Origin: Micromonospora sp. NBC_01740
GTDB taxonomy: Bacteria > Actinomycetota > Actinomycetes > Mycobacteriales > Micromonosporaceae
Direction: 5' to 3'
Length of the DNA stretch: 64,000 nucleotides
NCBI RefSeq assembly: GCF_035920365.1
Contig: NZ_CP109150.1
Coordinates: forward strand, 6,634,001 to 6,698,000
Position 1 is the first letter of the stretch, and the number at the start of each line of letters is the position of its first letter. The notes beneath the pieces were generated by a model that saw only the letters and a program-made list of their open reading frames with translations, was not told where the DNA came from and did no database searches. The position numbers and the translations under genes are program-made. This document shows, one piece after another, positions 1 through 64,000 of the stretch.

Positions 1-647
1 TCGGCCTCGGCGAGGACGGCCCGACGCACCAGCCGGTGGAACACCTGACCGCGCTGCGCGCCATCCCCGGCCTGGACGTGGTCCGGCCGGCCGACGCCAA
101 CGAGACCGTGTGGGCCTGGCGGCAGGCCCTGGAGCACACCGACCGGCCGACCGCGCTGGCGCTGAGCCGGCAGCCGCTGCCGACGCTGGACCGGTCGACC
201 CTGGCCGGCGCCGAGGGCGTGGCCAGGGGCGGTTACGTGCTGGCCGAGGCGTCCAACGGCAAGCCGCAGGTCATCCTCGTCGGCACCGGCTCCGAGGTGC
301 AGCTCTGCCTGACCGCCCGCGAGCGGCTGGAGGCCGACGGCACCCCGACCCGGGTCGTCTCGATGCCCTGCCAGGAGTGGTTCTTCGAGCAGGACGAGGC
401 GTACCGGGAGTCGGTGCTGCCGCGCGGGGTAAAGGCACGGGTGAGCGTGGAGGCGGGCATCGGCATGTCGTGGCGCGGCATCGTGGGTGACTGCGGCGAG
501 AGCGTGAGCCTGGAGCACTACGGCGCGAGTGCCCCGCACTCCGTGCTCTTCGAGCAGTTCGGATTCACCCCCGACCGGATCGTGGCCGCCGCGCACGCGG
601 CACTGACCCGGATGGGCGACATCACCGGTTTCACCACCGGCAACTGA
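1..647 (+). CDS. tkt: Transketolase, C-terminal part (5' end outside window)
   Basis: Transketolase moves two-carbon units between ketose and aldose phosphates in the non-oxidative pentose phosphate pathway, using thiamine diphosphate. The reading frame is open from the left edge (first full codon at base 3) and begins in the family motif [15 protein letters not shown], which belongs to the pyrimidine-binding domain. The rest is the end of that domain (RPADANE, LALSRQ) and the C-terminal domain ([29 protein letters not shown]). About 215 residues of a usual 680-700 are present. It stops 16 bases before the transaldolase ATG, with a GGGGAG ribosome-binding site in the gap, so the two are almost certainly co-transcribed. 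Identification is secure. Confidence 0.97.
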
Positions 648-663
648 GGGGAGCGTGGACGGC

Positions 664-1842
664 ATGACGGACAGGCTGAGTGAACTCACCGCCGCAGGCG
701 TGGCGGTCTGGCTCGACGACCTTTCCCGGGTACGGCTGTCCTCCGGCGGGCTGGACCAGCTCCGCCGGGAGAAGCACGTGGCCGGGGTGACCACCAACCC
801 GACGATCTTCGCCAAGGCGCTGAGCGACGCCGACGAGTACGACTGGCAGCTGCGCGACCTCGCCTCCCGTGGGGTGGAGGTCGAGGAGGCCGTACGGATG
901 CTCACCACGTACGACGTGCGGTGGGCGTGCGACGTGATGCGCCCGTCGTACGAGGGCAGCGGCGGGGTCGACGGCCGGGTCTCCATCGAGGTGGACCCGC
1001 GGCTGGCCCACGAGACCGACAGGACCGTCGCCGAGGCCAAGGCGCTGTGGTGGCTGGTCGACCGGCCGAACCTCTTCATCAAGATCCCGGCCACCGAGGC
1101 CGGCCTGCCGGCGATCACCGCCACCCTGGCGGAGGGGATCAGCGTCAACGTCACGCTGATCTTCGGGCTGGACCGCTACTCGCAGGTGATGGAGGCCTTC
1201 CTGGCCGGCCTGGAGCAGGCGAAGGCGAACGGGCACGACCTGTCGAAGATCGGGTCGGTCGCGTCGTTCTTCGTCTCCCGCGTCGACAGCGAGGTCGACA
1301 AGCGGCTGGAGAAGCTCGGCTCCGACGAGGCCAAGGCGCTGCGCGGCAAGGCCGCCGTCGCCAACGCCAAGCTCGCGTACGAGCGCTATGGCGAGGTGTT
1401 CTCCTCCGACCGGTGGCAGGCGCTCGCCGACGCCGGCGCCCACCCGCAGCGGCCGCTGTGGGCCTCCACCTCGACCAAGAACCCGGACTACCGGGACGTC
1501 ATCTACGTCGAGGAGCTGATCGCCCCCGGCACGGTCAACACCATGCCGGAGCCGGTCGTGCACGCGTACGCCGACCACGGCGAGACCCGCGGCGACACCA
1601 TCACCGGTTCGTACGACGAGGCCCGCAAGGCCTTCGCGGACCTGGAGTCGGTCGGGATCGACATGGCCGACGTCATCGAGACCCTGGAGCGCGAGGGCGT
1701 GGAGAAGTTCGAGGCGAGCTGGCAGGAACTGCTCGACGGCGTCCGCAAGTCGCTGGCGGCCGCGGGCCGCGGCGCCGGCAACCCGAGCGACGCCGCGAAG
1801 GACAACGCGCAGGCCGCGCAGCAGTCGGGAGGAAACGCGTGA
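664..1842 (+). CDS. tal: Transaldolase
   Basis: Transaldolase transfers a dihydroxyacetone unit from sedoheptulose 7-phosphate to glyceraldehyde 3-phosphate through a Schiff-base lysine. The signature [12 protein letters not shown] is near residue 41 and the catalytic lysine lies in FIKIPAT at about residue 140. The protein is about 392 residues, the long actinobacterial type, and ends in a polar Ala/Gln-rich tail that is probably disordered. I chose the ATG at 664 because GGGGAG (648-653) lies 10 bases upstream; a GTG at 655 would leave almost no spacing. The TGA stop overlaps the GTG of a short bridging ORF (GTGA at 1839-1842) that leads to pgi. Part of the pentose phosphate operon tkt-tal-pgi-zwf-opcA-pgl. 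Confidence 0.96.
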
Positions 1843-1922
1843 GCGAGCGTAGCGAGCGAACCATCAGGCTCAGCAGTGCGGCGCCTCGCGCCGCCGCCGA
1901 GCGGAGCGAGGTGGCGGCGTGA
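1839..1922 (+). repeat. Bridging mini-ORF element A between tal and pgi (84 bp)
   Basis: An 84-base stretch with GAGCGAGCGTAGCGAGCG at its left end and GCGGAGCGAGGTGGCGGCGTGA at its right. It can be read as a 27-residue peptide beginning [10 protein letters not shown]. Its GTG overlaps the tal stop (GTGA 1839-1842) and its TGA overlaps the pgi start (GTGA 1919-1922). The direct repeat GCGTGAG[C/T]GA flanks it. Its right end carries the GGAG/GAGG-type ribosome-binding site for pgi. Whether the peptide has any function is unknown; the arrangement looks like translational coupling. See the findings for related copies. Confidence 0.7.
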
Positions 1923-3568
1923 GTGATCTGCTCAACGGCGCGGTCGAGGCCGCCGCCGGGCTCTCCGTGCACGGGGCCGACGCCGTCGACAAGTCGGCCC
2001 CCGCCTCCACCCGGGACGCGCTGGTGAACGCCGGCACGCCGGGCAAGCTGGCCGCGAAGGACCCGACCCTGTGGGGTCCGGACGCCGAGGCGGAGGCGAA
2101 GATCCGCCTCGGCTGGGTGGACACCCACCTGCGCAGCCGGGAACTGCTGCCCCAGCTCGCCGAGCTGAAGGCGGAGCTGGCCGACCTGGACCACGTGGTG
2201 CTCGCCGGGATGGGCGGCTCGTCGCTGGCCCCCGAGGTCATCGCCCGCACCCTGGGCAAGCAGCTGACGGTGCTCGACACCACCGACCCGGGGCAGATCC
2301 GGGCGGCGCTGGCCGATCGGCTGGAGCGCACCGTGGTCGTGGTGGCCAGCAAGTCCGGTTCGACGGTCGAGACCGACAGCCACCGCCGGGCGTACTGGCA
2401 GGCGTTCCTCGACGCGGGGATGACCGAGGCGGAGGCCGGCCGGCACTTCGTCGTCGTCACCGACCCCGGCTCGCCGCTGGAGGCCACCGCCGCCGAGATG
2501 GGTGCCTTCACCGTACTCGCCGACCCGAACGTGGGCGGCCGGTATGCGGCGCTGACCGCGTTCGGGCTGGTCCCGTCGGCGCTGGCCGGCGTCGAGGTGG
2601 CCGAGCTGCTCGACGAGGCCGACGCGCTGGCGCGGTCGCTGGGCGGGGACCGCGACAACCCGGCCCTGGCGCTCGGCGCGGCCCTCGGGGCGGCGGCCAC
2701 CATGGGCCGGGACAAGGTCGCCCTGATCTCCGACGGCACCGGCATCGAGGGCCTCGGCGACTGGGCCGAGCAGCTGATCGCCGAGTCCACCGGCAAGGCC
2801 GGGGTCGGCATCCTGCCGGTCGTCGTGGAGTCGCCGCAGAGTCCCGGCGCCGCCGGCGACGACGTGCTCACCGTGACCTACGGCGGCGCGCTGCCCGCCG
2901 GCGCCGTCCCCGGCGGGGGCGCCGACGCCGACGTGGCCGTCAACGGCCCGCTCGGCGCGCACTTCCTCGCCTGGGAGTACGCCACCGCGATCGCCGGCGT
3001 GGTGCTCGGCATCGACCCGTTCAACCAGCCCAACGTCACCGAGTCCAAGGAGAACACGAACCGGATCCTCGACTCCGGTCCGCCGGCCGAGACGCCGTCG
3101 TTCACCGAGGGCGCGATCGAGGTGTACGCGCCGCAGGGCGCCCCCGGCGACCTGGCCGGCGTGCTCCGCCAGCTCGTCGACGCGACGGGCGACGACGGCT
3201 ACCTCGCGGTGATGGCGTACCTCGACCGGTTCGCCGACGCCGACGCGGCCCGGCTGCGGCCGCTGCTGGCCGGTGCCGCCGGCCGGCCGGTCACCTTCGG
3301 GTGGGGCCCGCGCTTCCTGCACTCCACCGGCCAGTACCACAAGGGCGGTCCGCAGGTCGGCAGCTACCTCCAGCTCACCGGCGCGGTCGTCGACGACCTG
3401 CCGGTGCCGGGCAGGCCCTACACCTTCGGGCAGTTGCAGGCGGCGCAGGCCACCGGCGACCGGCAGGCCCTGGCCGAGCGGAAGCGCCCGGTGGTCCGGC
3501 TGCACCTGACCGACCGGTCGGCGGGCGTGGCCCAGCTGCTCGATGCCGTCGGGGCGTTGCGGGCGTGA
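1919..3568 (+). CDS. pgi: Glucose-6-phosphate isomerase
   Basis: Interconverts glucose 6-phosphate and fructose 6-phosphate, joining glycolysis to the pentose phosphate genes around it. The 549-residue protein has two SIS sugar-isomerase domains: an early phosphate-binding segment ([13 protein letters not shown] near residue 100, [13 protein letters not shown] near residue 140) and later NQPNVTESK and a C-terminal STGQYHKGG segment that carries the lysine of the active site. The GTG at 1919 overlaps the stop of the upstream bridging ORF as GTGA. The length is typical of the actinobacterial form. The stop (TGA 3566-3568) is again part of a GTGA overlap leading into the zwf frame. Confidence 0.95.
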
Positions 3569-3609
3569 CGATGAGGACCGTGGATGACGCGGAGCGAGGA
3601 GGCGGCGTG
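3565..3609 (+). repeat. Remnant bridging element B between pgi and zwf
   Basis: This junction has GTGA at 3565-3568 (pgi stop) and its last bases, GCGGAGCGAGGAGGCGGCGTGA, match the right end of element A at 21 of 22 positions. Here the intervening 42 bases are in frame with zwf, so the mini-ORF would be fused to zwf instead of ending in a second overlap. It looks like a shortened copy of the same repeat family. Confidence 0.5.
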
Positions 3610-5121
3610 AACCCGCTGCGCGACCCGCAGGACCGCCGGCTGCCGAGGATCCCGGAGCCGTGCGCTCTGGTGATCTTCGGCGTCACCGGTGACCTGGCCC
3701 GCAAGAAGCTCCTGCCGGCCGTGTACGACCTGGCGAACCGAGGGCTGCTGCCCCCGGGCTTCGCCGTGCTCGGCTTCGCCCGCCGGGACTGGGGCGACGG
3801 GGACTTCGAGTCGCTCGCCCACGAGGCCGCCAAGAAGCACGCCCGCACCCCCTGGCGGGAGGAGGTGTGGGCGCGGCTGGTGGGCAACATCAAGTTCGTC
3901 GGCGGCTCGTTCGACGACGACGCCGCGTTCGACCACCTCTCCGAGATGCTGGACGAGCTGCGCCAGACGCACGGGATCCCGGGCAACGCCGCCTTCTACT
4001 TCTCCATCCCCCCGGCGGCGTTCCCCGTGGTCCTCAAGCAGCTGGCCCGCACCGGGATGGCTGACAACGCCAAGTCCGGCGGCTGGCGCCGGGTGGTGGT
4101 GGAGAAGCCGTTCGGGCACGACCTGCCCTCGGCGAAGGCGCTCAACGACCTGGTCGACGACGTCTTCACCCGCGAGGACGTCTTCCGCATCGACCACTAC
4201 CTGGGCAAGGAGACCGTCCAGAACATCCTCGCCCTGCGGTTCGCCAACAACCTGTTCGAGCCGCTGTGGAACTCCAAGTACGTCGACTCCGTGCAGATCA
4301 CCATGGCCGAGGACGTCGGCATCGGCACCCGCGCCGGCTTCTACGACTCGGCCGGCGCGGCCCGCGACGTGTTCCAGAACCACCTGCTCCAACTGCTGGC
4401 GCTGGTGGCGATGGAGGAGCCGACGAGCTTCGACGCCGACGAGATCCGCACGGAGAAGCTCAAGGTGCTCCGGGCGATCACCCTGCCGAAGGACGTCGCC
4501 GAGGGCACCGTGCGCGGCCAGTACCTGCCCGGCTGGGTGGGGGGCGAGCGTGCCGTCGGGTACCTGGAGGAGGAGGGCGTCCCGGAGGACTCGACCACGG
4601 AGACCTACGTGGCCGTCCGGCTCGGCATCCAGAACCGCCGCTGGGCGGAGGTGCCCTTCTACATCCGGGCCGGCAAGCGGCTGCCGCGCCGCGTCACCGA
4701 GGTCGCCATCATGTTCAAGAGGGCGCCGCACCTGCCGTTCAACGAAGCCGACATGGAGTCGCTCGGCAACAACCAGCTCGTGATCCGGGTGCAGCCGGAC
4801 GAGGGCGTCGTGCTCAAGTTCGGTTCCAAGGTGCCCGGCACGACGATGGAGGTCCGCGACATCGCGATGGACTTCCAGTACGGCGAGGCGTTCACCGAGG
4901 CCAGCCCCGAGGCGTACGAGCGGCTCGTGCTGGACGTGCTGATCGGCGACCGTACCCTCTTCCCGGACGCCGCCGAGGTCGAGCAGAGCTGGCAGGTGGT
5001 GGACCCGCTGGAGCACGCGTGGGCGGGCACGAAGCCGGAGCCGTACCGGGCCGGCGAGTGGGGTCCCCGGGCCGCCGACGAGATGCTGGCCCGCGAGGGC
5101 CGGGCGTGGCGGCGGGCGTGA
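3607..5121 (+). CDS. zwf: Glucose-6-phosphate 1-dehydrogenase
   Basis: Oxidises glucose 6-phosphate to 6-phosphogluconolactone with NADP, the first step of the oxidative pentose phosphate branch. The N-terminal Rossmann motif [17 protein letters not shown] and the active-site motif RIDHYLGKE (about residue 195) are intact, and the beta+alpha C-terminal domain follows. About 504 residues, the normal length. I chose the GTG at 3607 with AGGAGG just upstream (3597-3602, short 4-base spacing). In-frame alternatives are ATG 3571 and GTG 3565, which would add 12-14 residues derived from the repeat element. The following opcA encodes its known partner in actinobacteria and cyanobacteria. Confidence 0.95.
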
Positions 5122-5216
5122 GCGCGAGGAGTGAGCCGGTTCTGCGAGCCCCGCAGTCGCGAACGAAGGCACGTGCCGTGAGCAGCCGCAGCGAGCAGAC
5201 CAGGAGGCTCCATTGA
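5118..5216 (+). repeat. Bridging mini-ORF element C between zwf and opcA (99 bp)
   Basis: Starts with GTGA over the zwf stop (5118-5121) and ends with TTGA over the opcA TTG start (5213-5216). The 32-residue reading frame begins MSARSEPVL and later repeats an SSRSEQ segment. It carries AGGAGG five bases before opcA. The string AACGAAGGCAC inside it recurs in element D before pgl. Confidence 0.65.
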
Positions 5217-6229
5217 TCGGCCTGTGGGACACCACCGGGAACGAGGTGGTCAAGGCGCTGGCCGCCGAGCGGCGCAGCGCGGGCGGGGTGGCCAGCGGCA
5301 TGGCGCTCACCCTGATCGTGGTGGTGGACGAGAAGCGGGTCCGCGAGGCGGAGGCGGCGGCGACGATAGCGGCCGCCGCCCACCCCTGCCGGCTGCTGGT
5401 GGTGGTCCGCACCGACGTGGAGCGCGAGCGCAACCGGCTGGACGCGGAGATCGTCGTCGGCGGCCGGCTCGGTCCGTGCGAGGCGGTGGTCACCCGGATG
5501 TACGGGCGGCTCGCCCTGCACGCGGAGTCGGTGGTGATGCCGCTGCTGGTGCCGGACGTGCCGGTGGTGACGTGGTGGCACGGCGAGCCGCCGGCCGAGA
5601 TCGCCACGGACTTCCTCGGCGTGGTGGCCGACCGGCGGATCACCGACTGCGCGCAGGCCGCCGACCCGATCGAGGCGATGCGCCAGCGGGCCCGGGACTA
5701 CGCGCCCGGCGACACCGACCTGGCGTGGACCCGGATCACCCCGTGGCGCACGCTCGTGGCGGGCGCGTTCGACACCACCCAGGCCAGGGTGACCGAGGCG
5801 ACCGTGGTGGCCCCGCCCACCGACCCGACCGCCGCGCTGATGCAGGGCTGGCTGGCCGCGCGGCTCGGCATCGAGCCGGTGTGGGAGCACACCGACGCGT
5901 CGCCGCGGATGCGGGAGGTGCAGCTGCGCTGCGCCAACGGCGACACGCTGACGCTGAGCCGCGACGACAGCGTGGCGACGTTCCGGCGTACCGGCCAGGA
6001 GGACCGGCAGCTGCCGCTCGTCCGCCGACCCCTCGGCGACGAGCTGGCCGAGGAACTGCGCCGGCTCGACGCCGACCAGGTGTACGCGGAGGCGCTGGGC
6101 ACGGCGGCCGGGCTGGCCGACCTCGACCAGCGCCCGCCGCAGCGGGTGCACGTCTGGAAGGACCCGGCCACGGCCCAGCGGGCCGAGGCGGGGGTCACCG
6201 CGCACGTGGGAACGAGCGCCGAGCACTGA
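5213..6229 (+). CDS. opcA: OpcA, assembly/allosteric protein of glucose-6-phosphate dehydrogenase
   Basis: OpcA binds and activates the Zwf tetramer and has no catalytic role of its own. The 338-residue product has the family features: the N-terminal GLWDTTGNEVVKAL, a central VTRMYGRLALHAESVVMPLL segment, the VTWWHGEPP motif, then the C-terminal half with AARLGIEPVWE. The TTG start at 5213 is set by AGGAGG (5202-5207) and overlaps the stop of the mini-ORF in element C. zwf-opcA-pgl order is standard for actinobacteria. The stop is followed by a further bridging element to pgl. Confidence 0.93.
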   Translation: MIGLWDTTGNEVVKALAAERRSAGGVASGMALTLIVVVDEKRVREAEAAATIAAAAHPCRLLVVVRTDVERERNRLDAEIVVGGRLGPCEAVVTRMYGRLALHAESVVMPLLVPDVPVVTWWHGEPPAEIATDFLGVVADRRITDCAQAADPIEAMRQRARDYAPGDTDLAWTRITPWRTLVAGAFDTTQARVTEATVVAPPTDPTAALMQGWLAARLGIEPVWEHTDASPRMREVQLRCANGDTLTLSRDDSVATFRRTGQEDRQLPLVRRPLGDELAEELRRLDADQVYAEALGTAAGLADLDQRPPQRVHVWKDPATAQRAEAGVTAHVGTSAEH

Positions 6230-6300
6230 GCGCCCGACTGCTCGGGGCACCACGAATGACCGGCCGCGCGGCGGCCGGAGAAACGAAGGCACACAGATGA
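6226..6300 (+). repeat. Bridging element D between opcA and pgl (75 bp)
   Basis: Begins CTGA over the opcA stop (6226-6229) and can be read as 24 codons (LSARLLGAPRM...) ending in a TGA that overlaps the pgl ATG as ATGA (6297-6300). CTG would be an unusual start, so coupling here is less certain; an internal ATG at 6256 is in the same frame. It shares AACGAAGGCAC with element C and carries GGAG and GAAGG upstream of pgl. Confidence 0.5.
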
Positions 6301-7067
6301 GTGAGGCGAGTGTCGCCGTCCACGCCGACGCAGACCTGCTGGCCCAGGCGGTGGCCGCCCGGTTGGTGGTCAAGCTGCTCGACGCGCAGGCCGAGCGGGG
6401 CCAGGCGTCGGTGGTGCTGACCGGCGGGCGGATAGCCGCGGCGGTGCACCGGGCGGTGGCGGCGCTGCCGGCCCGCGACGCCGTGGACTGGTCCCGGGTG
6501 GACGTCTGGTGGGGCGACGAGCGGTTCCTGCCCGCCGGCGACCCCGAGCGCAACGAGACCCAGGCCCGCGCCACGCTGCTGGACGCGGTGCCGCTGGACC
6601 CGGCCCGGGTCCACGCGATGCCGGCCTCCGACGGTCCGGCCGGGCCCGACCCGGAGGAGGCGGCGGCCCGCTACGCCGAGGAACTGGCCCGCGCGGCGCG
6701 GCCGGGACACGCCGAGCTCCCCCACTTCGACGTGCTGATGCTGGGCGTCGGTGAGGACGGGCACGTCGCCTCGGTCTTCCCCGAGCATCCGGTGCACCAC
6801 GACAGCCGGCCGGTCAGCGCGGTACGGGGCAGCCCGAAGCCCCCGCCGGTGCGGACCACGCTGACCCTTCCGGCGATCAACACGGCCGAGGAGGTCTGGC
6901 TGGTGGCCAGCGGGGCCGACAAGGCACGGGCGGTCGGCATGGCACTGGCCGGGGCGGGGCCGGTGCAACTGCCGGCGGCCGGCGTGCAGGGCACGGGCCG
7001 GACCCTCTGGCTGCTGGACCGGGCGGCGGCGGCCGACGTCCCGGCCCGCTTCCGCAGCTTGCGCTGA
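6297..7067 (+). CDS. pgl: 6-phosphogluconolactonase
   Basis: Hydrolyses 6-phosphogluconolactone to 6-phosphogluconate, the step after Zwf. The 256-residue protein has the DevB/SOL family motifs: VVLTGGRIA near the N-terminus, DVWWGDERFLPAGDPERNE in the middle and LGVGEDGHVASVFPEH, which contains the catalytic His region, then a C-terminal GADKARAVGMAL segment. ATG at 6297 overlaps the stop of the bridging frame. It is the last gene of the pentose phosphate operon; a long palindrome begins four bases after its stop and probably ends the transcript. Confidence 0.95.
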   Translation: MSEASVAVHADADLLAQAVAARLVVKLLDAQAERGQASVVLTGGRIAAAVHRAVAALPARDAVDWSRVDVWWGDERFLPAGDPERNETQARATLLDAVPLDPARVHAMPASDGPAGPDPEEAAARYAEELARAARPGHAELPHFDVLMLGVGEDGHVASVFPEHPVHHDSRPVSAVRGSPKPPPVRTTLTLPAINTAEEVWLVASGADKARAVGMALAGAGPVQLPAAGVQGTGRTLWLLDRAAAADVPARFRSLR

Positions 7068-7070
7068 GGT

Positions 7071-7123
7071 GTGAGGAAGGGCCCCCTGTTGACGCACAGC
7101 GTCAGCAGGGGGCCCTTCCTCAC
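7071..7123. repeat. 53-bp palindromic intergenic repeat, likely two-way terminator
   Basis: Two 25-base arms (7071-7095 and 7099-7123) are inverted copies with one G-T-compatible mismatch, around a 3-base loop. The arms begin GTGAGGAAGGGCCCCCTG. It lies between the convergent genes pgl and rbpA, 3 bases past the pgl stop and 19 bases from the rbpA stop. From memory, palindromes built on AAGGGCCCC arms are frequent in Micromonospora genomes; copy number cannot be judged from this window. No T-tract follows on either strand. Confidence 0.8.
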
Positions 7124-7142
7124 ACCGGAGTGGGGTCGCCGC

Positions 7143-7481
7143 CTAGCCGGCGGGACGGCCCCGCCGGCGGCGCAGGGCGGCGAGGGCCTCGGCCAGGATG
7201 GCCTCGCCCTCCTCGGCGGTGCGCCGCTCCTTCACGTACGCCAGGTGGGTCTTGTAGGGCTCGGGCCGGACGCGGCCCGGCGGGTTCTGCGCGTCCTGGC
7301 CGGCGGGGAGGCCGCAACGCGGGCAGTCCCACACCTCCGGCACCTCGACCTCGGCGGCGAGCCGGATCGCGGTGTGGTGGTCGTTGCGGCACCAGTAGGT
7401 CACCGTCCGGCACGGGGCCGGCTGGTGGCGTTCGGGCGCGGATCCGACCCGGGTGCCCGGGATGACGTTGCCGATGGGCAC
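7143..7481 (-). CDS. rbpA: RNA polymerase-binding protein RbpA
   Basis: RbpA binds the sigma factor region 2 and RNA polymerase, stabilises the open complex, and is essential or growth-promoting in actinobacteria. The 112-residue protein has the family pattern: an N-terminal IPGTRVGS tail, the core domain with cysteines/histidine in YWCRNDHH, WDCPRCG (Zn-site type as in Streptomyces RbpA), and the C-terminal sigma-interacting helix THLAYVKERR followed by an Arg-rich end. It starts at GTG 7481. It follows secG on the same strand but with a hairpin in between (7559-7593), so it may have its own promoter. Confidence 0.93.
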   Translation of the reverse strand: MPIGNVIPGTRVGSAPERHQPAPCRTVTYWCRNDHHTAIRLAAEVEVPEVWDCPRCGLPAGQDAQNPPGRVRPEPYKTHLAYVKERRTAEEGEAILAEALAALRRRRGRPAG

Positions 7482-7558
7482 GGCTGCTCGCTCCTGTCGT
7501 CGGAGGGGAACCGCCGCGGAGAGGGCGGCGGGCGACGCGGTGCAGCGGGTGGAACGGA

Positions 7559-7593
7559 CTGCGCGCGGCCCGTCGTCGACGGACCGCGCGCAG
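7559..7593 (-). terminator. GC-rich hairpin after secG
   Basis: Arms 7559-7574 and 7578-7593 form a 16-bp stem with one mismatch and a 3-base loop. It lies 20-54 bases past the secG stop on the minus strand and upstream of rbpA, and probably terminates or attenuates the gap-pgk-tpiA-secG transcript. Confidence 0.65.
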
Positions 7594-7612
7594 ATTGTAC
7601 GACTTGGCGGGC

Positions 7613-7876
7613 TCAGACCGTGCCGCTGGCCATCTGGAGGCGGAGCCAGAGCCCCAGCCCGACGATGCAGGCGAACCAGACGATGCCCACCAGGACGGTG
7701 TAGCGGTCGAGGTTCTTCTCCGCCACCGAGGAACCGGCGAGGCTGGAGCTGACGCCACCGCCGAACATGCTCGACAACCCGCCGCCCTTACCGCGGTGCA
7801 GCAGGATCAGCATGGTCAACAGAACGCTCGTGATGACCAGCAACACGATCAACGTGTATGCGAACCAGATCGGCAT
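7613..7876 (-). CDS. secG: Preprotein translocase subunit SecG
   Basis: SecG is the small subunit of the SecYEG protein-conducting channel in the cytoplasmic membrane. The 87-residue product has two membrane helices (about residues 5-26 and 60-80) joined by the conserved cytoplasmic loop HRGKGGGLSSMFGGG, which is diagnostic for the family. It starts at ATG 7876. It is 95 bases downstream of tpiA on the same strand, as in other actinobacteria (gap-pgk-tpiA-secG). Confidence 0.94.
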   Translation of the reverse strand: MPIWFAYTLIVLLVITSVLLTMLILLHRGKGGGLSSMFGGGVSSSLAGSSVAEKNLDRYTVLVGIVWFACIVGLGLWLRLQMASGTV

Positions 7877-7971
7877 GGCTGGGGTCAGTCCTCTCGTTAC
7901 GATCCTCGCCCGGGCAGATCGGGCACGGTGGCACCGACCGACGGACGGGCGGAGTCAAGGATAGCGAGCGA

Positions 7972-8762
7972 TCAGCGGGAGATGTGCTCCGGGAACCGGC
8001 AGATCTTCGCGAACTCCTCGGCGTCCAGGCTCGCGCCGCCCACGAGCGCCCCGTCGACGTCCGGCTGAGCCATGATCGCCGCGACGTTCGACGACTTGAC
8101 CGACCCGCCGTAGAGGACCCGGACCTTGTCGGCGGTGTCCTGGCCGAAGGACTCCGCCAGGCGCTGACGCACCGCGCCGCACACCTCCTGGGCGTCCTCC
8201 GGGGTGGCCGTCTTGCCCGTGCCGATCGCCCAGACCGGCTCGTACGCCACCACGACCTTCTCCACCTGCTCGGCGGTGAGCCCCTTCAGGGCGCCGTCGA
8301 GCTGCTCGCTGCAGTGCGCCACGTGGGTGCCCTGCTCGCGGACGTCCAGCCCCTCCCCCACGCAGAGGATCGGGGTGAGCCCGTGGGTCAGCGCCGCCTG
8401 CACCTTGGCGTTGACGAGCGCGTCGTCCTCGTGGTGGTAGGCCCGCCGCTCCGAGTGCCCGATCGCCACGTAGGTGCAGCCCAGCTTCGCCAGCATCGGG
8501 CCGGAGATCTCCCCGGTGTAGGCCCCCGACGCGTACGGCGAGAGGTCCTGCGCGCCGTAGCCGATGAGCAGCTTGTCGCCGTCGACGGCGGTCTGCACCG
8601 TACGCAGGTCGGTGAACGGCGGCAGGACCACCGTCTCGACGTCGGTGAGCTGCTTCTCGGTGAGGCTGGCCGCCAGCTTCTGCACCAGCAGGTTGGCCTC
8701 GAGGTGGTTGCAGTTCATCTTCCAGTTGCCGGCCATCAGGGGCCGGCGGGTGACGCTCGCCA

Positions 8763-8763
<1 letters not shown>
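7972..8763 (-). CDS. tpiA: Triosephosphate isomerase
   Basis: Interconverts dihydroxyacetone phosphate and glyceraldehyde 3-phosphate. TIM-barrel landmarks are all present in the 263-residue protein: AGNWKMN with the substrate lysine, AIGHSERR with the electrophilic histidine, [17 protein letters not shown] with the catalytic glutamate, and [10 protein letters not shown] for phosphate binding. The ATG overlaps the pgk stop by one base (TGATG at 8761-8765), so the two are translationally coupled. Confidence 0.97.
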
Positions 8764-9962
<1,199 letters not shown>

Positions 9963-9997
9963 TTAGGCCAGGCCTCCGTTCGTGACCGTCGGCTTCG

Positions 9998-11266
<1,269 letters not shown>

Positions 11267-12247
11267 TCAGACCACGAGCATGTCGGGTGTGACTGCCGCT
11301 TCCGTATCCGGGATGCCCAGGTCCCGGGCCCGCTTGTCGGCCAGCGCCAACAGCCGGCGGATCCGGCCGGCGATCGCGTCCTTGGTCAGCGGCGGATCGG
11401 CCAGCGCGCCCAGCTCCTCCAACGAGGCCTGCCGGTGCTCCAGGCGCAGCCGGCCGGCGGAGGTGAGGTGGTTGGGCGCGTCCTCGGCGAGGATCTCCAG
11501 CGCCCGGGTCACCCGGGCGGCGGCGGCGACCGCGGCCCGCGCCGAGCGGCGCAGGTTGGCGTCGTCGAAGTTGGCCAGCCGGTTGGCGGTGGCCCGCACC
11601 TCGCGGCGCACCCGGCGCTCCTCCCAGGCCAGCACGCTGGAGTGGGCACCGATGCGGGTGAGCAGCGCGGCGATCGCGTCACCGTCCTTGACCACCACCC
11701 GGTCCACGCCGCGCACCTCGCGGTTCTTGGCGGTGATGCCGATCCGCCGGGCCGCGCCCACCAGGGCCAGCGCGGACTCCGGGCCTGGGCAGGTGATCTC
11801 CAGCGCGCTGGAGCGGCCCGGCTCGGTCAGCGAGCCGTGCGCCATGAACGCGCCGCGCCAGGCCGACACCGCGCAGCAGACGTTCGCGGCGACGACGTGC
11901 GGCGGCAGCCCCCGCACGGGACGTCCGCGCACGTCGAGCAGCCCGGTCTGCCGCGCGAGGGCCTCACCGTCCTTGACCACCCGCACGATGAAGTGGCTGC
12001 CCTTGCGCAGGCCACCGGACGCGAGCACGTGGATCTCACTCGGATAGCCGTAGACCTCCGCGATCTCCCGTCGCAGCCGCCGGGCCACCGCCCCCGTGTC
12101 GAGTTCGGCCTCCACCACGACCCGACCGGAGACGATGTGCAGCCCGCCGGCGAAGCGCAGCAGCGCCGCCATCTCCGCCCGCCGGCAGCAGGGCTTGGGC
12201 ACGTCGACCCGACTCAGCTCGTCCTTGACCGCAGCCGTCATCGCCAT
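11267..12247 (-). CDS. whiA: Sporulation/cell-division regulator WhiA
   Basis: WhiA is a DNA-binding protein of homing-endonuclease (LAGLIDADG) ancestry with a C-terminal helix-turn-helix; in Streptomyces it acts with WhiB to start sporulation septation. The product of about 326 residues begins [14 protein letters not shown] and shows the N-terminal domain with [16 protein letters not shown], and the C-terminal HTH segment with [22 protein letters not shown] chose ATG 12247 because GAGGGG lies 7 bases upstream; a start five codons earlier would fall in that ribosome-binding site. It follows yvcK with a 54-base gap, the conserved rapZ-yvcK-whiA order. Confidence 0.95.
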
Positions 12248-12301
12248 TGTGCGTCCCCTCACGGACCTGTTCCGGCGTGTCGCCGGAGATTACGTACGTG
12301 T

Positions 12302-13411
12302 CTAACGATCGGCGCCCAGGACAGGCACCAGTGCGGCGCCCAGGGCGGCCGGATCATGACGGGGAGTGCCGTCGGTGACCGCGACGGGAGCGAGGACCAG
12401 GCGGGCACCCAGCGATTCTGCCGCACGTTCGACCGGTTCGGGGTCACCCGCCGCCTTGGAATCGGCGACCACACGGTCGACCCTCAGCTCCGGCAGGTAC
12501 GAGCGCAGCGCGGCCAGATGGTCAGCCTGGGAGAGCCCGGAGGTCTCCTTCTCGGCGGCGAGGTTCAGCGTGACGAGCCGCCGCGCCGGGCTGGCGACGA
12601 TCGCGGCGGCGAGCTGCGGCACCAGCAGGTGCGGCAGCACGCTCGTGTACCAGCTGCCCGGCCCGAAGATCAGCCAGTCGGCCGTGCCGATCGCGGCGAC
12701 CGCCTGCGGGCAGGCCTCCGGCGCGGCCGGGGTGAGCCGCAACGACTCCACCCGGCCGGTGGTCACCGCGACCTGGTGCTGGCCCGTGATCGTGCGCACC
12801 TCGTCCGGCCGGCTCGGGTCGGCGCCGCGTACCCGCGCCTCGATCCCCACCGGCTCGCACGACATCGGCAGCACCCGGCCGACCGCGCCGAGCATCGCGC
12901 CGGCGTGCTCCAGGGCGGCCACCGGGTCGCCGAGCAGCTCCATCAGCCCGCAGAGCACCAGGTTGCCCACCGCGTGCCCGGCCAGCCCGCCAGCCTCGGG
13001 GCCCGCCCGCCCGGCCGCACCGGCACCCGCGCGTCCTCCGGCGACCCCGGCCGGCTCCGGGCCGGAAGGGGCCCGCCCGGTACCGGAGACCCGGGGGCGC
13101 CCCGCCGGTCCGCCCCCGGCGGGAGCCGGGCCGCCGGGGGGCGGCACCTCAGCGTAGCGGTGTTGGAAGAGCTTGGCGCTGCGCCGGGTGGCCGGATGGT
13201 CGCCGGCCAACGCGACCAGCGCCTGCCGCAGGTCGCCCGGGGGCAGGCCGCCCCGCTCGGCCCGCAGCCGGCCGCTCGAGCCACCGTCGTCGCCGACGGT
13301 GACCACCGCCGTGATGTCGAGGTCCAGCTCGGGGGCGCAGCGGCGCAGGGCGCGTAGCGAGGCGGACAGGCCGTGCCCGCCGCCGAAGGCGACCACACGC
13401 GTCGCCGTCAC
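12302..13411 (-). CDS. yvcK: YvcK/CofD-like family protein (gluconeogenesis/cell-wall factor)
   Basis: YvcK proteins bind UDP-sugars, have the CofD-like fold and support growth on gluconeogenic sources and cell-wall homeostasis; in mycobacteria the homologue is CuvA. Motifs seen: VVAFGGGHGLSASLRAL at the N-terminus, TVGDDGGSSGRLR, PPGDLRQALVAL, LAGHAVGNLVL, and FGPGSWYTSVLPHLL. The product is 369 residues. Its GTG start overlaps the rapZ stop as GTGA (13408-13411). Odd feature: residues about 88-141 are a Gly/Pro/Ala-rich low-complexity insertion just before LAGHAVGN, where the usual protein has only a short linker. Confidence 0.92.
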   Translation of the reverse strand: MTATRVVAFGGGHGLSASLRALRRCAPELDLDITAVVTVGDDGGSSGRLRAERGGLPPGDLRQALVALAGDHPATRRSAKLFQHRYAEVPPPGGPAPAGGGPAGRPRVSGTGRAPSGPEPAGVAGGRAGAGAAGRAGPEAGGLAGHAVGNLVLCGLMELLGDPVAALEHAGAMLGAVGRVLPMSCEPVGIEARVRGADPSRPDEVRTITGQHQVAVTTGRVESLRLTPAAPEACPQAVAAIGTADWLIFGPGSWYTSVLPHLLVPQLAAAIVASPARRLVTLNLAAEKETSGLSQADHLAALRSYLPELRVDRVVADSKAAGDPEPVERAAESLGARLVLAPVAVTDGTPRHDPAALGAALVPVLGADR

Positions 13412-14334
13412 TCGCGCCCCAGGTCGCGGTGCTGCGCGTTCGCGGCCAGACCGGAGTGGCGCAGCCGGGCGGCCAACTCCTCGGCGATGGCCACGCTGCG
13501 GTGCTTGCCGCCGGTGCAGCCGACCGCCACCGTCAGGTAGCGCTTGCCCTCCCGCTCGAAGCCGACGGTGGTCGCGTTGACCAGGTCGGCGTACGACCCG
13601 ACGAAGGCGTCCGCGCCCTCCTGCCCCAGCACGTACGAGCTGACCGCCTCCTCCCGGCCGGTGTGCTCGCGCAGTTCCGGCACCCAGTACGGGTTCGGCA
13701 GGAAGCGGGCGTCGAGCACGAAGTCGGCGTCCGGCGGCAGGCCGTACTTGAAGCCGAAGGAGAGCACGGTGACCCGCAGCCGGCGGGCGTCCTCGCCGCC
13801 GAAGAGCTCCTCGACGCGGCGACGCAGCTGGTTGACGTTCAGGTGGCTGGTGTCGATGATCACGTCGGCCTGGTCGCGGGCCTCCTCCAGCAGGCCGCGC
13901 TCGACCGCGATGCCGTCGGCGAGCCGCCCGTCGCCCTGCAACGGGTGCGAACGCCGGACGCTCTCGAACCGCCGGATCAGCACCTCGTCGTCGGCGTCGA
14001 CGAAGACCACCCGGGGCGAGAAGCCGCGCTCCTTCAGCTCCCGGATCGCCCCCGCCAGGTCGGTGGAGAAGGCGCGCGAGCGCACGTCCAGCACCATCGC
14101 CGTACGCCGGGCCGCCCCGCCCGCCTTGAACGCCAGCTCGGCCATGTCGAGCATGAGTGCCTGCGGCAGGTTGTCCACCACGTAGAACCCGACGTTCTCC
14201 AACGCCCTCGCCACCGTGCTGCGGCCGCCGCCGGAGAGCCCGGTGACCACCACCAGGGTGGTGTCCGACTCCGCCGGTGTCTGCTGCCCGGTCACCGTCT
14301 CGCCCCGTTCCTCGGCCGTACGCGCCTCGCTCAC
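13408..14334 (-). CDS. rapZ: RNase adapter RapZ-like nucleotide-binding protein
   Basis: RapZ/YvcJ proteins are P-loop NTPases; in E. coli RapZ delivers the small RNA GlmZ to RNase E, but the actinobacterial role is not established. The 308-residue protein has Walker A VVTGLSGGGRST, the VVDNLP motif, VVFVDADDEVLIRRF, FGFKYGLPPDADFVLDARFLPNPYW and the C-terminal GCTGGKHRSVAIAEEL. The GTG start at 14334 follows a G-rich stretch. It overlaps yvcK by four bases. It normally lies directly after uvrC; here recQ and a small gene separate them. Confidence 0.93.
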   Translation of the reverse strand: MSEARTAEERGETVTGQQTPAESDTTLVVVTGLSGGGRSTVARALENVGFYVVDNLPQALMLDMAELAFKAGGAARRTAMVLDVRSRAFSTDLAGAIRELKERGFSPRVVFVDADDEVLIRRFESVRRSHPLQGDGRLADGIAVERGLLEEARDQADVIIDTSHLNVNQLRRRVEELFGGEDARRLRVTVLSFGFKYGLPPDADFVLDARFLPNPYWVPELREHTGREEAVSSYVLGQEGADAFVGSYADLVNATTVGFEREGKRYLTVAVGCTGGKHRSVAIAEELAARLRHSGLAANAQHRDLGRE

Positions 14335-14514
14335 CCACTACCCCCAAGCCGTGGCGCCGCGGCCGGCACCCCCGGCCGCGCGTGGTCAATCAGCGACTCT
14401 ATCCCGCACCACTCGCGCGTTGCCGGCACGTCCCTGGCCGCCGCCGTGGTGGCGTCCGCCCCGGCGGAGGGTCGGACCCGGGCGCGAGGGTCGTGCTCCC
14501 GACAGGCGGACCCC

Positions 14515-14544
14515 TTGATGACGATCAGTCAACGTCCATACGCT
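14515..14544 (+). promoter_or_regulatory. Candidate promoter of the GYD-like gene
   Basis: TTGATG (14515-14520), an 18-base spacer and TACGCT (14539-14544), which fits the actinobacterial -10 pattern TANNNT. The start codon at 14588 follows at a normal distance, with GGGAGG four bases before it. Confidence 0.4.
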
Positions 14545-14587
14545 GCACGTGATCGCCGCAGGTGGCGACTGGTTTCTGGGAGGCGGG

Positions 14588-14932
14588 ATGCACGATCTGG
14601 CGGAGAAGAACAAATACGTCGGCTTCCTGTTCATGAGGATCAACCCGGAGTACTTCGCCCTGGGCCGGGAGGGCATCCACGAGGTCTCCGCCGAGCACGC
14701 CCGCGACCTGGGCCGCTTCGCCAAGCAGCTCACCCACGTGGTCTGCACCGGGGTCAACGGTCGCTACGACCAGGTGACCATGGTCGAGGCGGACACCCTG
14801 GAGGAGATCAACGCGGCGGCCACGGCGTTCCGGATGGGCAACAAGGCCCGCTACATCGAGATCGTCGACATCGTGGTCGGGATGAAGGCCCCGCCGCGCG
14901 GGCTGGCCAAGCGTTCCGCCCAGCCCGACTGA
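14588..14932 (+). CDS. Small GYD-like (dimeric alpha/beta-barrel type) protein of unknown function
   Basis: A 114-residue protein beginning MHDLAEKNKYVGFLFMRI. The pattern of a first beta strand, a helix (VSAEHARDLGRFAKQL), a strand, NGRYDQVTMVEADTLEEINAAA, and a last strand (YIEIVDIVVGM) resembles the GYD/ABM ferredoxin-like fold, in which a G-x-Y-D turn precedes a strand ending in E. This is fold-level inference; no function can be named. ATG 14588 is set by GGGAGG (14578-14583). It is transcribed away from rapZ and toward recQ (112 bases downstream, with its own promoter). Confidence 0.6.
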   Translation: MHDLAEKNKYVGFLFMRINPEYFALGREGIHEVSAEHARDLGRFAKQLTHVVCTGVNGRYDQVTMVEADTLEEINAAATAFRMGNKARYIEIVDIVVGMKAPPRGLAKRSAQPD

Positions 14933-15031
14933 GCGACCCGGAGGACCGCCGGGCCGCGACGCTCCGGTCCGGCGGTCCGCCCTGATCCGCGACCCGCCCG
15001 CTCGGGTCCGCCGGCTGTCGGGGGAGGTTCG

Positions 15032-15037
15032 TAGAAT
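15032..15037 (+). promoter_or_regulatory. Leaderless -10 box of recQ
   Basis: TAGAAT lies six bases before the recQ ATG, the spacing expected when transcription starts on the A of the start codon. The nearest GGGGAGG is 16 bases from the ATG, too far to serve well as a ribosome-binding site. Confidence 0.6.
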
Positions 15038-15043
15038 CCCCGG

Positions 15044-16882
15044 ATGGCTTCCCCCACCGACCTGCGCTCCGCCGACGCCCTGGAGGTGTTGCGCCGGGTC
15101 TTCGGCTACGACGCCTTCCGCGGCTTCCAGCAGGAGGTGATCGACCACGTGGTGGCCGGCGGCGACGCGCTGGTGCTGATGCCCACCGGCGGCGGCAAGT
15201 CGCTGTGCTACCAGATCCCCGCGCTGGTCCGCGACGGCGTGGCGGTGGTGGTCTCCCCGCTGATCGCGCTCATGCAGGACCAGGTCGACGCGCTGACGGC
15301 GGTCGGCGTCCGGGCCGGCTTCCTCAACTCGACCCAGGATCTCGACGCCCGCCGGGTGGTGGAACGGGCCTTCGTCGGCGGCGAGCTGGACCTGCTCTAC
15401 CTCGCCCCGGAGGCGTTGGGCACCCGAGGGGTGCAGCAGCTGCTCGACCGGGGCAGGATCGCCCTGTTCGCCATCGACGAGGCGCACTGCGTGTCGCAGT
15501 GGGGGCACGACTTCCGCCCCGACTACCTCGCCCTGTCGATGCTGCACGAGCGCTGGCCCGACGTGCCCCGCATCGCGCTCACCGCCACCGCGACCAGCGC
15601 GACCCGCGACGAGATCGCGACCCGGCTCAAGCTCACCGACGCCCGGCACTTCGTGGCCAGCTTCGACCGGCCCAACATCCAGTACCGGATCGTGCCCAAG
15701 CGCGAGCCGCGCAAGCAGCTGCTGAGCCTGCTGCGCGACGAGCACCCCGGCGACGCGGGCATCGTCTACTGCCTGTCGCGCGCCTCGGTGGACAAGACGG
15801 CGGAGTTCCTCACCGCCAACGGCGTCGCCGCGCTGCCCTACCACGCCGGCCTGGACGCGGCGACCCGCGCGCGCAACCAGCAGCGCTTCCTGCGCGAGGA
15901 CGGCCTGGTGATGGTGGCGACCATCGCGTTCGGCATGGGCATCGACAAGCCCGACGTCCGGTTCGTCGCCCACCTCGACCTGCCGAAGTCGGTCGAGGGC
16001 TACTACCAGGAGACCGGTCGCGCCGGGCGCGACGGGCTGCCGTCGACCGCCTGGCTGGCGTACGGGCTCCAGGACGTGGTGCAGCAGCGCAAGATGATCG
16101 AGACCTCCGACGGGGACCTCGCCCACCGGCGCAACCTCGCCGCCCACCTCGACGCGATGCTCGCCCTCTGCGAGACGGTCCGCTGCCGGCGCGGCCAACT
16201 GCTCGACTACTTCGGCGAGAAGGCGACCGCCGCCTGCGGCAACTGCGACACCTGCCTCAGCCCGCCGGAGTCCTGGGACGGCACCGTCGCGGCCCAGAAG
16301 CTGCTCTCCACCATCTTCCGGCTCGACCGGGAACGCAACCAGCGCTTCGGTGCGGGGCACTGCGTCGACATCCTGCTCGGCCGCACCACCGACAAGGTCA
16401 CCCAGTACGGCCACGACTCCCTGACCGTCTTCGGCATCGGCGGCGAGCTGCGCGAGGCCGAGTGGCGCGGCGTGGTGCGGCAGCTGCTGGCCGAGGGACT
16501 GCTGGCCGTCGAGGGCGACTACGGCACGCTGGCCCTCACGGAGGCCAGCGCGGAGGTGCTGGGCCGCCGCCGCACGGTGATGATGCGCCGCGAGCCGGAG
16601 AAGGTCACCTCGTCCCGGTCGGCGAAGCCACGCGGGGCGGCCACCGTCGTCGCCGAGTTGTCCCCGACCGCCGCCGGGGTCTTCGAGCGGCTGCGCGCCT
16701 GGCGGGGGGCCACCGCCAAGGAGCAGGGCGTCCCGGCGTACGTGATCTTCCACGACGCCACGCTGCGGCAGATCGCCACCGACGCGCCCACGTCGCTGGC
16801 CGAGCTGTCCGCGGTCAGCGGCGTCGGCGAGAACAAGCTCGCGAAGTACGGCGAGCAGATCCTGGCCGTCCTGGCCGAGTAG
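15044..16882 (+). CDS. recQ: ATP-dependent DNA helicase RecQ
   Basis: A 3'-5' superfamily 2 helicase in recombination and repair of stalled forks. Domains in order: helicase core with Walker [13 protein letters not shown] (about residue 46), DEAH in [20 protein letters not shown] (about 145), motif [12 protein letters not shown] (about 325); RecQ Zn-binding with [12 protein letters not shown] and ACGNCDTC (about 380-405); winged-helix RQC domain; and a C-terminal HRDC domain (about 530-612) ending in [15 protein letters not shown]. 612 residues, full length. It converges with uvrC, 39 bases apart. Confidence 0.96.
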
Positions 16883-16883
16883 C

Positions 16884-16918
16884 CGTCGGCCTGCCGGACG
16901 CGCACCGCCCGGCCGACG
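16884..16918. terminator. Weak hairpin between convergent recQ and uvrC
   Basis: CGTCGGCC (16884-16891) and GGCCGACG (16911-16918) pair around a 19-base loop in the 39-base gap. It is the only structure available to end both transcripts; no T-tract. Confidence 0.35.
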
Positions 16919-16921
16919 CGG

Positions 16922-19000
16922 TCAGTCCGCCGCCGGGGCCTTCGCCTCGCCGCCCAGCGCGGCGAGGATCGCCTCGGCGGTGCGCCGGCCCACGCCGGGC
17001 ACCTCGGTGATCTCCTCCACGGTGGCGGCGGAGAGCCGCTTGAGCGAGCCGAAGTGCCGCAGCAGCGCCTTGCGCCGCACCTCCCCCAGGCCGGGCACCC
17101 GGTCGAGCGCCGACTCGGTCATCCGCTTGGAGCGCCGCTGGCGGTGGAAGGTGATGGCGAAGCGGTGCGCCTCGTCGCGCACCCGTTGCAGCAGGTAGAG
17201 CCCCTCCGAGGTGCGCGGCAGGATCACCGGGAACTCGTCGTCGGGCAGCCAGACCTCCTCCAGCCGCTTGGCCAGGCCGCACAGCGCCACGTCGTCGACG
17301 CCCAGCTCCGCGAGCGCCTGGGCCGCCGCCGCGACCTGCGGCGCGCCGCCGTCGACCACCACCAGCTGCGGCGGGTACGCGAACCGGCGGGGGCGTCCGG
17401 TGGTCGGGTCGATCAGGACGCCGACGGTGCGCTCGTCGGACCCGCCGGACTCGTCGGACCCGCCGGGCTCGCGGGGCCCACCGGACCCGCCGGGCTCGTG
17501 GGGCCCGCCGGACCCGCCGGGTTCGTGGGGATCGCCGGGCGCGGGCTGCCCGGCCGGGGCGACGGGGTCGTCGGCCGGCTCGACGCCCGCCTCGCCGGTC
17601 TCGGCGCGGGCGTCGAGGTAGCGCGCGAAGCGGCGGCGCAGCACCTCGGACATGGCGGAGAGGTCGTCGGTGGCGCCCCGGATGATGAAGCGCCGGTATT
17701 CGCTCTTGCGGGGCAGCCCGTCCTCGAAGACGACCATGCTCGCCACCACGTCGGTGCCCTGCATCTGGGAGATGTCGAAACACTCGATGCGCAACGGCGA
17801 GGTGCGCATGTCGAGCGCCTCGGTGATCTCGTCGAGCGCCTTGCTGCGGGTGGTCAGGTCGCCGGCCCGGCGCAGCTTGTGCCGGGCCAGGGCGTCCTTG
17901 GCGTTGCGCTCGACCGTCTCCAGCAGCGACCGCTTGTCGCCGCGCTGCGGCACCCGCAGGCTCACCCGGCTGCCCCGGTGACCGGAGAGCCAGTCGGCCA
18001 GCGCGTCGGCGTCGGCGGGCAGCGCCGGCACGAGCAGCTCGCGCGGCACGTCGGCCTCGCCCTGCTCACCGCCGTAGACCTGGGTGCAGAAGTGGTGCAC
18101 CAGGTCGCCCGTGCTGAGCTCCTCGGTCTTCTCCACCACCCAGCCGCGCTGGCCACGGACCCGGCCGTCGCGCACGTGGAAGACCTGGACGGCCGCTTCG
18201 AGGGGGTCGTCGGCGAACGCGACCACGTCGGCGTCGGTGCCGTCGCCGAGCACGACGGTCTGCTTCTCCATCGCCCGGCGCAGCGCGGCCACGTCGTCGC
18301 GCAACCGGGCCGCCCGCTCGAACTCCAACTGCTCGCTGGCCTCGGTCATCTCCCGTTCGAGCCGGCGCACCATCGTGTCGGTGCGGCCGCCCATGAAGTC
18401 GCAGAAACCGTCGACGATCTCCCGGTGCCGCTCGGGGGTGACGCTGCCGACGCAGGGGGCCGAGCACTTGCCGATGTAACCCAGCAGGCAGGGGCGGCCC
18501 ACCTGGCTGGCGCGCTTGAACACCCCCGCCGAGCAGGTGCGCGCCGGGAAGACCCGCAGCAGCAGGTCGAGCGTCTCGCGGATCGCCCAGGCGTGCGAGT
18601 AGGGCCCGAAGTAGCGCACCCCCTTGCGCTTGGCGCCCCGCATCACCTGCAACCGGGGGAACTCCTCGTCGAGGGTGACCGCGAGGTAGGGGTAGGACTT
18701 GTCGTCGCGGTAGCGGACGTTGAAACGCGGGTCGTACTGCTTGATCCAGGTGTATTCGAGCTGGAGCGCCTCGACCTCGGTGCCGACGGTGACCCAGTCC
18801 ACCGACTCCGCGGTGGTGACCATCTGCTGGGTGCGCTGGTGCAGGCCCCACAGGTCGGCGAAGTAGGAGTTGAGCCGGCTGCGCAGGTTCTTCGCCTTGC
18901 CGACGTAGATCACCCGGCCGGTGCCGTCGCGGAACCGGTAGACCCCCGGTGACTCCGGGATGGTGCCGGGCGCGGGACGGTAGGTCGAGGGGTCAGCCAC
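16922..19000 (-). CDS. uvrC: UvrABC system protein C
   Basis: UvrC makes the two incisions of nucleotide excision repair. The 692-residue protein has an N-terminal GIY-YIG nuclease ([22 protein letters not shown], residues about 18-40), a Cys-rich stretch, a UVR motif that binds UvrB (residues about 205-240), an RNase H-like endonuclease domain ([23 protein letters not shown]) and C-terminal helix-hairpin-helix repeats ([31 protein letters not shown]). Odd feature: a Gly-Pro-Ser-His-Glu insertion of about 50 residues, encoded by 27-bp repeats near 17431-17580, splits the endonuclease domain. The GTG start at 19000 has TAGGCT seven bases upstream and no ribosome-binding site, so it is probably leaderless. 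Confidence 0.96.
17431..17580 (-). repeat. In-frame 27-bp repeats encoding a low-complexity insert in UvrC
   Basis: The nine-residue unit PHEPGGSGG occurs twice exactly, followed by degenerate copies (PREPGGSDE, then SGGSDE), flanked by Asp/Pro/Ala-rich sequence. The frame is kept, as expected for slippage in a loop between the halves of the endonuclease domain. Confidence 0.75.
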
Positions 19001-19007
19001 GGCAGCA

Positions 19008-19013
19008 AGCCTA
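19008..19013 (-). promoter_or_regulatory. Leaderless -10 box of uvrC
   Basis: On the minus strand TAGGCT is followed by seven bases and then the GTG start of uvrC. Confidence 0.55.
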
Positions 19014-19162
19014 GTCCGCGCCCCCGACAGCTCCCCGGACGCCGCGTCCCCGCCCCGCCCCGCCCGCCGGCCGTGCCACGCCCCGGTCGTGCCGGCCGTC
19101 CCAGGCCGGGGGCGAGCCCCCGACGGCGGTGAAATTGCGGTGCCGCCGGAAACGCTCCCCGC

Positions 19163-19168
19163 TAACAT
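19163..19168 (+). promoter_or_regulatory. -10 box of the MFS gene
   Basis: TAACAT, 39 bases before the ATG at 19208. The transcript would include GAGGGGAG as ribosome-binding site. No good -35 is seen at 16-19 bases. Confidence 0.4.
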
Positions 19169-19207
19169 CCGCCCCTGGCGGAGGCGACGCGAGGGGAGCA
19201 CGGGGAC

Positions 19208-20524
19208 ATGGGCGCGAACCCCGCGGGACGCAGCCGAGGGGGTGCCGTCCTCGTGGCGGCGCTCACCGTCGACTCGGTCGGCAACGGGCTCTTCCTGCCC
19301 CTGTCGCTGGTGTACTTCCTGCGGCTCACCGACGTGCCCCTGGCGCTGCTCGGGGTGCTGCTCAGCGCGGCGACCGTGCTCACCCTGCCGGTGCCGCTGT
19401 GGGCGGGATCGCTGGCGGACCGGATCGGGGCGCTGCCCGTGGTCGTCGCCTCCCAACTGCTCCAGGCCGCCGGCTACCTGGCGTACGCCTGGGTGGGCGG
19501 GCCCGTCGGCGTCTTCGTGGCGGCGGCGCTGGTCGCCGTCGGCGTGCGGTTCTTCTGGTCCGCCGTCTTCACGGCGGTCGCCGACTACGCCGACGGCAGC
19601 CCGGGCGGCTGGGCCCGGGACACCTGGTACGCGATCAGCAACGGCGCCCGTACCGCCGGCCTGGCGGTGGGGGGCCTGACCACGGGCGTGGTGGTGGCCG
19701 ACGGGCGGGCCGGCACCTACCGCGCGGTGGCCTACGCGGCGGCGGCCTGCTTCGCCCTCGCCGCGGTGCTCATCGCCGCCCGGGTGCGGATCCCGCCGGC
19801 CACCGACCGCCCGGCGGGATCCGGGCGGGGCGGGTACGCCACGCTGCTGCGGGACCGCCCGTTCCTCGCCCTCATCGGCCTGAACACCGTCTTCGCGCTG
19901 AGCACCATGATGCTCGGCCTGGCCCTGCCCACGATGATGCTCACGGACCTGCGGGGCCCCGCGTGGCTGACCTCCGCCGTCCTGGCCGGCAACGCGTTCC
20001 TCGTCGCCGTGCTGTCGGCGCCCGTCGGCGCCCGCCTGCCGCAGCACCGCCGCACCCGTGCGGTCGCGCTGGCCGCCGCCCTCTGGACGCTCTGGGGCCT
20101 CGCCATGGCGACCCTCGGCCCGGGGCGCCTCGGCGTGGTGGCCGCGCTGCTGGTCGCGGCGACGCTGCTGTTCACCGTCGCGGAACTGGTGCACGCGCCG
20201 GCGTCCGCCGCGCTGGCCGCGGCCGCCGCCCCGATCGCCGCCCGGGGCCGCTACCTGGCGGCCTTCCAGTATTCCTTCGCCCTCGCCTCGATGGTCGCGC
20301 CGGCCTTCTTCGGCACCCTGTACGAGGTCGACACCGCCGCGCCCTGGCTGGTGCTGGCGCTGCTCAACGCCGTCGGCGTCGCCGGCATCCTGCTGCTGGA
20401 GCGGAGCCTGCCGCCGGCCGCCCTGCGCGAGCCGCCGCCGACGGGCGAGCGGCCGCCGACGGGCGAGCGGCGGGCAGCGGGCGAGCGGACGTCGGTGGTC
20501 GACGCGGGCGCCGCCGCGGACTGA
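19208..20524 (+). CDS. Major facilitator superfamily transporter
   Basis: A 438-residue inner-membrane carrier with about 12 hydrophobic helices in two halves separated near residue 210. The MFS motif A-like segment [14 protein letters not shown] sits between helices 2 and 3, and RARGRYL-type loop residues occur in the second half ([13 protein letters not shown]). The tail contains short repeats of a TGER unit. ATG 19208 is preceded by GAGGGGAG. The substrate cannot be told from sequence; the helix pattern resembles drug/proton antiporters. It is divergent from uvrC and convergent with the Rieske gene, with no regulator beside it. Confidence 0.82.
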
Positions 20525-20528
20525 GCGG

Positions 20529-20557
20529 GGCCGGCGGCCCGGTTCGGGTCGCCGGCC
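20529..20557. terminator. Hairpin between convergent MFS and Rieske genes
   Basis: A 13-bp stem (20529-20541 with 20545-20557, one G-T wobble) around a 3-base loop, immediately after the MFS stop and 12 bases from the Rieske stop; suited to end both transcripts. Confidence 0.65.
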
Positions 20558-20569
20558 GCACCCGACGGG

Positions 20570-21052
20570 TCAGGCCAGCGAGATCTGGTCGCCGGTGACC
20601 TTGACGTTCTTCGGCGGCAGCGGCTTGGTGGCCGGGCCGCCCTTCACCGAGCCGTCCTCGATCGAGAACTTGCTGAAGTGGCAGGTGCAGTTGATGGTGC
20701 CGCCGTCGACGTTCGTCACCGGGCAGCCCTGGTGGGTGCAGATCGAGTCGAACCCCTTGAACTCGCCCTCGCGCGGCTGGGTGATCACCACACCCTGGGC
20801 GGGATAGACCGTGCCGCCGCCGACCGGGATGTCGGCCGTACGGGCCAGCGACTGCGCGCCCTGGCGGTCGCCGCCGCCGGCGTCACCGGTGCTGGGCACC
20901 GGCGGGCCGCCGCTGGTCGGGGCCGCCCCGTCGCCGGAGTCGTCGCTGCCGCAGGCGGCCAGGACCACCGCCGCGCCGACCGCGCCCGCGCCCGTGAGGA
21001 GGGCGCGGCGCGTCCGCGTCGCCGGCCCGGTCAGCCCCTGATCGTCACTCAT
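20570..21052 (-). CDS. Rieske [2Fe-2S] lipoprotein, Tat-type signal
   Basis: A 160-residue exported iron-sulfur protein. The N-terminus RTRRALLTGAGAVG is a Tat-like signal followed by the lipobox LAAC (Cys34), predicting lipid anchoring on the outer membrane face. A Gly/Pro/Ser/Asp-rich linker follows, then the Rieske domain with CTHQGC (Cys105, His107) and CTCH (Cys122, His125); the extra Cys110 and Cys124 would form the Rieske disulfide. I chose ATG 21052 because it places the twin-arginine motif near the N-terminus and has GGGCGAGG upstream. Its redox partner is not in the window; similar stand-alone Rieske lipoproteins are common in actinobacteria. Confidence 0.85.
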   Translation of the reverse strand: MSDDQGLTGPATRTRRALLTGAGAVGAAVVLAACGSDDSGDGAAPTSGGPPVPSTGDAGGGDRQGAQSLARTADIPVGGGTVYPAQGVVITQPREGEFKGFDSICTHQGCPVTNVDGGTINCTCHFSKFSIEDGSVKGGPATKPLPPKNVKVTGDQISLA

Positions 21053-21152
21053 GCCTCGCCCTTCTCTCGGCTGCCGCCGCCTGGTCATGATCCGCGGCCA
21101 CACTCGGGTACACGGATCACTCTGCCCGACGGTTCACCGGATCGGCGACCGA

Positions 21153-21195
21153 GGGGCCACCCGGGGTGGGCCGTGGGCCCGCCCCGGATGGCCCC
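21153..21195. terminator. Long hairpin downstream of uvrA
   Basis: A 20-bp stem (21153-21172 with 21176-21195, two mismatches) with a GTG loop, in the 270-base gap between the uvrA stop and the Rieske start. It lies about 130 bases past uvrA on the minus strand and probably ends that transcript. The rest of the gap shows no gene and should hold the Rieske promoter. Confidence 0.6.
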
Positions 21196-21322
21196 GTCGG
21201 CGATCAGTCCCCTGCCGGCGGCCGAACGGCGTGACCGGGCGACTGCCCGGGCTGGTGTCGATCGCGCCGTCCCTGGTCGTCGCCTTGGTCGACCGCACCC
21301 ACACGACCTGGGGAGCGTGCCG

Positions 21323-24265
<2,943 letters not shown>

Positions 24266-24426
24266 TGTCCGTGTACTCCCGGGTGAAGAAGATGAGGAGA
24301 AATTGTCCGCTCCAAGGCTGGTCTGAGCGGTTGTCTGAGTGGTTGTGGGCGCGCAGAAAGGCGCCTCGGCAACTCTAGCCCCGAGGTACGACAACTTCCC
24401 TCGTCGGCACATTCCCCCAGCTCAGC

Positions 24427-24540
24427 CCGGTCCGCCGCGCCCGAGGAAGCCGGTCCGCCGCGCCCGATGAAGCCGGTCCTCAGCGCCCGAGGAAGCGGGT
24501 CGCCGCGCCCGAGGAAGCCGGCCCGCAGCGGGCGGAGAAG
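24427..24540. repeat. Tandem array of five 23-bp repeats
   Basis: Units begin at 24427, 24450, 24473, 24496 (22 bp) and 24518. The unit starts CCGGTCCGCCGCGCCCGAG and ends GAAG; a sixth, decayed unit may begin at 24541. It lies between rsgA and uvrA, downstream of the rsgA hairpin and upstream of the uvrA leader. There are no spacers, so it is a slippage-type minisatellite and not a CRISPR. Confidence 0.85.
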
Positions 24541-24554
24541 CCGGCCCTGAAGAA

Positions 24555-24589
24555 ACGGGCGGGACCGGTCGTCGACCGGTCCCGCCCGT
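24555..24589 (-). terminator. Perfect hairpin terminator of rsgA
   Basis: Arms 24555-24570 and 24574-24589 are perfect 16-base inverted copies around GTC. On the minus strand the 3' side runs into TTTCTTC, a short T-rich end. Twelve bases past the rsgA stop. Confidence 0.8.
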
Positions 24590-24600
24590 GCGTACCTGCG

Positions 24601-25653
24601 TCAGGGGCGGGCCGCCCGCCGCCGGCCCGCGCGCCAGCCGCCGCGCCGCTGCGCGGCCAGCCGGACCTCCCGCCGCCGGCTCTCGAAGGCCAACTCACGC
24701 TGGAGCTTGCGCCAGCTCTCCCAGCGCCGCGCCGGCAGCTCGCCGGTCTCCAGCGCCTCGCGCACCGCGCAGGCGGGCTCCCCGTCGTGCCCGCAGTCGG
24801 CGTACCGGCAGCCGGTGGCCAGCTCTGCGATGTCCGCGAACGCCCGGTCCAGCCCCGCCGAGCCGTCGAGCAGGCCGACCGCCCGTACCCCCGGGGTGTC
24901 CAGCACGGCGCCACCGCCGGGCACCGGGAGCAGCGCCCGCCAGGTGGTGGTGTGCCGGCCCTTGCCGTCGACGCGCCGGATCGCCTGCGTCGGCATCAGC
25001 GCCGCCCCGGCCAGCGCGTTGACCAGGCTCGACTTGCCCGCGCCGGACGGGCCGAGCAGGCCGAGCGTGCGGCCGGGCGCCACCTCGGCGCGCAGCGGGT
25101 CGAGCCCGGTGCCGTGCTCGGCGCTGACGGCCAGCACCGGCACCCCGGGGGCGATCCCGGTGAGCTGGCGCGCGACGGCCTCCGGGTCGGCCGCCAGGTC
25201 GGCCTTGGTGAGCACGACCAGCGGCCGGGCGCCGGACTCGTGCGCCAGGGAGAGCAGCCGTTCGATCCGGCCGACGTCCGGCTCGGGGTGCACGGGCTCC
25301 ACCACGGCGGCGGCGTCGAGGTTGGCGGCCAGCACCTGGCCGCTGGCGTCCTTGCCGGCGGTCCGTCGGACGAGGGCGGTGCGCCTCGGCAGCACCGCCT
25401 CCACGGTGACGTTGCGGTCGGGCCAGGTGCCCAGCAGCACCCAGTCCCCCGCGCAGGGCAGGTGGGTCAGGTCGCGGGCGGCGGCGGCCAGGACCGCCCC
25501 GCCCAGGGTGGCGCGGACCGGGCCGTCCGCGCAGAGCACGGTGCAGACGCCGCGGTCCACCCGGGCCACCCGGCCCGGTCGGTGCCCGCCGCGTCGCGGT
25601 ACGTGTGCCGCCCGCTCGGCATCCCAGCCGAGGGCGGTCAGGTCGATGGTCAT
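24601..25653 (-). CDS. rsgA: Ribosome small-subunit-dependent GTPase RsgA
   Basis: RsgA (YjeQ) is a circularly permuted GTPase that assists late 30S maturation. The 350-residue protein has an N-terminal OB-like domain (AGDWVLLG), then the permuted motifs in order G4 VVLTKADLA, G1 LLGPSGAGKSSLVNAL, G2 region GRHTTT and G3 LDTPGVR, then the Cys/His zinc motif CRYADCGHDGEPAC and an Arg-rich C-terminal helix. ATG 25653. It is divergent from the isomerase-like gene with a 169-base gap; a perfect hairpin follows its stop. Confidence 0.95.
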   Translation of the reverse strand: MTIDLTALGWDAERAAHVPRRGGHRPGRVARVDRGVCTVLCADGPVRATLGGAVLAAAARDLTHLPCAGDWVLLGTWPDRNVTVEAVLPRRTALVRRTAGKDASGQVLAANLDAAAVVEPVHPEPDVGRIERLLSLAHESGARPLVVLTKADLAADPEAVARQLTGIAPGVPVLAVSAEHGTGLDPLRAEVAPGRTLGLLGPSGAGKSSLVNALAGAALMPTQAIRRVDGKGRHTTTWRALLPVPGGGAVLDTPGVRAVGLLDGSAGLDRAFADIAELATGCRYADCGHDGEPACAVREALETGELPARRWESWRKLQRELAFESRRREVRLAAQRRGGWRAGRRRAARP

Positions 25654-25810
25654 GGCATCCTCATCGGTGTCGGAGCGGTTGACGCACGCGTGCTGCTGCC
25701 GGCATGGTCATCACCTCCCCGCCGCCCGGTGCCGCGTTCCACGCCGACGGTAGGACGCGCCGCGACGCGCCGAAAGCGATTTCCCCGGCGACGCGAAGTC
25801 CCCCGGCGGA

Positions 25811-25816
25811 TAGGGT
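25811..25816 (+). promoter_or_regulatory. Leaderless -10 box of the maleylpyruvate-isomerase-like gene
   Basis: TAGGGT, six bases, then the GTG start; no ribosome-binding site upstream. Confidence 0.6.
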
Positions 25817-25822
25817 CGGTGG

Positions 25823-26539
25823 GTGACCACGGATCCGCTTCTGCTGACGGGCGAGGTGGACGCGGCCACGGACCGTCTGCTGCGGACCGCGGCCGCCCTC
25901 GACGACACCGGCCTCGCCGCCGCCTCGCTGCTGCCGGCGTGGAGCCGGGGGCACGTCCTGGCCCACCTGGCCCGCAACGCCGACGGCTTCGTCAACCTGC
26001 TCGTCGCGGCCCGCACCGGCGAGCCGATCCCGATGTACGCCTCCGCGGCGGCCCGGGACGCCGACATCGAGGCCGGGGCGGCCCGCCCGCCCGCCGCCCA
26101 CCTGGACGACCTGCGCCGATCGGCCGTCCGGTTCGCCGAGGCGGTCGCCGCGATGCCGGTCGAGGCGTGGGCGGCCACCGTCCAGACGCGGCGCGGCCCC
26201 TGGCCGGCGGCCATGCTGGTCTGGGGCCGGCTGCGCGAGATCGAGGTGCACCACGTGGACCTCGACACCGGCTACCGGCCGTCCGACTGGCCCGAGGCGT
26301 TCGGCCACCGGCTGCTGCACGAGGTGGTCGCCGACCTCGCCGGCCGCGCCGACGTGCCGCCGATGGTGCTGCGCTTCGACGGCAGCCGGCACGAACTGGT
26401 CGTCGGCGACCGGGCCGCCGCGCCCACGGTCACCGGTGCCGCCCCCGAACTCGCCGCCTGGCTGATCGGCCGCAGCCCGGGCACCGTGCTGACCGTCACC
26501 CCCGACGGCCCCCTGCCGCAACCACCGGAATGGATATAG
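25823..26539 (+). CDS. Maleylpyruvate isomerase family, mycothiol-dependent-type enzyme
   Basis: A 238-residue DinB/MDMPI-fold protein. This family includes mycothiol-dependent maleylpyruvate isomerase and many uncharacterised mycothiol S-transferases, which occur in thiol-using actinobacteria. The N-terminal four-helix domain carries the metal ligands: His in SRGHVLAHLARNADG (about residue 50), and E-x-x-x-H-x-x-D in REIEVHHVDLDTGY (about residue 145). The C-terminal part is the small MDMPI_C-like domain. The GTG at 25823 is leaderless by position. The downstream hydrolase starts at or within ten bases of its stop, so the two form an operon; the substrate is unknown. Confidence 0.82.
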   Translation: MTTDPLLLTGEVDAATDRLLRTAAALDDTGLAAASLLPAWSRGHVLAHLARNADGFVNLLVAARTGEPIPMYASAAARDADIEAGAARPPAAHLDDLRRSAVRFAEAVAAMPVEAWAATVQTRRGPWPAAMLVWGRLREIEVHHVDLDTGYRPSDWPEAFGHRLLHEVVADLAGRADVPPMVLRFDGSRHELVVGDRAAAPTVTGAAPELAAWLIGRSPGTVLTVTPDGPLPQPPEWI

Positions 26540-26547
26540 ACGACCTC

Positions 26548-27201
26548 ATGACCTACAGCGGAGACGTCACGCCCGGCGGCGCGCCGGCCGTACGCGAGCT
26601 CGACCGGCTCACCATCACGAAGGTGTCGGTGGGCCCGATGGACAACAACGCCTACCTGCTGCGCTGCCGGGCCACCGGCGAGCAGGTGCTGATCGACGCC
26701 GCCAACGAGGCGCCCCGGCTGCTCGAACTGGTCGGCGACGCGGGGCTGGCCACGGTGGTCACCACCCACCAGCACATGGACCACTGGGTGGCGCTGGAGG
26801 AGGTGGTCGCCAAGACCGGCGCCCGCCCCCTGGTGCACGCCGACGACGCCGCCGGGCTGCCGATCGAGGCCGGGACGCTCGCCGACGGCGACAGCGTGCC
26901 CGTGGGCGAGTGTGCGCTGGAGGTCATCCACGTCAAGGGGCACACCCCCGGCTCGATCGCGCTGCTCTACCGCGACCCGGCGGGGTCGCCGCACCTGTTC
27001 ACCGGCGACAGCCTCTTCCCGGGCGGGGTCGGCAACACCGACAAGGATCCGGAGCGGTTCTCCGCGCTCATCGACGACGTCGAGCACAAGCTCTTCGACC
27101 GGCTGCCCGACGAGACCTGGTTCTACCCGGGCCACGGCAAGGACAGCACGCTCGGCGCGGAACGCCCCGCGCTGCCCCAGTGGCGCGCCCGGGGCTGGTG
27201 A
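26548..27201 (+). CDS. Metallo-beta-lactamase-fold hydrolase (glyoxalase II-like)
   Basis: A 217-residue MBL-fold protein with the metal motif THQHMDHW (HxHxDH, about residue 76), then GHTPGS with its histidine, TGDSLFPGGVG with the bridging aspartate, and FYPGHGKDS with the last histidine. This set matches glyoxalase II and similar thioester hydrolases. ATG 26548 is the conventional start; ATG 26530 is in the same frame and overlaps the end of the upstream gene, so either is possible. Coupling to a mycothiol-type enzyme suggests hydrolysis of a mycothiol thioester, an inference only. Confidence 0.85.
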   Translation: MTYSGDVTPGGAPAVRELDRLTITKVSVGPMDNNAYLLRCRATGEQVLIDAANEAPRLLELVGDAGLATVVTTHQHMDHWVALEEVVAKTGARPLVHADDAAGLPIEAGTLADGDSVPVGECALEVIHVKGHTPGSIALLYRDPAGSPHLFTGDSLFPGGVGNTDKDPERFSALIDDVEHKLFDRLPDETWFYPGHGKDSTLGAERPALPQWRARGW

Positions 27202-27209
27202 ACCTCAGC

Positions 27210-27238
27210 GGGGCCGGGCGCGATCCGCGCCCGGCCCC
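27210..27238 (+). terminator. Perfect hairpin after the MBL hydrolase gene
   Basis: 13-bp perfect stem (27210-27222 with 27226-27238), loop ATC, nine bases past the stop; it can also serve the convergent DedA gene. Confidence 0.7.
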
Positions 27239-27308
27239 GCTCCCCCCGTCGGTCCCCCCGCTCCCCCCGTCGGGTTCCTCGGCTTTCCGCAGCCCCGTCG
27301 GGCGCCGG

Positions 27309-27920
27309 TCAGGCCCCGGTGACCGCGCGCACTCGACGCCGCGTGCCCATCAGCACCACGCCCGCCAGCAGCAGGCCGACCGCCATGGTGACCAGCATCG
27401 GGCTGGACTCGCCCGGCAGCAGCCCGGCGAGCGACCGCGAGGCGGTGCCCAGCACCAGGTAGAGCCCGGCCCAGGCCGCCGCGCCGAGCGTCGCGCAGCC
27501 GAGAAAGCGCGGGTACGACATCCGCAGCCCGCCCGCCGCCAGCGGCAGCAGCGCGTTGAACACCGGCAGGAAGGGCGCGACCAGCACCATCCGGCCGCCC
27601 CCGCGCTGGAGCATCCCCTCCGCCGCCGCCCAGCGTGCCTCGCCGATCCAGTCGCCGAGGCGGCTGTGCCGCAGGCGATCGCCGTACCGGCGACCGGCGA
27701 GGAAGCTCAGCGACCAGCCGGCGAGGCAGCCGGCCACCACCACGGCGAAGGTGGCGGCCCCGGTGGTCGGGCCGCCGACGCCCATCGCGGCCAGGATCGC
27801 CACGTCGCCGGGGACCAGCACCCCGAGCAGCGGTACGGCGTCGAAGAGCATCACCACCCCGAGCACCCCCATGAGCAGGGTGGTGGGGAGCTCTCCGATC
27901 TGGGTCAGCCAATCCGCCAT
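27309..27920 (-). CDS. DedA family membrane protein
   Basis: A 203-residue SNARE-associated/DedA protein of the cytoplasmic membrane; family members scramble or flip undecaprenyl phosphate or phospholipids. Seen: N-terminal hydrophobic segment with the LVPGDVAILAA motif (residues about 35-45), the G-x-x-x-G/Y-x-G region FLAGRRYGDRL, the MVLVAPFLPVFNALLPLAAG segment equivalent to the family's F-x-R-x-x-P motif but lacking the Arg (AP instead of RF), and three further helices. ATG 27920 has TAGCGT six bases upstream, a leaderless arrangement. Confidence 0.85.
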   Translation of the reverse strand: MADWLTQIGELPTTLLMGVLGVVMLFDAVPLLGVLVPGDVAILAAMGVGGPTTGAATFAVVVAGCLAGWSLSFLAGRRYGDRLRHSRLGDWIGEARWAAAEGMLQRGGGRMVLVAPFLPVFNALLPLAAGGLRMSYPRFLGCATLGAAAWAGLYLVLGTASRSLAGLLPGESSPMLVTMAVGLLLAGVVLMGTRRRVRAVTGA

Positions 27921-27926
27921 GCCCGT

Positions 27927-27932
27927 ACGCTA
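27927..27932 (-). promoter_or_regulatory. Leaderless -10 box of dedA-like gene
   Basis: TAGCGT on the minus strand, six bases, then ATG 27920. Confidence 0.55.
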
Positions 27933-28017
27933 TGGCCGCCCGGCCACCCGGGGCATCGGGTCCGGTCCCCCACCGCCCCCTGGTATCGGGCTCGGGGTCG
28001 ACCCTGAGAGCCCGGGG

Positions 28018-28713
28018 TCACCGGGGGCGCAGCACCTGCACCCGGCGCACGGTCGAGTCCACGGATGGCTCGGTGGTCGGCACGGGGTAGCTCGCCACCG
28101 TAGCCAGCACGCCCGGCGGCAGGTGGCCCCGCCCGGGATCGCCCACCAGCACCTCGGCGCCGCCCGCGGCCGCCCGTCGCAGGAAGGGCAGCACCCGCGC
28201 CGCCATCGTCGCGTCGTAGAGCACGTCCCCGGCCAGCAGCAGGTCCACCCCGTCGAGATCGCTGTCGAGCAGGTCGCCGCCGGTGGTCGCGACCGTCACG
28301 TCGTTGGCCCGGGCGTTGACGGTGACCGCCGCGACCGCGTACGGGTCGATGTCGTTGGCGACCACCCGCTCGGCGCCGGCCAGCGCGGCCGCGATCGCCA
28401 CCAGGCCGGACCCGGCGGCGAGGTCGAGCACCCGGCGGCCGGCCGCGAGGTCGGGGTGGTCGAGCAGGTGGCGCGCGAGGGCCTGGCCACCGGCCCAGAC
28501 CGAGGCCCAGTACGGCGCGGGCAGGGCGTGCCCGGCCTGCGCCTCCATCCGGGCCCACCAGACGATGGCGTCCTCGGCCAGGTGCAGCCGGACCTCGGGG
28601 ACGAACGGGATCCGCACCAGCCGGAGCCGGTCCAGCCCGCCCCCGGGAGCGTCGATCTCCCGCTCGATCTCGGTCAGCGCGTCGGCTGTGGCACCCTTCA
28701 TCGGGGCAAGCAT
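28018..28713 (-). CDS. Class I SAM methyltransferase of the Nnt1/METTL18-like type
   Basis: A 231-residue methyltransferase with motif [21 protein letters not shown] (about residue 93), motif [13 protein letters not shown] and the motif IV-like [10 protein letters not shown]. The preceding [21 protein letters not shown] is typical of the group annotated as predicted nicotinamide N-methylase or protein-lysine methyltransferase; which one applies cannot be told here. ATG 28713 is used; a second ATG four codons in is possible. It is followed on the minus strand by dedA after about 100 bases. Confidence 0.75.
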
Positions 28714-28791
28714 GCCCCAGCCGACCTCGCTCCGCCCGGCTTTCGCGTCGCCGCGCCGAGAGTTCGGCCAGCGAATCGGGGTTCGGCCGGT

Positions 28792-28797
28792 TACTCT
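28792..28797 (+). promoter_or_regulatory. Candidate -10 box of the cold-shock gene
   Basis: TACTCT, 67 bases before the cold-shock ATG. The leader contains the near-perfect palindrome TCGGTCGACGACCGA (28820s), which could fold in the mRNA as in other csp leaders. No -35 seen. Confidence 0.35.
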
Positions 28798-28864
28798 CGG
28801 GGTGGCACCGGGCGATCATCGGTCGACGACCGAGGTTCACCCGCTTTGGAACAGGGAGAGATGC

Positions 28865-29068
28865 ATGGCAACCGGCACGGTTAAGTGGTTCAACTCGGAA
28901 AAGGGCTTCGGCTTCATCGAGCAGGATGGCGGAGGGCCGGACGTGTTCGTCCACTACTCGGCCATCGCGTCGAGCGGTTACCGGGAGCTGAACGAGGGCC
29001 AGAAGGTTGAGTTCGAGGTGACCCAGGGTCAGAAGGGTCCGCAGGCGGACAACGTCCGTCCGCTGTAG
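28865..29068 (+). CDS. Cold-shock domain protein (CspA family)
   Basis: A 67-residue single-domain nucleic-acid-binding beta barrel; such proteins melt RNA structure at low temperature or during growth. The RNP1 motif KGFGFIEQ and RNP2 motif VFVHYSAI are intact, after the universal GTVKWFN start. ATG 28865 follows GGGAGAG. A hairpin terminator follows 14 bases after the stop. Which paralogue it is cannot be told. Confidence 0.97.
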
Positions 29069-29081
29069 ATCCCGTGCCGGT

Positions 29082-29108
29082 GGCGGCGGCCGACTGACGG
29101 CCGCCGCC
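29082..29108. terminator. Hairpin after the cold-shock gene
   Basis: 10-bp perfect stem (29082-29091 with 29099-29108) around GACTGAC; lies between the convergent cold-shock and MFS genes. Confidence 0.75.
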
Positions 29109-29119
29109 GCAGCGCGTAT

Positions 29120-30496
29120 TCAGGGCCGCTTCGGCGCGACGGGCAGGTCCCGTCGCCGCCGTAGCGGCCCGATCAGCAGGATCGCCGGCGTGAGCGCGAG
29201 CCAGGCCGTCATCACCGCGATCGCGGTGCCGGCCCCGTAGGCCGCGCCGATCGTCCCGGCCAGCACGGCGGCCAGCGGGATCATGCCGTAGTTGAGCATC
29301 TGCATGCTCACCGTGACGCGGCCCAGCAGTTGGTGTGGCGTGTAGGTCTGGCGGAAGCTCCCCTTGAGCACGTTGCCCACCGCCACCCCGAGGCTGACCA
29401 GCATCCCGCCGATCGCCGGCAAAGCGAGTCGGCCGCCGGGTCCGGCGAGCGGGATCAGCAACGCCGGCGGCCCGGTGAACACCGCCGCCAGGAGCATGGC
29501 CCGGGCGGTGCCGAGCCGACGGCCGAGCAGGGTGGCCGACAGCGCGCCGACGATGCCGCCGAGACTCATCGCCGCGACCAGCGCGCCCACCGGGGCCGGC
29601 GCGAGTCGCGCCTCCCGGACCAGGAAGACCACCAGGACCGCCTGGTAGCCGACCAGGCCGACGTTGCTGGCGGCCCCGAAGGCCGTGAGCACCCGCAGGT
29701 ACGGGTCCCGGGCGACGAACCGGATCCCCTCGCCGATCTCCCGCCGCAGCGACCGCGCGGGCCCGACGCGCTCGGGACGCCGCTCGACGGTGCGGATGCG
29801 CAGCAGGCAGGCGGCGGAGAACAGGAAGCTCAGCGCGTCGAGCAGCAGCGCGGTGACGGCGCCGGCGGCCTGTGCGACCACGCCGGCGAGACCGGGGCCG
29901 AGCACGTAGCTCGCGGTCTGGGTGGCCTGGAGCTTGGCGTTGCCCTCCGGCACCTGCTCGGGGCGCAGCAGCACGGGCAGGTAGACCTGGTCGGCTGTCT
30001 CGAAGAAGACCCGGGCCAGGCCGGCGCCCAGCGCCACCACCAGCAACTGCGTCACGGTCAGCACGCCGAGCACGGCGGCGGCGGGGACGCTGAGGAACAG
30101 CAGTGCGGAGACCAGGTCGCAAACGATCATCACCGGCCGGCGCGGCAACCGGTCCACCCAGGCCCCGGCCGGCAGGCCGACGAGCAGCCACGGCAGCCAG
30201 GCGGCGGCGGTGAGCACCGCGACGCCGAAGGTGCTGGCGTCGAGCACGGTCACCGCGACCAGGGGCAGCGCCACGGCGGTGACGTTGCTGCCGACGGCGC
30301 TGGCCGTCTGCGCGGCCCAGAGCAGCCGGAAGTCCCGGTGCCGCAGCAGCCCTCCCCGGGGCACCGCCGCTGCCGCCGGCCGACCGGCGGGCCGTACCGC
30401 CGGCCCGGTCGCGGGGTCGGCGCCCGGGCGGGGCGCGTCTGCCGGCGGGGCGGCGGCGGTACGGGTCGGCGGGGTGGTGCCGGCGGGCGGCGTCAC
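29120..30496 (-). CDS. MFS exporter, partner of the ArsR regulator
   Basis: A 458-residue carrier with about 12 helices and a Pro/Ala/Thr-rich N-terminal extension of about 50 residues. The sequence (LWAAQTASAVGSNVTAVALPLVAV; GLPAGAWVDRLPRRPVMIVCDL as motif A) is typical of the MFS_3/enterobactin-exporter-like group common in actinobacteria. GTG 30496 overlaps the stop of the ArsR gene as GTGA, so the transporter is under the same promoter and operator. The substrate is unknown; a drug or siderophore-type efflux role is inferred. Confidence 0.85.
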   Translation of the reverse strand: MTPPAGTTPPTRTAAAPPADAPRPGADPATGPAVRPAGRPAAAAVPRGGLLRHRDFRLLWAAQTASAVGSNVTAVALPLVAVTVLDASTFGVAVLTAAAWLPWLLVGLPAGAWVDRLPRRPVMIVCDLVSALLFLSVPAAAVLGVLTVTQLLVVALGAGLARVFFETADQVYLPVLLRPEQVPEGNAKLQATQTASYVLGPGLAGVVAQAAGAVTALLLDALSFLFSAACLLRIRTVERRPERVGPARSLRREIGEGIRFVARDPYLRVLTAFGAASNVGLVGYQAVLVVFLVREARLAPAPVGALVAAMSLGGIVGALSATLLGRRLGTARAMLLAAVFTGPPALLIPLAGPGGRLALPAIGGMLVSLGVAVGNVLKGSFRQTYTPHQLLGRVTVSMQMLNYGMIPLAAVLAGTIGAAYGAGTAIAVMTAWLALTPAILLIGPLRRRRDLPVAPKRP

Positions 30497-31065
30497 GGCG
30501 TGGCCGGGATCCCGTAGGCGAACAGGAAGACCGGCTCGCGTTTCCGCCCGTCGTCGGGCACGTCCCGGTCGCCCCACCGGGCGAGCACCTCGTTCAGCTC
30601 GCCGGCCAGCTGGGCGAGTTCGGCATCGGTCAGGTGCAGCCAGCGGTCCGTGGAGAACGGTCCCTGCGACCAGGCGGCCCGGCTGTCCTCGTCGGTGGCG
30701 TGCCAGGCGCGGGCGAGGGCGACGTGCCGGTCCAGGTTGAGCGAGGTGGCGGCGTCGGCGACGGCCCGGGCGGCGGGGTCGTCGAAGTCCGACTGGGACC
30801 AGCGGACACCCCGGGTGACCAGGCGCCACCAGCGTTCGCGCCGGTCGCGGGCCAGCTCGGGCGCCTCCTCGACCAGTTCGGCGCCGGCCAGCACCTTGAG
30901 GTGGTGGCTGACGTTCGCCGGCGCCTGCGCGGTCCGCTCGGCGAGCAGGCCGACGGTGGACGGGCCGTGCACCTTGAGCACGTCCATCAGCCGGCGGCGC
31001 AGCGGATGGGACAGCGCGGCGAGCACCCGCGAGTCGGTCACGTGGCGTACGTCGGGGTTCGTCAT
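30493..31065 (-). CDS. ArsR/HTH_20-type winged-helix repressor
   Basis: A 190-residue regulator. The DNA-binding domain occupies residues about 10-85 (RVLAALSHPLRRRLMDVL, TVGLLAERTAQAPANVSHHLKVLAGAELV). The C-terminal half is a helical domain with several Trp residues (RWWRLV, ARAWHATDED), typical of the larger ligand-sensing relatives that lack a CxC metal site; no metal motif is seen. I chose ATG 31065 (MTNPDVRHVT); the frame runs further upstream but into the operator. It overlaps the MFS gene by four bases. Confidence 0.85.
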   Translation of the reverse strand: MTNPDVRHVTDSRVLAALSHPLRRRLMDVLKVHGPSTVGLLAERTAQAPANVSHHLKVLAGAELVEEAPELARDRRERWWRLVTRGVRWSQSDFDDPAARAVADAATSLNLDRHVALARAWHATDEDSRAAWSQGPFSTDRWLHLTDAELAQLAGELNEVLARWGDRDVPDDGRKREPVFLFAYGIPATP

Positions 31066-31080
31066 GCCGCCAGCCTGACA

Positions 31081-31128
31081 TCGGCAACGACAGTTGCGCA
31101 ACATGTATTGCACAACTGCCGTTGCCGA
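31081..31128. promoter_or_regulatory. Operator: 21-bp inverted repeat before the ArsR-MFS operon
   Basis: Arms 31081-31101 and 31108-31128 match at 19 of 21 positions around CATGTA. Each arm contains CGGCAACG and AGTTG. It lies 16-63 bases before the ArsR start, where its own repressor would bind. Confidence 0.7.
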
Positions 31129-31210
31129 TTACCTCGTCACGCCCGGCCGCCCCGGCCTCGCGCGTCCGTCGGCCCGCCGGGCCTGAACGCGCCCGCCGGA
31201 CGCGGCGGGG

Positions 31211-32119
31211 TCAGGCCGCCAGGCGGCGGGCCAGTTCGTCGGTGACCTGCTGGGCGATGGTGGGCGGGATCGCCTCCGCGATCTGCTCCGGCGAGAGGCC
31301 GGCGAGCACACCGGCGATGATCGCCTGCTCGTCGCTGAAGTCGCTCTCGGACAGAGCCTTGACCTGGGCGACCAGGGCCGGGTACGCCTGCGCCATCGCG
31401 AGCAGGAGCATCAACGGCGACTCCGCCAGCGGCGGCGTCAGCAGACCCGGCGTCCCGACGGGCGAGATCAGCCAGTTGCGCAGGTTCTCCAGGTCGGCGA
31501 GGACCTGGCCGACCGTACGGGTGGGCGACCCCGTGTTGTAGACGAGCTTGTCGGTCTGTTCCATGTCGGACTCCTCTGCTGGCGGTGCGATCAATCCGAT
31601 GGTCGTCAGGTAGCGGCGGAACAGCGGGGTCTGGTCCCGGTTCGCCTTGATCGAGTCGCGGAAGAAGCTGAAGTGGGTGTGCCACAGGTGGGAGTTGTCC
31701 CCGCTCGTCCGCTTGCGCAGGCGGTCCCACCGCCGGACGACCTTGCCGTCCGGGGAGTAGATGATCTCGCGGAGGTCCCGGCTGTCCGGGGTGCCCGCGG
31801 TGCACTGCGCGACGCACCAGGTGGAGAAGCTGCGGAGGTCGTGCGCCCGTCCTGCGACGACGACCCGGAAGAGGCCGACGTCGAGCGCCGCCGCGTCGAG
31901 GGTCAGGCCGGAGGAGTCCCGGGGCGATTCGACGACGGAGTAGTCCCTGGGCACCACCCGGTCGGAGCCGCAGTGGTAGCCGCCCCGGTGGGCGGGGTCG
32001 CCGACGATGCCGACCTCGGCGGGTTCGAGGTCCTGTTCGCGGACGGTGTCGGGGTCGACGTTGAGGTGGTCGAGCAGCAGGCGGCGGACGGCCAACAGGT
32101 TTTGCGGTGCCCGCGTCAT
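31211..32119 (-). CDS. Conserved protein of unknown function, possible M15-peptidase-like fold
   Basis: A 302-residue protein I cannot assign firmly. The N-terminal 170 residues contain YHCGSDRV, RDYSVVESPRDSSGLTLDAAALDVG, REIIYSPDGKVVRRWDRL and SHLWHTHFSFFRD. The order of a conserved Asp after an Arg-Asp-x2-Ser stretch and a later H-x-x-H-x-H cluster resembles the metal site of M15/VanY-type peptidoglycan peptidases. This is pattern inference only. The C-terminal 130 residues are helical (DLENLRNWL, EQIAEAIPPTIAQQVTDEL), perhaps an oligomerisation part. No signal peptide is seen. ATG 32119 is set by GAGGGGG six bases upstream. Confidence 0.55.
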   Translation of the reverse strand: MTRAPQNLLAVRRLLLDHLNVDPDTVREQDLEPAEVGIVGDPAHRGGYHCGSDRVVPRDYSVVESPRDSSGLTLDAAALDVGLFRVVVAGRAHDLRSFSTWCVAQCTAGTPDSRDLREIIYSPDGKVVRRWDRLRKRTSGDNSHLWHTHFSFFRDSIKANRDQTPLFRRYLTTIGLIAPPAEESDMEQTDKLVYNTGSPTRTVGQVLADLENLRNWLISPVGTPGLLTPPLAESPLMLLLAMAQAYPALVAQVKALSESDFSDEQAIIAGVLAGLSPEQIAEAIPPTIAQQVTDELARRLAA

Positions 32120-32276
32120 GGGTTCCCCCTCGGGGACGGGTTCGGGGCCGGGCACGACCGTGACACCGCGTAGGCGGTGCGGAAGCCTCACGCGCGGGCC
32201 CGACCGGCTGGTGCACGGCGTCGGGCAGTGGCCCAACCATAGCCCCGTCGATTGACGAATGCCCAGCTCAGGGCAG

Positions 32277-33950
32277 TCATTCTCCGCCGGCGGAAACCTG
32301 CGACCTCGACGGCATGATCGGTAGGACCACAGCAGACGGACACTGTGGATCGTGCAGGATCTCCCGCCATCCGGCACGCAGGGTGACCGCCGTGCCGAGG
32401 GGCTCGCCAGTGCCGGGGTTGCGCGCGTAGCGGGGATGGGCGCCGCCGGAGACCTGCACCCGCAGCCGGTGTCCCGGCGCGAACCGGTGCGCCGTGGGCC
32501 AGAGCTCCACCGGCACCCGCACCACGCCGGCCCCGTCGGCGGGGAACCGGTCGGGCGCGACCCGGACCAGGCCGTCGCAGACGTTCCAGGACCGGCCGCG
32601 CCGGTCCACGTCGCACAACCGCACGAAGACGTCCAGGTGGGACAGCTCGCTGCGCAGGTGGATCTCGGCGCGTACCGGACCGATCACCTCGACGGGCGCG
32701 TCGAGCGGGGCGCTGGTGAAGGTGAGCACGTCGGGCCGGGCCTCGACCGGGCGGTTGTCCACCGGCCCGGCCCGCTGGGCGACCAGCAGCGGCCCGCCGA
32801 GGGAGGGCGTCGGGTCGGCCGGGTCGTAGTGGAAGCCGTCCGGCGCCGACGGGACCGGCGCGGCCGTGCTCAGCCCGCCATCCGGGTGCAGGTGCCACGG
32901 GGTCGGCACCGCCGGCGGCGGCCAGTCGGGCAGGTCCCGCCAGCCGCCACCGGCACCGCCGACGTGCACCCGCACGGGGGCCGCCGCGCCGGCGCCGGTC
33001 GGCCGCCCGGCGAGGTGGGCGTCGAGGTGGTCCAGCCCGTCGCGCAGCGCGGCGAGGAAGAGCCCGGGGCTGCCGTGGGTCCACGGTCCGACGGTCAGCC
33101 GGGGCCGGGCGCCGGCCGCGCGCAGCGCCGCGAAGTCGCGCAGCTGGGCCGGCAGGAAGATGTCGTGCCAGCCGCTCACCATCGCCACCGGCGCGTGGAC
33201 CTCGGCGATCCGGTCGCCGAAGACGCGCGTACGCCAGTAGCCGGCGTCCGGGGTGTGGTGGCGCAGCCACTCCTGGAAGAACGGCACGGTGACGCCGGTG
33301 GCCACCCGGTCCGCCTCGGCCAGCGGCAGGTGGGCCAGCGCCGCGACCAGCCGGGGCTGGCCCCGCTTGAGTTCCCACTGCCGGGCCAGCCACGGCACGG
33401 TCTGCGCCTGGAGCAGCTCGGCCCAGGTGAGCACGGTGTCGAGGGCGAAGGACTCCCCGGCGTACGTCGAGTCGCGGGTGCCGGAGGCGGTCACCACCGC
33501 GACCATCGCGCGCAGCTCCTCCCCGGCGTCAGCGGCCAGGGCCCACTGCACGAAGCCCTGGTAGCTGGCGCCGAACATGCCGAACGCGCCGGTCCACCAG
33601 GGCTGGCGGCGCAGCCAGTCGAGGGTGTCGAGGCCGTCCTCGCGCTCGTGCACCAGCGGGGCGAAGGTGCCGCCGGAGCCGAACGTGCCGCGGCAGGACT
33701 GGATCACCACGTGGAAGCCGCGTTCGGCGGCGAGCCGGCCGAGCAGCCGCATGGGTCCGCCCCGACCGTACGGGGTGCGGATCAGCACGGTCGGCGCGCC
33801 GGGCAGGGCCGGGGCGTAGTGGTCGGTGCGCAGCGGCACGCCGTCGCGTACCCGCACCGCGATGCCCCGGGTGAGGGTGACCCGACGGGTGCGCGCGGGC
33901 GGCAACCGCAGCGCGGCGGTGGCGAGGCGGGCTGCCAGCCGGTCGAGCAC
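32277..33950 (-). CDS. CocE/NonD family hydrolase (X-Pro dipeptidyl-peptidase type)
   Basis: A 557-residue alpha/beta hydrolase. The catalytic serine is in GMFGASYQG (Ser129), the acid is likely in SGWHDIF and the histidine in GPWTHGS; the RGTFGSGG oxyanion-region segment is present. The C-terminal 200 residues form the jelly-roll domain typical of CocE/PepX proteins (DVFVRLCDVD, SGGAHPRYARNPGTGE). Family members hydrolyse esters or amides, including cocaine esterase and Xaa-Pro peptidases; the substrate is unknown here. No signal peptide. The GTG at 33950 follows the marR stop by four bases, so the two are an operon. Confidence 0.85.
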   Translation of the reverse strand: MLDRLAARLATAALRLPPARTRRVTLTRGIAVRVRDGVPLRTDHYAPALPGAPTVLIRTPYGRGGPMRLLGRLAAERGFHVVIQSCRGTFGSGGTFAPLVHEREDGLDTLDWLRRQPWWTGAFGMFGASYQGFVQWALAADAGEELRAMVAVVTASGTRDSTYAGESFALDTVLTWAELLQAQTVPWLARQWELKRGQPRLVAALAHLPLAEADRVATGVTVPFFQEWLRHHTPDAGYWRTRVFGDRIAEVHAPVAMVSGWHDIFLPAQLRDFAALRAAGARPRLTVGPWTHGSPGLFLAALRDGLDHLDAHLAGRPTGAGAAAPVRVHVGGAGGGWRDLPDWPPPAVPTPWHLHPDGGLSTAAPVPSAPDGFHYDPADPTPSLGGPLLVAQRAGPVDNRPVEARPDVLTFTSAPLDAPVEVIGPVRAEIHLRSELSHLDVFVRLCDVDRRGRSWNVCDGLVRVAPDRFPADGAGVVRVPVELWPTAHRFAPGHRLRVQVSGGAHPRYARNPGTGEPLGTAVTLRAGWREILHDPQCPSAVVLPIMPSRSQVSAGGE

Positions 33951-33954
33951 GACG

Positions 33955-34485
33955 TCAGCCGTTCGCGCGCCGGGCCGGCTCGTCGCGGGCGGCGCGCACC
34001 GCGTCCCGGTGCTCCCCCATCGAGGCGGTCATCGCGGTCATGAACCGGTGCACCACGTCCAGCTCGTCGTCGCTGAAGCCGGCCATCACGTCGTCGGTGC
34101 GCCGGCCTAGGGGCCGGAAGAACTCCATGGCCAGCGCGGCGCCCCGCTCGGCGTAGTGCAGGAAGACCTTGCGCCGGTCGGTGGTGTCGCGGTCGCGGCG
34201 GATGTGCCCGGCGCGTTCCAGCCGGTCGATCAGGGCGGTGACCGAGCCGGACGACAGGTTGAGCGCCTCGCCCAGGCGGCCGGGGGTGATCGGCCGGCCG
34301 ACCAGCTCGGCGTCCATCACCGCGATCAGCGCCTGGAGGTCCGTGGCGTTGAGCCCGTGCAGGCCGGCGAATGCGTGCCCGATGTGTTGCGCGTCGACCG
34401 AGTAGCGCCGTAGTTCGGCCGAGATCTCGGCGACCAGTCGCTCGCGGCGCGAGTCGCGCCGCCGGTACATGCCGTGACCTGCCAC
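33955..34485 (-). CDS. MarR family transcriptional regulator
   Basis: A winged-helix dimeric repressor of 176 residues. The recognition region TPGRLGEALNLSSGSVTALIDRLERAGHIRRDRDTTDRRKV (residues about 66-105, quoted in part: LSSGSVTALIDRLE) is typical. An ATG five codons in (34470) is an alternative start. It is divergent from the MMPL transporter across 155 bases that contain an AT-rich palindromic site, and co-transcribed with the CocE-type hydrolase. Confidence 0.88.
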   Translation of the reverse strand: MAGHGMYRRRDSRRERLVAEISAELRRYSVDAQHIGHAFAGLHGLNATDLQALIAVMDAELVGRPITPGRLGEALNLSSGSVTALIDRLERAGHIRRDRDTTDRRKVFLHYAERGAALAMEFFRPLGRRTDDVMAGFSDDELDVVHRFMTAMTASMGEHRDAVRAARDEPARRANG

Positions 34486-34517
34486 GTCGGTCGCCGCCTC
34501 CCGCCCATCCGTTCCGG

Positions 34518-34560
34518 TTGCAGCATAACTCAGCAGTCGATAATCTCGTTTATCAAGATA
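34518..34560 (+). promoter_or_regulatory. MMPL promoter overlapped by a MarR-type operator
   Basis: TTGCAG (34518-34523), 17 bases, TAATCT (34541-34546) form a well-spaced promoter toward the MMPL gene. Over the -10 box lies an imperfect palindrome, ATCTCG-TTT-ATCAAGAT (34543-34559), inside a wider inverted repeat (GTCGATAATCT / AGATACTCGAC). This is the most AT-rich stretch in the region and is between marR and the transporter. Confidence 0.6.
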
Positions 34561-34640
34561 CTCGACGCCCGACCCTTTGCGTCGTTCGCGAGGTCTTGAC
34601 CGTCGAAGGAAATCCGTCGAGAGACCGTGAGGGCATCCGA

Positions 34641-36776
34641 ATGTCAGTGTTCACCCGCGTGGCGCGCGGGCGGCTCGCCGCGTGGCTCACCGTGGCCGCC
34701 GCGATCGTGTTCGGGGCGGCCGTCTTCGTGCTGCCCAAGCCCGACAACCCGGCGGCCGTCTCCGCCACCGGCCTGTCGGTGGAGTGGCAGTCGACCCAGG
34801 TGGAGCGCCTCCAGGACCAACTGCCCTCCCGCGACGTCCAGCCGGCGATCGTCGTGGTCAGCCGCGCCGACCGGGCCGCCCTCACCGAGGCCGACCGCGC
34901 GGCCCTGACGGGCCAGTCGGGTGACCTCAACCAGTTCGCCGTCGGCGGTCGCGTCAGCCCGCCGCAGGTCTCCCCCGACGGCACCGTCGCGCTCGTCGCC
35001 GTGCCGCTGTCCACCGCCGGCGGGCAGGAGGCGGTCGCGGAGCGGATCGACCAACTCCGCGCGTCCCTGGACGACGCGCCGGCGGGGTTGACCGTGGAGG
35101 TCACCGGCGGACCCGCGTTCGCCACCGACCTGACGAAGGTCTTCGCCGGCGCCGACACCACGCTGCTGGCCGTCACCGCCGGCGTCGTGGCGCTGCTGCT
35201 GCTCATCACCTACCGCAGCCCGTTCCTGTGGATCGTGCCGCTCGTCGTCGTCGCGGCGACGGAACAGCTCACGCTGCGTGCCCTCGACACGGTCGTCCCG
35301 GCCGTCGGCATCAACCTGCCCGGCGGCGCCGTCACCGGCATCGCCAGCGTCCTCGTCTTCGGCGCCGCCACCAACTACGCGCTGCTGCTCATCGCCCGCT
35401 ACCGCGAGGAGCTACGCCGCGAGGAGGACCGCTTCGTGGCGATGCGCGCCGCGCAGCGGCGGGTCGCCGAGCCCATCCTCGCCAGCGGCTCCACCGTCGT
35501 CCTCGGCGTGCTCACCCTGCTGCTGTCGGAGCAGGAGCTCAACCGCGCCCTCGCCGTGGCCTGCGCGACGGGCGTCGTCCTCGCCATGCTCTCGGCGCTG
35601 TTCGTCCTCCCGGCGGTCCTGGTGATCTTCGGGCGCGGCCTGTTCTGGCCGTTCGTGCCCCGGGTCGGCGGGGAGATCCGCGAGGGCCGGCTGTGGGGCC
35701 GGCTCGGCGCCGCCGTCGAGCGTCGTCCCGTGCCGGTCGCGCTGCTCGCGACGCTGCTGCTCGCCGGGCTCGCCCTCGGCGGGCTGGGCATCCGCACCGG
35801 CCTGTCGGAGACCGAGCAGTTCCGGGTCAAGCCGGAGGCGGTCGCCGGCGCGGAGACCCTCGCGCGGTCCTTCCCCGCCGGCACGACCCAGCCGGTCGCC
35901 GTGCTCACCACCCCTTCGGCGGTGCGGGCCGTCACGGACACCGCCGCCGGGGTCCCCGGCGTCGCCTCCGCGCGTCCCGGTGAGGCCGGCGCCCAGGTCG
36001 CCCAGGTCGACGTCGTGCTCGAGGCCGAGCCCGGCACCGCGGCGGCGAGCCGGGCCGTCGAGGCCCTGCGGGACGCGGTCGCGGCGGTTCCCGGCTCCGC
36101 CCCGCCCCCGGTCGAGGGCGCGCCCGCGTTCGACGGCGCGGTGGTCGGCGGCAACGTCGCGGCCACCTACGACGAGAACGAGGCCAACGGCAAGGACCTG
36201 CGGCTGATCCTGCCGATCATCCTGCTGCTCGTCGGCGCGGTGCTGGTGCTGCTCCTGCGCGGCCTGGTCGCCCCGCTGCTGCTGGTGCTCACCGTGATCG
36301 CGTCGTTCTTCGCCAGCATCGGCGCGTCGTGGCTGCTCTTCGACCACGTGCTCGACATGCCGGCGCTCGACAGCGGCGTCCTGCTGCTGGCCTTCGTGTT
36401 CCTCGTGGCGCTCGGCGTGGACTACAACATCTTCCTCGTCACCCGGGCCCGCGAGGACGCCCGGCGCAGCGGCACCCGCGCCGGGATGCTCTCGGCCCTG
36501 CGGGTCACCGGCGGCGTCATCACCAGCGCCGGTGTCCTGCTCGCCGCGGTCTTCGCGGTCCTCGGCGTCCTGCCGCTGATCCTGCTGACCCAGATCGGGA
36601 TCATCGTCTGCATCGGCGTCCTGCTGGACACCCTGCTCGTGCGGACGGTCCTGGTGCCGGCGCTGGCGTTCACGCTCGGCGACCGCTTCTGGTGGCCGGG
36701 GCGGGTCGCGCGCAAGCCCGCCGGGGACGGCGACGACGCGCCGACGGGACGCGAGCAGGTGACCACCCGGGACTGA
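34641..36776 (+). CDS. MMPL family (RND-like) membrane transporter
   Basis: A 711-residue membrane protein with the twofold MMPL layout: a first helix (residues about 12-32), a large extracytoplasmic loop, six helices with the repeat-1 motif FGAATNYALLLIARYREEL (about residue 230), a second loop after residue 395, and six helices with the repeat-2 motif ALGVDYNIFLVTRAREDAR (about residue 590). The Asp-Tyr pair of the second repeat (proton relay) is present; the first has Asn-Tyr instead of Asp-Tyr. MMPL proteins export lipids or drugs. ATG 34641 is preceded by GAGGG. Likely repressed by the divergent MarR protein. Confidence 0.9.
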   Translation: MSVFTRVARGRLAAWLTVAAAIVFGAAVFVLPKPDNPAAVSATGLSVEWQSTQVERLQDQLPSRDVQPAIVVVSRADRAALTEADRAALTGQSGDLNQFAVGGRVSPPQVSPDGTVALVAVPLSTAGGQEAVAERIDQLRASLDDAPAGLTVEVTGGPAFATDLTKVFAGADTTLLAVTAGVVALLLLITYRSPFLWIVPLVVVAATEQLTLRALDTVVPAVGINLPGGAVTGIASVLVFGAATNYALLLIARYREELRREEDRFVAMRAAQRRVAEPILASGSTVVLGVLTLLLSEQELNRALAVACATGVVLAMLSALFVLPAVLVIFGRGLFWPFVPRVGGEIREGRLWGRLGAAVERRPVPVALLATLLLAGLALGGLGIRTGLSETEQFRVKPEAVAGAETLARSFPAGTTQPVAVLTTPSAVRAVTDTAAGVPGVASARPGEAGAQVAQVDVVLEAEPGTAAASRAVEALRDAVAAVPGSAPPPVEGAPAFDGAVVGGNVAATYDENEANGKDLRLILPIILLLVGAVLVLLLRGLVAPLLLVLTVIASFFASIGASWLLFDHVLDMPALDSGVLLLAFVFLVALGVDYNIFLVTRAREDARRSGTRAGMLSALRVTGGVITSAGVLLAAVFAVLGVLPLILLTQIGIIVCIGVLLDTLLVRTVLVPALAFTLGDRFWWPGRVARKPAGDGDDAPTGREQVTTRD

Positions 36777-36787
36777 CCGGCCCGCCG

Positions 36788-36821
36788 GAAGGGGCCGTGG
36801 CGGCATCGCCACGGCCCCTTC
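36788..36821. terminator. Perfect hairpin after the MMPL gene
   Basis: 15-bp perfect stem (36788-36802 with 36807-36821), loop GCAT, eleven bases past the MMPL stop; the rest of the gap to 36904 shows nothing else. Confidence 0.8.
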
Positions 36822-36904
36822 GCGCGCCCCGGGCACGCCGTCCGCCGCGCTGTGAAGGCTGGTGGAGGCGGCCTCGTGCGCGGCTCGGCGATGGCGGAGG
36901 CGGC

Positions 36905-38302
36905 TCACGCGTCGGCGCGGGCCGCCACCGGTTCGGGCTCGGCCACGTCGCCGCCCGCGGCCCTGTCGCGGGTGGCCCAGGCGACCACGAACAACGCCGT
37001 CCAGGCCACCCCGAGCAGCACCGCCGTGGCGCTGCCGCTGGCGGTGCTCAGCCCCAGGTAGAGGCGGGCGCCGACGATGCCGACCACGCCGGCCGCCGCG
37101 GCCGTCCAGGCGGCCACCGCCACCGGCCAGCGCGCCCCCCGGGACAGCAGCCAGGCCAGGGTGCAGAGGCTGGCCGCCACCACGGCGTTCTGCGTCGGGA
37201 ACAGGGCGGCGCCCCGGCCGTCCGGCCCGCCCGCCGTCGGCCCGGCCAGGTCGACCACCACGGCCAGCACCACCAGCGGCACGAACGCCCCGACCGTGCC
37301 GACCACGCTGAGCAGGTCCGCCCGCCAGGGCCGGTGCCGCCAGGCCAGCACCGCCGCGACGACGGCCACCAGCACGATCAGCGACGATCCGCGCAGCGCC
37401 GAGACCACCGCGAGCGTGACGTCGACCGCCCCGGGCGTACGCCGGTCGGCGAACCAGTCGGCGATAGCGCTGTCGAGCACCGCGAGGCCGCTGTGCCGGA
37501 CCACCGCCCCGAGCACCCAGGCGATGGCGAGCCCGGCCAGGAAGAGCAGCAGCAGGCCCACGACCAGGTTGATCAGCAGCGTCCAGGCCGGCCCGACGTG
37601 CATGGCGAGCAGGAAGAACAGCACCCCGTACCGGCCGCTGAGCCAGCGCACCGGCCGCAGCCCCGCCGCCCGGGACGCCAGCGCCCGGGCCGGATCCGGG
37701 TTGCGGCCCAGCCACCGCCCCGCCAGCACCACCGCGACCAGCGCGGCCACCAGCACCAGCACCGCGCCGGTGGCCCGCCCGAGCAGCCGGGAGACCGTCT
37801 CGTACGACTCGCCGGCCAGGTTGCCGACGAGCACCGAGCCGCCCACCCAGGTCACCACCCCGGCCAGGTTCCACGGCGCGAACCGCCGGTACGGCATCCC
37901 GGCCGCCCCGGCCAGCCGGGGCACCAGGGTGCGGGCGAAGGCCACCCAGCGGGCGGTGAGCACCCCGCGCCCGCCCAGCCGGCCGAGCATCGCGTCCGCC
38001 CGGCTCCACCGCTCGTGACCCACCCGCGCGCCCAGCCGCCCGGCGCGCAGCCGGGGCCCGTGCCGCCGGCCCGCCCGGTACGCCAGTGTGTCGCCGATCA
38101 CTGCTGCAAGGATCATCACCAACAGCGCCGGTACGAGCCTCAGCGTCCCCGCGTACGCTAGGAAGCCGACCAGCAACAGGGTCGCCTCGCCCGGCACCAG
38201 CAGACCGAAGATCACGGCGGTCTCCCCCGCGACGACAATCGCGGCGATCACATAGATCAGCAGGGGCGGCAGGCCCTGCAGCGAGGTCAGCAGGTCGTGC
38301 AT
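36905..38302 (-). CDS. DedA-PAP2 fusion with degenerate PAP2 domain
   Basis: A 465-residue membrane protein. Residues about 1-200 are a DedA domain (LLVPGEATLLLVGFLAY, GDTLAYRAGRRHG, and ARTLVPRLAGAAGMPYRRF, the expected F-x-R-x-x-P type motif). Residues about 215-455 have the helix pattern of a PAP2 phosphatase, but where PSGH is expected there is PTQN (residues 369-372), the Lys-x6-Arg-Pro motif is absent, and the final SR-x5-H motif reads ARLYLGLS, with Ser419 in place of the catalytic histidine. So the second half probably has no phosphatase activity. ATG 38302. It converges with the MMPL gene and diverges from typA. Confidence 0.85.
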   Translation of the reverse strand: MHDLLTSLQGLPPLLIYVIAAIVVAGETAVIFGLLVPGEATLLLVGFLAYAGTLRLVPALLVMILAAVIGDTLAYRAGRRHGPRLRAGRLGARVGHERWSRADAMLGRLGGRGVLTARWVAFARTLVPRLAGAAGMPYRRFAPWNLAGVVTWVGGSVLVGNLAGESYETVSRLLGRATGAVLVLVAALVAVVLAGRWLGRNPDPARALASRAAGLRPVRWLSGRYGVLFFLLAMHVGPAWTLLINLVVGLLLLFLAGLAIAWVLGAVVRHSGLAVLDSAIADWFADRRTPGAVDVTLAVVSALRGSSLIVLVAVVAAVLAWRHRPWRADLLSVVGTVGAFVPLVVLAVVVDLAGPTAGGPDGRGAALFPTQNAVVAASLCTLAWLLSRGARWPVAVAAWTAAAAGVVGIVGARLYLGLSTASGSATAVLLGVAWTALFVVAWATRDRAAGGDVAEPEPVAARADA

Positions 38303-38439
38303 CGGGCCCCCATTCCCACGGGGGTCAGCATGCCAGGCGCTGAAACGGTCGGAACATCAGTTTCGGCAGAGATCCGGGTCATCTGGGGGTAACACCCCCC
38401 GACGCGTGCCCGGCAACCGCAGACAGGAGTATGGAGGGT

Positions 38440-40308
<1,869 letters not shown>

Positions 40309-40329
40309 CGTACGACGGCAGTCTCCCCC

Positions 40330-40362
40330 GGAGCCCGGACCGCGCCACGCGGTCCGGGCTCC
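40330..40362 (+). terminator. Perfect hairpin terminator of typA
   Basis: 15-bp perfect stem (40330-40344 with 40348-40362), loop CCA, 22 bases past the typA stop. Confidence 0.8.
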
Positions 40363-40512
40363 GCCCGTCACGGCCCCGCCACGCCGTCCGGTGGCGGCCG
40401 GCCCTGCGCGTCGACGTCCTCCCAGAGGTCTCCGCACGCGCGGCGTTGGGTGCCGCGCCGTCACCTCGCCGCCCCGGACCACGTCAGGCGGGGCGGCGCG
40501 GACGTCAGGCCT

Positions 40513-40583
40513 GGCAGGCGGCGCGGGCCATCAGCGGGGCAGGCGGCGCGGGCCGTCAGCGGGGCAGGCGGCGCGGGCCGTCA
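40513..40583. repeat. 25-bp tandem repeats ending in a stop codon
   Basis: Three units start at 40513, 40538 and 40563 (the last 21 bases long). The unit begins GGCAGGCGGCGCGGGCC. On the minus strand the last unit contains the stop codon of the methyltransferase gene, and each other unit repeats a TGA at the same place, so the array looks like duplications of the gene's end. The rest of the typA-methyltransferase gap (40363-40512) shows no gene. Confidence 0.8.
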
Positions 40584-41246
40584 GGCCGGGCGGGTGGCGA
40601 GGAAGGCGAACAGGTCGGGCACCCGGCCGGACCCGGCCTCGGTGGTGCGCACCAGCGTCAGGCCGGCGTCGGTGACCGCGTTGAGCAGGCCGGCCATCGG
40701 GACGTGCCAGGCGCCGACGCGCACCCGCACCCCCTGCGGCGACCAGGCCCGGAAGCTGCGCTCCCGGTCGGCGTAACCGCCGTCGATCACTATCCGCGCC
40801 GGATCGGAGCGGTCGGCGAACGCCCCGACGAAACACGGGTGCACCCCCACGTGCACGAACCGCCCACCGGGCGCGAGCACCCGCGCCGCCTCGGCGATCA
40901 CCGCCGCGTAGTCGGGCACGTCGGTGTGGGCCAGCACGCACGCCACCGCCGGCACCGAGGCGTCGGCCACCGGCAGCGCCGCCGCGTCGGCGCGGGCCAC
41001 CGGCAGGCGCGGTCGGGCGTGCCGCAGCTGCCCGCCGGAGAGGTCGACCCCCACCGGCTGCCAGCCCAGCCGGCGCAGCTCCGCCGCCTGGAGCCCCGTG
41101 CCGCAGCACAGGTCGAGGCAGCGGCCGGGGCCAGCGCCGAGCAGGTCGCGGAGCTGGCCGCGAACCCGGGTCATGTAGTCGCTGGACGTGTCGGTGGCGA
41201 ACGCCTCGTACCAGTCGGCGTGCGCGTCGTAGGCGGCAACCGTCAT
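40581..41246 (-). CDS. Class I SAM-dependent methyltransferase
   Basis: A 221-residue methyltransferase with motif I CLDLCCGTGLQAAELRRLG (about residue 43), VGVDLSGGQL as motif II, and the post-motifs VARADAAALPVADAS and EAARVLAPGGRFVHVGV of the Methyltransf_11 group. The acceptor is unknown. ATG 41246 has TACGGT six bases before it, so it is probably leaderless. It is divergent from the serine hydrolase gene 65 bases away, with the two -10 boxes only 40 bases apart. Confidence 0.82.
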   Translation of the reverse strand: MTVAAYDAHADWYEAFATDTSSDYMTRVRGQLRDLLGAGPGRCLDLCCGTGLQAAELRRLGWQPVGVDLSGGQLRHARPRLPVARADAAALPVADASVPAVACVLAHTDVPDYAAVIAEAARVLAPGGRFVHVGVHPCFVGAFADRSDPARIVIDGGYADRERSFRAWSPQGVRVRVGAWHVPMAGLLNAVTDAGLTLVRTTEAGSGRVPDLFAFLATRPA

Positions 41247-41252
41247 CCCCGC

Positions 41253-41258
41253 ACCGTA
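41253..41258 (-). promoter_or_regulatory. Leaderless -10 box of the methyltransferase gene
   Basis: TACGGT on the minus strand, six bases, then ATG 41246. Confidence 0.6.
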
Positions 41259-41298
41259 CGACCGAACGCCCCGACCCGCTGCCCCGTCGGCGATCCGT

Positions 41299-41304
41299 TA
41301 CGGT
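41299..41304 (+). promoter_or_regulatory. Leaderless -10 box of the serine hydrolase gene
   Basis: TACGGT, seven bases, then ATG 41312; no ribosome-binding site. Confidence 0.6.
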
Positions 41305-41311
41305 CAGCCGC

Positions 41312-42172
41312 ATGACCTGGGACGAGCTCGACGCCCATCTGGACGGGGTGCCCGGCACGGTGTCGGCGTACGTGGGGCGGGTCGGCGCGGCCCCCACCTG
41401 GACCCGGCACGCCGACGCGACCCACTACGCGGCCAGCACCATGAAGGCGGCGGTGCTCGTCGCGCTGCACCGCGCCGCCGAGGCCGGCGCCCTCGACCTG
41501 GACGCCCCGGTGCCGGTGCGCAACGAGTTCGACTCGGCGCTGCCCGGCGCGCCCCGGTTCTCCTGCGCCCGGCACTACGACAACGACGAGGCGGTCTGGG
41601 AGCGCGTCGGCGCCGAGGCGACACTGCGCTGGCTCGCCCACCGCATGATCGTCCGCTCCAGCAACCTCGCCACCAACCTGGTCATCGGCCACGTCGGACT
41701 GCCGGCGGTGGCACGGGTGTGGGATCTCGCCGGGGCCCGGCACAGCGTCACCGGCCGGGGCATCGAGGACTTCGCGGCCCGCGAGGCGGGCGTCACCAAC
41801 CTCGTCACCGCCGCCGACCTCGCCGCGTTGCTCGGTGCGCTGGCGGCCGGCGCGGACACCCCGGGTCCGCTGGCCTCGCCGGCCGGCTGCGCCGCCATGC
41901 TGGACGTGCTGTTCGCTCAGGAGCACCGCGAGGACCTGGCCGCCGGGCTGCCCGAGGGCACCCGCATCGCGCACAAGAACGGCTGGGTGCGCGGCGTGCG
42001 GCACGGCGCCGGGGTGGTCTTCCCCGACGACGCGCCGCCGTACGCCGTCGTCGTCTGCACCACCACCGACCTCGCCGACGGCGGCCCCAGCGGCGAGGAG
42101 GACGACGACGCCTGCCGGCTGATCGCGCGGGTGTCCGCCGCCGCCTGGGCCGCCCGGCGCGACCTGACCTGA
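41312..42172 (+). CDS. Class A beta-lactamase-like serine hydrolase, no signal peptide
   Basis: A 286-residue protein of the penicillin-recognising fold. The SxxK motif is STMK (Ser42-Lys45), the SxN motif is SSN (116-118) and the KTG-type motif is KNG (222-224). Unlike secreted beta-lactamases it has no signal peptide and begins directly with the domain, so it should act in the cytoplasm, perhaps on peptides or recycled wall fragments. KNG in place of KTG and the cytoplasmic location argue against a true resistance enzyme. ATG 41312 is probably leaderless. It is tightly convergent with the phosphatase gene (four bases apart). Confidence 0.82.
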   Translation: MTWDELDAHLDGVPGTVSAYVGRVGAAPTWTRHADATHYAASTMKAAVLVALHRAAEAGALDLDAPVPVRNEFDSALPGAPRFSCARHYDNDEAVWERVGAEATLRWLAHRMIVRSSNLATNLVIGHVGLPAVARVWDLAGARHSVTGRGIEDFAAREAGVTNLVTAADLAALLGALAAGADTPGPLASPAGCAAMLDVLFAQEHREDLAAGLPEGTRIAHKNGWVRGVRHGAGVVFPDDAPPYAVVVCTTTDLADGGPSGEEDDDACRLIARVSAAAWAARRDLT

Positions 42173-42176
42173 GGCC

Positions 42177-42974
42177 TCACTCCAGCAGGTGTGCCCGCAG
42201 CGCCGTCACCACGTCGTCGGTCACGCCGAGGCCGTCGCGCAGGTACGCCCCGAACGACCCGTGCACCCGGCGCACCTCCGCGTACGCGGCGTCCAGGTAC
42301 TCCTCGCGCACCTCCAGCACCGGGCGCACCGCCTCGACGTTCAGTTCCGGCATCCGCCGCCGCATCGCCTCCAGCAGGACCTCCCGCAGGCTCTCGGTCA
42401 GCCGGTTGTTCGCCAGGTAGTCCGCCCGGATCGCCGCCTCGTCCACGCCGAGCGCGCTGAGCAGCAGCACCGTCAACCAGCCGGTGCGGTCCTTGCCCGC
42501 CGAGCAGTGGTAGACCAGCGGCAGGTTCTCCGCCTGGGCGGCCAACCGCACCGCCGTGCCGAAGTTCGCCCGCGCCGACTCCCCGCTGACGAACCAGCGG
42601 TAGATCGCCGCCATCGCCGCCGGCGTGCCCTGCTCCGCCAGGCCCGCGTACGCGCCCAGGTCGTGCCCGAGCAGCACCGCCGAGACGTACGTGAAGACGG
42701 GGTGCTCGGCGTCGTGCACCGGCAGGTGCACCACCCGCGGCTGGCCGGTCAGCCGGTCCGGCGGGGCGACCGCCGTCTCCGAGTGGTCCCGCAGGTCGAC
42801 CACACAGGCCGGGCCGAGCTTGGCCAGCACCGGCAGGTCCTCATCGGTCAGCCGACCCAGCGCCGGCGTCCGGATCAGCGCCCCCGGGCGCACCCTCCGG
42901 CCGTCGGCGCCGACCAGGCCGCCGAGGTCCCGCGCGTTCGGCGCGCCCACCAGTTCCCATTCCCGCCCGCTCAT
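42177..42974 (-). CDS. Tyrosine-protein phosphatase, IphP-like
   Basis: A 265-residue phosphatase with the P-loop HCSAGKDRTG (catalytic Cys157, Arg163) and the family's N-terminal NARDLGGL, which marks the Y_phosphatase3/IphP-type proteins that act on phosphotyrosine and some phosphoinositides. The general acid would be the Asp in DLRDHSE. ATG 42974 overlaps the stop of a bridging mini-ORF as ATGA (42971-42974), with GGAG eight bases upstream. No signal peptide. Confidence 0.88.
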   Translation of the reverse strand: MSGREWELVGAPNARDLGGLVGADGRRVRPGALIRTPALGRLTDEDLPVLAKLGPACVVDLRDHSETAVAPPDRLTGQPRVVHLPVHDAEHPVFTYVSAVLLGHDLGAYAGLAEQGTPAAMAAIYRWFVSGESARANFGTAVRLAAQAENLPLVYHCSAGKDRTGWLTVLLLSALGVDEAAIRADYLANNRLTESLREVLLEAMRRRMPELNVEAVRPVLEVREEYLDAAYAEVRRVHGSFGAYLRDGLGVTDDVVTALRAHLLE

Positions 42975-43054
42975 GCCGGCGCTCCGCCGCGCCGCGTGCC
43001 GCCACGAGGCGCCACCGCCCCGCGCCCGTTGATCCGCTCACTCCGCTCGCTCAT
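42971..43054 (-). repeat. Bridging mini-ORF element E before the tyrosine phosphatase (84 bp)
   Basis: A second 84-base element of the type seen before pgi. It reads as a 27-residue peptide beginning MSERSERINGRG, starts at ATG 43054 behind GAAGGGGAGG, and ends with TGA overlapping the phosphatase ATG. The bases around its two ends are near-identical (GCCGGCATGAGCG[A/G]GCGG), like a duplicated target site. It matches element A in length and in its GAGCGAGCG-GAGTGAGCG left end. Confidence 0.7.
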
Positions 43055-43086
43055 GCCGGCCTCCCCTTCGCCTGCCCGTGCCCGTA

Positions 43087-43092
43087 TAGGGT
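43087..43092 (+). promoter_or_regulatory. Near-leaderless -10 box of the epimerase gene
   Basis: TAGGGT (within TATAGGGT), seven bases, then ATG 43100. Confidence 0.55.
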
Positions 43093-43099
43093 GCCGCAC

Positions 43100-44197
43100 A
43101 TGACGATCGCCGCGGTACGCACCCACCGGCTCTCTGCGCCCCTGCACACGCCGTTCGTGACCGCGCTGCGCCGCACCACCACCGTGGAGACCCTGGTGGT
43201 GGAGGTGGTCGATGCCGACGGCCGGTCCGGCTTCGGCGAGGCGCCGCAGGTGTGGCAGGTCACCGGGGCGTCGGTCGCCGGTTCCGAGGCGTGCGTCCGC
43301 GAGCTGCTCGGCCCGGCGCTCACCGGCCGCGACGCCGACGACCTGGTGGCCCGCTGCACCGAGGTGCAGCGGGCGGTCGTCGGCAACGAGGCGGCCAAGG
43401 CGGCCGTCGACGTCGCGCTGCACGACCTGGCCGCGCGGCGGCTCGGCGTACCGCTGGTGCGGCTGCTCGGGGGCACCGCCCTGCGGGTGCCCACGGACGT
43501 CACGCTCGCCGCGGGCGACGCGTTGGACCTGGCGGCGGCGGCCCGGCAGCGGCGGGCGGAGGGCTTCGGCGTGCTGAAGCTGAAGGTGGGCACCGACGCG
43601 GCCGGCGACCTGGAGCGGGTCCGCGCGGTGCGTGCCGCCGTCGGCGACGGGGTCCGCATCCGGCTGGACGCCAACCAGGGCTGGACCCCGCGCGAGGCGG
43701 TCCGGGTGATCCGGGGCGTCGAGGACGCCGGGCTGGACGTGGAACTGGTCGAGCAGCCGGTCGCCCGCTGGGACCTGGACGGGCTGGCCTGGGTCAGCGA
43801 CCGGGTGGACGTGCCGATCCTCGCCGACGAGTCGGTCTTCGGCGTCCGCGACCTGGTCGAGGTGATCCGCCGCCGGGCCGCCGACATGGTCAACGTCAAG
43901 CTCGCCAAGTGCGGTGGCCTGCATCCGGCCCGGACCCTGCTCGACCTCGCCGCCGCGCACGGCCTCGGCACCGTCGTCGGTTCGATGATGGAGAGCCAGG
44001 TGGGCATCGGCGCCGCTGCGAGCCTGGTGGGCGCCTACGGCACCACCGCGGTGGCCGACCTGGACGCCGCCTGGTGGCTGGCCTGGTCGCCGGTGCGCGG
44101 CGGCCTGCGGTACGACGGCGCGTCCGTCGTGCTGCCGGACGCGCCGGGGCTGGGCATCAGCTCCGTGACTGAAGTAAAGATGCAGACTGCTGGTTGA
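43100..44197 (+). CDS. Enolase-superfamily dipeptide epimerase (L-Ala-D/L-Glu epimerase type)
   Basis: A 365-residue member of the muconate-lactonising subgroup. The catalytic lysine pair KxK is at 160/162 (LKLKVG), metal ligands are Asp190 (LDANQGW), Glu218 (LVEQP) and Asp243 (ADES), and the second base is Lys267 (VNVKLAKCGG); all are intact. This pattern fits L-Ala-D/L-Glu epimerase, which makes murein-derived dipeptide usable. The context supports this: an NlpC/P60 peptidase that could release such a dipeptide follows 52 bases downstream, as in the B. subtilis ykfABCD operon. A muconate or other substrate cannot be excluded. Confidence 0.82.
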   Translation: MTIAAVRTHRLSAPLHTPFVTALRRTTTVETLVVEVVDADGRSGFGEAPQVWQVTGASVAGSEACVRELLGPALTGRDADDLVARCTEVQRAVVGNEAAKAAVDVALHDLAARRLGVPLVRLLGGTALRVPTDVTLAAGDALDLAAAARQRRAEGFGVLKLKVGTDAAGDLERVRAVRAAVGDGVRIRLDANQGWTPREAVRVIRGVEDAGLDVELVEQPVARWDLDGLAWVSDRVDVPILADESVFGVRDLVEVIRRRAADMVNVKLAKCGGLHPARTLLDLAAAHGLGTVVGSMMESQVGIGAAASLVGAYGTTAVADLDAAWWLAWSPVRGGLRYDGASVVLPDAPGLGISSVTEVKMQTAG

Positions 44198-44249
44198 TGC
44201 TCGTCGAAAACTTTCATATGGTCGCGGGGACATTGGGCGCGAGCTGGGG

Positions 44250-45173
44250 GTGGACGTGGAGCTGCAACCGGGCCGGGAGGCCGTGGTCCGGGTCGCGGTC
44301 GCGACCCTCTGGAGCTGCCCCGAGGCGGTACGCCCCGTCGACGGCCCCGCCCTGGCCGCGCGTACGGACATCGCCGCCTGGATCTCCGGCATGGACACCG
44401 ACCAGCAGGTCGGCGACTGCGTACTGAGCCAACTGCTGCTCGGCGAGCGGGTGCTGGTCACCGAACTGCGCCCGGACGGCTGGGCCCACGTGGTGGCGGT
44501 CGAGCAGCCGGCCCCCCGGCTGCACCCGCGCGGCTACCCCGGCTGGCTGCCCACCGAGCAGCTCGCCCCCGTGGCCGGCGACCCCGAGGCGGACCCGCTC
44601 GTGGTCGACGCCACCGTCACCGCGCTGCGTGACGCGCCGGGGGGCGCCGAGTTGCTCTCCGGGGTGATCCTGGGCACCCGGCTGATCCCGGCCGGGCCGG
44701 CGGTCGACGGCTGGCAGCCGGTGCACGCGCCGGGCCACTCCGCGCCGCTCTGGCTGCCCGCCGGCGACGCGGTGCCGGTGCCCACCACGCCCCCGTCGGC
44801 CGAGGAGGTGCTGGCCGTCGCGCAGCGCCTGGTTGACGTCGTCTACATCTGGGGCGGGGTGTCGGCGTACGGCATCGACTGCTCCGGCCTGGTCCACCTG
44901 GCCTGGCGGCGGCTCGGCGTGCTGCTGCCGCGCGACGCCAGCGACCAGGCGACGGTGACCACGCCGGTGCCGCTGGGCGCGGAACGCCCCGGCGACCTCT
45001 ACTTCTTCGCCCGACCCGGGCGGCGGATCCACCACATCGGGATCGTCACCGCCGACCCGCGTCCCGGCGACGACCGGCGGATGCTGCACGCCTGCTACCT
45101 GCAGCGCCGGGTGCTGGAGGAGCGGCTGCCCGACGAGCGCACCGCCACCCTGGTCGGCGTGCACCGCGTCTGA
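44250..45173 (+). CDS. NlpC/P60 peptidase, cytoplasmic YkfC-like gamma-D-Glu-diaminoacid endopeptidase
   Basis: A 307-residue protein with two SH3-like segments in the first 175 residues and a C-terminal NlpC/P60 domain. The catalytic cysteine is in YGIDCSGLVHLAW (Cys211); the histidine is in RRIHHIGIV (261/262), with a third polar residue likely His280. No signal peptide is seen. Cytoplasmic SH3b-NlpC proteins of the YkfC type cut L-Ala-gamma-D-Glu from diaminopimelate during murein recycling, which fits the epimerase just upstream. Start GTG 44250 follows a GGGGG tract; GTG 44256 is also possible. Confidence 0.83.
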   Translation: MDVELQPGREAVVRVAVATLWSCPEAVRPVDGPALAARTDIAAWISGMDTDQQVGDCVLSQLLLGERVLVTELRPDGWAHVVAVEQPAPRLHPRGYPGWLPTEQLAPVAGDPEADPLVVDATVTALRDAPGGAELLSGVILGTRLIPAGPAVDGWQPVHAPGHSAPLWLPAGDAVPVPTTPPSAEEVLAVAQRLVDVVYIWGGVSAYGIDCSGLVHLAWRRLGVLLPRDASDQATVTTPVPLGAERPGDLYFFARPGRRIHHIGIVTADPRPGDDRRMLHACYLQRRVLEERLPDERTATLVGVHRV

Positions 45174-45185
45174 CCCGCGTACGAC

Positions 45186-45220
45186 ACGAGAGGGGCGCCC
45201 CACCGGGGCGCCCCTCTCGT
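45186..45220 (+). terminator. Perfect hairpin after the NlpC/P60 gene
   Basis: 16-bp perfect stem (45186-45201 with 45205-45220), loop ACC, twelve bases past the stop; it also lies past the convergent terC gene. Confidence 0.8.
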
Positions 45221-45235
45221 CGCGTCGCGTACGCC

Positions 45236-46237
45236 TCAGTGGCGGGCGTCGGTCAGCACCCGCCGCCGGTCGCGGGAGGACTTGACCAGGCTGGCCACGG
45301 TGGCCACCGCGAGGGTGCCGAGGATGATCGTCAGTGAGAGCCAGATCGGGATGTGCGGGGCCCAGGAGACGTGCTCGCCGCCGTTGATGAACGGCAGCTT
45401 GTTGTCCGCGAGGGCCTCCAGCACCAGCTTGACGCCGATGAAGCCGAGCACCACGGCCAGGCCGTAGCTGAGGTAGATCAGGCGGCTGAGCAGGCCACCG
45501 AGCAGGAAGTAGAGCTGCCGCAGGCCCATCAGCGCGAAGACGTTGGCGGTGAAGACCAGATACGGCTCCTGGGTGATGCCGAAGATCGCCGGAATCGAGT
45601 CGAGCGCGAAGATCAGGTCGGTGGTGCCGATGGCGATCATGACGATCAGCATCGGGGTGAAGATCCGCTTGCCCTTCGCCGTGTGGGTGGTCAATTTGGC
45701 GCCGTCGTAGTCCCGGGAGATCGGCAACGCCTTGCGGCTCCACCGGATCAGCAGGTTCTCGGAGAACTCGTCCTCGTCCGGCTCGCCCTGCCGGGCGAGG
45801 TTGATCGCGGTGTAGATCAGGAACGCGCCGAAGATGTAGAACACGAAGGAGAACTGGGAGATCAGCGCCGCGCCGGCCGCGATGAAGCCGCCCCGCATGA
45901 CCAGCGCCAGCACGATGCCGATGAGCAGCACCTTCTGCTGGTACTGCCGGGGCACCCCGAACCGCGCCATGATGATCACGAAGACGAACAGGTTGTCGAC
46001 CGAGAGGCTGTACTCGGTCAGCCAGCCGGTGTAGAACTGCCCGGCCGCGCTGGCCCCGGAGGCCAGCCAGACGCCACCGCCGAAGATCAGTGCCAGGGCG
46101 ACGTAGAAGCCGACCCAGAGGCTCGACTCACGCACGCTGGGCTCGTGCGGCCGCCGACCGACGATCAGCAGATCCACGAGCAGGATCCCGGTCAGGGCGA
46201 CGAGCGTCCCCGCCCAGACCAGTCCGGACACGTCCAA
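45236..46237 (-). CDS. TerC/Alx family integral membrane protein (probable Mn2+ exporter)
   Basis: A 333-residue protein with about 8-9 membrane helices and the two hallmark motifs of the family, LSVDNLFVFVIIMARF and DLIFALDSIPAIFG, whose acidic residues line the ion path. A cytoplasmic acidic loop (EPDEDEFSEN) lies between the halves. Alx/MeeY-type TerC proteins export manganese; the manganese riboswitch upstream (46319-46447) supports this. The TTG start at 46237 is set by GGAGG eight bases upstream; GTG 46231 is an alternative. Confidence 0.92.
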   Translation of the reverse strand: MDVSGLVWAGTLVALTGILLVDLLIVGRRPHEPSVRESSLWVGFYVALALIFGGGVWLASGASAAGQFYTGWLTEYSLSVDNLFVFVIIMARFGVPRQYQQKVLLIGIVLALVMRGGFIAAGAALISQFSFVFYIFGAFLIYTAINLARQGEPDEDEFSENLLIRWSRKALPISRDYDGAKLTTHTAKGKRIFTPMLIVMIAIGTTDLIFALDSIPAIFGITQEPYLVFTANVFALMGLRQLYFLLGGLLSRLIYLSYGLAVVLGFIGVKLVLEALADNKLPFINGGEHVSWAPHIPIWLSLTIILGTLAVATVASLVKSSRDRRRVLTDARH

Positions 46238-46268
46238 GGTTCATTCCTCCGGCAGACACGCAACGACG

Positions 46269-46303
46269 GGCACACCGTACGCCCTTCGTGGACGCGGTGT
46301 GCC
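46269..46303 (-). promoter_or_regulatory. Expression-platform hairpin between the riboswitch and terC
   Basis: GGCACACCG and CGGTGTGCC (46269-46277, 46295-46303) form a perfect 9-bp stem with a 17-base loop. It lies between the aptamer 3' end and the ribosome-binding site, where a switch would act; there is no T-tract, so control of translation or Rho is more likely than a simple intrinsic terminator. Confidence 0.45.
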
Positions 46304-46318
46304 GGCGACGCTGACTCT

Positions 46319-46447
46319 GGTGACTGTCGGAGGTCTCTTCCGTCGCCGTCCCCGAGGGGGCGGCGACCGACGGGCCGGGTCGTGCGTCCAGGGATCGGCG
46401 CTCGACCGTGCTGACGACTCCGTCGCGGGGGAATACTCCCCTCCTCG
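46319..46447 (-). ncRNA. yybP-ykoY manganese riboswitch
   Basis: On the minus strand the leader of terC reads GGGGAGTATTCCC (about 46430-46442), then GTCGTCAGCACGGTC about 15 bases later, a variable GC-rich arm and finally GAGACCTCCGAC (ending near 46325). These are the three conserved blocks of the yybP-ykoY family, whose L1 and L3 loops hold Mn2+, in the right order and spacing. The family typically controls TerC/Alx-type exporters, and a terC gene follows directly. Confidence 0.85.
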
Positions 46448-46580
46448 CCCGTCATTCTGGCCCACCGCCGCCAGTGGCCGCATCCCGGGTCGTGAGTGTC
46501 CTTTCCCACCCCGGCGCATCGATGCCGGTGGGCGGCGGGCATCGAGGCCGGCCGCACCACCCGTAGATCGTCCTAGGAGG
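46448..46580. other. Remainder of the 343-bp gene-free region between nadR and terC
   Basis: Upstream of the riboswitch. It should hold the terC promoter (CAGAAT near 46456-46461 on the minus strand is a weak -10 candidate) and the end of the nadR transcript, where a 7-bp inverted repeat (46520-46526 with 46538-46544) could form a weak hairpin. No gene seen. Confidence 0.4.
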
Positions 46581-47705
46581 CTAGTGCTCCGGATTGGGCG
46601 CGACCAGCGGATCGGCGAGCGACCAGCCCGCCGCCAGCACCGCGTCGCAGGCATCCACCGCCCGAGCCAGTCGCCGCCGGTGCGGCCCGGCCAGCTCGAC
46701 CACCGGCACCCCGCAGCCGGCCAGTTCCGCCCGGAACCGCCCCGTCATCCACGCCCGCAGGTGCTCGCCGTCGCGCAGCCCGTCGTCGTCGAAGGGCACC
46801 CCGACGTGGTCGGTCAGCAGGTACAGCGCGGGACGCCGGGCCGCCGCGCGTACCCGCGCCGACGTCGACCCCAGGTACCGCTCCTCCCAGACTCCGGTGG
46901 CCCGCGCGTCCGTGTCGCAGAACAGCAGCGGGCCGCACGAGCGCGCCGCGGCGTCCTCCGCCGCCTGCTGCTCCCGGACCACCTCGGCGAAGTCGTCGCG
47001 GTCCCACGCCACGTCGAAGACCGTGGCCGCCGGATCCCGCCCGCGCAGCCGGGCCAGCTTCCGCGCGGTCAGCTCCCGGCCGTACTCCGGGACCCAGCGG
47101 GTGCCGTAGTGCGCGGCGAGGGCGGCGGCCATCGTGGTGGTGCCGGTCGACTCCGCGCCGACGACCACCACCCGCCGGACGAACCACGCCCGCACCGGCG
47201 CGCTGAGCCGGTCCCAGTGGCCCGCCGGGTCCGCGCGCACCGCCGTCCCCGACACGGGCACGCCGCGCCGCCCCGGATCCACGCAGACCGACACCGCGTC
47301 GAACCGCCGGGCCAGTTCCTCGCCGTACGCCTCGGAGGAGAAGACTGCGTCCACCGGCGCCCCGCCCAGCGCCTCGCGGAACACCGCGCAGTGCAGGTCC
47401 CAGACCGCCGGGTCGGCGTAGTCCACCGGATGGTCGTCGTACCGGCCCACGAAGCGGACCCACGGGGTGGCCGCGTGCACCTCGCGCAGCCAGTCCAGCC
47501 GCAGCGCGAGCGGGATCGACTCCCGGCGGGACGGTGCCACCACCACGGTGACGGCCGCGCAGCGGGCGGCGGCGGCCTCGATCAGCGCGTGGTGGCCCGC
47601 GTGCGGTGGATAGAACTTGCCCACCACCATCGCGTGCCGGAACTCCGGCGCCGCCGGCCCGGCGCCCGCCCCCGTCACGCCGTCTGCGGGGCCTATCCCG
47701 GTCAC
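46581..47705 (-). CDS. nadR: NadR-like NMN adenylyltransferase / nicotinamide riboside kinase
   Basis: A 374-residue bifunctional NAD-salvage enzyme. Residues about 22-165 are a nucleotidyltransferase domain with VGKFYPPHAGHHALI (the HxGH motif, 29-38) and the ISSTxxR-equivalent VPVSGTAVRADP. Residues about 178-360 are a P-loop kinase with GAESTGTTT (183-190), matching the ribosylnicotinamide kinase half of NadR. It lacks the N-terminal HTH of the enterobacterial repressor form. GTG 47705 overlaps the pnuC stop as GTGA. With PnuC it forms a two-gene pathway from external nicotinamide riboside to NAD. Confidence 0.88.
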   Translation of the reverse strand: MTGIGPADGVTGAGAGPAAPEFRHAMVVGKFYPPHAGHHALIEAAAARCAAVTVVVAPSRRESIPLALRLDWLREVHAATPWVRFVGRYDDHPVDYADPAVWDLHCAVFREALGGAPVDAVFSSEAYGEELARRFDAVSVCVDPGRRGVPVSGTAVRADPAGHWDRLSAPVRAWFVRRVVVVGAESTGTTTMAAALAAHYGTRWVPEYGRELTARKLARLRGRDPAATVFDVAWDRDDFAEVVREQQAAEDAAARSCGPLLFCDTDARATGVWEERYLGSTSARVRAAARRPALYLLTDHVGVPFDDDGLRDGEHLRAWMTGRFRAELAGCGVPVVELAGPHRRRLARAVDACDAVLAAGWSLADPLVAPNPEH

Positions 47706-48355
47706 GCCGTCGCCGGGGCCGGGCCCGGGGGCACCGGGGTCGGGGCGGCGCCGCGCCGCAGGTCCGCCCGCCACTCGCGCAGCCCGAGCACGCAGAGCCC
47801 GAGGAAGATCACGTAGAGGGCCGCGGTGAGGTACAGGCCCTTGTAGGCGTAGAGCGGGATGTAGATCAGGTCGGCGGCGATCCACAGCCACCAGCTCTCC
47901 ACCCGCTTGCGGGTCTGCCCGTACGTCGCCAGCAGCGACAGCGCGGTGGTCAGCGCGTCGGGCAGCGGCACGGTGGAGTCGGTGGCCCGGTCCAGCAGCG
48001 CCCAGAGCCCGCCGGTCAGCACCACGCCCGCCGCCGCCAGCGCCCACCACTCCCGGCGGCCCGTCCGGCCGACCGTCAGCCGGGTGCGCCGCTCGCCGCC
48101 GTACAGCCACGCCCACCAGCCGTACAGGCCCAGGCCGACGTAGACGACCTGGAGGCCGGCGTCGGCGTAGAGGCCCGCCGTCCAGAACAGCAGCATCAGC
48201 AGCAGCACGTTGGCGATGCCGACCGGCCAGTTGGCGATCCGCTGCCGGGCCACCAGCCAGACGTTGAGCACCCCGGTGGCGAAGCCCAGCAGCTCCGCCC
48301 AGGTGGTGCCGGTGCCGGCCACGGTGAACGCCGTGCCGGTCAGCCAGTCGATCAT
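47702..48355 (-). CDS. pnuC: Nicotinamide riboside transporter PnuC
   Basis: A 217-residue membrane protein with seven hydrophobic helices. The PnuC substrate motifs are visible: RIANWPVGIANVLL, the aromatic GLYGWWAWLYGG and the C-terminal SWWLWIAADLIYIPLYAYKGL. PnuC carries nicotinamide riboside by facilitated diffusion; trapping needs the kinase encoded by the overlapping nadR. ATG 48355 has AAAGGGGAGG five bases upstream and TAGGGT (48379-48384) as probable -10 box. Confidence 0.92.
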   Translation of the reverse strand: MIDWLTGTAFTVAGTGTTWAELLGFATGVLNVWLVARQRIANWPVGIANVLLLMLLFWTAGLYADAGLQVVYVGLGLYGWWAWLYGGERRTRLTVGRTGRREWWALAAAGVVLTGGLWALLDRATDSTVPLPDALTTALSLLATYGQTRKRVESWWLWIAADLIYIPLYAYKGLYLTAALYVIFLGLCVLGLREWRADLRRGAAPTPVPPGPAPATA

Positions 48356-48378
48356 TCGCCTCCCCTTTCCGCGCGCCC

Positions 48379-48384
48379 ACCCTA
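48379..48384 (-). promoter_or_regulatory. -10 box of pnuC-nadR
   Basis: TAGGGT on the minus strand, 23 bases before the pnuC ATG; it leaves a short leader with an AAAGGGGAGG ribosome-binding site. No room for a nucleotide riboswitch in the leader. Confidence 0.5.
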
Positions 48385-48455
48385 GATCCGCCCGGCCAGC
48401 GGGAACAGGCCCCCGCGGCGTCCGGCCCGCACGGCGGCGTGAAAGGCTCCCGGGC

Positions 48456-48749
48456 ATGGTGCTTGAGGTCGCGCTCATCGACGTACTGCCGGGACACGAG
48501 GACGAGTTCGCCGCCGCGTACGCCAAGGGGCATCCGGTGCTCGCCGGCGCGCCCGGCTGCCGGTCGGTGCGGATGACCCGGGGCGTCGAGTCCCCGAGCC
48601 GGTTCGTGCTGCTGGTCGAGTGGGACTCCGTCGAGGCGCACAACGACAACTTCCGCGCCACCGAGCGCTTCGCGCAGTGGCGGGCGCTCATCGGCCCGTA
48701 CTTCGCCAACCCGCCGCTGGTCGAGCACTTCGTGGACGTGCCGGCCTGA
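48456..48749 (+). CDS. Antibiotic biosynthesis monooxygenase (ABM) domain protein
   Basis: A 97-residue ferredoxin-like protein of the ABM/quinone-monooxygenase superfamily. Seen: LPGHEDEFAAAYAKGHPVLAGAPGCRSVRMTRG, then RFVLLVEWDSVEAH and FRATERFAQWRALIGPYF. Such proteins act as small cofactor-less oxygenases or in heme/quinone handling, often as dimers; the role is unknown here. ATG 48456. It is divergent from pnuC. Confidence 0.8.
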   Translation: MVLEVALIDVLPGHEDEFAAAYAKGHPVLAGAPGCRSVRMTRGVESPSRFVLLVEWDSVEAHNDNFRATERFAQWRALIGPYFANPPLVEHFVDVPA

Positions 48750-48767
48750 GCTGTCGTACCCCTGCCC

Positions 48768-48773
48768 TAGGGT
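48768..48773 (+). promoter_or_regulatory. -10 box upstream of the small ORF and SDR gene
   Basis: TAGGGT, five bases before a GTG (48779) that opens a 36-codon frame ending at the SDR start. Confidence 0.45.
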
Positions 48774-48778
48774 GCGCC

Positions 48779-48889
48779 GTGCACGCGTCGGCCGCCGGTC
48801 CCGACGGGCTCGGGGGCGCCGGGCCCGGTTGCCGCGCGGAGATATCCGCTGGCGCCCGGTCGCCGATGCCGGTTGACTGCCCACCATGA
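48779..48889 (+). CDS. Possible 36-residue leaderless leader peptide before the SDR gene
   Basis: Starts at GTG 48779 directly behind TAGGGT and reads MHASAAGPDGLGGAG..., ending in TGA at 48887-48889, which overlaps the SDR ATG as ATGA. The SDR gene has no ribosome-binding site of its own, so translation coupled to this frame is plausible. The peptide has no recognisable motif and may have no function beyond coupling. Confidence 0.4.
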   Translation: MHASAAGPDGLGGAGPGCRAEISAGARSPMPVDCPP

Positions 48890-49644
48890 CGCAACGGGTG
48901 GCCCTCGTGACGGGCGTGAGTCGTCGGATCGGCATCGGCGCGGCGGTCGCCCGCACACTCGCCGCGGACGGCTGGCGGCTGCTGCTCACCGGCCTGCCGG
49001 AGTTCGACGACGCCCAGCCCTACGGCGGCGATCCCGAGGGCGTGCCGGCCCTGCTGGGCGAGCTGGGCGACGCCGGACACGTCCGAGCCGACCTGCTCGA
49101 CCCGGCCGCGCCCGCCGGCCTGGTCGCCGAGGCGCTACGCCGGTACGGCCGGCTCGACGCGGTGGTCGCCGTCCACGCCTACTGCACCGACACGCCGTTC
49201 GGCGCGCTGGATCCGGCCGAGATCGACAGGCACCTGCTGGTCAACGTGCGGGCCACGCTGCTGCTCGCCGAAGCGTTCGCCGGAGCGTTCACCGCCGGAT
49301 CGGGTGGCCGGCTGGTGCTCTTCTCCACCGGCCAGCGCCTCGGCCCGATGCCGCAGACCCTCGCCTACGCGGTCAGCAAGGCGGCGGTGGAGAACGCGAC
49401 CTTCCAGCTCTCGCCGCTGCTGATGCCACGGGGCATCACCGTCAACTGCGTCCACCCGGGCCCGACCGACACCGGATACGCCTCGCCGGAGGCGCACGCC
49501 GAGGTCGCCAAGCTCTTTCCGAGCGGACGCTGGGGCACGCCGCAGGACGCCGCCCGGCTGGTGCGATTCCTCTGCTCGTCCGACGCCGACTGGATCACCG
49601 GCCAGGTGATCGACTCGGAGGGCGGCTTCCGCCGCCACCTGTGA
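48886..49644 (+). CDS. Short-chain dehydrogenase/reductase
   Basis: A 252-residue NAD(P)-dependent oxidoreductase with the Rossmann motif VTGVSRRIGIGAAVARTL, catalytic Ser in LFSTGQR, YAVSK with the catalytic Tyr and Lys, and the NCVHPGPTDTGY segment. The canonical NNAG is replaced by VHAY, a divergent form seen in some 3-oxoacyl-ACP-reductase-like proteins. Substrate unknown. ATG 48886 has no ribosome-binding site but overlaps an upstream frame. Convergent with the XRE gene, seven bases apart. Confidence 0.88.
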   Translation: MTQRVALVTGVSRRIGIGAAVARTLAADGWRLLLTGLPEFDDAQPYGGDPEGVPALLGELGDAGHVRADLLDPAAPAGLVAEALRRYGRLDAVVAVHAYCTDTPFGALDPAEIDRHLLVNVRATLLLAEAFAGAFTAGSGGRLVLFSTGQRLGPMPQTLAYAVSKAAVENATFQLSPLLMPRGITVNCVHPGPTDTGYASPEAHAEVAKLFPSGRWGTPQDAARLVRFLCSSDADWITGQVIDSEGGFRRHL

Positions 49645-49651
49645 GCCTGGC

Positions 49652-50512
49652 TCAGCCGGCCGCGAGCCGGTCCAGCGCCACGAGCGTCTCCTCCGGGCCG
49701 AGGGCCGCGTCCAGCAGCCAGCCGGTGAGCTGCTCGTAGCGGTCCACGTCGGCGGCCGTCACCAGCCGCACGTCGGTGGTCAGCGCCTCCAGCATCACGG
49801 TGCGCGGGTCGGCCGGGTCGGGGAACGAGTAGCAGGAGTACGGCGTGAGCGGCTGCGCCCCGCCCCGCGCGGCGACGCCCCGGGGCAGCAGCCGGATCGT
49901 CACGTGCGGCAGGGTGGCCAGCTCGACCAGGTGCCCCACCTGCTCCCGCCACACCTGTGGCGGGGTGTCGCCGGCGTCGCAGGCCGCCTCGGCGAGCAGC
50001 GCCGTGTAGCGGGGCGGGTCCGTCCGCCGCAGCACCTCGTGGCGCAGCCCCCGGGCGCGCACGTCGGCCTCCACGTCGAGGGCCGGGTCGAGCAGCCGGC
50101 CGGCAGCGATCCGCAGCCGGGCGTACGCCGGGGTCTGGAGCAGCCCCGGCACGACGGCGGGCTGCCAGTCCACGATGCTCGCCGCGCCCGCCTCCAGTTC
50201 GGCGTAGGTGCGCTGCCGCTCGCCCATCTCCCCCAGCGCCTTCCACCAGCCCCGGCTGGTCGCGGCGTCGCGGGCGATGACGATGAGCGCGTCGCGCTGC
50301 GGCGGCGGCACCTCGTAGACGTCGAGCAGGTCGAGCACGTCGGCCAGGTCCGGCCGGCTCTGCCCCAGCTCGATGCGGGACAGCTTCGAGGTGGAGGCCC
50401 AACCCAGCCGGTCGCAGACCTGTTCCAGGGTCAGCGCCTCCCGCCGGCGCAGCTGACGCAACTCGGCGCCCAACCGGGCGCGACGAATGACCGGACTCGT
50501 TGGCAACGGCAT
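49652..50512 (-). CDS. XRE-family regulator with DUF5753 domain
   Basis: A 286-residue protein: N-terminal HTH (RARLGAELRQLRRREALTLEQVCDRLGWASTSKLSRIELGQ in part, residues about 10-50) and a C-terminal DUF5753 domain (ADVRARGLRHEVL, YTALLAEAAC, IRLLPRGVAARGG). Such regulators, the BldB/WhiJ-like set, are abundant in sporulating actinomycetes and usually sit beside a small DUF397 gene; none is visible here. ATG 50512 is set by GGGGAGG. The role is unknown. Confidence 0.88.
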   Translation of the reverse strand: MPLPTSPVIRRARLGAELRQLRRREALTLEQVCDRLGWASTSKLSRIELGQSRPDLADVLDLLDVYEVPPPQRDALIVIARDAATSRGWWKALGEMGERQRTYAELEAGAASIVDWQPAVVPGLLQTPAYARLRIAAGRLLDPALDVEADVRARGLRHEVLRRTDPPRYTALLAEAACDAGDTPPQVWREQVGHLVELATLPHVTIRLLPRGVAARGGAQPLTPYSCYSFPDPADPRTVMLEALTTDVRLVTAADVDRYEQLTGWLLDAALGPEETLVALDRLAAG

Positions 50513-50648
50513 CCCCAGCCTCCCCACCGAGGGAGAGTAGGGCAGGACGATCACTCAGCGCAATAGCTTGCTCGCGTACCGCAATCAGAGGCCAGGTCGT
50601 CGTGGGTCGGCCCGCCCCGCCGACCGGGTCAGGCGGGGCCCGGGCCGC

Positions 50649-52757
50649 TCACTTCACCCCGGCGGCGTCCATGCCGCGCAGCTCCTTCTTGAGGTCGGCG
50701 ACCTCGTCGCGGATCCGGGCGGCCAGCTCGAACTGGAGCTCCCGGGCCGCGGCCAGCATCTGGTCGCTGAGCTCCTGGATGAGCTGGGCCAGCTCGGCCC
50801 GGGCCATCCCCTCCCGCGCGGGCCCGGCGCCGCCGGTACGGGCGCGGCTGCGGGTCTCCTTGACCGGCGCCTTGCCCCGGGAGAGCTGCCGTACGGCTCC
50901 GCCGACGCGGCTGTTCTCGGTGTCCTCCGCCTCGCGGTAGATGTCGTCGAGAATGTCGTGGATCTTCTTGCGCAGCGGCTCGGGACTGATGCCGTGCGCC
51001 TCGTTGTGCGCGATCTGCTTGTCCCGCCGCCGGTTGGTCTCCCCGATTGCCTCGGCCATCGACGGAGTGATCTTGTCGGCGTACATGTGCACCTGACCGG
51101 AGACGTTGCGCGCCGCCCGGCCGATGGTCTGGATCAACGACCGGCCGCTGCGCAGGAAGCCCTCCTTGTCGGCGTCGAGGATGGCGACCAGCGACACCTC
51201 CGGCAGGTCGAGACCCTCCCGGAGCAGGTTGATGCCGACCAGCACGTCGTAGTCGCCCTTGCGCAGCTCCCGCAGCAGCTCCACGCGGCGCAGCGTGTCG
51301 ACCTCGGAGTGCAGGTAGCGCACCCGGATGCCGTTCTCCAGGAGGTAGTCGGACAGGTCCTCGGCCATCTTCTTGGTCAGCGTGGTGACCAGCACCCGCT
51401 CGTCGCGCTCGGTGCGCAGCTTGATCTCGTGCATGAGGTCGTCGATCTGGCCCTTGGTGGGCTTGACCACTACCTCCGGGTCGATCAGACCGGTGGGCCG
51501 GATCACCTGCTCGACGAACTCGCCCTGCGCCTGCTCCAGCTCCCACGGGCCCGGCGTCGCCGAGAGGAAGACCATCTGGCCCACCCGCTCCAGGAACTCG
51601 TCGAAGCGCAGCGGCCGGTTGTCGGCGGCGCTGGGCAGCCGGAAGCCGTGGTCGATCAGCATCCGCTTGCGGGACGCGTCGCCCTCGTACATGCCGCCGA
51701 TCTGCGGGATGGTCACGTGCGACTCGTCGACGACCGTCAGGAAGTCGTCGGGGAAGTAGTCGAGCAGGCAGTGCGGCGGACTGCCCGGCAGCCGGCCGTC
51801 CATGTGCATCGAGTAGTTCTCGATGCCGGAGCAGAACCCGACCTGGCGCATCATCTCGATGTCGTAGGTGGTGCGCATCCGCAGCCGCTGCGCCTCCAGC
51901 AGCTTGCCCTGCCGCTCCAGCTCGGCCAGCCGATCGGCCAGCTCGGCCTCGATGTCGCGGATCGCCCGCTCCATCCGCTCCGGCCCGGCCGCGTAGTGGG
52001 TGGCCGGGAAGATCACCAGCCCGTCGACCTCCTTGACCACGTCGCCGGTGAGCGGGTTGAGGTAGTAGAGCTTCTCCACCTCGTCGCCGAAGAGCTCGAT
52101 CCGCACGGCCAGCTCCTCGTAGGCCGGGATGATCTCCAGCGTGTCGCCGCGGACCCGGAAGGTGCCCCGGTTGAAGGCCATGTCGTTGCGCGTGTACTGG
52201 ATGTCGACCAGCCGGCGCAGCAGCTGGTCACGGTCCAGCTCCTGCCCGACCGCGACCCGCACCGCGCGGTCGAGGTATTCCTCCGGGGTGCCCAGCCCGT
52301 AGATCGCCGAGACGGTGGCCACCACGATCACGTCACGGCGGGTGAGCAGCGACATGGTCGCCGAGTGCCGCAGCCGCTCGACCTCCTCGTTGATCGAGGA
52401 GTCCTTCTCGATGTAGGTGTCGGTCTGCGGGATGTAGGCCTCGGGCTGGTAGTAGTCGTAGTAGGAGACGAAGTATTCGACCGCGTTGTGCGGCAGCAGC
52501 TCGCTGAACTCCTTGGCCAGCTGCGCGCAGAGCGTCTTGTTGGGCGCCAGCACCAGCGTGGGCCGCTGCACCCGCTCGATCAGCCACGCGGTGGTGGCGC
52601 TCTTGCCGGTGCCGGTCGCGCCGAGCAGCACGGTGTTGCGGTCGCCGCGTCGGACCCGACGCTCCAGGTCGTCGATGGCCGCCGGCTGGTCGCCGGCCGG
52701 CTGGAACTCGCTGATGACCTGGAAGCGGCCGTCGAGCCGGGGAATGTCGAGCGCCAT
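50649..52757 (-). CDS. uvrB: UvrABC system protein B
   Basis: UvrB verifies damage after loading by UvrA and recruits UvrC. The 702-residue protein has Walker [16 protein letters not shown] (about residue 45), the beta-hairpin [23 protein letters not shown] in part (about 92-110), DESH ([11 protein letters not shown]), helicase motifs V-VI ([22 protein letters not shown]) and the C-terminal UVR motif ([25 protein letters not shown] in part). ATG 52757 has TACCGT seven bases upstream and no ribosome-binding site, so it is probably leaderless. Between it and the divergent gene at 53036 lies 278 bases without a gene. Confidence 0.97.
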
Positions 52758-52764
52758 GACCCCA

Positions 52765-52770
52765 ACGGTA
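52765..52770 (-). promoter_or_regulatory. Leaderless -10 box of uvrB
   Basis: TACCGT on the minus strand, seven bases, then ATG 52757. No SOS-box-like palindrome was recognised beside it. Confidence 0.55.
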
Positions 52771-53035
52771 CGCCGGGGGTCCGACACCGCGGCGCGACTA
52801 CGCCCGGTCCGTGATCGGCTTCGATATTCGCATTGTGTGGCGCATCTCACCGGACTACGCTCTCCACGTAGGCCGCTCGCGGCGGCCGACCGGGCAGGTG
52901 GCCAGGCCGTCACGGCCGGCCCGCCCCCGGCACAGGGGTCGCAGCACCCGGCACTCCCGGCGTGCGCACCCGACGTGGTCGCGCGTGAGGCGCTGACCGG
53001 CCGCCGCGAGCGCCCCTGCTCGTCACCCCACGGGG

Positions 53036-54508
53036 GTGAATCCCGTTCAACCTCCCGTGGAGACCTCCGCCGCCCGTTCCGGCCCGCCTGACCCGCCGCA
53101 GGGCCCGCCGACGCACGACGACGCGCACACCGGCGGCATCCCACGGGTGGTGACCGGCCGCCGGCGCACCGTCCTGCTGGTGCTCGCGGCCGTGGCCGTG
53201 CTCTCCGCCGCCGCGCTGGTCGTGGGGCTGGCGAGCTGGGCGCCAGAGGAGCCGGAGCAGCCGAGGGCGCTGACGGGCGACGAGCGCGAGCGACTGGCCG
53301 CGATGCGGGTCACCAACTACCGGGACCTGCGGGCCGGGGTACGCGTGACCGCGGGCACCGGCGCGGCGCGTACCGAACTGGTCGGCTGGGTCGACTGGTC
53401 CCGGCCGCTGGTCTACCTCGACGTCGGCGGGCCCGGCGCGGGCGCCGAGCGCGGGCTGCTCCAGGCCACCCCGACGGTGGTCCTGCTGCGCCCCGACCCG
53501 ACGGCGGTGCCGACCCCCGCGCCGCCCCCGCTGGTGCCGCCGGCGGACCGCTGGCGGCTGCACGACCCGCCCGCCGGGCAGGGGCTGGCCGCCGTGCTCG
53601 ACCTGCTCTTCCGCCTCGCCTCCGACCGCCCGGAGCCGCCGGCCGACGCCACGCGCCGGATCGGTGGGGCCACGGTCGGGGCCACCCCGGTCGACATCCT
53701 CCAGGCACCGCCGCCCGACCCCGGCGTCCCGCCCCCGGACCGGCTCCCCCGCTACTGGCTCGACCACGACGCGCGGCTGCACCGGCTGGAGACCGGGCTG
53801 GCCGGCGTCGGCCCGGTGACCGTGCAGCTGAACCGGACCGACCGGCCCACGCTGCGGCCGGTCGACGCCCTCGGCGGCCGTCCCGGGCAGCCCCGCGCCC
53901 TCACCGCCGTCGAGCGGGGCCGGCTGGACCGGTTGCCCGCCCGGCTGCGCGCCCGTGGCGGCGCCGCCGTGACCCTGACCGCGCCCGTCGCCGCCGCCAC
54001 GAACCTGCGCGGAGCCGGCTGGGTGAGCTGGAGCGGGCGGGTTGCGTACCTCACCGTCGCCGACCTCGGCGTGCCGGAGCGCCGGACGCTGCTGCGCGTC
54101 GACGGCGCCGGCGTGCGCCGGGCGGAGGTGCCGGCCGCGACGGTCCCGGGCACCGTGGAATCGCCCGGCCGGCCGCCGCTGCCGCCGCCCGCCCGGGGCT
54201 GGGGGGCCGACCCGCGGCGCGCGGGCGACCTGGGCCTGCTGCTCGACGCCGCGCTGCGGGCCGCCCGGTCGCCCGGCGGGCGGGGCGCCGCCCTGCGGGT
54301 GCGCGGCGACACCGTCGCCGGGAAGACCGTCGACGTGGTCGAGCTGCGCACGTCCCGAGGGCTGCTGCGCTACTGGATCGACCGGTCCGGCGCGCTGCGC
54401 CGCCTGGAGCTGCGCACCCGCACCGGCGCCTGGGCCCAGCTCGACCTGACCCCCACCACGGTGCCCCGGCTCGTCCCACCGCCCCGGCCCCCGGCCGGGG
54501 GCCGCTGA
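53036..54508 (+). CDS. Membrane-anchored protein with two tandem copies of an unknown extracellular domain
   Basis: A 490-residue protein I do not recognise. A Pro-rich cytoplasmic N-terminus (residues 1-40), GRRR, then one membrane helix (about 45-67) precede an extracellular part. That part is an internal duplication: copy 1 (about 77-275) and copy 2 (about 286-488) each begin RALT, have a GWVxWS strand ([30 protein letters not shown]), a Pro-rich loop and end RYW[I/L]D...LxRLE. The alternating strands suggest a LolA/LppX-like clamshell, an inference. The GTG at 53036 follows ACGGGG; other GTGs are possible. Convergent with coaE, four bases apart. Confidence 0.7.
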
Positions 54509-54512
54509 CCGG

Positions 54513-55694
54513 TCAGGGACGCCAGCCGGTCTGCGCCGCCCACTGCTCGGCGCGCAGGTGCTCCTCGTCGAACCACGGGTCCTTCGCGGTGGTCCAGGCG
54601 GCGCTGTCCGGGGCGGAGGCCGCCAGCTCCCGCTTCAGCGCCAGATAGGCCGACCGCTGGTCCGGGTCGGCACGCAGGTGGTCGCGCATCAGCAGCGCGT
54701 ACCGCCAGCCGGGCGCGTTGGCCGGGCGGACGTGCAGGTGCACGGGGCGGCCTGGGTCGGCGCTGCCGTGCAGCCGCTTCTCCCACCGGCCGCTGCCGGG
54801 CGGGCGGGGGTCGTCCCACCACTCGCCGGGCAGGCGCGGGAAGCCCGCCTCCGCGAGCCGTTCGGCCAGCGGTCCGTCCGCGTCGGCGAGGGTCGGGACG
54901 GTGAGCTGGATGTCGATCACGTCCCTGGCGGCGAGCCCCGGGACCGCGGTCGAGCCGATGTGGTCGATACGCAGGTCGGCGGGGGCGAGCGCGTGCCGGA
55001 TCCGGGCGGCCAGCCGCGCGTACTGCTGCGGCCAGGTCGGGTCGGCCTCCATCAGGACGACGTGCTCCGAGGGGGCCGCCCGCCGCTCGCGCAGGTTCGC
55101 CTCGTAGGGCCGCAGCCGCTCGCGCCACAGCGCGTCGACGGCCGCGTGCAGGTCGTCGAGGCTGCCGTCGTTGGTCAGCAGCACGTCCGCCGCGCCCCGC
55201 CGCCGGGCGTCGTCGGCCTGCGCGGCGATCCGCCGCTCGGCCTCCGCCCGGTCCATCCCCCGGTCGCGGGCCAGCCGCGCCAACCGGGTGGCCACCTCCG
55301 TCTGCACCACGACCACCAGGTGGTACGTGGGCGCGAGCCCCACCTCCACCAGCAGCGGCACGTCGTTGACCACGATCGCGTCGGGTGCCGCCGCGGCGGC
55401 CAGTTCGGCGGCCCGGGCCCGTACGCGGGGATGGGTGATCGCCTCCAGCCGGCGGCGCGCCGTCTCGTCGGCGAACACCAGCGCGCCCAGCGCCGCCCGG
55501 TCGAGGGCGCCCTCGGCGTCGAGGATCCGCTCGGAGAAGGCCGCGACGATCTCGGCCAGCCCTTCCGTGCCCGGCGCGACCACCTCCCGGGCCACCCGGT
55601 CGGAGTCGATCAGCACCGCGCCGCACTCGGTCAGTCGCCTCGCCACGGCGCTCTTGCCGGACCCGATTCCTCCGGTCAGTCCCACCTTCAGCAC
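54513..55694 (-). CDS. coaE: Dephospho-CoA kinase fused to a GrpB-like domain
   Basis: CoaE phosphorylates dephospho-CoA in the last step of CoA synthesis. Residues 1-195 are the kinase with P-loop LTGGIGSGKSAVARRL and VVNDVPLLVE. Residues about 205-393 are a GrpB/UPF0157 nucleotidyltransferase-like domain (IDHIGSTAVPGLAARDVIDIQL, HLHVRPANAPGWRY, RDHLRAD). The same fusion occurs in mycobacteria and other actinobacteria. GTG 55694 gives the usual MLKVGLTGG start; GTG 55718, eight codons earlier, is also open. It is divergent from padR, with the 18-bp palindrome between them. Confidence 0.93.
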   Translation of the reverse strand: MLKVGLTGGIGSGKSAVARRLTECGAVLIDSDRVAREVVAPGTEGLAEIVAAFSERILDAEGALDRAALGALVFADETARRRLEAITHPRVRARAAELAAAAAPDAIVVNDVPLLVEVGLAPTYHLVVVVQTEVATRLARLARDRGMDRAEAERRIAAQADDARRRGAADVLLTNDGSLDDLHAAVDALWRERLRPYEANLRERRAAPSEHVVLMEADPTWPQQYARLAARIRHALAPADLRIDHIGSTAVPGLAARDVIDIQLTVPTLADADGPLAERLAEAGFPRLPGEWWDDPRPPGSGRWEKRLHGSADPGRPVHLHVRPANAPGWRYALLMRDHLRADPDQRSAYLALKRELAASAPDSAAWTTAKDPWFDEEHLRAEQWAAQTGWRP

Positions 55695-55765
55695 GACGTC
55701 AGTCAACCGGATCACCACCGCGCTGCCGGCACCGGGGGCACCCCGGACCGGTCCCTCTGGAGCCG

Positions 55766-55783
55766 TATCCTAGTACTAGGATA
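55766..55783. promoter_or_regulatory. Perfect 18-bp palindrome, likely PadR operator over a leaderless promoter
   Basis: TATCCTAGTACTAGGATA is identical on both strands. Its right half contains TAGGAT (55777-55782), six bases before the padR GTG at 55789, the -10 position for a leaderless mRNA. The mirror TAGGAT on the minus strand could serve coaE. A repressor bound here would block RNA polymerase directly. Confidence 0.85.
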
Positions 55784-55788
55784 GGCGC

Positions 55789-56313
55789 GTGGAGTTGACC
55801 ACCGCCGAGCTGACCGTGCTAGGCCTGCTCATCGAACGACCCCGGCACGGCTACGGCCTGGAGCAGGTGATCGCGCGACGCGGCATCCGTCAGTGGTCCG
55901 ACGTCGGGTTCTCCTCGATCTACTACCTGCTCGCCAAGCTGGACAAGCGCGGCCTGGTCCACGTTCCCGAGGCTCCCGCCGCCCCGAAGTCCCGCCACGT
56001 GTTCCACGCCACCGCCGAGGGCCGGGCGGCCGCGGCGCGCACCGCGCTGGCGCTCATCGAGCAACCGCAGCCGGTCCGGCACCCGCTTCTCGTCGGCATC
56101 GCCAACCTGCCCCTGCTCTCCGACCGGGAGTACGCGCAGGCGCTGCGCACCCGGCTGGCGGGGGTCGAGGCCCGCATCGAGTCGCTCCGGTCGGCGCAGC
56201 AGGCGCAGGCCCCCCTCCCGCACCCGGCGCGGGAGGTCTTCTCGTACTCGCTGAGCCTCCTGGAGGCGGAAAGGCAGTGGCTCGCCGCCCGAGCCCAGGT
56301 GCCTGATGACTGA
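55789..56313 (+). CDS. PadR-family transcriptional regulator
   Basis: A 174-residue regulator with the PadR winged helix at residues about 1-85 (ELTVLGLLIERPRHGYGLEQVI, GFSSIYYLLAKLDKRGLV, FHATAEGRAAAARTAL) and a Vir_C-type helical C-terminal dimerisation part (SDREYAQALRTRLAGVEARIESL in part). GTG 55789 is leaderless by position and overlapped by the palindromic operator, so autoregulation is likely. The next gene starts inside its last codons (ATGACTGA at 56306-56313), giving tight coupling to a GyrI-like ligand-binding protein. Confidence 0.92.
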   Translation: MELTTAELTVLGLLIERPRHGYGLEQVIARRGIRQWSDVGFSSIYYLLAKLDKRGLVHVPEAPAAPKSRHVFHATAEGRAAAARTALALIEQPQPVRHPLLVGIANLPLLSDREYAQALRTRLAGVEARIESLRSAQQAQAPLPHPAREVFSYSLSLLEAERQWLAARAQVPDD

Positions 56314-56935
56314 CAAGACCGACTTCAAGAAGACGCTCGACGCCTATCAGGCCGGGCGCGGCCAGTTCCGGATCGTGGACGTGCCCGACACGCGGTACCT
56401 CATGGTCGACGGCCACGGCGACCCGAACGGCGCACCGGCGTTCACCGGTGCCATCGAGGCCCTCTACCCGGTGGCCTACAAGCTGAAGTTCGCCAGCAGG
56501 CGAGACCTCGGCCGGGACTACGTCGTCCCGCCCCTGGAGGGCCTGTGGTGGGCCGAGGACATGGACTCGTTCACCGCCCGGCGCGACAAGGCGCGGTGGG
56601 ACTGGACGCTGATGATCATGGTGCCGGACTGGATCGGCCAGGACCTGTTCACCGCCGCCGTCGAGCAGGCCGGGGCCAGGAACCGCCCGTCACGTCTCGA
56701 CGACGTCCGCCTGGCGACACTGTCCGAGGGGCGGTGCGTGCAGACGCTGCACGTCGGTTCCTTCGACGACGAGGCCGAGGTGCTGGCGCGGTTGCACGGT
56801 GAGTTCGTCCCGGGCAACGGGCTGCGGATGGTGGGCAGACACCACGAGATCTACCTCAGCGACTTCCGCCGGGTCGCGCCCGAGCGGCAACGCACCATCC
56901 TGAGGCAACCGGTCGCCGCCGCATCGGGTGCGTAG
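56306..56935 (+). CDS. GyrI-like small-molecule-binding protein
   Basis: A 209-residue SHS2/GyrI-like protein of the COG4832 type (FRIVDVPDTRYLMVDGHGDPNG, AIEALYPVAYKLKF, PPLEGLWWAEDMDSF, the last with the conserved Glu and aromatic pocket, then MVPDWIG and VLARLHGEFVPGNGL). Some relatives hydrolyse cyclopropane-containing natural products such as the yatakemycin/CC-1065 type; others only bind cationic drugs. Which applies is unknown. It overlaps padR by eight bases, so it is expressed with its regulator; it could be the effector or a self-resistance enzyme. Confidence 0.85.
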   Translation: MTDKTDFKKTLDAYQAGRGQFRIVDVPDTRYLMVDGHGDPNGAPAFTGAIEALYPVAYKLKFASRRDLGRDYVVPPLEGLWWAEDMDSFTARRDKARWDWTLMIMVPDWIGQDLFTAAVEQAGARNRPSRLDDVRLATLSEGRCVQTLHVGSFDDEAEVLARLHGEFVPGNGLRMVGRHHEIYLSDFRRVAPERQRTILRQPVAAASGA

Positions 56936-56990
56936 GGCGGCGAGGGCGCGGCGGTGGCGGGCGACGGCGGGCGGCTGCGGAAAGACGGGA

Positions 56991-57029
56991 GCCCCGCCCC
57001 CGGCGATCTCGCGATCGCGGGGACGGGGC
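56991..57029 (-). terminator. Imperfect hairpin after rpsA
   Basis: A 17-bp GC-rich stem with a bulge (56991-57008 with 57013-57029), 19 bases past the rpsA stop on the minus strand. Confidence 0.55.
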
Positions 57030-57047
57030 CCGTCGTCGTTCAGCGGG

Positions 57048-58541
57048 TCACTTGCCGCCGGCGAGCTTCTCCCGCAGAGCGGCGAGCGCCTCGTCGGTGG
57101 CCAGGGTGCCGGCCGGCTCCTCGGCCTGACGGCTCGGGGCCGCGCTGGTCGAGGTGGTGGTGCCACCACCGGTGACGGGCGGGGCCGGGTTGGCAGCCGC
57201 CTCGGCGTCGGCGGCCCGGGAGGTCTGCACCTGCTTGGTGTGGGCCTCCCAGCGCTGACGCGCCTCGGCGTACTGGTTCTCCCAGGTCTCGCGCTGCTTG
57301 TCGTACCCCTCGAGCCACTCGCCCGTCTCCGGGTCGAAGCCCTCCGGGTAGATGTAGTTGCCCTCGGTGTCGTACGTCGCGGCCATGCCGTAGAGGGTCG
57401 GGTCGAAGTGCTCCTCGCCCTCGACGAAGCCCTCGTTGGCCTGCTTGAGCGACAGCGAGATCCGGCGGCGCTCCAGGTCGATGTCGATGACCTTGACCAT
57501 GACCTCGGAGCCGACCTGGACGACCTGCTCCGGGATCTCCACGTGGCGCTCGGCCAGCTCGGAGATGTGGACCAGGCCCTCGATGCCGTCGTCCACCCGG
57601 ACGAAGGCGCCGAACGGCACCAGCTTGGTGACCTTACCCGGCACGATCTGCTGGATCGCGTGGGTGCGGGCGAACTGACGCCACGGGTCCTCCTGCGTCG
57701 CCTTCAGCGACAGCGAGACCCGCTCGCGGTCCAGGTCGACGTCCAGGACCTCGACCTCGACCTCCTGGCCCACCTCGACGACCTCGGACGGGTGGTCGAT
57801 GTGCTTCCAGGACAGCTCGGAGACGTGCACGAGGCCGTCCACGCCGCCCAGGTCGACGAACGCGCCGAAGTTGACGATCGAGGACACGACGCCCTTGCGG
57901 ACCTGGCCCTTCTGCAGCTTGTTGAGGAACTCGGTGCGCACCTCGGACTGCGTCTGCTCCAGCCAGGCCCGGCGGGACAGGACCACGTTGTTGCGGTTCT
58001 TGTCCAGCTCGATGATCTTGGCTTCGAGCTCGCGCCCGACGTACGGCTGCAGGTCGCGCACCCGACGCATCTCGACCAGGGAGGCGGGCAGGAAGCCCCG
58101 CAGCCCGATGTCGAGGATGAGGCCGCCCTTGACCACCTCGATGACCGAGCCGCGGACGACCCCGTCCTCGTCCTTGATCTTCTCGATGGTGCCCCAGGCC
58201 CGCTCGTACTGCGCCCGCTTCTTGGAGAGGATCAGACGACCCTCCTTGTCCTCCTTCTGGAGGACCAGGGCCTCGATGTGGTCACCAACCGAAACGACCT
58301 CGGCCGGGTCCACGTCGTGCTTGATCGACAACTCCCGAGAGGGGATGACACCCTCGGTCTTGTAGCCGATGTCGAGCAGGACCTCGTCCCGATCGACCTT
58401 GACGACGGTGCCTTCGACAATGTCGCCGTCGTTGAAGTACTTGATGGTCTCGTCGATCGCGGCGAGGAAAGCCTCCTCGGAACCGAGATCGTCGTGGGTG
58501 ACCCGGGTGGCGCTCGAGGGGGCCTCGATGCTGCTCGTCAT
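57048..58541 (-). CDS. rpsA: 30S ribosomal protein S1
   Basis: S1 helps load mRNA on the 30S subunit. The 497-residue protein has four S1/OB domains, starting near residues 38 (DIVEGTVVKVDRDEVLLDIGYKTEGVIP in part), 123 (VVRGSVIEVVKGGLILDIGLRGFLP in part), 215 (VRKGVVSSIVNFGAFVDLGGVDGLVHVSEL in part) and 300 (VPGKVTKLVPFGAFVRVDDGIEGLVHISEL in part), as in actinobacteria, fewer than the six of E. coli. The C-terminal 110 residues are a charged tail (YDTEGNYIYPEGFDPETGEW). ATG 58541; GGAG lies 13 bases upstream, so initiation may rely on the long leader. Confidence 0.97.
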   Translation of the reverse strand: MTSSIEAPSSATRVTHDDLGSEEAFLAAIDETIKYFNDGDIVEGTVVKVDRDEVLLDIGYKTEGVIPSRELSIKHDVDPAEVVSVGDHIEALVLQKEDKEGRLILSKKRAQYERAWGTIEKIKDEDGVVRGSVIEVVKGGLILDIGLRGFLPASLVEMRRVRDLQPYVGRELEAKIIELDKNRNNVVLSRRAWLEQTQSEVRTEFLNKLQKGQVRKGVVSSIVNFGAFVDLGGVDGLVHVSELSWKHIDHPSEVVEVGQEVEVEVLDVDLDRERVSLSLKATQEDPWRQFARTHAIQQIVPGKVTKLVPFGAFVRVDDGIEGLVHISELAERHVEIPEQVVQVGSEVMVKVIDIDLERRRISLSLKQANEGFVEGEEHFDPTLYGMAATYDTEGNYIYPEGFDPETGEWLEGYDKQRETWENQYAEARQRWEAHTKQVQTSRAADAEAAANPAPPVTGGGTTTSTSAAPSRQAEEPAGTLATDEALAALREKLAGGK

Positions 58542-58734
58542 GTGGGCGGTTGCTCCGGTCGGATGGTGTGTCACAGCAGGCTGGTGTGTCGCGGTGACCT
58601 GTTCGCGCCAGCGGATCCGTCGCCGGGCACACCGAAAGATCATCGCGTGAGATCATGGATGTGGCTCCGCCAGTGGTCCCGGAGACCGCGCACCTGCTCC
58701 CTGCCGAGGCACACGATCCGCGAGCGCATCATCT

Positions 58735-58765
58735 AGCCTACCCGCTGCATTACCACAGCGTGCAA
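58735..58765 (-). promoter_or_regulatory. Candidate rpsA promoter
   Basis: On the minus strand TTGCAC (58760-58765), a 19-base spacer and TAGGCT (58735-58740). Confidence 0.4.
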
Positions 58766-58928
58766 GCCCTCCCGTCCTCTCGCCGCCTCGTCAGCTGCGA
58801 AAGCGGAGATATCGGCAGGAAGGCGCCGCAGGTGTCGCGTCCGTCACAGGGGCATCACCGGTGAACGGTAGCGCCGGGCGCCGTACCCCGCACTCCGGGG
58901 GTCGCCCGGCGCACGGCGCGCGCGGGGC

Positions 58929-58934
58929 TAGCGT
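58929..58934 (+). promoter_or_regulatory. Leaderless -10 box of the methyltransferase gene
   Basis: TAGCGT, six bases, then GTG 58941. Confidence 0.6.
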
Positions 58935-58940
58935 GGGCGG

Positions 58941-59747
58941 GTGGATGACGACAGCCGGGTGACCCGGCGCCGGGTCGGCAACGCCGAGGCCCGCCGGGCG
59001 AACCGCCGCTGGTGGGACGCCGACGCCGACGACTACCAGGCCGAGCACGGCCGTTTCCTCGGTGACCTGGACTTCGTCTGGTGTCCGGAGGGCGTGCGGG
59101 AGGCCGACGTACGGCTGCTGGGCGACCTGGCCGGCCGGCGGGTGCTGGAACTCGGCAGCGGGGCCGCCGCCGCCGCGCGGTGGCTCGCCACCCAGGGGGC
59201 CCGGCCGGTCGCCCTGGACCTCTCCGCCGGCATGCTGCGGCACGCCGCGCTGGCGGCCGGACGCACCGGCGTACGCGTGCCGCTGGTGCAGGCCGACGCG
59301 CTGGCGCTGCCCTTCGCCGACGCCGCGTTCGACACCGCCTGCACGGCGTTCGGGGCGGTCCCGTTCGTGGCCGACTCGGCGGCGGTCATGCGCGAGGTGT
59401 TCCGGGTGCTGCGCCCCGGCGGCCGGTGGGTGTTCTCGGTGACCCACCCGATGCGGTGGATCTTCCTCGACGACCCCGGCGAGGGCGGGCTGACCGCCGT
59501 GCACTCGTACTTCGACCGCTCCCCCTACGTGGAGCAGGACGAGGCCGGTGACGCCACCTACGTCGAGCAGCACCGCACGCTCGGCGACCGGATCCGCGAG
59601 CTCGTGGGCGCCGGGTTCCGCCTGCTCGACCTCGTGGAACCGGAGTGGCCCGAGGGGCACGAGGGGATCTGGGGGCAGTGGAGCCCGCTGCGCGGCCGCC
59701 TCTTCCCCGGCACCGCCATCTTCGTCGCGCAGAAGCCCGCCGGCTGA
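58941..59747 (+). CDS. Class I SAM-dependent methyltransferase (Methyltransf_11)
   Basis: A 268-residue methyltransferase with motif I VLELGSGAAAAARWLATQGA (about residue 68; AAA replaces the usual CGxG), VALDLSAGMLRHA, VQADALALPFADAAFDTA and VFRVLRPGGRWVFSVTHP. The N-terminal RRWWDADADDYQAEHG and the later WSPLRGRLFPGTAIFV are typical of a small actinobacterial group near rpsA. The acceptor is unknown. GTG 58941 is leaderless by position. Confidence 0.85.
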   Translation: MDDDSRVTRRRVGNAEARRANRRWWDADADDYQAEHGRFLGDLDFVWCPEGVREADVRLLGDLAGRRVLELGSGAAAAARWLATQGARPVALDLSAGMLRHAALAAGRTGVRVPLVQADALALPFADAAFDTACTAFGAVPFVADSAAVMREVFRVLRPGGRWVFSVTHPMRWIFLDDPGEGGLTAVHSYFDRSPYVEQDEAGDATYVEQHRTLGDRIRELVGAGFRLLDLVEPEWPEGHEGIWGQWSPLRGRLFPGTAIFVAQKPAG

Positions 59748-59823
59748 CCGGCACGCGCCCCGCCCGGAGCGCGCCCGGCCGGGGCCGTCGTTTCGGGGCA
59801 TCGACGCCGGGTACCCGCGTCGC

Positions 59824-60045
59824 ATGGCCGAGCAGAGCGAGTTCCGCAGCGGTGACCACGTCTCCTGGGCCAGCCACAGCGGCCGGGCGTACGGCGTGGT
59901 CAAGGAGAAGATCACCGAACGGACGCACGTACGCGGGCACGCCGTGAACGCGTCGCCGGACGACCCGCAGTACCGGATCCGCAACGACGACTCGGGGCGG
60001 GACGTCGCACACCGTCCGGAGGTGCTGCGCCATGAGCAGGGCTGA
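59824..60045 (+). CDS. DUF2945 / HVA1-type TUDOR-domain small protein
   Basis: A 73-residue protein with the DUF2945 pattern: FRSGDHVSWASHSGRAYGVVKEK, then ...HAVNASPDDPQYRIRNDDSGRDVAHRPEVL. The family has a small barrel called hypervirulence-associated TUDOR; its function is not established. ATG 59824. It overlaps the following DUF3140 gene by 14 bases, a frequent pairing. Confidence 0.85.
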   Translation: MAEQSEFRSGDHVSWASHSGRAYGVVKEKITERTHVRGHAVNASPDDPQYRIRNDDSGRDVAHRPEVLRHEQG

Positions 60046-60382
60046 CGAGGGCCGGGACACCTACCGGGAGTTCACCGAGGCGGTGAACATGAAGCCGGCC
60101 GAGCTGTCGACGTGGCTGGAGACCGACGAGTCGAAGCAGGTCGGCTGGCACAAGGGTGGGCGCTCCGGCGGCGGCGAGTCGGTCGGGCACGAGTCGGGCC
60201 GCAAGATCATCGAGCTGCTGCGGCGCAAGCGTGCCGAGCTCTCCGAGGGCGACTACCGGCACATGCGCAAGGTCGTCGGCTACGTCCGCCGGCACATGGC
60301 GCAGCGCCCCTCCGGCGACGTCCGCGACACGAAGTGGCGCTGGTCCCTGATGAACTGGGGCCACGACCCACTGAAGCGCTGA
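60032..60382 (+). CDS. DUF3140 family protein
   Basis: A 116-residue basic protein of the DUF3140 family: YREFTEAVNMKPAELSTWLETDESKQVGWHKGG in part, GRKIIELLRRKRAEL, DYRHMRKVVGYVRRHMAQRP and WRWSLMNWGHDPLK. Lys/Arg content and the helix pattern suggest nucleic-acid binding; its link to DUF2945 is conserved in many genomes but unexplained. ATG 60032 overlaps the upstream gene by 14 bases. Confidence 0.85.
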   Translation: MSRADEGRDTYREFTEAVNMKPAELSTWLETDESKQVGWHKGGRSGGGESVGHESGRKIIELLRRKRAELSEGDYRHMRKVVGYVRRHMAQRPSGDVRDTKWRWSLMNWGHDPLKR

Positions 60383-60392
60383 GCCCGTCCGC

Positions 60393-60418
60393 TTGACCCT
60401 GCCACTGACGGCAGGGTC
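60393..60418 (+). promoter_or_regulatory. MerR-type operator/promoter of the SDR-merR operon
   Basis: TTGACC (60393-60398) begins a perfect inverted repeat, GACCCTGCC-ACTGAC-GGCAGGGTC (60395-60418). The dyad follows the -35 box as in MerR-regulated promoters; a GACGAT -10-like sequence (60420-60425) is 21 bases from TTGACC, a long spacer. The operon encodes its own MerR protein. Confidence 0.75.
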
Positions 60419-60432
60419 CGACGATCCGCACC

Positions 60433-61182
60433 ATGAGTCGAGCGCAACGCAGGATCGTCGTCGTCACCGGTGCGGGCACCGGGATCGGGCGGGCCACGGC
60501 CCGTGAGTTCAGCGCCCAGGGGGCGTACGTCGTCGCGGTGGGACGACGGGCCGCGCCACTGGCGGAGACCGCCGCCGGCCACCCCGGCATCGAACCGCTG
60601 GTCGCCGACGTCACCGCTCCCGGCGCCGCGGAGCTGATCGTCGGCACCGCCACGCAGCGGCACGGCCGCCTCGACGTGCTGGTCAACAACGCGGGCGTGG
60701 CCGGCGGCGGTCCGCTCGGTTCGCTCGCCCCCGAGACCGTCGAGCGACACCTGGCGACGAACCTGGTGGCGCCGCTCCTGCTCACCCAGGCGGCGGTGCC
60801 GGCGCTGACCGACAGCCGGGGCGTCGTCGTCAACGTCACCACGTCGGTCGGGTCGCGGGCCTGGCCGGGCAGCTCGCTGTACGCGGCCGGGAAGTCCGCC
60901 CTGGACTCGCTGACCCGCAGCTGGGCGGTGGAGCTCGCGCCGTCCGGGATCAGGGTGGTGGCGGTGGCGCCCGGCGCCGTCGACACCCCGATCGGCGCGC
61001 ACCAGAGGCTGACGCCGCAGCAGCAGGCCGACGTCCGCCGCTGGCAGGTGGAGCGGACGCCGCTGGGACGCATCGGGCGTCCCGAGGAGGTGGCGTGGGC
61101 GATCCTGCGCCTCGCCGACCCGGCGGCCGGCTTCGTCACCGGCGTCGTACTGCCGGTCGACGGTGGCGCCGTGATCGCGTGA
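60433..61182 (+). CDS. Short-chain dehydrogenase/reductase, regulated by MerR
   Basis: A 249-residue SDR: cofactor motif VVTGAGTGIGRATARE, NNAG in VLVNNAGVAGGG, catalytic Ser in VTTSVGSRA, YAAGK and the C-terminal VLPVDGGAVI. All four catalytic positions are present. Substrate unknown; in MerR-SDR pairs the SDR is usually induced by the compound the regulator senses. ATG 60433 lies 15 bases after the operator dyad. Confidence 0.93.
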   Translation: MSRAQRRIVVVTGAGTGIGRATAREFSAQGAYVVAVGRRAAPLAETAAGHPGIEPLVADVTAPGAAELIVGTATQRHGRLDVLVNNAGVAGGGPLGSLAPETVERHLATNLVAPLLLTQAAVPALTDSRGVVVNVTTSVGSRAWPGSSLYAAGKSALDSLTRSWAVELAPSGIRVVAVAPGAVDTPIGAHQRLTPQQQADVRRWQVERTPLGRIGRPEEVAWAILRLADPAAGFVTGVVLPVDGGAVIA

Positions 61183-61229
61183 CGGCGTCGCCCGCCGCAC
61201 TGGTAGAACGGTGCCCGGAGGTACGGACC

Positions 61230-61595
61230 ATGCTGATCGGCGAGCTGGCGGAGGCCACCGGCACCACCCCACGCGCGCTGCGGCACTACGAGCGGCACGG
61301 GCTGCTCGACTCCCGGCGGGCCCACAACGGCTACCGGATCTACGACGAGCGGTCGGTGGGCCGCGTGCGCAACATCCGTCACCTGCTGGCCGCCGGCCTG
61401 ACGCTGGACGACGTGCGGACGTTCCTGCCCTGCCTGGACGGGGACGTGGCCGCCGCCCCGCCCGCGCCGGCCGGTGTCCGGGTCGCCCTGGACCGCCTCG
61501 CGGTGCTCGACGCCCGCATCGCGGCGCAGACGGCGGCACGCGACCGGCTGGCGGCGGCCCTGCGCGCGGCGGGCACGGCCGTCCCAGAAGTCTGA
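61230..61595 (+). CDS. MerR-family transcriptional regulator
   Basis: A 121-residue regulator with the MerR winged helix MLIGELAEATGTTPRALRHYERHGLL in part, GYRIYDERSVGRVRNIRHLLAAGLTLDDVR in part, and a short coiled-coil dimer helix (LDARIAAQTAARDRLAAAL). No Cys pair of metal sensors is present; one Cys (FLPCLDGD) lies at the usual hinge. I chose ATG 61230 with GGAGG eight bases upstream; an upstream GTG overlaps the SDR stop as GTGA (61179-61182) and is the alternative. Likely represses or activates the operator at 60393-60418. Confidence 0.88.
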   Translation: MLIGELAEATGTTPRALRHYERHGLLDSRRAHNGYRIYDERSVGRVRNIRHLLAAGLTLDDVRTFLPCLDGDVAAAPPAPAGVRVALDRLAVLDARIAAQTAARDRLAAALRAAGTAVPEV

Positions 61596-61717
61596 CGACG
61601 ACGCGGACCCGCCGCCCCTGCCCCGACCCACGGCCGTCCCGCACCGTTCGACGGCGGCGCGGGTCCTGCCGCCCTCCCCGGGCAGGGCCCGTGCCGGCGC
61701 GCGGCGGGCGGCGCCCG

Positions 61718-64000
61718 TCAGTGGTCGGCGCTGTTCCAGTCCCGGCCCTCGCCGACGGAGACCTCCAGCGGCACCGACAGCGGGTGCGCCCCGCCCATCT
61801 CCCGCCGCACCAGCGCCTCCAGGGTCTCCCGTTCGCCCGGGGCGACCTCGAAGACCAGCTCGTCGTGCACCTGGAGCAGCATCCGCGAGCGCAGGCCCGC
61901 CTCGCGCAGCGCCGTGTCGACGTGCAGCATGGCGACCTTGATGATGTCGGCCGCCGAACCCTGGATGGGAGCGTTGAGCGCCATCCGCTCCGCCATCTCC
62001 CGGCGCTGCCGGTTGTCGCTGACCAGGTCGGGCAGGTAGCGGCGGCGGCCCAGGATGGTGGAGGTGTAACCGTCGTGCCGGGCGCGGGCGACGACCTCCT
62101 GGAGGTAGTCGCGCACGCCCCCGAAACCGGCGAAGTAGTTCTCCATCAGCCCGCGCGCCTCCTCGGCGGTGATCCCGAGCTGCTGGGAGAGGCCGAACGC
62201 GCTCAGCCCGTACGCCAGGCCGTAGTTCATTGCCTTGATCTTGCGCCGCTGGTCGGCGGTGACCTCGCCGACCGGCACCTCGAAGACCGACGAGGCGGTG
62301 GCGGCGTGGAAGTCGGCACCGGAGTTGAACGCCTCGATGAGCGCGTCGTCCGACGACAGGTGCGCCATGATCCGCATCTCGATCTGGCTGTAGTCGGCGG
62401 TGAGCAGGCAGTCGTAGCCCTCCCCCACCACGAAGGCGCGCCGGATGCGGCGGCCCTCCTCGGTGCGGATCGGGATGTTCTGCAGGTTGGGCTCGGTCGA
62501 GGAGAGCCGCCCCGTGGCCGCCACCGTCTGGTTGAACGTGGTGTGGATGCGGCCGTCGTCGGAGACCGACTTGAGCAGCCCGTCGACGGTCGTCTTGAGC
62601 TTCGCCACGTCCCGGTGGCGCAGCAGGTGGGCCAGCACCGGGTGCGGGTTCTGCGCGTGCAGCCACTGGAGGGCGTCGGCGTCGGTGGTGTAGCCGGTCT
62701 TGATCTTCTTGGTCTTGGGCAGGCCCAGCTCGCCGAAGAGGATCTCCTGCAACTGCTTCGGCGAGCCGAGGTTGAACTCCCGGCCGACCGACTCGTAGGC
62801 CCCCTGGGCGGCGGCCTTCACCTCGGCGGCGAAGTGCGCCTCCAACTCGGAGAGATAGTGCGTGTCGGCGGCGATGCCGGTGCGTTCCATGTCGGCGAGC
62901 ACCCGCATCAGCGGCAGCTCCACCCCGGCCATCAGCCGCGCCGACTGCTCGCCGTCGCGGGACAGCTCGGCGTCGATCGCGTCGGCCAGGTCGAGGGTGG
63001 CGCGGGCCTGGAGCATGAGGTTCTGCTCCGCCTCGCCGTCGTTGCCGAGCCCCTCCAGGGTGAGCTGGCCGGTCTCCGGGGCGTCGACCCGCAGCTCGCG
63101 GTGCAGGTAGCGCAGGGCCAGGTCGGTCAGGTCGTAGGAGCGCTGGTCGGGGCGGGCCAGGTAGGCCGCGATCTGGGTGTCGCGGAGGATGCCCTCCAGG
63201 TGCCAGCCGTGCGCGGCGAACGCCAGCACCGCCGGCTTGCTGTCGTGCAGCACCTTGGGCCGCCCGGCGTCGGCCAGCCAGGCCGCCAGGGCCGCCTCGT
63301 CGGTCGGCTCCAGGGTGGCGGGATCGCACCAGGCCGCCGCACCGCCGGCGGTGGCCAGCGCCAGCCCGGTCACCGAGGCGGTGTGCCGACGGTTGGGACC
63401 CGTGTCGAGCTTCGCCGCCACGCCCACCGGGGTGTCGGCCGGCGCGTGCGTCTCCAGCCACCCGGCGAGCGCCCCGGGCTCGGTGAGCACCTCGCCGGTC
63501 AGGTCGAACCCGGACTCGGCCTCCGGCTCCACCGCCTCCAGGTACTGGTAGAGCCGGTCGCGCAGGATGCGGAACTCGAGGGTGTCGAAGACCTGGTGGA
63601 CGGCCTCGCGGTCCCACCCCTCCCACCGCGCGTCCTCGGGGCGCAGCGGCAGTTCCAGGTCGGAGACGAGACAGTTGATCTCGTAGTTGCGGATCACGTC
63701 GGCGAGCCGCTCGCGCAGGCTGTCGCCGGCCTTTCCCTTGATCTCGTCGGCCCGCGCGACGACCCCGTCGACCCCGCCGTACGTGTTGATCCACTTCGCG
63801 GCGGTCTTCGGCCCGACCCCGGGCACGCCGGGCAGGTTGTCGCTGGTCTCGCCGACCAGGGCGGCCAGGTCGCGGTAGCGCTCCGGGGGGACGCCGTACT
63901 TCGCCTCGATCGCCGCCGGGTCCATCCGGGCCAGGTCCGAGACGCCCTTGCGCGGGTAGAGCACCGTGATCTGGTCGCCGACGAGCTGGAACGCGTCCCG
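61718..64000 (-). CDS. polA: DNA polymerase I (N-terminal end outside window)
   Basis: PolA fills gaps in excision repair and removes primers. About 760 C-terminal residues are present: the end of the 5' nuclease domain (LVGDQITVLYPRKGVSD, LVGETSDNLPGVPGVGPKTAAKW, a helix-hairpin-helix motif), a 3'-5' exonuclease-like domain, and the polymerase domain with motif A DYSQIEMRIMAHLS, the O-helix RRKIKAMNYGLAYG and motif C VHDELVFEV. The proofreading site is degenerate: the usual DxE is LDTG and the second acidic site reads LHDSKP, as in Taq and mycobacterial PolA. The 5' end lies past base 64000. Confidence 0.96.
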   Translation of the reverse strand, partial: RDAFQLVGDQITVLYPRKGVSDLARMDPAAIEAKYGVPPERYRDLAALVGETSDNLPGVPGVGPKTAAKWINTYGGVDGVVARADEIKGKAGDSLRERLADVIRNYEINCLVSDLELPLRPEDARWEGWDREAVHQVFDTLEFRILRDRLYQYLEAVEPEAESGFDLTGEVLTEPGALAGWLETHAPADTPVGVAAKLDTGPNRRHTASVTGLALATAGGAAAWCDPATLEPTDEAALAAWLADAGRPKVLHDSKPAVLAFAAHGWHLEGILRDTQIAAYLARPDQRSYDLTDLALRYLHRELRVDAPETGQLTLEGLGNDGEAEQNLMLQARATLDLADAIDAELSRDGEQSARLMAGVELPLMRVLADMERTGIAADTHYLSELEAHFAAEVKAAAQGAYESVGREFNLGSPKQLQEILFGELGLPKTKKIKTGYTTDADALQWLHAQNPHPVLAHLLRHRDVAKLKTTVDGLLKSVSDDGRIHTTFNQTVAATGRLSSTEPNLQNIPIRTEEGRRIRRAFVVGEGYDCLLTADYSQIEMRIMAHLSSDDALIEAFNSGADFHAATASSVFEVPVGEVTADQRRKIKAMNYGLAYGLSAFGLSQQLGITAEEARGLMENYFAGFGGVRDYLQEVVARARHDGYTSTILGRRRYLPDLVSDNRQRREMAERMALNAPIQGSAADIIKVAMLHVDTALREAGLRSRMLLQVHDELVFEVAPGERETLEALVRREMGGAHPLSVPLEVSVGEGRDWNSADH

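Follow-up and report, generated by a model that had tools for sequence, protein, structure and literature searches.

The closest described system is that of the mycobacterial interspersed repetitive units (MIRU), which, in one account (PMC12548453), are said to insert at start codons and to contain an ORF of their own that couples to the gene with a −4 spacing. The same account describes natural gene pairs in which a structure at the downstream start is disrupted by the upstream ribosome, coupling translation of the two genes. For MIRU, the rnc-fpg spacer is long in some species and short in others, according to another study (PMC2734929). Here we analyze a window, i.e., the whole stretch of 64,000 nucleotides, from Micromonospora sp. 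NBC_01740 (GCF_035920365.1, NZ_CP109150.1, positions 6,634,001 to 6,698,000, forward strand), where a first-pass annotation had placed one small bridging element at every junction of tal-pgi-zwf-opcA-pgl. We consider it quite probable that the insert at tal/pgi and the left part of the one at zwf/opcA belong to two MIRU-like repeat families, I and II, that would keep a chained, coupled path for the ribosome. Like MIRU, both families consist of short units (about 40–100 bp) that are interspersed as well as in tandem. The open-access literature searched yielded no earlier account of such repeats in Micromonospora, in Nocardia, or elsewhere in the actinobacteria. What appears to be new are two such families outside the MIRU-bearing genus, the evidence for frame keeping, and a covarying hairpin containing the next start; MIRU-type occupation of translational overlaps would reach beyond mycobacteria.

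Repeats at Two of the Four Junctions

The sequence features described earlier at 1839–1922, 3565–3609, 5118–5216, and 6226–6300 were confirmed by re-reading. The idea of one family at all four junctions was abandoned, as these comprise two families, a chance frame (opcA/pgl), and an old spacer (pgi/zwf). The repeat-bearing junctions tal/pgi and zwf/opcA are real, beyond chance. At tal/pgi, the family I element (1839–1922, forward strand) is a mini-ORF of 84 nt, whose NTG lies over the tal stop and whose TGA lies over the GTG start of pgi. At zwf/opcA, the family II unit (5118–5181, forward strand; 60-nt period, GTGA to GTGA) overlaps a 39-nt mini-ORF, VSSRSEQTRRLH* (5178–5216, forward strand), which is probably an older bridging mini-ORF: a 31-nt gap matching it is present in 22 of 80 relatives. 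Because the unit adds 60 nt, a single frame of 33 codons runs from 5118 through this mini-ORF.

The opcA/pgl spacer (6226–6300, forward strand) contains a mini-ORF with a CTG start and no element. Its sequence is single-copy in its own genome (next best match at E = 0.04), and the lengths of the corresponding spacers span all three frames (16, 34, and 24 of 80 relatives, the remaining 6 being empty). A bridging frame with any NTG start, as the CTG of the window needs, occurs in 15 of 74 filled junctions, and a chain starting at ATG, GTG, or TTG in 4 of 73. With lengths in mixed frames and chains so rare, this mini-ORF is a product of chance, and the junction served as a negative control for frame maintenance. 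The stretch AACGAAGGCAC, earlier taken as a part shared by two elements, is of different origin in each, being the end of the family II unit at zwf/opcA and the old pgl leader at opcA/pgl (in 40 of 79 relatives, CGAAGGCR occurs within the final 30 nt). The TGAGCG left ends, regarded in the first-pass annotation as a family trait, likewise mix together unrelated sequences. The pgi/zwf spacer (3565–3609, forward strand) has a GTG over the pgi stop that is in frame with zwf, and 24 of 67 relatives have a gap identical in length (38 nt). Its final 22 nt resemble the family I element (E = 0.006). It is an old in-frame spacer and is not counted among the elements.

Copies and Spread of the Two Families

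The tal/pgi element matches 14 places in its own genome at E ≤ 2e-3 (own copy counted), its left-end pattern has 15 matches with up to two mismatches and none when reversed, and a model search yields 24 matches at E ≤ 1e-3. A second copy in the window (42970–43054, reverse strand), made of an 84-nt mini-ORF, MSERSERINGRGAVAPRGGTRRGGAPA*, plus one base, precedes another gene. Family I was found in 101 of 150 sampled Micromonosporaceae genomes and in 31 of 44 genera. The left part of zwf/opcA belongs to a separate family with 67 places at E ≤ 1 in the own genome (own place counted), many of them forming tandem arrays with a spacing of 56–66 nt; this family II was found in 73 of the 150 genomes and 25 of the 44 genera. 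In an automatic tally, 24 of 48 units were divisible by three in length, but the right ends called were often wrong and this tally was not used.

Could such sequences arise in place, through local duplication of NTGA and the ribosome-binding region and convergence on GAGCGNAGCGA as a good ribosome-binding context, with no mobile element at all? Family II arrays do duplicate in tandem, in one locus (L075) taking in host flank, and their left and right flanks resemble each other slightly more than expected by chance (3.5 of 8 bases versus 3.0 by permutation, p = 0.02); a target-site duplication for family II was not adopted as a reading of this likeness. Family I copies, however, fit one model over 85 positions whether they come from unrelated loci or from different genera (E down to 1e-17), and this fit includes the left half, distant from the ribosome-binding site. 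Local duplication is unlikely for family I, and as a general account we give it almost no weight.

Family I copies are oriented in the direction of the gene and lie at its start codon, as is said of MIRU. Copies lying mostly outside gene junctions, which had been named as evidence against the repeat family, are not what was found: 19 of the 24 own copies are directly at gene starts and 3 more are so via a tandem copy, and in other genomes, 38 of 40 copies have a gene start at their right end. An upstream stop at element position 2 is found in 15 of the 24 and 19 of the 40, the left end having no demonstrated upstream stop in the other 21 of the 40. This concentration at gene starts may reflect target preference or survivor bias. 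Nor do lengths depart generally from multiples of three, another expected objection, as 20 of the 24 own copies are divisible. The other four measure 85, 85, 82, and 61 nt, and opcA/pgl of L149 carries a copy of 83 nt, also not divisible by three. Copy lengths range from 61 to 85 nt, and some pairs are 80 nt apart.

Empty and Filled Sites Keep the Frame

Junctions were compared in 80 related loci, leaving out L122 throughout (zwf frame break), L151 at tal/pgi, and L132, L137, L139, and L154 at pgi/zwf. Where a repeat family is involved, at tal/pgi and zwf/opcA, a relative has either a bare NTGA overlap of 4 nt or a spacer that keeps a stop-to-start chain of mini-ORFs. The proposal of a small repeat family sitting at NTGA overlaps is thus borne out, both by the dispersed copies and by the bare overlap at orthologous sites without a copy, and the presence of sites empty in relatives is shared with MIRU. 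At tal/pgi, the 68 scored junctions comprise 20 empty ones, 17 with family I, 2 with family II, and 29 with other spacers; all 18 motif-bearing spacers are chained (one start call corrected). At zwf/opcA, the chain exists in 53 of 54 filled relatives. The junction at ribBA repeats the pattern, with 7 of 30 filled (own genome included), and in the other 23 an ATG over the upstream stop directly opens the downstream frame. A quick opcA tree, in which 24 of 77 inner branches are well supported, implies at least 14 changes between empty and family I at tal/pgi and 32 changes of spacer length at zwf/opcA.

An alternative is that these interspersed repeats are neutral and are seen only at gene starts because copies inserted elsewhere have been lost, with in-frame lengths inherited from a few masters of 84, 75, or 63 nt and coupling unimportant. 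Many full-length copies are indeed alike in length by descent, the mini-ORF peptide is poorly conserved, and the frame is broken in a few copies. Furthermore, spacers shuffled at constant length also chain in 90% of the trials at zwf/opcA and 76% of those with motif-bearing spacers at tal/pgi; the evidence therefore lies in spacer lengths, since the absence of stops has little power at this G+C. It is these lengths that speak against neutrality. Resized copies remain divisible by three at tal/pgi (42, 45, 66, 72, and 81 nt) and at ribBA (54 and 150 nt), and 16 of the 17 spacer lengths at zwf/opcA are in frame as a single mini-ORF, the remaining length being bridged in frame by two in a chain, whereas the adjacent opcA/pgl spacer varies without regard to frame. 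We see neutrality as a minor, though appreciable, chance.

In the proposed course of events, a copy arriving by transposition would come to lie at an NTGA, i.e., a start codon plus A that is often also the stop of the preceding gene. The NTG retained at the upstream stop would then start the element's own frame of about 20–28 codons, which would terminate on a TGA again overlapping the start of the next gene, such that the route of the ribosome from gene to mini-ORF to gene would be preserved as a chain of 4-nt overlaps, extended by tandem copies. Of the earlier claim that the element keeps the genes coupled, the part on the mini-ORF frame, which is mostly kept, is borne out; translation of the mini-ORFs and coupling are presumed. 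Micromonospora and Salinispora provide dozens of filled and empty sites as natural pairs for tests of coupling and re-initiation, and the elements themselves would be natural portable coupling parts.

A Hairpin around the Start Codon

In family I, a hairpin of 14 bp forms from the last 39 nt, having a Shine-Dalgarno-like sequence close to its top and the next gene's start codon within the stem. In the tal/pgi element, the 5′ arm is at 1885–1898, the loop GAGCGGAGCGA, with the core GAGCGNAGCGA that also occurs in MIRU, at 1899–1909, and the 3′ arm at 1910–1923 (all forward strand), the latter including the pgi start (1919–1921) and the mini-ORF stop (1920–1922). Both covariation and folding indicate this structure. 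Among 38 distinct copies from other genomes (L229, of 82 nt with an extra base, was excluded), 9 of the 14 pairs are altered on both sides; two-sided changes amount to 51 cells versus 14.9 in shuffles, and the covariation score is 0.289 versus 0.114, matched by 0 of 500 shuffles, although these copies came from a model that scores this hairpin and are biased toward paired copies. The start codon is paired with a probability of 0.92, against 0.58 in shuffles. The folding energy of the whole element is mildly below shuffles (mean z of −1.2; 15 of 57 copies below −2, the highest at +3.1).

The covarying hairpin over the next start codon suggests a lock that a ribosome translating the mini-ORF would open. 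The hairpin would hide the start codon from free ribosomes, and the translating ribosome would re-initiate after opening it, so that the downstream gene would remain coupled. RNA-unfolding coupling in natural gene pairs involves a structure specific to one pair, whereas family I is a dispersed unit bringing hairpin, mini-ORF, and both overlaps. Selection on the peptide itself appears to be only weak. The dN/dS of codons 2–15 of the family I mini-ORF is 0.66 (1.0 and 0.87 in the shifted frames), and that of the hairpin part is 0.89, with one shifted frame lower (0.79). In the 57 copies of exactly 84 nt, a set that excludes own copies of other lengths, none contains an internal in-frame stop; the corresponding counts for the two shifted frames are 14 and 30.

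Comparison with MIRU and REP Elements

As in MIRU, the elements have an internal ORF with an NTGA overlap at the next start and often at the upstream stop, a parallel that the first-pass annotation did not draw. We searched with what we take to be the MIRU core pattern and, allowing one mismatch, found it in none of 42 genomes of Micromonospora's family and in 14 of 249 genomes of the order, all of one other genus. Conversely, the family I model R1 had no match at E ≤ 1e-4 in the MIRU-bearing genus within the phylum sample; beyond the family of the window, family I occurs in a single additional genus, which belongs to the same order. Among 20 MIRU-core loci, 11 have a mini-ORF of 42–60 nt starting and ending on NTGA, and the three units that were folded each give a hairpin whose loop holds the core. 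In these three units the start codon is outside the stem, whereas in family I it is inside. Family I further possesses a SERSER left half that MIRU lacks, and the only sequence common to both is the 11-nt core GAGCGNAGCGA. Common descent through a fixed frame of this core was rejected: the 16 MIRU loci that have an overlapping frame (L280 and L292 being one array) carry the core in frame 0 in nine cases, in frame 1 in two, and in frame 2 in five.

A more speculative possibility is an order-wide superfamily of mobile "ribosome relay" cassettes. It would unite MIRU with families I and II of the Micromonosporaceae and with the 84-nt copies found in genus g46; all have a mini-ORF and NTGA overlaps, and family I, the g46 copies, and MIRU further have a hairpin with a GAGCG..AGCGA loop. 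The family I hairpin would lock the start for all but through-coming ribosomes. We hold this reading only tentatively, the more so because the frame of the shared core varies among MIRU loci. Were it true, start-locking would make insertion in operons nearly silent and shield the element from selection.

REP/RAYT and other small palindromic repeats are also short, dispersed, and hairpin-forming. Movement by a Y1 (IS200/RAYT-type) transposase reading the hairpin and a tetranucleotide target could be envisaged by analogy, as a subterminal hairpin and a fixed NTGA site resemble the Y1/REP layout in general terms. Unlike REP/RAYT, the present elements keep the frame, sit at start codons, and show no corresponding Y1 transposase pattern. 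PF01797 was found in 41 of the 150 family genomes but not in some of those rich in copies, such as G107 (24 copies), G141, and G144 (14 each); in the own genome, a single partial match was obtained. No transposase for the elements was found in these searches, and a Y1 driver seems very improbable.

Some family II units of 64 nt have no terminal stop and continue into the next frame, and in L069 and L071 the last unit is joined in frame to the gene. This gives some support to the earlier suggestion that SERSER-like N-terminal extensions of actinobacterial proteins are traces of such elements. For annotation, mini-ORFs and in-frame units can be mistaken for N-terminal extensions.

Two Repeat Families in the Operon

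The tal-pgi-zwf-opcA-pgl operon had been proposed in the first-pass annotation to carry one repeat family at its four junctions. The sequence at these junctions is as described there, but they do not share one element and differ in nature. The window spans positions 6634001–6698000 of a 7.3-Mb single-contig genome, taken to be Micromonospora since its opcA matches that genus best among named genomes. Throughout, genes were called from codon-position composition alone.

The 84-nt element at tal/pgi (1839–1922; family I) recurs throughout the genome in sequence and pattern searches, and a second copy in the window (42970–43054, minus strand) precedes another gene. Fifteen copies selected for recognisable left and right ends all run from NTGA to NTGA without internal stops, with lengths of 84, 78, 75, and 66 nt, all multiples of three. 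A covariance model built on these fifteen (R1) retrieves 24 copies from the same genome at E ≤ 1e-3, nine of them outside the selected set. Length is divisible by three in 20 of the 24, the exceptions being 85, 85, 82, and 61 nt. Judged by codon-position G+C, a gene lies directly at the right-end NTG in 19/24 copies; this NTG leads to a tandem copy in three, to a short 52-codon frame in copy 379855, and to no frame in copy 3746277. The TGA of the upstream gene falls exactly at element position 2 in 15 of the 24, and at position 6 in two.

The left part of 5118–5216, at zwf/opcA, represents a different, tandem-prone repeat (family II) with 67 matching places in the genome at E ≤ 1. Within the subset of these that was read (20 fetched regions with 21 arrays), a chain of 4-nt overlaps reaches the frame of the downstream gene in 18 arrays, including two ambiguous ones (L078 and L085) where the called upstream frame crosses part or all of the array. 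Among the other three, L082 ends with TAG, L073 meets CTGATGA, and L072 has no upstream frame call. The 63-nt unit encodes approximately VSARSEPxLRAPQSRTxxxx*, and some units, at 64 nt, have a frame that carries on into the unit or gene that follows. The window's unit is of this run-on kind, and 5118–5216 therefore forms a single 33-codon frame. In L118, the locus with the best opcA match (96%), two units occupy the site of the window's single one. At 69.8–70.1 kb of the window's genome (L075) there are four consecutive units forming four chained mini-ORFs (66, 66, 66, and 63 nt), with a period that takes in 11 nt of host sequence. Two distant places in this genome, at about 4866 kb and 64 kb (L079 and L080), hold the same copy with flanks identical over the stretch compared, suggesting a duplicated segment.

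R1 has matches in 101 of 150 sampled genomes of the family (31/44 genera), and family II is present in 73 of the 150 (25/44 genera). In a sample of the phylum, R1 is found in 4/296 genomes at E ≤ 1e-4: this one, one congener, and two of g46, a coded genus from another family of the same order, where several copies have the same 84-nt layout. Forty further family I copies from 36 other genomes were drawn from the best-scoring hits, a sample biased towards high scores. A gene start directly adjoins 38 of them, and in the other two a second copy-like mini-ORF comes next and is chained to a gene; the upstream stop is exactly at position 2 in 19.

Junctions among Relatives

We compared 80 mutually related loci of Micromonospora, Salinispora, and close relatives, scoring the NTGA chain from upstream stop to downstream start. 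At zwf/opcA (79 scored), 25 junctions are empty, with a −4 overlap, and 54 are filled, of which 53 chain; the exception, L179, has a TAA stop. Spacer length among the filled junctions takes 17 values; 16 of these keep the frame with a single mini-ORF, and the last (L159) with two chained ones. The chance of at least 16 of 17 lengths being in the right frame is about 3e-7 by a hand calculation that takes the lengths as independent, a figure weakened by the relatedness of the loci. At tal/pgi (68 scored), 20 are empty and 36 of the 48 filled junctions chain. Every spacer that carries a motif of family I or II, 18 in all, does so after a one-base error in the start call of L157 is corrected; in double spacers, e.g., those of L133 and L154, the chain passes through two mini-ORFs. 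Motif-less spacers chain in 19 of 30 cases, against a shuffle expectation of 0.44; one of the thirty, L136, contains a 45-nt shortened family I copy. Seven loci (L170, L174, L175, L178, L179, L184, and L188) have at tal/pgi a compact palindromic spacer ending in GTGGGTGA and no element.

The pgi/zwf junction is never empty; it mostly forms a direct in-frame extension of zwf, with a chain in 61/67. In L132, L137, and L139, pgi lacks a stop and a joint pgi-zwf reading frame crosses the spacer. The opcA/pgl junction, used as negative control, chains in 4 of 73 filled cases (15/74 if any NTG is allowed as start), and the one family I copy at this site, in L149, measures 83 nt and forms no chain. 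Directly 3′ of pgl, at 7068–7126, the window has a long, near-perfect, terminator-like inverted repeat (GGTGTGAGGAAGGGCCCCCTG ... CAGGGGGCCCTTCCTCACACC).

On a quick opcA DNA tree in which 24 of the 77 inner branches have good support, tal/pgi switched between empty and family I at least 14 times, and zwf/opcA between empty and filled at least 12 times, along with at least 32 changes of spacer length.

The gene 3′ of family I copy 3955453 appears RibBA-like on reading its sequence. A search in 61 genomes of the genus, this one included, returned 30 loci that were read. Seven are filled, with chains of 75 (this genome), 84, 84, 84, 150, and 54 nt, and 84 nt in L249; in the remaining 23 the downstream frame starts directly from an ATG that overlaps the upstream stop.

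Hairpin and Coding Signal in Family I

Two subtypes of family I copies gave the first indication of a 14-bp stem. In the fifteen selected copies, pairing holds in 87% of cells, and double-change cells number 16 versus 6.5 in shuffles. A second set comprised 38 distinct copies of other genomes; none had a part in deriving the stem, but they were retrieved by a model that scores it. Here, 88% pair, double changes occur at 9 of 14 pairs (equalled in 1/500 shuffles), and double-change cells number 51 versus 14.9. Covariation is 0.289 versus 0.114 in shuffles (0/500 as high), with slid versions at 0.02–0.09. The stop/start NTGA lies within the 3′ arm. When 57 copies of 84 nt were folded, the start codon had a pairing probability of 0.92 versus 0.58 in shuffles, and the last 39 nt folded at a mean of −23 kcal/mol, but taken whole the element exceeds shuffles in stability only slightly (mean z −1.2). 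The hairpin is inferred to block free initiation at the next start codon.

None of these 57 copies has an in-frame internal stop, and in the other frames 14 and 30 copies have one. The dN/dS ratio is 0.66 for codons 2–15 (shifted frames 1.0 and 0.87) and 0.89 for codons 16–27 (1.40 and 0.79). GAGCGNAGCGAG occurs twice, each time with its variable base in third codon position. The act of translation seems more important than the peptide.

Comparison with MIRUs

A core pattern of mycobacterial interspersed repetitive units (MIRUs) was found in 14 of 249 genomes of the order, all of one genus that is presumably Mycobacterium; 42 genomes of the window's family gave no match. Among the 20 MIRU loci read, six link the upstream gene to the next one by a chain that includes a 42–57 nt mini-ORF, and two show a direct in-frame run; with a frame over the core as sole criterion, 11 have a 42–60 nt NTGA-to-NTGA mini-ORF. 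A 2025 review (PMC12548453, citing Supply 1997) describes MIRUs as apparently mobile units that are inserted at start codons and have their own ORF coupled at −4 spacing. According to a second paper (PMC2734929), the rnc-fpg spacer measures 279–358 bp in some mycobacteria and 1–54 bp in others.

The core GAGCGNAGCGA, common to family I and MIRUs, has no fixed frame in the MIRU loci, which makes shared ancestry less convincing. The start is outside the stem in three folded MIRU units, whereas that of family I is inside the 3′ arm. Families I and II thus resemble MIRUs in layout but do not qualify as members by sequence. Judged by this layout, they would work like MIRUs, and they may be distant relatives of them.
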